Notes: generated from the letters alone by a model not told the origin. Numbered from the stretch's first letter, positions 1-21,393 are shown. The stretch is DNA of 21,393 nt from a virus (IMGVR_UViG_3300032770_000098:1-21393), one strand, 5' to 3'. Translations and numbers: made by a program.

Positions 1-10
1 AGCAGGTGGT

Positions 11-376
11 TTAGCTGACGCCGACGAACTGGAGCAGCGCGCAGGTCACGTTGGCGACCGTCCCGAACGTCACCTGAATCAGGCCGCCCGCCTGGTTCTC
101 ATCGGCCGGGAACGGGCCGATGACATTGATCGCGGAGGCCGTCAGCGTGGGGGTGAGCGCCGCCACAGCCTGCCCCTCGATGGTGGTCCCGATCGCGATG
201 CTGCACGTTGAGCCACCCGAGGCAACGTTGCAGTACAGGACTTCCTTGCCGGTGTTGCTGAACGAGACGCCCGTGTTGCCGGTGAGCACCCCGGCAGCCA
301 TCAGGGTGGTCAGGTTGAGTGGTGCGCTGGCCCCGGTCTTCGGCGTGGGTGTCGCGGTGAGGGTGAGCAGCGACAT
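11..376 (-). CDS. Small beta-rich virion protein, decoration/tail-surface candidate
   Basis: A 121-aa protein made almost wholly of Thr/Ala/Gly/Val-rich stretches, as in small beta-sandwich phage surface proteins. No signal peptide or membrane segment is evident. The ATG at 376 has AGGAG 8 nt upstream. The C-terminal third carries an INVIGPF segment followed by a GGLIQVTFGTV-type strand pair, which matches the C-terminus of the protein at 6979-7410 (IVGPF, then GNLYLDWSTV). I infer the two are distant paralogues. It lies directly downstream of the tail-terminator-like gene and a 55-aa gene, where the major tail protein is often found. At 121 aa it is short for a tail tube protein, so head decoration or an accessory tail protein is equally possible. 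Coding sequence and structural context are secure; exact role is not. Confidence 0.75.
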   Translation of the reverse strand: MSLLTLTATPTPKTGASAPLNLTTLMAAGVLTGNTGVSFSNTGKEVLYCNVASGGSTCSIAIGTTIEGQAVAALTPTLTASAINVIGPFPADENQAGGLIQVTFGTVANVTCALLQFVGVS

Positions 377-379
377 GGG

Positions 380-547
380 TCAGGCTCCTTCAGGCTTGGC
401 GGGCTTTGCCGTGGGTGCCTTCACGGGCGGCGGGGGTTCGTCCTCGATGAGGAGGCCCTGGTGGCGCAGGACGGGGATCTCGTCCTCGTCGACCTCCCAC
501 GGCTCGCCGGGCTGCAGGGTCAGCCGGACTTTTACCTTGTCGGCCAT
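380..547 (-). CDS. 55-aa acidic/proline-rich small protein
   Basis: A short gene encoding 55 residues (MADKVKVRLTLQPGEPW at the N-terminus). An acidic middle (VDEDEIPVL) leads into a Pro/Lys/Ala tail. The start is chosen because GGAGGG sits 4-6 nt before the ATG and the gene fits exactly between the tail-terminator-like gene (stop 560) and the 121-aa gene (start 376). The segment PGEPWEVDEDEIPVLRHQGL resembles short phage proteins encoded beside tail and connector genes, but I do not recognise a named family. A longer overlapping frame on the same strand is arginine/proline-rich low-complexity and looks like a shadow. Function unknown; probably a minor structural or assembly factor. Confidence 0.7.
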   Translation of the reverse strand: MADKVKVRLTLQPGEPWEVDEDEIPVLRHQGLLIEDEPPPPVKAPTAKPAKPEGA

Positions 548-559
548 CAGGCCCTCCAG

Positions 560-1060
560 TTAGTGAGCGATGGTGTCGCCGATCGTCTGCCACGACAGGG
601 CCATGTCGGCCTGGTAGCGGGCATAGTCGGCTGCGTCGGAGTACAGGCGCCGGAACTCAGTCGCGAAGTATGCGGAGGTGACCACAGCACCCGGGTAGGA
701 GACTCCGCTGGCGCCGAGGGTGAGCGGGCGGTTGAACCCGGTCCGCTGCAGCGTGGCGTACCGGATCGTCTCGGCGATCACGTTCGCCTGCCCCCATGGG
801 GGCTTGTTGGAGCCGGGCCGGGCGGCCCAGCAGTCGACCTGGATGACGGGCTTCTTGACCGGCAGGTAGATGTCCGGGGAACCGCCGACGACGGCCACGG
901 TGATAAAGCCGGTTATCAGCCATGACGCCGGGGTGCCGTCAGCGTTCGCGTCCGGCGGGAGGGTGGTTGCGACCATCTGGGCGGACAGGCCAGGGATGGA
1001 GCCGATCCAGGCGACGGCCGCCAGTTCCGAGGTCGCGAGCAGCGGCAGGGGAATGGTCAC
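560..1060 (-). CDS. Tail terminator / tail completion protein (predicted)
   Basis: About 166 aa. Position and architecture fit the tail terminator that caps the tail tube and joins it to the head. It follows the HK97 gp10-like gene and contains the segment VIQVDCWAARPGSNKPPW, followed by helix NVIAETIRYATLQ, close to the 'P.lqvd.wa' strand-helix pattern of terminator proteins. The frame is open upstream to 1237 but that part overlaps the gp10-like gene and is not protein-like. The GTG at 1060 has GGGGAG 5 nt upstream; GTG at 1066 is the alternative and adds two residues. Family assignment is by synteny and short motif, not by full-length recognition. Confidence 0.7.
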   Translation of the reverse strand: MTIPLPLLATSELAAVAWIGSIPGLSAQMVATTLPPDANADGTPASWLITGFITVAVVGGSPDIYLPVKKPVIQVDCWAARPGSNKPPWGQANVIAETIRYATLQRTGFNRPLTLGASGVSYPGAVVTSAYFATEFRRLYSDAADYARYQADMALSWQTIGDTIAH

Positions 1061-1079
1061 GCTCACTCCCCGGCGATGC

Positions 1080-1412
1080 TCATTCGCTGCGCTGCTGGAA
1101 TAGCGCAGGCCGCAGGAAAGGCTCAGGCGGCACAACCTCAGGACCCACGATCCCCGTGCTTGGGTGGTACACGCGATGGCCGAGCTCGACCCAGGCGGCA
1201 TAAATGCGGCCACCCGCGCCACCGGACGCGGACACAATGAGCGTGTCCTCTTCCATGTGGTTCTCGATGGAGTCCTTCAGTGCGCCCGTGTCCTCCGGGC
1301 AGTATCGCCTGGCGTCGCGGGCGATGTCGGGGCCGAGGCGCTCGTCAGCGAACTTGCCCCAGGCGGCCATGACCTGCTCTTGCCAGTCGTTGTCAACTTC
1401 GGTCCGGGCCAC
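1080..1412 (-). CDS. HK97 gp10-like head-tail joining protein
   Basis: A 110-aa protein of the HK97 gp10 type, which acts at the neck between head connector and tail. Typical features are the RYCPEDTGALKDSI segment (residues about 36-49), the central ELGHRVYHPSTGIVGPE loop, and the PEPFLRPAL C-terminal motif seen across this family. The size is normal. The start is GTG at 1412, preceded by a GGCGGTGAG stretch. Its stop lies 20 nt before the start of the tail-terminator-like gene. The two plus-strand membrane-protein genes sit between it and the stopper gene, so its transcript must cross them antisense or start from an unseen minus promoter near 1413-1450. Confidence 0.88.
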   Translation of the reverse strand: MARTEVDNDWQEQVMAAWGKFADERLGPDIARDARRYCPEDTGALKDSIENHMEEDTLIVSASGGAGGRIYAAWVELGHRVYHPSTGIVGPEVVPPEPFLRPALFQQRSE

Positions 1413-1459
1413 AGCTCACCGCCCGCCGGAGTACCGTGAACGCCACAAAGGGGGAAGTT

Positions 1460-1759
1460 ATGTTCCTGCTCTGCGCGTTTCTGTTGGCCCGGCCGCGCAC
1501 CATCAATGTCCGGCATGTCCACTGGAAGCATCCGCGGTTCCATCACGCCCTGTACTGGCTGTCCGGGCTCGCCTTCTGTGAGATCGCCCTCTGGTACATG
1601 GCGGCGGAACTGCTGGGCCTGTGGTGGCTGGCATGGCTGGGCGCACGGCTCGCGGTGACACTGGCCGGGCACGGGCGGCCTGTCCCGCAGCAGTGGCATG
1701 AGGTGATCAGGGCCACGCGGCCCATCTGGCCGCGTCCGGCGCCCGCCAGTGCGCCCTGA
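1460..1759 (+). CDS. Small membrane protein in a plus-strand island
   Basis: A 99-aa protein, transcribed against the surrounding virion genes. Hydrophobic stretches rich in Trp and Leu cover roughly residues 30-70 (ALYWLSGLAFCEIALWYM, then LLGLWWLAWLGARLAVTL), predicting two membrane spans. The C-terminus is Pro/Arg-rich. The ATG at 1460 is chosen because GGGGGA lies 4 nt upstream; an in-frame GTG at 1436 falls inside a possible -10 box (TACCGT, 1432-1437) and is unlikely. With the next gene it forms a two-gene membrane island, suggesting an accessory (moron) function such as altering the host envelope; that is inference. No homologous family recognised. Confidence 0.72.
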   Translation: MFLLCAFLLARPRTINVRHVHWKHPRFHHALYWLSGLAFCEIALWYMAAELLGLWWLAWLGARLAVTLAGHGRPVPQQWHEVIRATRPIWPRPAPASAP

Positions 1760-1792
1760 CCCCGGTTTCCGCCACGGTTCACCGCCTAGCGC

Positions 1793-1804
1793 TACGGTGA
1801 TCGC
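1793..1804 (+). promoter_or_regulatory. Leaderless-type -10 box upstream of 1805 gene
   Basis: TACGGT at 1793-1798 matches TANNNT and is followed by six bases (GATCGC) and the ATG at 1805, so transcription would start at or beside the start codon. No Shine-Dalgarno is present. The arrangement is nearly identical to that ahead of the gene at 9340. No convincing -35 box is seen. Confidence 0.5.
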
Positions 1805-2083
1805 ATGACCGTCTGGATCATCCTGGGTGTCTATGCTGCGGGTGTCGTCATCGCGGCGCGGCGCGCTGCCATCTGGTTCGGGACCCAGGCGGCATCCGAT
1901 GCCGGGGACTTGCTAGAGGGCCGGATAATGGGATTCATCACCGGGCTGTTCTGGCCGCTTGTTCTCGTCGTGGCGGCGGTCACGGGGAAACTGCCGAAGA
2001 CCGACAGGCAGATCCGCGCCGACCTGGAAGCCCGGGATGAGCGCATCAGGGAACTAGAGCGGGAACTGGGTATGCGGCCCTAG
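1805..2083 (+). CDS. Membrane protein with C-terminal coiled coil
   Basis: A 92-aa protein with two predicted membrane segments: residues about 3-17 (VWIILGVYAAGVVIAA) and 42-60 (GFITGLFWPLVLVVAAV). A highly charged tail follows, in heptad style (IRADLEARDERIRELEREL), predicting a cytoplasmic coiled coil. The gene appears leaderless, with a -10 box ending 6 nt before the ATG. Its TAG shares the tetranucleotide CTAG with the TAG of the converging stopper gene. Such proteins occur as accessory genes in actinobacterial phages. Holin-like or superinfection-exclusion roles are possible, but nothing in the sequence decides this. Confidence 0.75.
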   Translation: MTVWIILGVYAAGVVIAARRAAIWFGTQAASDAGDLLEGRIMGFITGLFWPLVLVVAAVTGKLPKTDRQIRADLEARDERIRELERELGMRP

Positions 2084-2433
2084 TCCGACCCCACGCCGAC
2101 CCCGGAACGCCACCGGAGCGTGAGGATCATGTCCGCCGGGGCGCCGATCAGGGACGGCTGCCGCTGAATGGACTGGATCATGAAGTAGTCCCCGGTGTCC
2201 TCACGCTGGATCGTGTCGCTGTCGAGGACATCCGCCCATGAGGGCAGCACGCACATGCTGGCCCGGACCGTCTGGGGGCGCTGGGTGGCCGGGTCGAACA
2301 CGGTCTTGCTGGTCTCGGTGACTGCGGCGGGCATGTGCTGGTAGAGGGGTGTGCCGACGTCGGACAGGTCACCATAGGCGTTGGCTTCGGTGCCGCGCAT
2401 CACTGTGATCAGGCAATTCGCAACATGCATCAC
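2080..2433 (-). CDS. Head-tail stopper protein (predicted)
   Basis: About 117 aa. The C-terminal half (DTGDYFMIQSIQRQPSL, then ADMILTLRW) is the beta-barrel pattern of SPP1 gp16-like stopper proteins, which close the head exit after packaging and contact the tail. Placement after the adaptor gene and before the gp10-like gene is canonical. The start is either GTG at 2433 or the ATG directly after it at 2430; neither has a strong ribosome-binding site, and the adaptor stop is only 17 nt upstream, so translation may be coupled. Length is normal. Assignment rests on synteny plus the C-terminal pattern. Confidence 0.75.
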   Translation of the reverse strand: MMHVANCLITVMRGTEANAYGDLSDVGTPLYQHMPAAVTETSKTVFDPATQRPQTVRASMCVLPSWADVLDSDTIQREDTGDYFMIQSIQRQPSLIGAPADMILTLRWRSGVGVGSD

Positions 2434-2450
2434 GGTCAGTTACCCGCCCG

Positions 2451-3200
2451 TCACCAGTTGATTAGGGCGGCACTCCCCAGCACGCCCGCCGTGTGGAGGA
2501 TCGCGGCGGCCTGTGGTGCCAGCGGCGGGAACGTCATCGCCGTCATCGCGGCGGCCCGGGTCTGCGACACGCCGCCCATGCTGGTTGACACGTACTGCCG
2601 CTTGATCCCCGTGGGGTCATTGTCGGCCAGCATGAACTGGGTTTGCGCGCAGGTAGCCCGCATCAGCACGTCAATCAGCATCGGGTCGGTGGGCATCCCG
2701 TTCGCGTTCACCGCGTACACGGCACCGATGAGGTAGTGATCCAGGGCTTCACTGGCCCGCTGGATCATGACCTGCACCATCTGGTAGGGGGTGAGAGTGT
2801 CCCCGGACCATGCCTGGTACTGGGGGACGGTCGCGTACAGGCCCGGGGCGGGTGACCCGGACGCCATCGCAGCGACCGTGACCGTCTGGACGTACGTTTC
2901 GGTGCGGGTGCCGACGGTGGCGGTCCAGGTGACCAGGTAGTCCCCAGTCGCCTGCGACGCGGGGCACGCCCACGTGTACTGGTACAGGCCCGAGCTGAGC
3001 GCGACCACACCCGTTGAGGTGGGCGCGAGAGGTGTCCCTGTCCCGCCGGCCGCTGTGGGTGCCGCGGTGATCCCGATCGTTACCCCGGACGCGATACCGC
3101 CCTGACCAGAGCCGGGGTAGGTCTCGAAAAGCTGGGTGAGGGTGATCTGGGCGTTCTGGAGGACGTCGGACTGCTGGCTGCCGAGGATCGTGAAGGACAC
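2451..3200 (-). CDS. Head-to-tail adaptor with N-terminal Ig-like domain
   Basis: A 249-aa, two-part protein. Residues about 17-110 form a Thr/Val/Gly-rich region with strands (GVVALSSGLYQYTW, GDYLVTWTATVGTRTETYV) of the type seen in Ig-like or Big domains. Residues about 120-249 are the helical adaptor (gp6-like) fold: YQMVQVMIQRASEALDHYL, then DVLMRATCAQTQFMLA and KRQYVSTSMGGVSQT. Adaptors form a ring under the portal and start the neck. Ordinary family members are mostly about 100-170 aa and lack the sandwich domain, so this is an extended form. The Ig-like part could project from the neck and bind host surface glycans; that is inference. ATG at 3200 sits 12 nt after the upstream stop. Confidence 0.8.
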   Translation of the reverse strand: MSFTILGSQQSDVLQNAQITLTQLFETYPGSGQGGIASGVTIGITAAPTAAGGTGTPLAPTSTGVVALSSGLYQYTWACPASQATGDYLVTWTATVGTRTETYVQTVTVAAMASGSPAPGLYATVPQYQAWSGDTLTPYQMVQVMIQRASEALDHYLIGAVYAVNANGMPTDPMLIDVLMRATCAQTQFMLADNDPTGIKRQYVSTSMGGVSQTRAAAMTAMTFPPLAPQAAAILHTAGVLGSAALINW

Positions 3201-3212
3201 GGCACCCCCTGG

Positions 3213-3476
3213 CTAGCTGCTGACCGCGACGCTGATATTTGCCGTGGAGGCCGTGACCCCGTACAGCGTCACAGGCGACTGCCCGAGGTAGTCCAGCAGC
3301 GTGAACGTGACGGGCACGTTCGCCGGCAGCGTGAATCCTGTGCTGGTCGTCACCGTGTTGCCGGTACCGGCCGCCGATGATGCCGAGGCCAGCAATGTGA
3401 CCGTCTGGCCGGGGGATACCGTGACGAGCTGTGTAGCGGCCGATGTGACCGCCACCTGCGTTAGCGTGAGCGCCAT
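3213..3476 (-). CDS. 87-aa beta-rich small virion protein
   Basis: An 87-aa Thr/Ser/Val/Ala-rich protein with almost no charge and no Cys. The run VTVSPGQTVTLLASASS is followed by a FTLPANVPVTFTLLDYLG strand pair, and the C-terminus is LYGVTASTANISVAVSS. This looks like a single beta-sandwich domain, as in phage decoration or surface-exposed proteins. It starts one base after the stop of the 106-aa gene and is followed after 12 nt by the adaptor, so it belongs to the virion operon. It may be a capsid or neck decoration protein. No named family recognised. Confidence 0.7.
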   Translation of the reverse strand: MALTLTQVAVTSAATQLVTVSPGQTVTLLASASSAAGTGNTVTTSTGFTLPANVPVTFTLLDYLGQSPVTLYGVTASTANISVAVSS

Positions 3477-3797
3477 TCAGTCACCGTCCGGGTTGCTGGT
3501 GAACGTCGCGATCAGGTCCGCTTTGGTCGCGCTGGCCGCTGCCGCCCGGTCCATCCCCTGCGAGATCGCGAAGTCCGTCCACACCTGCCGGTTCGCGGTG
3601 CGTTTCGGCAGCGGCGGGGCATCTGGCGGCGGTACGTCCTCTACCTCGCCGGCGGGTTCGGTCCAGCGGGTACCGTCCTCGTGGGCGCGCACGAGGTCCC
3701 CGCGGTCAAGGCGATGCTGGACACCGGGCGGGAGTGGGAGGTCGTGGACGTGCAGCATGCCGTTCTCGCCGAGGAACCAGATCTTGCCGGCCGTCAT
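3477..3797 (-). CDS. Connector-region protein with HeH/LEM-like C-terminus
   Basis: A 106-aa protein. The first 45 residues look like a small beta domain (GKIWFLGENGMLHVHDLPLP). An acidic proline-rich linker (about 50-62) follows. The C-terminal 35 residues (VWTDFAISQGMDRAAAAS, then TKADLIATF) match the short helix-extended-helix (HeH/LEM-like) element common at the ends of small phage head and neck proteins. The ATG overlaps the stop of the upstream glycosyltransferase (ATGA), giving translational coupling that ties the glycan cassette to the connector genes. Function is unknown; a minor head or neck protein fits the location. Confidence 0.75.
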   Translation of the reverse strand: MTAGKIWFLGENGMLHVHDLPLPPGVQHRLDRGDLVRAHEDGTRWTEPAGEVEDVPPPDAPPLPKRTANRQVWTDFAISQGMDRAAAASATKADLIATFTSNPDGD

Positions 3798-4528
3798 GTC
3801 ATCTCCCGGTAGTCCTGCGGGGGGACGTCACCCGCGAAACAGCGGGACTCCAGTGCCGTGAACTGGCCTGGCATGCAGTGCACGCCGCCGTGCTCGCCGA
3901 TGTGCTGTGACCGGGCCATGGCCGGCGCCATGATCCGCATGCCATGGCCGAGTACCCAGTGGTCGCGGATGCGCCAGTCCCAGCCGCGATAGGCGTAGGT
4001 GAAATCCCAGTCGCTGCGGAGCAGTTTCCGCCACCGGTCCCGCCATGTCGCCCACACCCACAGGTGCGGCGGGTCATCCCCGGCCCAGCGTGCGGGAGCG
4101 ATACCGGTGAGGCCGCCGGGCTGCGCGTCATGCTGGTGGGTAGTGATCCCGAGCACGCCCGGGTCATCCCGGTACCGCCGGTCGCACCAGGTGAAGTATT
4201 CGAGGACGTCAGCGGAGACGATCAGGTCCTCTTCGGCGAGGATCACGTACCGGGCGGCACTGAAGCCGTCCTCGAAGGCGTGCCACGGGTTCGTCAGCAC
4301 CCCGTAGCGGCGCGGGTTGACCGTGACCGTGGCCTCCGCGAAATCCACCGACCGGCACAGGCTCACCGCTTCAGGGCAGCCGGGTTCACAGCGGAACACC
4401 AGGCGTGCACCATCGATGCTGCGGACGTGTGCCCAGGACTCCAGTGTCCGGCGGAGGTAACCGGGCCGGGTGCTGACCGTGAAGACGACGGATGGTTTCA
4501 CCGGGGCCGGAACCATGACGGGGGGCAT
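3794..4528 (-). CDS. GnT-I-like GT-A glycosyltransferase
   Basis: Up to 244 aa. The N-terminal strand (SVVFTVSTRPGYLRRTLESW) is typical of GT-A nucleotide-sugar enzymes. The decisive piece is ILAEEDLIVSADVLEYF at about residues 96-112, which resembles the EDD-containing metal-binding strand of GnT-I / POMGnT enzymes, with Glu-Glu-Asp (99-101) as the metal-binding triad. These enzymes transfer GlcNAc or related sugars to glycans; substrate here is unknown. Three starts are possible: ATG 4528, ATG 4516, or GTG 4501, which overlaps the stop of the GT17-like gene as GTGA. None has a clear ribosome-binding site, so coupling is likely and the shortest form loses only nine residues. Last gene of the sugar cassette; it overlaps the next virion gene. 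Confidence 0.82.
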   Translation of the reverse strand: MPPVMVPAPVKPSVVFTVSTRPGYLRRTLESWAHVRSIDGARLVFRCEPGCPEAVSLCRSVDFAEATVTVNPRRYGVLTNPWHAFEDGFSAARYVILAEEDLIVSADVLEYFTWCDRRYRDDPGVLGITTHQHDAQPGGLTGIAPARWAGDDPPHLWVWATWRDRWRKLLRSDWDFTYAYRGWDWRIRDHWVLGHGMRIMAPAMARSQHIGEHGGVHCMPGQFTALESRCFAGDVPPQDYREMT

Positions 4529-5283
4529 TTACGCTGGGCGATCCACCATGGCCACGTCCCGTCCACCTCAACGGGGATCATCTGCGCCCCGCCGTGATGC
4601 GCCCCGTCCCGGTAGGCGGCGCCGCTGCCGATCCGGTCATGCTCGGCGGGAGTCATCTCTGAGTGGCAGTGCAGGCCGAGTTTGCGGCGCTGCTCATCAA
4701 GGCCACCCATCCAGGACAGGTGCCAGCCCGCATTCGTGATGCGAGGCAGGTCCCACCGCTGCGCGCGGAGCCACTGGAACCCGGCCACGTCCCGCACCCG
4801 GGCGGCGATCGTCCCGGGCCAGACGAGCCCCGGGTACTGCCAGTCGGCCGCGTACATGTAGTGGGCCTGCTCGAACACCAGGGGCGGTGATGGATCGTTA
4901 GCCACCCGCCAGACAGCCCCCGTCGCGGGGATCTCGTCCACATCCCCGTGCAGCACCACGTCATCAAGGTCCGCATCGGTGAGGCCTTCGCGTGTGTGCT
5001 CACGCTGCGCGTGCTCACGCTCCCACGGGTCCGGCGCGTCCGCCACCGAAGGCAGGTCGCTGGCGCTGACCGGGATATAGGTGATCCGGTCCGCCCACCG
5101 CGCGAACCGATCCCGGTGCTCCGGGAAGACCAGCGGCTTCAGCTCGCCGCGGTGCGTGATGTCCGCCTCAACGATCACATGCCGGTATATGGGCGCCCAT
5201 TCGAGTTCCACGAGGCGGCATTGCAGCATGTCCAGCTCAACGGGGGTGCCGGTGAACATGAACGTGTCATAAACCCTGGCCAC
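4498..5283 (-). CDS. GT17-like glycosyltransferase
   Basis: A 261-aa protein matching the Glyco_transf_17 family (beta-1,4-N-acetylglucosaminyltransferase-like). It has the N-terminal YDTFMFTGTPVELDMLQCRL signature (residues 5-24), HVIVEADITHRGELKPLVF (35-53), and the GDVDEIP acidic motif (113-119), the expected DxD-like metal and sugar-nucleotide site. The C-terminal half has the GWHLSWMGG segment also typical of the family. It starts with GTG at 5283, with GGAAGG 5 nt upstream, and overlaps the end of the methyltransferase. Family knowledge gives a sugar-transfer role; that the acceptor is a virion protein glycan is inference from position. Confidence 0.88.
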   Translation of the reverse strand: MARVYDTFMFTGTPVELDMLQCRLVELEWAPIYRHVIVEADITHRGELKPLVFPEHRDRFARWADRITYIPVSASDLPSVADAPDPWEREHAQREHTREGLTDADLDDVVLHGDVDEIPATGAVWRVANDPSPPLVFEQAHYMYAADWQYPGLVWPGTIAARVRDVAGFQWLRAQRWDLPRITNAGWHLSWMGGLDEQRRKLGLHCHSEMTPAEHDRIGSGAAYRDGAHHGGAQMIPVEVDGTWPWWIAQRKCPPSWFRPR

Positions 5284-5821
5284 AGTCGCCTTCCGCGATG
5301 AACGCCCCGGCAGTCAGGCCCGGCGGTGAGGCTGGCGGCCCGGTGAACGCGACGATCCCGGCGAAACTGGCCAGCACATCCGCCACGGTCCACTGGGCGA
5401 CGTGCGCCTCATGCGGGTTGCCCTCACATTCGCCTTGCGGGTACGGGTGCACCGGCAGCGTGAGGACCAGCAGCGGGCAGACGGTACGGGCGCGGCCCCA
5501 TACTTTCACCGCGTCCGCCATGGGCATGTGCTCCATGACGTCCCCGAACAGGTACAGCTCAGCTTCCGGGAGCGGGTCCAGGGTGCGGACGTCGGCGGTG
5601 ATCACCTGGTCGTAGGTGTGGTCCAGGCCGAACCGGGCCACGTACGGCTCCCAGATTTCGATCGCCGTCCACCTGGCCGCGAGCATCGACGGGCCGTAGA
5701 ACGTGCGCGCGGTCCCGGCGCCGGCTCCCACGTCCACCACGGACGGCAGTGCGGCGAGGTCGCAGCGGGCGCGCAGCCGGGACAGTACCCACGGCCGCCG
5801 GGCCGTCTCCGACCAGGGCAT
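5267..5821 (-). CDS. SAM-dependent methyltransferase, sugar-cassette member
   Basis: A 184-aa class I methyltransferase. Motif I is VVDVGAGAGTARTFY (residues 28-42), binding SAM; an acidic residue at the end of strand 2 is in AIEIWEPY (53-60); and LYLFGDVMEHM (89-99) is the motif IV region. It is short but complete for this fold. The ATG shares one base with the TAA of the upstream GT-B gene (TAATG) and has GGGAG just upstream. Sitting between glycosyltransferases, it most likely methylates a hydroxyl of the sugar being built, as FkbM-type or rhamnosyl O-methyltransferases do; I do not see an FkbM signature. DNA or protein methylation is less likely given the context. Confidence 0.85.
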   Translation of the reverse strand: MPWSETARRPWVLSRLRARCDLAALPSVVDVGAGAGTARTFYGPSMLAARWTAIEIWEPYVARFGLDHTYDQVITADVRTLDPLPEAELYLFGDVMEHMPMADAVKVWGRARTVCPLLVLTLPVHPYPQGECEGNPHEAHVAQWTVADVLASFAGIVAFTGPPASPPGLTAGAFIAEGDCGQGL

Positions 5822-6948
5822 TACTCCCAGCCAGCCATGATCTCAGCCAGGACCGTCTCCCACTGCGGCACCAGTGCGTCAGCGTCGTAGCCGAGCGCGA
5901 ACGCGCGAGCCTCTTCAGCCAGGTCAAGTGCCCGCTCACGCGCGTCATAGGCCTGCTCAAGCGCAGCCGTGATGCCGCTGACGTGGGGGGTGCACCACCA
6001 GGCCAGGTGCCCGTCATTCCAGTACGGTTCCCCGTCCACAAGCCAGCCCGCGCCGCACAGCTCCGTCATCGCCGAAGCGTCCGTGGTGATGACCGGCACG
6101 CCGCATGCCTGGAACTCGATCAGCGGCAGCCCGAACCCCTCCGCGCGGGTGGCCTGCAGTCCCACGTCACAGGCGTTACACCACAGGGCCATGTCCGCCG
6201 GGGTGTAGCTGCCGGTCGCGTACTTGTAGCTGTCCGACCATCTGACTGCATGCTGGATGCCGAGCCGCTGCACGAGGGCCGTCAGGTCCAGGCCAGGACC
6301 ACCCGGGACCGTATGAGCCAGCAGCAGCGAATCCGGGTGAGAGGCATGGAACACAGCGAATGCGGCGAGCTGCTCCTGCCACGCCTTCCGGTCCCGGTCC
6401 GCGTTCGTCGCGTTGATCCCGGCCACGAACGCGCTGCGGGGGATGCCGAGCCGGTCCCGGGCCGCGTCCCTGTCCTGCGGTGCGAACACCTTCGTATCGA
6501 CCGCGTGCGGTACGTACAGCGGCTTGAAGCCCGCGCGGCCGAGTTCCTGCCGGCCGAACTGGCTCACGGCGATGGGCGTCCCGCGGCCTTCCCGCAGGAT
6601 GTGCGCATCCCGCACCGACAAGGGCGTGCAGTCGACCGGCATCCAGTGCGCCACCGGCAGTGTCCGGATCACCTCAGGCTGCAGGCCCCAGGCGTCCATT
6701 ACCGTCAGGACCAGGTCCGCTTTCCAGTCCTTCGCATGCCCGGCTAGCACATCGTTACCGCATGGGTTCATTCCGCCCGGGTAGACGGGGATGCCGTTCC
6801 ATGTGATCCGCGTCCCGGACAGGCCGCAGAATGCGGCGATAGCAACGTTGTGGCCGAGGGAGGCGAGCCGTGGTGCCAGCAGGGCGGCCTGCTGCGCATA
6901 CGCGGACGGCAGCCACGGGCCGTTCGTGTCGATGAGCATGTTTGACAC
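5821..6948 (-). CDS. GT4-like GT-B glycosyltransferase
   Basis: A 375-aa retaining GT-B enzyme. The N-terminal domain has LAPRLASLGHNVAIAAF (residues 24-40), and an HWMPVD segment is at about 101-106. The C-terminal nucleotide-sugar domain carries the E-x7-E motif EGFGLPLIEF with Glu270 and Glu278, followed by ACGVPVITTDA. Length and domain order are normal for GT4. It transfers a sugar from an NDP-sugar, probably as the first step of the cassette. The start is GTG 6948, preceded by GGGGGGTGAG; ATG 6939 is the alternative. It follows the decoration-like gene by 30 nt without a terminator, so it is expressed with the capsid genes. Confidence 0.9.
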   Translation of the reverse strand: MSNMLIDTNGPWLPSAYAQQAALLAPRLASLGHNVAIAAFCGLSGTRITWNGIPVYPGGMNPCGNDVLAGHAKDWKADLVLTVMDAWGLQPEVIRTLPVAHWMPVDCTPLSVRDAHILREGRGTPIAVSQFGRQELGRAGFKPLYVPHAVDTKVFAPQDRDAARDRLGIPRSAFVAGINATNADRDRKAWQEQLAAFAVFHASHPDSLLLAHTVPGGPGLDLTALVQRLGIQHAVRWSDSYKYATGSYTPADMALWCNACDVGLQATRAEGFGLPLIEFQACGVPVITTDASAMTELCGAGWLVDGEPYWNDGHLAWWCTPHVSGITAALEQAYDARERALDLAEEARAFALGYDADALVPQWETVLAEIMAGWE

Positions 6949-6978
6949 GGCTCACCCCCCTCTAGCGGTCACGTCACG

Positions 6979-7410
6979 TCAGATCTGGTTGAACGGCCCC
7001 TGGATGACCGCGTAGGTTACCGGGCCACTGACCGTCGACCAGTCAAGGTACAGGTTCCCGTCGGACTGCTCGAACCGGTCCGTGGTGAACGGCCCTACGA
7101 TCGCCGTGCCCGCCGTGGTGCCCCACGCATAGGTCAGGTCACCGACGGACCCCTGCGTGAATACGCCGTTGGACGGGTACGGGCTGGTCTGCGCGGTCCC
7201 GGCGACATTGTTGCCGTTGCCGGTCGCCCGGACGGTCAGCGTGCCCGCCGTGGTGCCCCACTGGACAGCCAGGGTCACCTTCCCCAGATTTGCCGTGGAC
7301 AGGGTGCCGGCCGCCACATAGTCACCCGCAGTGTGCGGGGTGTTCCACGTCACGGCGGCGCCGCTGTCCTTGGCCAGGGCGGTGACCGTGGCAAGGGTGC
7401 GTGCTGTCAT
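6979..7410 (-). CDS. Decoration-like protein downstream of major capsid
   Basis: A 143-aa Thr/Gly/Val-rich protein, almost all predicted beta strand, encoded 18 nt after the major capsid gene. This is the usual place for a capsid decoration or head-stabilising protein. It contains two copies of a QWGTTAGT / AWGTTAGT strand, encoded by an exact 22-nt direct repeat (7105-7126 and 7240-7261), suggesting internal duplication. The C-terminus (IVGPFTTDRFEQSDGNLYL, then a TVSGPVTYAVIQ strand) is similar to that of the 121-aa protein at 11-376. The ATG at 7410 has AGGAG 6 nt upstream. With many surface Thr and Ser residues, it is a plausible acceptor for the adjacent glycosyltransferases; that is inference. 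Confidence 0.8.
   Translation of the reverse strand: MTARTLATVTALAKDSGAAVTWNTPHTAGDYVAAGTLSTANLGKVTLAVQWGTTAGTLTVRATGNGNNVAGTAQTSPYPSNGVFTQGSVGDLTYAWGTTAGTAIVGPFTTDRFEQSDGNLYLDWSTVSGPVTYAVIQGPFNQI
7105..7261. repeat. 22-nt direct repeat within decoration-like gene
   Basis: An identical 22-base string lies at 7105-7126 and 7240-7261, in the same reading frame, encoding the two WGTTAGT strands. Conservation at third positions suggests a recent duplication or gene conversion rather than chance. Confidence 0.8.
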
Positions 7411-7428
7411 GTCTTACTCCTTTCCAGG

Positions 7429-8313
7429 TCAGATGCCGGCCGGGCGGGTGACGTAGGCGACGGCGATGGCGTCGGGGCGGACCAGCTTGGCACCGAACAC
7501 GTGCAGGCCCCGGACGCCATCAGCGAACGTGGTCTGAAGCCTCAGTGCTTCCGTCTGGACGATCTGCTCGGCGTAGGTCAGCGCCATCGGGTGGCCGGCC
7601 TGCACAATCCAGTTGGACCCGGAGTAGTTGACGGCGTTGTTCGACACGTAGATGTCGAAGCCGGCGGCGCGGCCGATCATGCCGGTCGTGAACACCTCGG
7701 ACGGCTGGCCCTGCATGTCGGTGATCGCGATGAACGCCTGGGTCTGCTCCAGCAGCGCTTCCGCCCACGGGGGGACCACGACGTAGCGGCCCTGCATGGG
7801 GATGTTCGCCTGCGAGAGCTGCACCTTCAGTGGCAGGAGAACCTGCTGGTAGAAGTCCGCCGGGGTCGTCGAGGAGTACACGGCGGGAGTCTTCGGGGAA
7901 CCGGAGGTGCCGACCGTGTTACCGGACGCGACACCCGTGTAGAGGCCGGCGATGTACTGGTCGGCGTTGTCGGCCAGCTTGTAGGAGGCTCGTTCTTCCA
8001 GGTACGACTGCATGTCACCCGCGGCCTGCCGCCGGTCCACGTCGTCGACGCTGAAGCTGAACGAGTACGCCTGGTCGATGTTGAGGTCCAGGCCGGCGTC
8101 GTTGAGAGCCTGGTAGGTCAGGGTGCTGTTCGGCGTGTACGAGGTGATCACGGGGTCGCCGAACTGCGTGATGTGCACGACGTTGCCGGGGCCGCTGATC
8201 TCGCCCTCGTAGTCGTTGTTGACGATGCCGGGGCCACCGAACACAAGGTTCTTCTGCAGGGCAGCAAGGATGACCTTGCTCCAGATTTCGGGCTTAAATG
8301 CCAAAACCGACAT
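7429..8313 (-). CDS. Major capsid protein (HK97 fold)
   Basis: A 294-aa protein that fits the phage major capsid protein in size and in position directly after the scaffold gene. The N-terminus MSVLAFKPEIWSKVILAAL and the VNNDYEGEISGPGNVVHI segment (about 31-48) are typical of actinophage and P22-type coat proteins. The middle (ERASYKLADNADQYIAGLY) is the spine-helix region, and the C-terminal half has GRYVVVPPWAEALLEQ and DIYVSNNAV strand-helix pairs of the A domain. No protease-cleaved delta domain is visible, which agrees with a separate scaffold. The ribosome site is AGGTGG, 6 nt before the ATG. A small hairpin (8338-8351) lies in its leader. Confidence 0.9.
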   Translation of the reverse strand: MSVLAFKPEIWSKVILAALQKNLVFGGPGIVNNDYEGEISGPGNVVHITQFGDPVITSYTPNSTLTYQALNDAGLDLNIDQAYSFSFSVDDVDRRQAAGDMQSYLEERASYKLADNADQYIAGLYTGVASGNTVGTSGSPKTPAVYSSTTPADFYQQVLLPLKVQLSQANIPMQGRYVVVPPWAEALLEQTQAFIAITDMQGQPSEVFTTGMIGRAAGFDIYVSNNAVNYSGSNWIVQAGHPMALTYAEQIVQTEALRLQTTFADGVRGLHVFGAKLVRPDAIAVAYVTRPAGI

Positions 8314-8337
8314 ATCTCACCACCTAGGGGTGTTTCC

Positions 8338-8351
8338 GCCCGAAATCGGGC
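8338..8351. other. Small hairpin in leader of capsid gene
   Basis: GCCCGA and TCGGGC flank a two-base centre about 25 nt upstream of the capsid ATG. There is no U-run, so it is not a terminator. It could stabilise the 5' end of a processed capsid mRNA or be chance in GC-rich DNA. Confidence 0.35.
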
Positions 8352-8447
8352 ACGGGTGAACGGATGGGATTACTCCGGCCACCACGCCTGGCGGTGCATG
8401 CCGTTGTGCGATGCGCGCCCGCGCGCCGGGCGCAGGCGATGAACTAG

Positions 8448-9248
8448 CTAGCGGCGCGATGCGCGCCGCGGGCCGAACCCGAGAGTCTCCAGTAGTCCCT
8501 CATTGATGGCCTTCTGAAGCTGCGACGGGGACGCCGCCTGCACGTCCGTCTCGGTCCACTGCCTCGGCGCGTTCGGTGCCCCCGTGAACTGGCCGGGACC
8601 GGACTTCGGCACCGACGGCGGGGCAGGCGGCTCCGGCGCCGCAGGCGCGGGCGGGGCCAGCTTGTACTGCGGATGCGCCTCAAGCGCCGCCGTGATCGCG
8701 TCCTTGACCCGCTGCCCGAAGCCGTCCGCAGCCGGGTCCAGCCCGGCGAGCGTCGCGGCGAACGAGCGGGAGTCCAGCAGCGCGTTCCCGTCCGCAGCCA
8801 TCGTGGCGGCGTTGCGGAACACGGCCAGTTCCACGGCGGCCTGCCGGGCGCGGTCCCGTTCGGAGTCCCGTTCGGACTGGGACCTGGTGAGCTGCTCGGT
8901 GAGCTGCTCAGCGGTCGGCGGTTCCTCGGGGGCCAGGCCGAGCGCTTTCGCGAACGCTTCCCGCTGCCGCACCTGCTCGGCCTGGAAACCGGCGAGCTGG
9001 TCAGCGACTTCCTTGGCCTTGACCCGGTTGGCGGCGTTCTCGGTGCGCAACTCCCTGAACTGCTTCTGCGCCCATGGGGGGAGTTCGTCAGCGTTCCCGG
9101 CTGGTGCGGGCGGCTGGCTGGCTGGCGGCTCCTGGCCACTGGCCGGCCTGGGTGGTTCGCTTTGCGGTGCAGGTGCCGGGTCGGCTGCTGGTGCGGGATC
9201 TGCCGTCGGCGCCCCTGTGGCCGGCGGTTCCGGTGGGGTTTCGGACAT
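8448..9248 (-). CDS. Capsid scaffolding protein
   Basis: A 266-aa protein directly before the major capsid gene. Residues 1-55 are low-complexity Pro/Ala. A long charged helical part spans about 60-150 (QKQFRELRTENAANRVKAKE, then LTRSQSERDSERDRARQAAV). A Pro/Ala linker follows at about 198-220, and the C-terminus is short and helical (QLQKAINEGLLETLGFG), ending basic (RRASRR). This coiled, low-complexity organisation with a basic tail is typical of scaffolds that bind coat protein through the C-terminus. No protease domain or separate prohead protease gene is seen in the window. AGGAGGG is 8 nt before the ATG. Two hairpins (9278-9296, 9300-9322) lie just upstream. Confidence 0.88.
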   Translation of the reverse strand: MSETPPEPPATGAPTADPAPAADPAPAPQSEPPRPASGQEPPASQPPAPAGNADELPPWAQKQFRELRTENAANRVKAKEVADQLAGFQAEQVRQREAFAKALGLAPEEPPTAEQLTEQLTRSQSERDSERDRARQAAVELAVFRNAATMAADGNALLDSRSFAATLAGLDPAADGFGQRVKDAITAALEAHPQYKLAPPAPAAPEPPAPPSVPKSGPGQFTGAPNAPRQWTETDVQAASPSQLQKAINEGLLETLGFGPRRASRR

Positions 9249-9277
9249 GGCGGTAGCCCTCCTGGAGCTTCGCGAAA

Positions 9278-9296
9278 GCCCGGCACCTGGCCGGGC
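9278..9296 (-). other. Second hairpin between terminator and scaffold gene
   Basis: A perfect 7-bp stem (GCCCGGC / GCCGGGC) with a 5-nt loop, followed on the minus strand only by a short TTT. It sits directly after the U-run terminator at 9300-9322 and could be a second weak terminator or a structure at a processed mRNA 5' end. Confidence 0.45.
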
Positions 9297-9299
9297 ATG

Positions 9300-9322
9300 A
9301 AAAAACCCCGCACTAGGCGGGG
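9300..9322 (-). terminator. Intrinsic terminator inside the late operon
   Basis: On the minus strand a 6-bp GC stem (CCCCGC / GCGGGG, loop CTAGT) is followed by six T. It would end transcripts arriving from the minor capsid gene before they reach scaffold and capsid. No clear promoter lies between it and the scaffold start. Confidence 0.75.
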
Positions 9323-9327
9323 CGGCT

Positions 9328-9339
9328 TAGGGTGAGCGC
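9328..9339 (+). promoter_or_regulatory. Leaderless-type -10 box upstream of 9340 gene
   Basis: TAGGGT (9328-9333) plus six bases (GAGCGC) leads directly to the ATG at 9340. There is no Shine-Dalgarno. The 17 bases from the box into the coding sequence differ at only two positions from those ahead of the gene at 1805. Confidence 0.55.
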
Positions 9340-9657
9340 ATGACAGGTGAGGACGCCTACCTGCTGGCGATCATCGGGCATGAGCTGTACAGGGCTACCC
9401 TGATCGGCCATGCGCCGCCGATCATTGAGAAGCTGCGCGAGCGAATGCTCAGCCCGCAGCCCGGCGATCTCGTGCTGGAGGTGTCACGCCTTGGCGGCTT
9501 CCGCCCGGACCGCTTTGACCCGGACAGCATTGGCCGCCTCGTTCGCGTCGAAGGTGACCGGTTCGTAGTTGAGCCGCTCCACGAACCCGGCAAAGAGCAA
9601 GGCTGGCAGAACGCGACGTTCGTGGCGCTTCCCGATCGCAACGGCTGGCTTGACTAG
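9340..9657 (+). CDS. Plus-strand hypothetical protein between head genes
   Basis: A 105-aa soluble protein of unknown function. The N-terminal third is helical (LLAIIGHELYRATLIG, then IIEKLRERML). The rest looks like a small beta barrel (GDLVLEVSR, IGRLVRVEGDRFVVEPL, WQNATFVALP), reminiscent of KOW/SH3-like folds. It is expressed from its own leaderless promoter, in the opposite direction to scaffold and minor capsid genes. Its stop TAG shares CTAG (9654-9657) with the stop of the minor capsid gene. Independent promoter, opposite strand and position mark it as an accessory (moron-type) gene. No family recognised. Confidence 0.78.
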   Translation: MTGEDAYLLAIIGHELYRATLIGHAPPIIEKLRERMLSPQPGDLVLEVSRLGGFRPDRFDPDSIGRLVRVEGDRFVVEPLHEPGKEQGWQNATFVALPDRNGWLD

Positions 9658-10949
9658 TGCGCCCGGGCCGGATGCTCCCGCCGCTGGACGCTGACCTTCA
9701 TCATCCGCAGCCCGGTGCGCTGCCTGTGTTCCGCTGACGCTGCCCGGGCGGCAGCCAGTTCCCGCCGCGCCTTCGTGCGTGCCTGCGGTGTGATCGCGGC
9801 GCTGGCCCTGCGCCCGGCCGCGCGGACTTTCCGCTCGAGAGCGCGCTGTTCCTGGCTGGCCTTATACACCTCGGCCGCTTGCCCGATCGCAATCGGGTTC
9901 GTGACCTCAGGGGCGATACCCGCGCCGAGGGGCACGTCGAAGCAGCGGCAGTTCGGGTGTCTCCACCCGGCCGCCCGCGCCTCGCCGTAGGTCGGGTAAC
10001 CGGCGGTCGCGCCGCTCAGCGAGATCGTGCGGCCAAGCCAGGGCAGGCATCGGGGACAGGACCCTTCGGTGCTGTGCGTGCCGATGACGGCGAGGTCGAT
10101 CCCGGCGCGCAGCATGGCCGCGTGCTGCATGTCGTCCCACGAGTTGCTGACCGCTGTCCTCGTGGCCATCTCCACATAGGAAACGAGGTCCCAGTTCCGG
10201 CCAGCCTTGTCGGTGAACCCGGTGATGCCCTGGCCGGTGAGGTCGTCGAGGGCTTTCTGTGCGGCCTGGATACGGGACAGGGACAGCGACGAGTACGGGG
10301 CGCCGCCGCGGGTGTCCCCGATGGCACTGCTGATAGCGCGCTCGAAGATGGTCGGCTGGCGGGGTGCGGCGGGCAGCGCACGGCGTTCCGGTGCGGCGGG
10401 CAGCGCGAGACGCGGTGATGGCGTCCCGGCAGCCCTGGGTGCGGACGGGACCGCCCGGAGCGGGACGGTGGGCAGCGGCTCGGCCGCCTTGTCTGCTGCA
10501 TCCGCTACGGCGGTGAGCGTGTCCTGCAGCGCCCCGGTGGCCTTGTCTGCGGCGTCGTCGAGGGAGCGGGCGAGCGGCTGCGTGTATGGCCTCGTATCGG
10601 CCGGTGCTGGCGGCAGGGGGCGCGGGGTGGCGGGGAGGGGGGTCGCAGCAGCCTCATGGGCCGCCTCAGCCGCTTGCGCCGCAGAGTCAGCCGCTTGCGC
10701 TGCAGCGTCGTCCAGGACGGCCCGGACCCGGGGCGCTGCAGCCGTGAACACGGCGTCCGCGGTCCGCTGCAGCTGCCGGGCTGCCACGGTCCGGGTCATT
10801 GTGCGGGTGGCGATCTTGCGGGCCAGGGATGCGGCAGCGGCGATGAGGTGCTGCTCGATGCGGGCGTAGATCGCGGCGATGATGGCGGCGGCGGCTTCGG
10901 CGTGGTCTTCGCGGCGGTCGCCGGGGGTCTGGGGCTGGGGAGTCGTCAC
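9654..10949 (-). CDS. Minor capsid protein (min_cap2 / MuF-like)
   Basis: A 431-aa protein. Residues 1-110 are long Ala-rich helices. Residues about 104-200 are Pro/Ala low-complexity with repeats of LPAAPERRALPAAP type. The conserved domain follows at about 200-345: DDLTGQGITGFTDKAGRNW, then SYVEMATRTAVSNSW, then CPRC (298-301) and GWRHPNCRC (328-336). The HPNCRC motif is the hallmark of Phage_min_cap2/MuF-type minor capsid proteins, which are packaged inside the head or sit near the portal. The C-terminal 80 residues are basic and helical. The start is GTG 10949 with only a weak ribosome site. No toxin or ADP-ribosyltransferase domain is fused to it. It diverges from the plus-strand SWIM operon. 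Confidence 0.88.
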   Translation of the reverse strand: MTTPQPQTPGDRREDHAEAAAAIIAAIYARIEQHLIAAAASLARKIATRTMTRTVAARQLQRTADAVFTAAAPRVRAVLDDAAAQAADSAAQAAEAAHEAAATPLPATPRPLPPAPADTRPYTQPLARSLDDAADKATGALQDTLTAVADAADKAAEPLPTVPLRAVPSAPRAAGTPSPRLALPAAPERRALPAAPRQPTIFERAISSAIGDTRGGAPYSSLSLSRIQAAQKALDDLTGQGITGFTDKAGRNWDLVSYVEMATRTAVSNSWDDMQHAAMLRAGIDLAVIGTHSTEGSCPRCLPWLGRTISLSGATAGYPTYGEARAAGWRHPNCRCFDVPLGAGIAPEVTNPIAIGQAAEVYKASQEQRALERKVRAAGRRASAAITPQARTKARRELAAARAASAEHRQRTGLRMMKVSVQRREHPARAH

Positions 10950-11013
10950 AGGCAGCGGTCCCGTCCATGCGCACCAGTCTGCGGCCAGAATCCCGGAAAC
11001 TTCGTTAACGCTG

Positions 11014-11042
11014 TTGCACTGTCCTGCTCACTCCGGTAGTGT
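11014..11042 (+). promoter_or_regulatory. Sigma70-type promoter of the SWIM operon
   Basis: TTGCAC (11014-11019) and TAGTGT (11037-11042) are separated by exactly 17 bp. The -10 box ends 7 nt before the GTG at 11050, so the mRNA is probably leaderless. This is the best full promoter in the window. Confidence 0.75.
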
Positions 11043-11055
11043 TCACATTGTGAAC
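11041..11055. promoter_or_regulatory. Perfect palindrome over -10 end and start codon
   Basis: GTTCACA-T-TGTGAAC, a 15-bp perfect inverted repeat, overlaps the last two bases of the -10 box, the transcription start and the GTG start codon. This is a classic repressor operator position. The HTH protein encoded third in this operon is a candidate ligand (inference). Confidence 0.65.
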
Positions 11056-11406
11056 GAGGTTAAGGGAATCGCGAGCGTCACCTACGCCCACTGCCTGCGC
11101 TGCGGCCGGAAGCTCCGCGCCGCCGCCAGCATCACCCGCGGCTACGGGCCCGGCTGCCGGGCGCGCATCCTCGCCGCAGCGAAGCTCACCGCGCTCGCCG
11201 GCTTCACCGCCGACCAGATCAGCAAGGCCCGCGAGCTCATCGAGGACGGCGGCGTTGCCCGCATCCGGCGCGGCATCTACCGCATGGCCAGCAGCGACGG
11301 AACCCGCACCTACCTCACTGCGGCGACCGGCCAGTGCAACTGCCCCGCCGGGCTCCGTGGCCGGGCCTGCTACCACGCCGCAACCGCCCGCATTGTCAGC
11401 GCCTGA
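11050..11406 (+). CDS. SWIM zinc-finger protein with N-terminal CxxC motif
   Basis: A 118-aa protein starting at a leaderless GTG. The N-terminal motif CLRCGRKLRAAASITRGYGP, then Cys36 (C15, C18, C36), is the short DUF6011-like zinc element common in actinobacterial phages. The C-terminus has CNC (96-98), then CYH (107-109), the CxC...CxH signature of a SWIM zinc finger, which binds DNA or protein partners. Between them lies a helical region. It is first in a four-gene operon whose third gene is an HTH regulator. A DNA-linked regulatory or host-takeover role is likely but not shown. The longer upstream frame, open from 10879, has no ribosome site. Confidence 0.85.
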   Translation: MNEVKGIASVTYAHCLRCGRKLRAAASITRGYGPGCRARILAAAKLTALAGFTADQISKARELIEDGGVARIRRGIYRMASSDGTRTYLTAATGQCNCPAGLRGRACYHAATARIVSA

Positions 11407-11419
11407 AGGAGAATCTGAA

Positions 11420-11641
11420 ATGACCACCACGGATCTGGCTGCCGCCGCTGCTATCGCCACCGCTATCACGCCGACCCGGCTGCTCACCGTCGATGACGCG
11501 GTTGCCGCCGCTGAAATCCTCCGCGAGACGTACGCCGGGCACGAGGGCGCAGCGCTCGACCTCGCCACGGAGAGCCGGCTGGAAGACCTGCTCACGCCCG
11601 AACTTGAGGCACTGTGCGCCGCGTTCGGCGTCGAGGTGTGA
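11420..11641 (+). CDS. 73-aa Ala-rich acidic hypothetical protein
   Basis: A 73-aa protein, helical and acidic, with a Thr/Ala-rich N-terminus (TTTDLAAAAAIATAITPT) and a pair of predicted helices ending LEDLLTPELEALCAAFGVEV. The ATG at 11420 has AGGAG 8 nt upstream and the gene begins 13 nt after the SWIM gene, so the two are co-transcribed. Its stop lies inside an inverted repeat that precedes the HTH gene. No family recognised; a small partner or regulator of the adjacent DNA-binding proteins is conceivable. Confidence 0.75.
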   Translation: MTTTDLAAAAAIATAITPTRLLTVDDAVAAAEILRETYAGHEGAALDLATESRLEDLLTPELEALCAAFGVEV

Positions 11642-11648
11642 AACCTCG
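11632..11648. promoter_or_regulatory. Inverted repeat at the -35 position of the HTH gene
   Basis: CGAGGT and ACCTCG flank a 5-nt centre (GTGAA), overlapping the stop of the previous gene. The centre lies where a -35 box would be for the -10 at 11659, a plausible operator for autoregulation of the HTH gene. Confidence 0.45.
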
Positions 11649-11658
11649 TGCACACCGT

Positions 11659-11671
11659 TACATTGGATGGC
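11659..11671 (+). promoter_or_regulatory. Leaderless-type -10 box of the HTH gene
   Basis: TACATT at 11659-11664 is followed by seven bases and the GTG at 11672. No Shine-Dalgarno is present before that GTG. It suggests the HTH gene also has its own promoter inside the operon. Confidence 0.5.
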
Positions 11672-11902
11672 GTGACCACCGAGTACCTAAGCCAGGCCGA
11701 TGTCGGCCGCGCGCTCGGCGTGAGCCGGCATGTTGTGGGCGCGTGGCGCAGGCGGCACAAGGACTTCCCGGCCCCGGACGCGACCGTCAGCGGTTCCCCC
11801 GTATGGCTGGCGAAGCGGCTGCCCGAGATCAGGGAATGGGAAGCGAACCGTCCCGGCCAGGGGGCCGGAGGCGGAAGACCACGAAAGGACAAAGACCAAT
11901 GA
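11672..11902 (+). CDS. AlpA/MerR-like HTH DNA-binding protein with AT-hook-like tail
   Basis: A 76-aa protein. Residues about 4-50 form a winged helix-turn-helix of excisionase/AlpA type (YLSQADVGRALGVSRHVVGA, then WRRRHKDFPAPD and SPVWLAKRLPEIREW). The C-terminal tail has GGGRPRKDK, an AT-hook-like GRP core. It probably binds DNA as a small regulator. The GTG at 11672 is preferred because a TANNNT box lies 7 nt upstream and the fold begins there; GTG at 11648 would add eight residues. Its stop overlaps the next ATG (ATGA). Palindromes at 11632-11648 and 11041-11055 are candidate binding sites (inference). Confidence 0.85.
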   Translation: MTTEYLSQADVGRALGVSRHVVGAWRRRHKDFPAPDATVSGSPVWLAKRLPEIREWEANRPGQGAGGGRPRKDKDQ

Positions 11903-12075
11903 CACCCACGGCCGCTGACTTGCCTCCGATTCCATGCGCCGGCGGCTGCGGCAGGCAGATCTGGAGCAGATATGACCCCGACTGGTGCGAGCCGTGCTTC
12001 CTGGTCCACATTCAGTCCAGTAAAAGCTGGCCGAAGCGGACGCTGCGCACTGCGGAACCGGTGACGCCCGGCTAG
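11899..12075 (+). CDS. 58-aa zinc-ribbon protein
   Basis: A 58-aa protein with a single zinc-binding knuckle pair: CAGGCGRQIW, then CEPC (four Cys in two short motifs), resembling the small zinc ribbons common in actinophage genomes. A basic tail follows (SSKSWPKRTLRT). It overlaps the HTH stop by four bases (ATGA), so translation is coupled. The final TAG shares CTAG (12072-12075) with the stop of the converging minus-strand gene. Function unknown. Confidence 0.82.
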   Translation: MTPTAADLPPIPCAGGCGRQIWSRYDPDWCEPCFLVHIQSSKSWPKRTLRTAEPVTPG

Positions 12076-12407
12076 TTCGGTGTGTGCGCTACCCGCGCGT
12101 TGCCGTTCTGCCCGGTCAGCATCTTCGCCGACAGTTCCCGCAGCTCCCGCATCGCGCCCGTCACCGCCCGCTCCACATCCGCCTCTGACGGGGACGGCGA
12201 CTGGATCTGGGTGATGTTCTGCAGCGGCCCCTGGCCGAGCAGCGGGGACCGTTTCGTGGTGATCAGTAGGTAGATCACGGCCGCATGCTGCCCGGCCGTG
12301 ATCATCATGGGCATGCAGTCGAACCCATAGTCCTCACCCATGCACTGCTTCCCGATCACAGCAAGCGCGGTGGTGCGGATCTTCGCCGCGATGTCAGTGG
12401 CAGGCAT
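12072..12407 (-). CDS. 111-aa hypothetical protein
   Basis: A 111-aa soluble protein. Helices at the N-terminus (DIAAKIRTTALAVIGKQCMG) precede a hydrophobic middle (MPMMITAGQHAAVIYLLITT). The C-terminal helix is charged (EADVERAVTGAMRELRELSA). The ATG overlaps the TAA of the upstream 32-aa gene (TAATG), with AAGGTGAAGGA upstream. It is the last gene before the plus-strand island. The middle pattern resembles small hypothetical proteins encoded near portal genes in actinophages, but I recognise no named family. Confidence 0.78.
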   Translation of the reverse strand: MPATDIAAKIRTTALAVIGKQCMGEDYGFDCMPMMITAGQHAAVIYLLITTKRSPLLGQGPLQNITQIQSPSPSEADVERAVTGAMRELRELSAKMLTGQNGNARVAHTPN

Positions 12408-12505
12408 TATCCTTCACCTTCGCCTGCACAGCAGGTGCAGTCCTTGTCGCGGCAGCGGTGGCACTGGTTAGCCAGGCACTTCCCGCAAATGTACTTGGCG
12501 TCCAT
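12407..12505 (-). CDS. 32-aa cysteine-rich microprotein
   Basis: A 32-residue protein with seven Cys. From the N-terminus the motifs are CGKC, CHRC and CTCC plus a His, ending in an acidic Gly/Glu tail (AGEGEG). The ATG overlaps the TGA of the upstream gene (TGATG) and the TAA overlaps the next ATG (TAATG), so it is locked into the operon by overlaps on both sides; random open frames rarely do this. Cys spacing allows one or two zinc sites, metallothionein-like or a minimal zinc ribbon. Function unknown. Confidence 0.72.
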   Translation of the reverse strand: MDAKYICGKCLANQCHRCRDKDCTCCAGEGEG

Positions 12506-12798
12506 CAGTACCGGGCGCCCCCGCCGACCCATTTCGTGGCTTGTGAGTACGGTCCCGGTGCGGCCACCTCCACCCCCGTGTCCGCCTCGTCGCTCACCTG
12601 CCGGTCCGCCGGCGGGTGCGGATTCCCCCCCACCGTCACCGGGTACCCGCCCGGCGGTTCCGTCACCGAGGCGTCCGGCCTGTCCCGGTGCCGTTGCAGG
12701 TCCCCGGACAGGTCACGCGGGCCCGGGCCCGGGGCGATCGACGGCACCGCCTTCCCCTCCGGATTAGGCAGTGCCTCCCCCGGGCCGCGGGTCAGCAT
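12505..12798 (-). CDS. Pro/Gly-rich hypothetical protein
   Basis: About 97 aa, rich in Pro, Gly and Asp with little predicted secondary structure (RGPGEALPNPEGKAVPS, RHRDRPDASVTEPPGG, NPHPPADRQVSDEADTG). It ends in SQATKWVGGGARY. It may be a disordered linker or structural accessory protein. ATG 12798 is the first in-frame Met not overlapping the Gp49-like gene; no good ribosome site is seen, and the frame is open further upstream. The stop overlaps the next start. Codon use and the overlaps support it; a precise start and role cannot be given. Confidence 0.6.
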   Translation of the reverse strand: MLTRGPGEALPNPEGKAVPSIAPGPGPRDLSGDLQRHRDRPDASVTEPPGGYPVTVGGNPHPPADRQVSDEADTGVEVAAPGPYSQATKWVGGGARY

Positions 12799-12829
12799 GA
12801 CCGGCTGGCAAAGACAGCGCTGATCTCCG

Positions 12830-13147
12830 TCACTGCGCGCCCTGGTGCAGTCGCTCGCGCAGGAGATAGCCCTCCAACTGCCAGATCTTCTCACGGGCGT
12901 CGGCACGTGCGATCTTCCGGCCGATCTCCTCGTCGAAGTTCTCCGGGCTGGCTGCCGCCGACTGGCCGGTCACCGTGAAGCCGTTCTCCAGCAGCAGGCA
13001 GCAGACGGTCAGCGTGGTGCCCGGGAAGACGTGGTACATCTCGCCGGTGATCTTGTCGTCCAGGCTGGCAGGGGTGAGGCGCGGGGCGTTCAGCCTCTTC
13101 GCCTGAATCTCGCGCTCGATCTCCTGCTCGCCGTACTTCATGCTCAT
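12830..13147 (-). CDS. Gp49-like phage protein (Phage_gp49_66 family)
   Basis: A 105-aa protein with the clear signature of the Gp49-like family: RLNAPRLTPASLDDKITGE, then YHVFPGTTLTVCCLLLENGF, VTGQSAAASPENFDEEIGRK and EKIWQLEGYLLRERL. Length is as expected. The family is widespread in phages and its biochemical role is not established. The ATG at 13147 has GGAGG 5 nt upstream; a second Met three codons in is less well placed. It follows the 63-aa gene by 25 nt. Confidence 0.92.
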   Translation of the reverse strand: MSMKYGEQEIEREIQAKRLNAPRLTPASLDDKITGEMYHVFPGTTLTVCCLLLENGFTVTGQSAAASPENFDEEIGRKIARADAREKIWQLEGYLLRERLHQGAQ

Positions 13148-13172
13148 GCTGTCCTCCGGGGTGGCAGGTATG

Positions 13173-13364
13173 TCACATGCCGTCGTTGTCAGCGTCACCA
13201 GGGGTGGCGCGCTCGTTCGCCTGCTTACTCGGGCCCGCCGAGGCGCCCGTGCCCGGCATCGCACCCGACCCCCGGACATGCTTCCCAACCCGCGCGGAAT
13301 TGTCGGACGGGCCATGCCCCGGAACCGTGGACGGCTCATGCCTGCCACTGTCACCGATCGCCAT
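13173..13364 (-). CDS. 63-aa Gly/Ser-rich hypothetical protein
   Basis: A 63-aa low-complexity protein rich in Gly, Ser, Pro and charged residues (SGRHEPSTVPGHGPSDNSAR, then a SGAMPGTGASAGPSKQANER segment), ending GDADNDGM. It is probably disordered. AGGAGG lies 6 nt before the ATG at 13364, which overlaps the stop of the preceding gene. The acidic DNDG ending also occurs in the upstream protein (GDNDGP), hinting at related linear motifs. Function unknown. Confidence 0.65.
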   Translation of the reverse strand: MAIGDSGRHEPSTVPGHGPSDNSARVGKHVRGSGAMPGTGASAGPSKQANERATPGDADNDGM

Positions 13365-13624
13365 CATCTGCCTCCTGGGAGCGGGCCGGGCATCCCCGGC
13401 ATGCCGTAACTGGACCGGCCCAGCGGGCCGTCATTGTCGCCGTCCCGCATGTCATCCGACAGCGGCGGCGCGGGCGGCTGCGGGGCATCCCGGAACCGGG
13501 GCGGCCGGAAACTGGACTGCGGCACCGTCACATGAGGACCCGCAGCGTCCCGGTGCCGGTCCATCGCCGCCGTGTTGTCCCGGATACAGGCGTTCGGGTC
13601 CACGGACGTGACCGTCTTAGCCAT
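13364..13624 (-). CDS. 86-aa proline-rich hypothetical protein
   Basis: An 86-aa protein with Pro-rich, apparently disordered sequence (SSFRPPRFRDAPQPPAPP) and a Met/Gly/Pro tail (YGMPGMPGPLPGGR). The start ATG at 13624 overlaps the TGA of the previous gene (GTGATG), with AAGGGGAAG upstream; GTG 13627 is possible. The start and stop overlaps on both sides place it in the portal-to-Gp49 operon. No domain is recognisable. Confidence 0.65.
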   Translation of the reverse strand: MAKTVTSVDPNACIRDNTAAMDRHRDAAGPHVTVPQSSFRPPRFRDAPQPPAPPLSDDMRDGDNDGPLGRSSYGMPGMPGPLPGGR

Positions 13625-13908
13625 CACTTCCCCTTCGCCGCACTGCGGCCCTTAGCCGCGGGCTTGCCGTCCACGGCCACATTCGGGTACTTCTTCCGCA
13701 CCGCAGCCTTCACCTTCGCCTGCTCCGCCGGGGTCGCGCTCTGCGCCGCCCGGGACAGTGCGTTCCGGGCACGCCCCGGCGTGTCAATCGGGTAAGCATC
13801 CTTCCCGCCGGGACCACCGCCGGGCAGCGCAAAGTCACCCTTCGGGATCGGCTTCCCGCCGGCCATGCGCCGCCCGTTCTTCTGGGTCAGCTTCGATGAC
13901 TTAGCCAT
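13624..13908 (-). CDS. DUF6582-like protein
   Basis: A 94-aa basic protein. The core (GDFALPGG, then DAYPIDTPGRARNALSRAAQ and TPAEQAKVKAAVRKKYP, about residues 24-75) matches the short domain seen in many phage proteins beside portal or protease genes, in which 'YPI...ARNAL.R..Q..tp.e...v...v...yP' is conserved. The tails at both ends are Lys/Ala-rich, suggesting nucleic-acid or scaffold contact. The ATG has AGGAG 8 nt upstream and directly follows the portal stop. Role unknown; it probably acts in head assembly. Confidence 0.8.
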   Translation of the reverse strand: MAKSSKLTQKNGRRMAGGKPIPKGDFALPGGGPGGKDAYPIDTPGRARNALSRAAQSATPAEQAKVKAAVRKKYPNVAVDGKPAAKGRSAAKGK

Positions 13909-13919
13909 CCGCCCCGCTC

Positions 13920-15635
13920 CTAATCGTCGATAGCGCCGGTCTCGGGAAGCTGTGCAGCCGACGGCGCGTGCTCCGCCTCGGCGAGTTCTTCCACGTCCTC
14001 CGACAGTGGCTCACCTGGCTGCGGGGACAGTGCAATCCGCGCCCGCCCCAGCAAGGTCGTGCCCAGCTCCGCGTACAGCATCCGGACTTCCTGCTTGACC
14101 TCTTCATCGGTCCAGTCCGGGTGAATGATCCGTACCAGCGTCTCTTTCGACGCTGCCTCAGCCTGCGCGATTGCGTTCGCGGTCTGCGCGAGCTCCAACG
14201 GGTCCTCGCTGATCGTCTCCGGGAACTCCGCTTCCGGCCGCTCCGGTGTCACCGAGTTGTCGTAGAACACGGACTGCTTGACTGCCAGCCAGCCGTACAG
14301 GATGTCCCGGATCGCAGGCCGCCAGTACAGGACCTTCTTATCCCTGGTGACCAGCGTTTTCCGTTCCCGCGCCCGGATCTCCGTCGCGGTCATCGCCGCA
14401 CCCTGGGAGTCGTACTCCCCGAACGTCTGGCCGGAGTAGCCGGCGCCCTGAACGATGCGGTTGATCAGCTCCCCCGCCGTCGCCTGATGCTCGGCGTAGC
14501 GGATATTGAACTGGTTCGCCATGATGTCGCCGGTCCCGCCAGCGGACGTCATCATGCCGATCGGTGAGTACACCTCGCGGTCCGGGTCAAACACGGCACC
14601 CTTACCGCGGCCGATGTTGTCCAGGTACTGCTGCGGCACGATCAGCCGGGCTTTCGCGAGCTGCAGGTCACGCATCCACGAGCTGTAGGTCTCGTCGAGA
14701 GCGTCCATCAGGACCTCGGTCCCCGAATAGTCGCTGCGCCCGATCGGGGCGACCGCAGGGCCGAGGTCCCGCCAGATCTTGTTGGGCAGCATGTTCGGGA
14801 TGTAGACGACCGTCGAAGCGTCCTGCGGCATGTCCGGGAACGTGATCGCATTCCCCTCGGACAGGTACTGCGCGAACGACGCTGTTTCCGGGAAGTCTGT
14901 CAGCGGGTAAATCCGGCCAAGGTCCGTCTGGTCACCGACGTAGACGGCGTGGTAGATGGCGTTCTGGCCGGGGGCGTGCATCTCCAGATGCCGCACCACT
15001 TCGGCGCCGTCGTCGCTGATGATGCGCCAGAACGTGACCGCCATCAGCTTCCCGTAGGAGAACAGCGGCACCGCCGCGTCGGCGGGTACCACGTCAAGCA
15101 TCGGCTCATCCGACACGTCCGTGTCCCACACAACGCGGACGAACACGCCACCGAGCGCGCTGCCGGTCTCCGCCGCCTCCAGCAGCTTCGCGTGCGTGTT
15201 ATCGCCCATCAGGTCATCAAGCGCCGCCTGATTGCCCGGGTTGCTCGCGGTGATCACGGGAGGGCGGGAGAACAGCAGGTCCGACGACGTGGAGGCGATG
15301 TCCGACGCTATAGGGACATGTACCTTTTTTCGCTTTTCGCCCGGAGGGGTCGGTTGGCCCCAAAATGTCCGAGTTACTGAGCCGAGCAAACCGCCGCGAA
15401 ACTGACCGGGGCGCGGCATCGGAAGGCCCGGCTCACCCGTCGTCGCGAAGTATGCGCGCCCAACCGGACTATTCGCCCCAAGGTTATAAAACACCCATTG
15501 CAGCTTAGTCGGGTCACCTGACCAGAAAGCATCCCAAATACGCCATTGATACGTAATAGGGTTGAATTCGGGCGGGGGCCACGGCCTCGAGGCCGTGGGC
15601 ATGAGCATGCGGAGCCTGTTATCGGCGATGGGCAT
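13920..15635 (-). CDS. Portal protein
   Basis: About 571 aa, the dodecameric ring through which DNA enters the head. It has the layout of SPP1-like portals: VHVPIASDIASTSSDLLFSR early, the stem/crown segment LMDALDETYSSWMRDLQLAK, then NRIVQGAGYSGQTFGEYDSQ, TATEIRARERKTLVTRDKK, and an acidic C-terminus. Position between terminase and minor capsid genes is canonical. The start is uncertain: the frame is open from 15710 (GTG), and Met codons at 15635 and about 15602 lie in a duplicated segment, none with a strong ribosome site. Codon use in about 15305-15570 is AT-richer than in the rest of the gene. Confidence 0.9.
   Translation of the reverse strand: MPIADNRLRMLMPTASRPWPPPEFNPITYQWRIWDAFWSGDPTKLQWVFYNLGANSPVGRAYFATTGEPGLPMPRPGQFRGGLLGSVTRTFWGQPTPPGEKRKKVHVPIASDIASTSSDLLFSRPPVITASNPGNQAALDDLMGDNTHAKLLEAAETGSALGGVFVRVVWDTDVSDEPMLDVVPADAAVPLFSYGKLMAVTFWRIISDDGAEVVRHLEMHAPGQNAIYHAVYVGDQTDLGRIYPLTDFPETASFAQYLSEGNAITFPDMPQDASTVVYIPNMLPNKIWRDLGPAVAPIGRSDYSGTEVLMDALDETYSSWMRDLQLAKARLIVPQQYLDNIGRGKGAVFDPDREVYSPIGMMTSAGGTGDIMANQFNIRYAEHQATAGELINRIVQGAGYSGQTFGEYDSQGAAMTATEIRARERKTLVTRDKKVLYWRPAIRDILYGWLAVKQSVFYDNSVTPERPEAEFPETISEDPLELAQTANAIAQAEAASKETLVRIIHPDWTDEEVKQEVRMLYAELGTTLLGRARIALSPQPGEPLSEDVEELAEAEHAPSAAQLPETGAIDD
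15579..15598. repeat. 20-bp perfect palindrome in portal 5' region
   Basis: A perfect inverted repeat with no loop (CCACGGCCTC / GAGGCCGTGG) lies within the portal coding sequence (PTASRPW region). It may be chance in GC-rich DNA, a protein-binding site, or a scar at the edge of the AT-richer portal segment. Confidence 0.5.
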
Positions 15636-15733
15636 GCTCAAATGCGGAGCACCCCCGATCACGCTGCCGGCAACTCCGACATCAGCTTGTTGCCTTTGCG
15701 GACGTTGCACCAGCCATGCGACGGCCGCACGTT

Positions 15734-15763
15734 GCTGTAGGCATGCAGGCCGCCGCGCGTCAA
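15734..15763 (-). promoter_or_regulatory. Weak candidate promoter upstream of portal
   Basis: On the minus strand TTGACG (15758-15763) is 18 bp from TACAGC (15734-15739). The -35 is good but the -10 lacks the final T. It lies in the 128-nt gap between the 41-aa gene and the portal start. Confidence 0.25.
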
Positions 15764-15889
15764 CTAGCGGGTGGGTATGACAGCGCCTCGCAACTCACCT
15801 TCGCAGTGAACGCACATCCACCCGATGCGGTAGTCGTAGCAGCGCAGGTCGATAGCGCAGACGAATCTCGTGCAGCGCGGGCATCTCAC
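15764..15889 (-). CDS. 41-aa zinc-ribbon microprotein
   Basis: A 41-aa protein (VRCPRCTRFVCAIDLRCYDY at the start) with six Cys: CPRC, then single C residues, then CVHC. The CPRC...CVHC pair is a standard zinc ribbon with a GWMCVHCEG knuckle. The GTG start overlaps the TGA of the previous gene (GTGA), indicating coupled translation. It is short but compositionally unlike chance frames. Function unknown; small zinc ribbons of this kind recur throughout this window. Confidence 0.75.
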   Translation of the reverse strand: MRCPRCTRFVCAIDLRCYDYRIGWMCVHCEGELRGAVIPTR

Positions 15890-16167
15890 AGGGCGGCTGT
15901 CCTGCGACGGCTGCCTTCACGCGGGTACCGTTCAACGCGGACGCCCTGCGCGACGGTCACCATGACCAGGCCATCCTCACCGGTCGTCACGGTCGCGACG
16001 ATCACTCCGTTGTGCAGGATGTCATGCACAGAGCATGGCTTCGCGTGATGCCGGTGCACTCCGCTCTTGTGCATCTCCGCCTCGGCGGCGGTGCCAGCGT
16101 CCTGGACTTGCCGGTGTTTTGCCGCTGTGCGCTGGGGTGTTTCTTTCAGCCATTCCTGCTCGGTCAC
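15886..16167 (-). CDS. 93-aa hypothetical protein
   Basis: A 93-aa protein. The helical, charged N-terminus (EQEWLKETPQRTAAKHRQVQ) is followed by a His-rich part (KSGVHRHHAKPCSVHD) and a beta-rich end (NGVIVATVTTGEDGLVMVTV). The start is GTG 16167 with AGGAA 9 nt upstream. That ribosome site is inside the stem of a long hairpin (16173-16209) formed with the end of the previous gene, so translation is probably coupled. The stop overlaps the following zinc-ribbon gene. No family recognised. Confidence 0.7.
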   Translation of the reverse strand: MTEQEWLKETPQRTAAKHRQVQDAGTAAEAEMHKSGVHRHHAKPCSVHDILHNGVIVATVTTGEDGLVMVTVAQGVRVERYPREGSRRRTAAL

Positions 16168-16172
16168 CGTGT

Positions 16173-16209
16173 CAGTTCCTGCCGTTCAGTCCTGGTACGG
16201 CAGGAACTG
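16173..16209 (-). promoter_or_regulatory. 13-bp hairpin over a stop codon and the next ribosome site
   Basis: CAGTTCCTGCCGT (16173-16185) and ACGGCAGGAACTG (16197-16209) are exact complements around an 11-nt loop. The loop contains the stop codon of the 80-aa gene, and the arm facing the next gene contains its AGGA ribosome site. No U-run follows. Confidence 0.7.
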
Positions 16210-16428
16210 GAATGTCACCACGTCACCGTTGATGCTCGTCACGGCCCTGAGTCCGCGCCTCCGTGCGGTAACAGCAACATTGCCGCGAAAGGTGCCCGGG
16301 GAAACGTGAAAGTCCTCGCCGCGCTTGACCTGCCACACTGAGCCATTTGCCCATTCGTCCCACGGATAGATGCGGTTCTGGCCGCCAGTCCTGGAGGGGT
16401 GGGGCATTGCGTTGAGTTCGGTTGCCAT
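16186..16428 (-). CDS. 80-aa beta-rich hypothetical protein
   Basis: An 80-aa protein. After a polar N-terminus it has strands typical of a small barrel (NRIYPWDEWANGSVWQVKRG, then FRGNVAVTARRRGLRAVT and GDVVTFQFLPYQD). The ATG at 16428 is preferred because a TANNNT box (TACGCT) ends exactly 7 nt upstream, giving a leaderless start; a GTG at 16434 lies too close to that box. It therefore seems to be a minus-strand gene with its own promoter between terminase and portal. The sequence GEDFHVSPGTFRGNV suggests a small nucleic-acid-associated or structural domain, but I do not recognise the family. Confidence 0.72.
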   Translation of the reverse strand: MATELNAMPHPSRTGGQNRIYPWDEWANGSVWQVKRGEDFHVSPGTFRGNVAVTARRRGLRAVTSINGDVVTFQFLPYQD

Positions 16429-16433
16429 GATCA

Positions 16434-16452
16434 CTAGCGTATCGATAGCTAG
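16434..16452 (-). promoter_or_regulatory. -10 box with quasi-palindrome upstream of 16428 gene
   Basis: On the minus strand TACGCT (16436-16441) precedes the ATG by 7 nt. The same DNA forms CTAGC-(G)-TATCGATA-GCTAG, an inverted repeat with one extra base. A CTGACA (16462-16467) lies 20 bp upstream, long for a spacer. A regulated leaderless promoter is plausible. Confidence 0.45.
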
Positions 16453-16473
16453 CGCATGGCGTGTCAGTGCGAC

Positions 16474-16929
16474 CTACGACGGGATAATGCCATTGCCCAT
16501 CGCCCAGGCCCGCTGGTGTGACTTGCGGCAGAACAGGTACCGCCAGGTCCCGTCCTCACCCTCGATGGCGTGCTCGTGCCGGTAGAGCCCTGGCCACCGG
16601 CAGTCCCCGTGCGCGCAGCCGAGCGGCCGGAGTCCCTTGCGGGCGCACATCCGGCCGTGGAGCGCGCGGGCCAGCCTTGCCAGCGGATGCCCCCGCCGTT
16701 GCCGTTCCCGCGGCGCGCGGGTGATGGTGACGCTCGGGCGGTCGTGGCCGGTGCCGCAGCCGGGGCAGACCTCCAGCACGTTCACGACCGGCCCTGCCGT
16801 GGTGCCGGCGTGGAGGGGGATGCGGAGACGGGTGGGGGTGCCGCAGGTGGCGCACCAGCAGTGGTACTCGGGCTCGCCGGCGACGATTGTTACTCGCCGG
16901 TACGAGTGCGACCTGCGCAAACGCGGCAC
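16474..16929 (-). CDS. Multi-zinc-knuckle protein after terminase
   Basis: A 151-aa protein with three cysteine groups: CWCATC (C24, C26, C29), CPGC (C55, C58), and a C-terminal set C95, C105, C110, C134 with H120, H138 (GCAHGDC, then FCRKSHQRAW). The first two make a zinc ribbon; the third looks like a second zinc site. The middle is very Arg-rich (RAPRERQRRGHPLARLARAL), suggesting nucleic-acid binding. It begins with GTG 22 nt after the terminase stop. An HNH nuclease was considered because of the Cys/His content beside terminase, but no clear HNH triad is visible. Function unknown. Confidence 0.78.
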   Translation of the reverse strand: MPRLRRSHSYRRVTIVAGEPEYHCWCATCGTPTRLRIPLHAGTTAGPVVNVLEVCPGCGTGHDRPSVTITRAPRERQRRGHPLARLARALHGRMCARKGLRPLGCAHGDCRWPGLYRHEHAIEGEDGTWRYLFCRKSHQRAWAMGNGIIPS

Positions 16930-16950
16930 CTCTACTCGCCAGTAACCATC

Positions 16951-18249
16951 TCACGCCGCCGCCGCGAGCTGAACCTGCGAATACCAGAGCCCCTGCGACG
17001 ACTTCGTGACATACCGGCCAGCGTCAAGCGAATGGTCATCCGCCTTGACCGGCTTGTCCTCGCCGAGCAGCGCGGCCCGGTCATCCCACGAGTACCCGCC
17101 GATCTCATCAATCCACCCCTGGCAGGACCGGCTGACCTTCAGCAGCCGCCTAGCGAGCAGCGAGGAGACGAGCCGGATGCCGTCGAGGACGGAGTTGTCG
17201 GCGTCGGCGACGTTCCACCCGTCCTGATGGCATTGCACCTTCAGGCTCGCCGCGGAGGGGTCAATGATCAGGTACTGCGGGACCGGCCCGTGGAGGCGGG
17301 TACCGGGGAAACGGACGGTGGTGAGCCATTCCCGCAGCTTCCCGGACAGTTCCACGTCGGTGAGCTGCCGGTGCCGCTGCCGGGAATCCCACCGCCATTC
17401 GTCGACGAGGTACAGGCATGGCAGGGTTCCGTCCTCGCCGCCGCCGCGATTGGCGAGGCCGAGCAGCAGCGCGGCGGTGGGATTGCTGGTCCCGTAGTCG
17501 AGGCCGATCCCCAGCCATGACGTGATCGGCGGGATGATGTCGACGACATGCACGTCCGGGTCCCACATGTCATAGATGGCCCCTTCGGCGGCGCACCATT
17601 CGCCGAGGACGCGGCGCCGGTACCAGAGGCCCACATTCTCAGCCTTGATGCTGTCCTTGTACGCCTCATCCAGGGACGGGTTGTCGTCGAGGATGAAGTG
17701 CCAGTGCCGCAGATCCAGCTCATGCTCACGGAGCAGGTAGTTGCGGCGGAGCCAGTGGGCCGGGTTGTCCGGGTTGGTGGTGGCGAACAGTTTCGCGCCC
17801 GGCACGGACATGCGGGCCAGGAGCTGCGAGAAGAACTCCTCGCTGACCAGGGACGCCTCATCGACGTAGGCGCCTGCGCAGGTCAGGCCACGGAGGCGCG
17901 TCTCAGAGCGCACGTCGTTCGCGCCGATCACCCACACGCGGCGCCCCAGGATCGTGCCGTACGCGGCGCCGGGCGTGTACCGGGTCTGGGTGGCCAGGTC
18001 CCCGAACACGGCGTAATCCTGAAGCGGGGAGAACACGTTCCGCATCGCCGTCTGGCTCGTCTTGGCGACCACGACGAGCTCACCACGTGGCGCTGACGCC
18101 ACGTAGATCAGCCAGCACAGCAGCGACGACACCGTTTTCCCGGACCGCACTGCACCAGCCCAGACGTTGATCCGCGAATCAGCCTCAGCGATGGAGCGGA
18201 TCTGCTTGCGGGACAGGAGCGCGGTCAGCCGGTCAGGGTTGACCGTCAT
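16951..18249 (-). CDS. terL: Terminase large subunit
   Basis: A 432-aa packaging motor: ATPase plus headful or cos nuclease. Walker A is GAVRSGKT (residues 32-39), Walker B AYVDEA (127-132), and the coupling motif ATTNP (156-160). The RNase H-like nuclease acidic residues are Asp251 in GLDYG, Asp330 in LIIDP and the DDHSLD cluster (404-409). All motifs are intact. The ATG at 18249 lies inside the end of the small-subunit gene (17-nt overlap); an upstream in-frame start at 18276 is less likely. It works with the small subunit and docks on the portal. Headful versus cos packaging cannot be read from the sequence. Confidence 0.95.
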   Translation of the reverse strand: MTVNPDRLTALLSRKQIRSIAEADSRINVWAGAVRSGKTVSSLLCWLIYVASAPRGELVVVAKTSQTAMRNVFSPLQDYAVFGDLATQTRYTPGAAYGTILGRRVWVIGANDVRSETRLRGLTCAGAYVDEASLVSEEFFSQLLARMSVPGAKLFATTNPDNPAHWLRRNYLLREHELDLRHWHFILDDNPSLDEAYKDSIKAENVGLWYRRRVLGEWCAAEGAIYDMWDPDVHVVDIIPPITSWLGIGLDYGTSNPTAALLLGLANRGGGEDGTLPCLYLVDEWRWDSRQRHRQLTDVELSGKLREWLTTVRFPGTRLHGPVPQYLIIDPSAASLKVQCHQDGWNVADADNSVLDGIRLVSSLLARRLLKVSRSCQGWIDEIGGYSWDDRAALLGEDKPVKADDHSLDAGRYVTKSSQGLWYSQVQLAAAA

Positions 18250-18742
18250 CGCCGAGATTCCGTGCCGCCACGCCAAGCGCGTCGCTCAGGCTGCCGAGCA
18301 GGTTCTTCGCCTCTGCAGCGGAGTCGTCGCTGTCGTGCTGCTCAAGCCGGATGCTTTTGTCCACCGCGATACCCAGCGCCGTGAACCCGGCGCGCATCTC
18401 AGACAGTGGCGCCTCGTCCAGCGTCACGATCTCCGCACCCTCAGCCGTGGCGACAACCACCTGATGCTTACCCCAGATGCGCGTACGCACCCGCTGCGCA
18501 TCGTGCAGCAGATCCACCTTCAGCTGCGCCCGCAGCGCCTTGCAGTCCGCTTCATGCGCGCGTGTCGCGTTTTCCGTGGCTGACCGGTCAAAGGCGTTCG
18601 TGAGCCCGGCGGCTTTGGCGATGTTGGTGACGGAGCCGACGCTGATGCCGTGATCCCGGGCGATCTGGTTCCGTGCTTTCTGCCCTGCCTTGATGTCGGC
18701 TAGTACCGCGTTGCGTTTGCGGGGGCTCAGCGGTTTGGGCAT
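18233..18742 (-). CDS. terS: Terminase small subunit
   Basis: A 169-aa protein. The N-terminal helix-turn-helix (KARNQIARDHGISVGSVTNI, about residues 22-41) would recognise the packaging site. A long helical oligomerisation region follows (EADCKALRAQLKVDLLHDAQ, then LDEAPLSEMRAGFTALGIAV), with an acidic C-terminus. Size, domain order and overlap with the large subunit support the call. GAGGA lies 8 nt before the ATG, and a stronger AGGAGG is further upstream. The recognition site is often within or near this gene, but I cannot point to it. Confidence 0.9.
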   Translation of the reverse strand: MPKPLSPRKRNAVLADIKAGQKARNQIARDHGISVGSVTNIAKAAGLTNAFDRSATENATRAHEADCKALRAQLKVDLLHDAQRVRTRIWGKHQVVVATAEGAEIVTLDEAPLSEMRAGFTALGIAVDKSIRLEQHDSDDSAAEAKNLLGSLSDALGVAARNLGDDGQP

Positions 18743-18806
18743 GTGTGGTTGTCCTCGTCGTACTGGCAGCCTCCTGGGCCGCGCTGGAGTGAGGGGTCTT
18801 ACGGCG

Positions 18807-18905
18807 TCACCGGGGCCTCGTCAGATGCGCGGTGAGGATCAGGATTCCTGCGAAGCCGAGGATGGTGAGGCCGGAGATGACGGCGACGAGGGCAGCGTGA
18901 AGCAT
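18807..18905 (-). CDS. 32-aa single-pass membrane microprotein
   Basis: A 32-residue frame (MLHAALVAVISGLTILGFAG at the start) with one hydrophobic helix of about 23 residues and a short basic end (LTRPR). It lies between the regulator region and terminase small subunit, 64 nt before the latter. No strong ribosome site is seen, so it is a tentative gene. Hydrophobicity over nearly the whole frame makes chance less likely. Possible holin-like or membrane-regulator role; unproven. Confidence 0.45.
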   Translation of the reverse strand: MLHAALVAVISGLTILGFAGILILTAHLTRPR

Positions 18906-18965
18906 GACGGTACCGATCGGGTGAGGCTCGGGGAATGGCCGAATGGCCTGCTCAAAGCCTACCGG

Positions 18966-19157
18966 TCACGCTGCCTGCGGGTATATGGGGCGCATGTCAC
19001 AGCCGCATGACGATGACGCGCTCAGCAGGACAATCCCCGCGGCCTGTACGCGCACATGCGGGCACACCCAGCCGGTGATCCGCAGCGACGAGCCGAGCGC
19101 CTTGGGCTCACCGGCACACCCCGAGCCGGGGATGTCGCCTTCCGGGTGCTCGTGCAT
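18966..19157 (-). CDS. 63-aa hypothetical protein (strand not fully certain)
   Basis: A 63-aa protein with five Cys (SGCAGEPKALGSS, GWVCPHVRV, SSSCGCDMRP). GGAGTG lies 6-7 nt before the ATG, just after the stop of the HTH gene, which supports this strand. An opposite-strand frame starting at 18994 over the same DNA is also open and shows a similarly high share of G/C at third positions, so the coding strand should be treated as probable rather than certain. Function unknown. Confidence 0.5.
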   Translation of the reverse strand: MHEHPEGDIPGSGCAGEPKALGSSLRITGWVCPHVRVQAAGIVLLSASSSCGCDMRPIYPQAA

Positions 19158-19169
19158 CGCACTCACTCC

Positions 19170-19385
19170 TCAGGCCGCTGCCTCATCGCGGGCGTACCCA
19201 TGGAACTTGTGCTTGCACTTGGCGACGTCAAGGGCCCGGTACAGGGGCCAGCCGCGCTCATTCAGGCCCGCGCGCTCAAGGTGACCGCGGCGGTCCCACT
19301 TGCGGATCCGGTCGGGTTTCACGTCGGCGACTTCGGCCGCTTCGGCGGTGGTGAGAAGCATGTCCGGGCTCGTGATGACAACCAC
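19170..19385 (-). CDS. MerR/AlpA-like winged-helix DNA-binding protein
   Basis: A 71-aa protein with a MerR-type helix-turn-helix (LLTTAEAAEVADVKPDRIRK, then WDRRGHLERAGLNERGWPLY and ALDVAKCKHK). Such small proteins act as regulators or excisionase-like factors. The start is GTG 19385, with GGAGG 6 nt upstream. An in-frame ATG at 19445 also has a good GGAG site, but its extra 20 residues are encoded by the terminator hairpin and look non-conserved. It lies just before the packaging genes and may regulate late transcription (inference). Confidence 0.85.
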   Translation of the reverse strand: MVVITSPDMLLTTAEAAEVADVKPDRIRKWDRRGHLERAGLNERGWPLYRALDVAKCKHKFHGYARDEAAA

Positions 19386-19403
19386 GAAACACCTCCGGAC
19401 ACG

Positions 19404-19443
19404 CAAAAAGCCCCCCGTCGCGGCCGGCTTCCGCGCGGAGGGC
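19404..19443 (-). terminator. Strong intrinsic terminator in the leader of the HTH gene
   Basis: On the minus strand CCCTCCGCGCGG (19431-19442) pairs with CCGCGACGGGGGG (19411-19423), with one bulged A and a 7-nt loop, then TTTTT. It lies between a candidate promoter (19463-19491) and the HTH/terminase genes, so it may act as an attenuator or separate the modules. Confidence 0.75.
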
Positions 19444-19462
19444 ATAGTACTCCTGGGTCAGG

Positions 19463-19491
19463 ACTGTACTTGTCCAACTGACCTGCGGCAA
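19463..19491 (-). promoter_or_regulatory. Candidate minus-strand promoter for the regulator/terminase unit
   Basis: TTGCCG (19486-19491) and TACAGT (19463-19468) have a 17-bp spacer, beginning two bases after the stop of the upstream gene. Transcription would start near 19456, ahead of the terminator at 19404-19443. Confidence 0.55.
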
Positions 19492-19492
19492 G

Positions 19493-20215
19493 TTACGCCG
19501 CGTCAGCGAGCTGGCGGAACTCTTCCCTTGTCATCCGCCGGTTGCAGTCATCGTTAATGCAGCGCACATAGTCCTCGCCGTCACGGGCCCACAAGGTGTA
19601 GAGCTTGCACCTCGGGCATGGGCGCTTCTGGTGCTTGTCGAGCGTCCCGGCGCGGGCGTTGCCGAGCAGTTCCCGGTGCCAGCGGCGGGTCTCCGACCCG
19701 AAATCCGCGGCCAGGTCCGGATGGGTGATGCACGGCTCGAAATGGGATGCGAGGTAGGCGACGATCGTTGTGGTCTCGGTGGCGAGGTAGCCGCGCCGCG
19801 CGGGCGGGTCGGTGCCGCGGAACGCTGATTCCCAGTTGCGGAGCCACACGTTCAGGTCTTCGAGGTCGTCCATGCGGGGGGATGGGGATTTCTCCTCGCG
19901 GGTGCCGGATATGCGGCCGACGTGAGCTTCCTCGCTGCTGCCCGCCACATCCAGGGGGGGGCGGGCAGCGAGAATCGAGGCGAGGTCGTCCAGTTCGCCG
20001 AGTTCCTGGTGGATGGTTGCCTGGCATTTCGGGCACCAGGGGTTGCCTAGCCACGGCTGGATGTCCGGTGATTCAGGCGGTTCGGGGGGTTCCTGGCCAG
20101 TGCCGGGCGTGTAGACGGTGAGCGCCTGCTCGTACTTGGCGCAGGCCGCCTCGTATTCGGCGGTGAGGCGGCGGTAACGGGAGTTGCAGGGGCCAGCGCA
20201 TGGGACCTCGGGCAT
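19493..20215 (-). CDS. 240-aa zinc-ribbon protein
   Basis: A 240-aa protein with cysteine pairs at both ends: CAGPC (6-10) and CPKC (61-64) near the N-terminus, and CPRC (200-203) with CINDDC (219-224) at the C-terminus, the latter a complete zinc ribbon. A helix (YRRLTAEYEAACAKYEQALT) sits between the first two. The middle (LNVWLRNWESAFRG, ATETTTIVAYLASHFEPCI) is helical. Proteins of this layout are common in actinobacterial phages and usually unnamed. The start is ATG 20215, with weak ribosome site. A DNA- or RNA-binding regulatory role is plausible, not demonstrated. Confidence 0.85.
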   Translation of the reverse strand: MPEVPCAGPCNSRYRRLTAEYEAACAKYEQALTVYTPGTGQEPPEPPESPDIQPWLGNPWCPKCQATIHQELGELDDLASILAARPPLDVAGSSEEAHVGRISGTREEKSPSPRMDDLEDLNVWLRNWESAFRGTDPPARRGYLATETTTIVAYLASHFEPCITHPDLAADFGSETRRWHRELLGNARAGTLDKHQKRPCPRCKLYTLWARDGEDYVRCINDDCNRRMTREEFRQLADAA

Positions 20216-20346
20216 GCCAGGAATCTTCGCGGAACGCTGGTCATGGTGCCAACCGGCGTGCGCCTGCTCAGTTCCCGCCGGATGCCGGAAACCAGCACGG
20301 CACGCAGTTGAACGGTTACGGCAGGTCAGGCTTGAGTGTCCCGGGT

Positions 20347-20499
20347 TCAGGCGGCCGGTCGTGCCGCAGCTTCCTTATGCACCCAAGCACAGGTGAGGCA
20401 GTGGCCGCCATCGTCATGCCCGCATGGGCACGGGCAGACGGCTTCCGCCGCGCGAATACGCCGGTCAGATGCCGTCGGGCCGCCATTTGCGACGCCCAT
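20347..20499 (-). CDS. 50-aa Cys/His-rich small protein
   Basis: A 50-aa protein whose centre is CPCPCGHDDGGHCLTC, holding five Cys and two His in 16 residues, with Ala/Arg-rich ends. The ATG is just after the stop of the previous gene and has GGTGG about 6 nt upstream. It follows another Cys-rich microprotein in an uninterrupted chain. The metal-binding residues suggest one compact zinc site. Function unknown. Confidence 0.65.
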   Translation of the reverse strand: MGVANGGPTASDRRIRAAEAVCPCPCGHDDGGHCLTCAWVHKEAAARPAA

Positions 20500-20500
20500 A

Positions 20501-20671
20501 TCAGGACCACCAGACCCGGTTGCAAGTGGCCAGATCCTCGGCCACCTCAGGTGAATACCTCGGTCCGCTGTCACACTGGCAGCCGCCCTCGCACATGCAC
20601 GAGTCGCAGCCCTGGCAGATCGGGCCGTCGCACTCCTCGTGGGCATCTGGCGCGGCGATAGCGGTTCTCAT
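20501..20671 (-). CDS. 56-aa cysteine-rich, metallothionein-like protein
   Basis: A 56-aa protein with a dense central cluster (CDGPICQGCDSCMCEGGCQC): seven Cys in 20 residues, including CxxC, CxxC and two CxC steps. One more Cys follows towards the end. CxC spacing is typical of metallothioneins and unlike a plain zinc ribbon. The start ATG is embedded in a 14-nt direct repeat also found at the start of the neighbouring membrane gene, where a three-codon mini-frame overlaps the start. Coding potential is supported by composition and tight packing. Metal binding is inference; no family is recognised. Confidence 0.7.
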   Translation of the reverse strand: MRTAIAAPDAHEECDGPICQGCDSCMCEGGCQCDSGPRYSPEVAEDLATCNRVWWS

Positions 20672-20678
20672 CCCGTCA

Positions 20679-20792
20679 TCACCCGAAGTGCTGGAGTACC
20701 GCGCCCAGGATGCCGATAGCCACGCCCAGCGCCACGCCCTCCGTGATAGCCACGGCAGTCCACCGGGCGTAACACCGCCATTGGTTGCTCAT
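20679..20792 (-). CDS. 37-aa membrane microprotein
   Basis: A 37-aa protein, MSNQWRCYARWTAVAITEGV at its start, then one hydrophobic helix (ALGVAIGILGAVLQHFG). GGGAGG lies 8 nt before the ATG, one of the best ribosome sites in the region. It is followed by the 56-aa Cys-rich gene after 7 nt. It would be a single-pass membrane peptide. Function unknown. Confidence 0.65.
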   Translation of the reverse strand: MSNQWRCYARWTAVAITEGVALGVAIGILGAVLQHFG

Positions 20793-20850
20793 CCCGTCAT
20801 CCTCCCACCAGGCGGAACGGCCTGCTTAGCACCAACACGGGCGCGCGCCG

Positions 20851-21069
20851 CTAAAAGTCCGGGCCGTTCCCCATCATCCGGGACCACGTATACACAACCA
20901 TGTCCGGGCGCCCGTCCAGTACGCAGCCGGCGGCTTCCCAGTCTTCCGGCGTGGCGGCCAGGCATTCTTCGCATGATTCGAGGCCGTGCGAGATCGGTGC
21001 GTGGCAGGTAGGGCAGCGGTGCTTATCTTGCCGGCAGTCGGGGCAGCCGGCCTTACGGAGTACCTTCAG
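20851..21069 (-). CDS. 72-aa zinc-ribbon protein, probable CTG start
   Basis: A frame of about 72 aa with CPDC, CPTC and CEEC motifs (GCPDCRQDKHRCPTCHAPIS, then SCEECLAATPEDWEAAGC), ending MVVYTWSRMMGNGPDF. This is clearly protein-like: two or three zinc knuckles and a structured tail. No ATG, GTG or TTG lies in frame in the 5' part. A CTG at 21069 has GGGAGG 5 nt upstream and is the best start; alternatively the gene is a 5'-broken copy or read by frameshift from upstream. Function unknown. Confidence 0.65.
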   Translation of the reverse strand: MKVLRKAGCPDCRQDKHRCPTCHAPISHGLESCEECLAATPEDWEAAGCVLDGRPDMVVYTWSRMMGNGPDF

Positions 21070-21104
21070 CGGGTCCTCCCTGCGAGGTGTACATGCTGAT
21101 GGAG

Positions 21105-21194
21105 CCCGCCTTTTACGGGCGGGAGTACCTGTCCGCCACGCCCCCTATTCGTCAGCCCGGCATGCCGCAATGAAGCCCGCCCGTAAAAGGCGGG
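21105..21194. repeat. Inverted pair of identical 19-nt hairpins
   Basis: The 19-nt string at 21105-21123 (CCCGCC-TTTTACG-GGCGGG) is the exact reverse complement of that at 21176-21194. Each also folds alone into a 6-bp hairpin, with 52 nt between them. The right copy overlaps a second 7-bp hairpin (21191-21207). It resembles a small palindromic mobile element or a bidirectional regulatory structure. Confidence 0.7.
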
Positions 21195-21267
21195 AGCACG
21201 GCTCCCGGATTCCAGGCCATCTGACCTGCGGAAACACGGGACCGTGCGAGATGATCCCGGCGCTCAC
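21145..21267 (-). CDS. Possible 40-aa small protein
   Basis: A GTG-started frame of 40 aa that overlaps the stop of the preceding gene (GTGA) and has a GAGAG stretch upstream. It runs through one copy of the palindromic element. Composition (VSAGIISHGPVFPQVRWPGI at the start) is not distinctive. It could be a coupled microprotein or merely an open frame. Confidence 0.3.
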   Translation of the reverse strand: MSAGIISHGPVFPQVRWPGIREPCSRLLRAGFIAACRADE

Positions 21268-21393
21268 CTCTCGCCCCTGACCGGCCACACTCGCTGTGTA
21301 TCGTCGCTGACGGCCTCCCACGCCGAGACGATCTCGATGTCACGGGAGAGGATGCCGGACAGCGCCTCAGCGGCCTCCGGCAGCGTGTAGATC
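21264..21393 (-). CDS. C-terminal end of a gene cut by the window edge
   Basis: Only the last 42 residues are visible, on the minus strand: YTLPEAAEALSGILSRDIEI, then VSAWEAVSDDTQRVWPVRGE. The segment is mostly helical and slightly acidic, and the reading frame continues beyond the window end. LPEAAEALS recalls the opening of an excisionase-type helix-turn-helix, but too little is present to identify it. Confidence 0.6.
   Translation of the reverse strand, partial: IYTLPEAAEALSGILSRDIEIVSAWEAVSDDTQRVWPVRGER

Follow-up and report, generated by a model that had tools for sequence, protein, structure and literature searches.

Gene content and integrity of the locus

The window, by which we mean the whole stretch of DNA analysed, is a 21.4 kb IMG/VR virus record (IMGVR_UViG_3300032770_000098:1-21393) of a soil-bog phage. 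Its minus strand carries a head operon typical of tailed phages, in which a small terminase-like gene is followed by genes for the large terminase, the portal, a minor head protein, a scaffold-like protein, and the major capsid protein (MCP), and then by genes for a 143-aa beta-rich protein, four enzymes, a connector, a small Ig-like protein, and a head-tail adaptor. The part of the operon considered here comprises the following features.

7429-8313, minus strand: major capsid protein (phrog_267, 4.9e-68); flank and alternative acceptor
6979-7410, minus strand: putative head decoration protein, 143 aa, so named from its position after the MCP; proposed acceptor and part of the block that was probably exchanged
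5821-6948, minus strand: GT4-type GT-B glycosyltransferase, 375 aa, GTG start (PF13692, phrog_2170, E-x7-E)
5267-5821, minus strand: SAM-dependent class I methyltransferase, 184 aa (weak PF08241, AlphaFold model, Foldseek)
4498-5283, minus strand: GT17-family glycosyltransferase, 261 aa, motif DVDE (PF04724, 1.5e-22)
3794-4528, minus strand: GnT-I/GnT-II-like GT-A glycosyltransferase, 244 aa, EED metal motif (PF05060, 2.8e-7)
3477-3797, minus strand: head-tail connector (phrog_2322, 8.5e-11); flank
3213-3476, minus strand: small Ig-like/beta protein, a small variable gene outside the module, present in the window and missing from its close relatives L003 and L143
2451-3200, minus strand: head-tail adaptor (phrog_541, 1.5e-11); flank

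An earlier note on this DNA had placed four overlapping genes between the capsid/decoration and connector genes, the last of them overlapping the next structural gene by ATGA. Both points are borne out at the positions listed, and the four genes are intact: the overlaps between enzyme genes are 1, 17, and 31 bases, and the GnT-like gene shares the four bases ATGA (3794-3797) with the connector gene. Judging from these overlaps, the four enzyme genes and the connector gene are probably translationally coupled. No promoter-like site was found in the region, and no terminator-like site within the cassette, the counts in both scans being at chance level. A terminator-like stem-loop with a T run lies at 9305-9323 on the minus strand, between the minor head and scaffold genes, its count likewise being at chance level. 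Two plus-strand open reading frames at 1436-2083 (1436-1759 and 1805-2083), opposite the late genes, look membrane-spanning. A PADLOC search gave no match to an anti-phage defence family.

The first enzyme belongs to GT4 (Glycos_transf_1): it has a C-terminal GT-B donor domain with an intact E-x7-E motif (E-GFGLPLI-E, read from the translation), matches PF13692 (Glyco_trans_1_4) at 2.5e-9, with both PF13692 and PF00534 above cut-off, and matches phrog_2170 at 1.3e-27. NCBIfam gave only weak generic GT4 matches on the cassette, far below cut-offs. The second enzyme matches PF08241 (Methyltransf_11) weakly, at 0.049, and carries the motif VVDVGAGAGT. Its AlphaFold model (pLDDT 83) has the class I SAM methyltransferase fold, and the Foldseek matches are class I methyltransferases, many of them small-molecule O-methyltransferases. 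Its relatives adjoin glycosyltransferase genes, as does Phrappuccino gp145, which it matches. Methyltransf_11 is its only Pfam match; unlike methyltransferases that occupy this slot in other phages, the window protein matches no known sugar O-methyltransferase family (RMNT_CmcI, TylF). We infer that it is a sugar O-methyltransferase.

The third enzyme is a member of GT17: PF04724 (Glyco_transf_17) is matched with 80.6 bits against a cut-off of 26, and residues D114, D116, and E117 are invariant in 17 aligned sequences. Its profile found nothing convincing in the PDB. The GnT-like enzyme matches MGAT2 (PF05060) above cut-off, with GNT-I following at 0.027. A profile of 17 family sequences found POMGNT1 (3.9e-16), GnT-I (4e-10), and GnT-II (5.5e-4) in the PDB, and the top 13 Foldseek matches of the AlphaFold model (pLDDT 92) are all GnT-I, POMGNT1, or MGAT2. 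Since MGAT2 is best in Pfam, while POMGNT1 and GnT-I are best by PDB profile and fold, the enzyme is assigned to the GT13/GT16 fold group. Its relationship to GnT-I, POMGNT1, and MGAT2 is genuine by profile and predicted fold alike, and beta-1,2 GlcNAc transfer may be its activity. This fold group is best known from eukaryotic glycan branching, and the fold is that of the human enzymes that start protein-sugar branching. The profile searches and structure models recovered the families proposed in the earlier note (GT4, methyltransferase, GT17, and a GnT-I-like GT-A enzyme), with the methyltransferase found by profile only as a weak Methyltransf_11 match and the label "GnT-I-like" giving way to MGAT2 as the best Pfam match.

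Catalytic motifs are present in all four enzymes. Measured against L003 (80-88% protein identity), dN/dS is 0.16, 0.25, 0.29, and 0.28 for the GT4, methyltransferase, GT17, and GnT-like genes, respectively, which resembles the values of the structural genes. All four enzyme genes are under purifying selection, and the low ratios imply that the four reading frames are not there by chance.

Genomic settings of the cassette relatives

IMG/VR was searched by pattern with the GT4 and GT17 enzymes, without selection for capsid neighbours but with queries seeded on this cassette; the records of the window and its relatives are for the most part fragmentary. Among the 58 GT4 loci with at least 1.5 kb of upstream DNA, which were counted as testable, a recognised capsid gene stands no more than 2 kb upstream in 56, and L050 adds a 57th (PF05065); in the lone exception, L017, the locus comes after a tail terminator. 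On the downstream side of the GT4 gene, 39 of 42 loci have a neck, adaptor, or tail-completion gene within 4 kb. Of the 11 testable clusters left once GT4s had been merged at 60% identity, 10 were capsid-adjacent. Glycosyltransferase genes are linked to virion genes in the window and its relatives, and homologues in the GT4 and GT17 subfamilies of small phages do not occur mainly beside cell-wall or DNA-modification genes, the setting that the earlier note had named as evidence against it.

Partner genes in the slot vary: a GT2, an NDP-sugar epimerase or RmlD-like gene, rhamnosyl/macrocin-type O-methyltransferases, or none. The MCPs of the window, Mae-JY09, and phrog_10-type phages show no significant BLAST similarity to each other, that of L050 is marginally similar by BLAST to phrog_10-type MCPs, and the GT4s of these phages are ~32-44% identical to the window GT4. 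One and the same slot holds a GT4 with varying sugar-modifying enzymes in three or more capsid lineages whose BLAST similarity is absent or marginal. Weaker GT4 relatives in S-EIVl and RM378 adjoin primase and DNA polymerase genes, so the capsid association belongs to this GT4 subfamily and not to phage glycosyltransferases at large. L005-type phages have one or two sugar-O-methyltransferase-like genes in the capsid-adaptor slot (L068:7801-8310, L005:6777-7346), matching Methyltransf_24 with TylF or RMNT_CmcI. In Mae-JY09, WWT39945 (L010:9712-10629), annotated as hypothetical, is an NAD-dependent epimerase (6e-32) in the capsid-adjacent sugar island.

The slot might be a cargo hotspot that merely tolerates insertions, its enzymes having assorted unrelated roles. 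In L003, a gene for a 193-aa Rv2179c-like 3'-5' exoribonuclease (L003:7487-8068; PF16473, 6e-12), missing in the window, lies between the GnT-like and connector genes, so the slot takes other cargo too; HNH genes are found nearby in L050 and S-CBS4. Yet slot contents are overwhelmingly sugar-active and methylating, and behind the head genes the GT4 gene comes first in almost every locus; we give an indiscriminate hotspot very little credence.

Near relatives aside, the closest homologues of the GT4 (46-51% identity), GT17 (51-54%), and GnT-like (up to 49%) enzymes are mostly in large (~100-140 kb) phages, in clusters not beside the capsid genes; most occurrences of the GnT-like enzyme are in Magritte and other large phages, many of whose contigs measure 95-146 kb. 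These sugar clusters join the GnT-like gene with GT17, GT4, and UDP-glucose dehydrogenase or epimerase genes; in Magritte-like phages they are upstream of the terminase gene, elsewhere at a distance from it. About nine other phage contigs, mostly 100-140 kb, carry both GT17 and GnT-like genes, usually not capsid-adjacent; the pairing, described as unusual in the earlier note, is therefore not unique. On the GT17 tree, the setting must have switched at least three times between capsid-adjacent and large-phage. A tyrosine integrase gene (L120:9145-10209) comes immediately after a GT17/UGDH/methyltransferase/GnT-like/GT4 cluster in L120, a phage contig of 120 kb, which hints that the homologues in that phage may modify the host. 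The large-phage settings and this integrase indicate that the enzymes are not tied to the capsid everywhere and that host-surface modification is possible there.

The same could hold for the window, its enzymes altering cell-wall or exopolysaccharide sugars in lysogenic conversion or superinfection exclusion; sets of glycosyltransferases and methyltransferases are typical of surface polysaccharides, and the L120 cluster with its integrase neighbour is homologous. Three observations speak against host-surface modification here and make it unlikely: the late head-operon position is kept across unrelated capsids, the cassette has no membrane or lipid-carrier enzyme, and among 297 genomes in the presumed host phylum, GT17 and GnT-like genes are all but missing. 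In these genomes, the GT17 profile found one match, the phage contig itself, and the GnT-like profile found five, the phage contig included and the other four weaker. A host cell-wall origin of the enzymes was rejected on the same counts. A near-copy (99.5%) of the L003 phage region (L126:1-6202) was binned with an Actinomycetota MAG from a peat bog, which suggests that the host is actinobacterial.

Phages like this one are exposed to restriction, and the enzymes could instead glycosylate and methylate modified bases of phage DNA, which would then escape it. Such hypermodification would be in keeping with the frequent action of phage glycosyltransferases on DNA (PMC12619734, citing Pyle 2024). 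It is, in our view, quite improbable, because the cassette genes stand among late head genes, NDP-sugar epimerases and rhamnosyl/macrocin-type O-methyltransferases occupy the same slot, and the glycosyltransferase folds are those of protein and saccharide enzymes. Moreover, a PF00303 thymidylate synthase/hydroxymethylase gene was found in none of 30 records, most of them fragments and two of them complete GT4-island genomes; modified bases may also arise by other routes.

Empty site, probable block exchange, and candidate acceptor

L143 is closely related to the window (MCP 95%, portal 78%, and adaptor 78% identical) and has an empty site: its decoration gene is directly followed by the connector gene, without the cassette. 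The L143 decoration protein is only 56% identical in amino acid sequence to that of the window. In Jace, phiSASD1, and D6E, whose MCPs are 37-41% identical to the window MCP, there is no cassette gene in the stretch read.

Comparison of the window with L003 at four-fold synonymous sites revealed a block of raised identity. Identity is 54-57% in the minor head, scaffold, and MCP genes (0.57 in the MCP gene), rises to 81% for the decoration gene, is 70-76% across the four enzyme genes, and falls back to 52-56% in the connector and adaptor genes. With counts rebuilt from rounded percentages, the cassette differs from its flanks at p = 3.5e-9 and the decoration gene from the MCP gene at p = 2.8e-4. 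Codon bias is not the explanation, since third-position GC of the block is not above that of the MCP gene. In this one pair of relatives, the decoration gene and the four enzyme genes were probably exchanged as one unit; independently of this, the decoration gene may be fast-evolving.

The 6979-7410 product is a putative decoration protein by its position, size, and beta-rich, Ser/Thr-rich make-up (24% Ser+Thr); its sole family match is phrog_24894 (7e-5), a family of no known function. It has no N-x-S/T sequon, which, together with the Ser/Thr content, favours O-linked or other attachment of a glycan over N-linkage. Because the cassette appears to be exchanged as a block with this gene, we propose the decoration-like protein as the likeliest glycan acceptor, ahead of the MCP and the Ig-like protein.

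Within the same reading, and not exclusive of the decoration-like protein, the MCP (or tail proteins) could be the acceptor, as in Che8. In phiPsal1-type phages there is no gene between the MCP and GT4 genes, which makes the MCP the sole partner common to all, and mycobacteriophage glycans are reported on the C-termini of capsid and tail tube proteins (PMC12619734). On the other hand, the MCP is nearly the same in cassette-less L143 as in the window, and the exchanged block ends between the MCP and decoration genes. We regard this variant as a serious possibility, though not a probable one. The Ig-like protein was rejected: L003 has the whole cassette and no Ig-like gene (L003:8647-8916 was considered as a counterpart and rejected), so that such a protein is not a plausible required acceptor. 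Of the earlier note's proposal, virion glycosylation itself is supported by gene position and comparison across phages, and of its three suggested acceptors (capsid, decoration, or Ig-like protein) the decoration protein is best supported, while the Ig-like one falls away.

Proposed function and known systems

We consider it likely, with a probability of roughly 0.7, that the cassette is a virion-glycosylation module that builds a short methylated glycan on the head surface, likeliest on the decoration-like protein. We infer the order of reactions, the donors, the acceptor, and the benefit of the glycan as follows. The cassette would be transcribed with the late head genes, and the GT4 enzyme would attach or start the sugar on a co-produced protein of the head surface; we place it as the starter or an early enzyme because it is the sole constant member across slots. 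The GT17 and GnT-I/II-like enzymes would add one or two further sugars, probably from UDP-activated donors, and the methyltransferase would cap the chain with an O-methyl group. The attachment point would likeliest be a Ser or Thr of the decoration-like protein, with the MCP as second choice. The resulting coat may mask or modify the surface of the particle, for instance to counter host or environmental binding, or may adjust adsorption.

A broader view, which we put forward tentatively and hold to be less probable than its opposite, is that a GT4-subfamily head-glycosylation island, widespread and unnamed so far, is fixed in the capsid-connector slot and moves between unrelated capsids, in this phage with GnT-I/II and GnT-III relatives that would make branched methylated glycans on the co-exchanged decoration protein. 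So far, the phages with demonstrated virion glycosylation are a handful of mycobacteriophages. If the slot is indeed fixed and its sugar enzymes are swappable, such glycosylation could be predicted for many environmental phages from their sequences, and natural cassette-plus/cassette-minus pairs would be at hand for direct tests. The GT13/GT16 fold group would also gain phage relatives, and the decoration protein would stand out as a sugar carrier that is exchanged separately.

Phage enzymes glycosylate virion proteins of Che8, Corndog, and Myrna (PMC12363180, PMC11256854, and PMC12619734, citing Freeman et al. 2023), and in Rhodococcus phages a glycosyltransferase and a methyltransferase have been read as a hint of glycosylated virions (PMC13313380). 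Virion glycosylation by phage enzymes is therefore already known as a kind. As in those actinobacteriophages, phage-encoded glycosyltransferases are proposed here, from the genes, to modify the phage's own virion proteins. In Che8-related Maravista, however, the glycosyltransferase genes lie near the 3' end of the genome (PMC11256854), whereas in the window they belong to a four-enzyme set with GT17 and GnT-like members, in a fixed slot between capsid and connector genes. A tblastn search with the three cassette glycosyltransferases gave no mycobacteriophage match and hence no detectable homology to Che8-type enzymes. The enzyme make-up is new, as are the constancy of the slot among unrelated capsids, the pair with an empty site, and the linkage to the decoration gene; an open-access literature search found no description of this island.

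The closest parallels in position are Pontimonas phage phiPsal1, whose report says nothing on its genes (PMC6106888), and Microcystis phage Mae-JY09. In both, the head genes are immediately followed by a GT4 relative (35-42% identity), and the neck/adaptor genes come after it, but the partners are GT2, methyltransferase, or epimerase genes in place of GT17 and GnT-like ones, and the capsid proteins are unrelated. L005-type uncultured phages (~40 IMG/VR contigs) share GT4, GT17 (39-47%), and O-methyltransferase genes between the MCP and adaptor genes; they differ in a GT4 fused to a GT2, another, rhamnosyl-O-methyltransferase-like, methyltransferase family, and a phrog_10 capsid. Microbacterium phage Magritte and related large phages have the GnT-like gene in their sugar cluster upstream of the terminase gene, but with UDP-glucose dehydrogenase present and outside the capsid-connector slot. 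Eukaryotic GnT-I, POMGNT1, and GnT-II (GT13/GT16) share with the phage enzyme the GT-A fold subtype and the conserved acidic metal motif; identity in fold alignments is 15-18%, and the phage enzyme differs from them in having no membrane stem.
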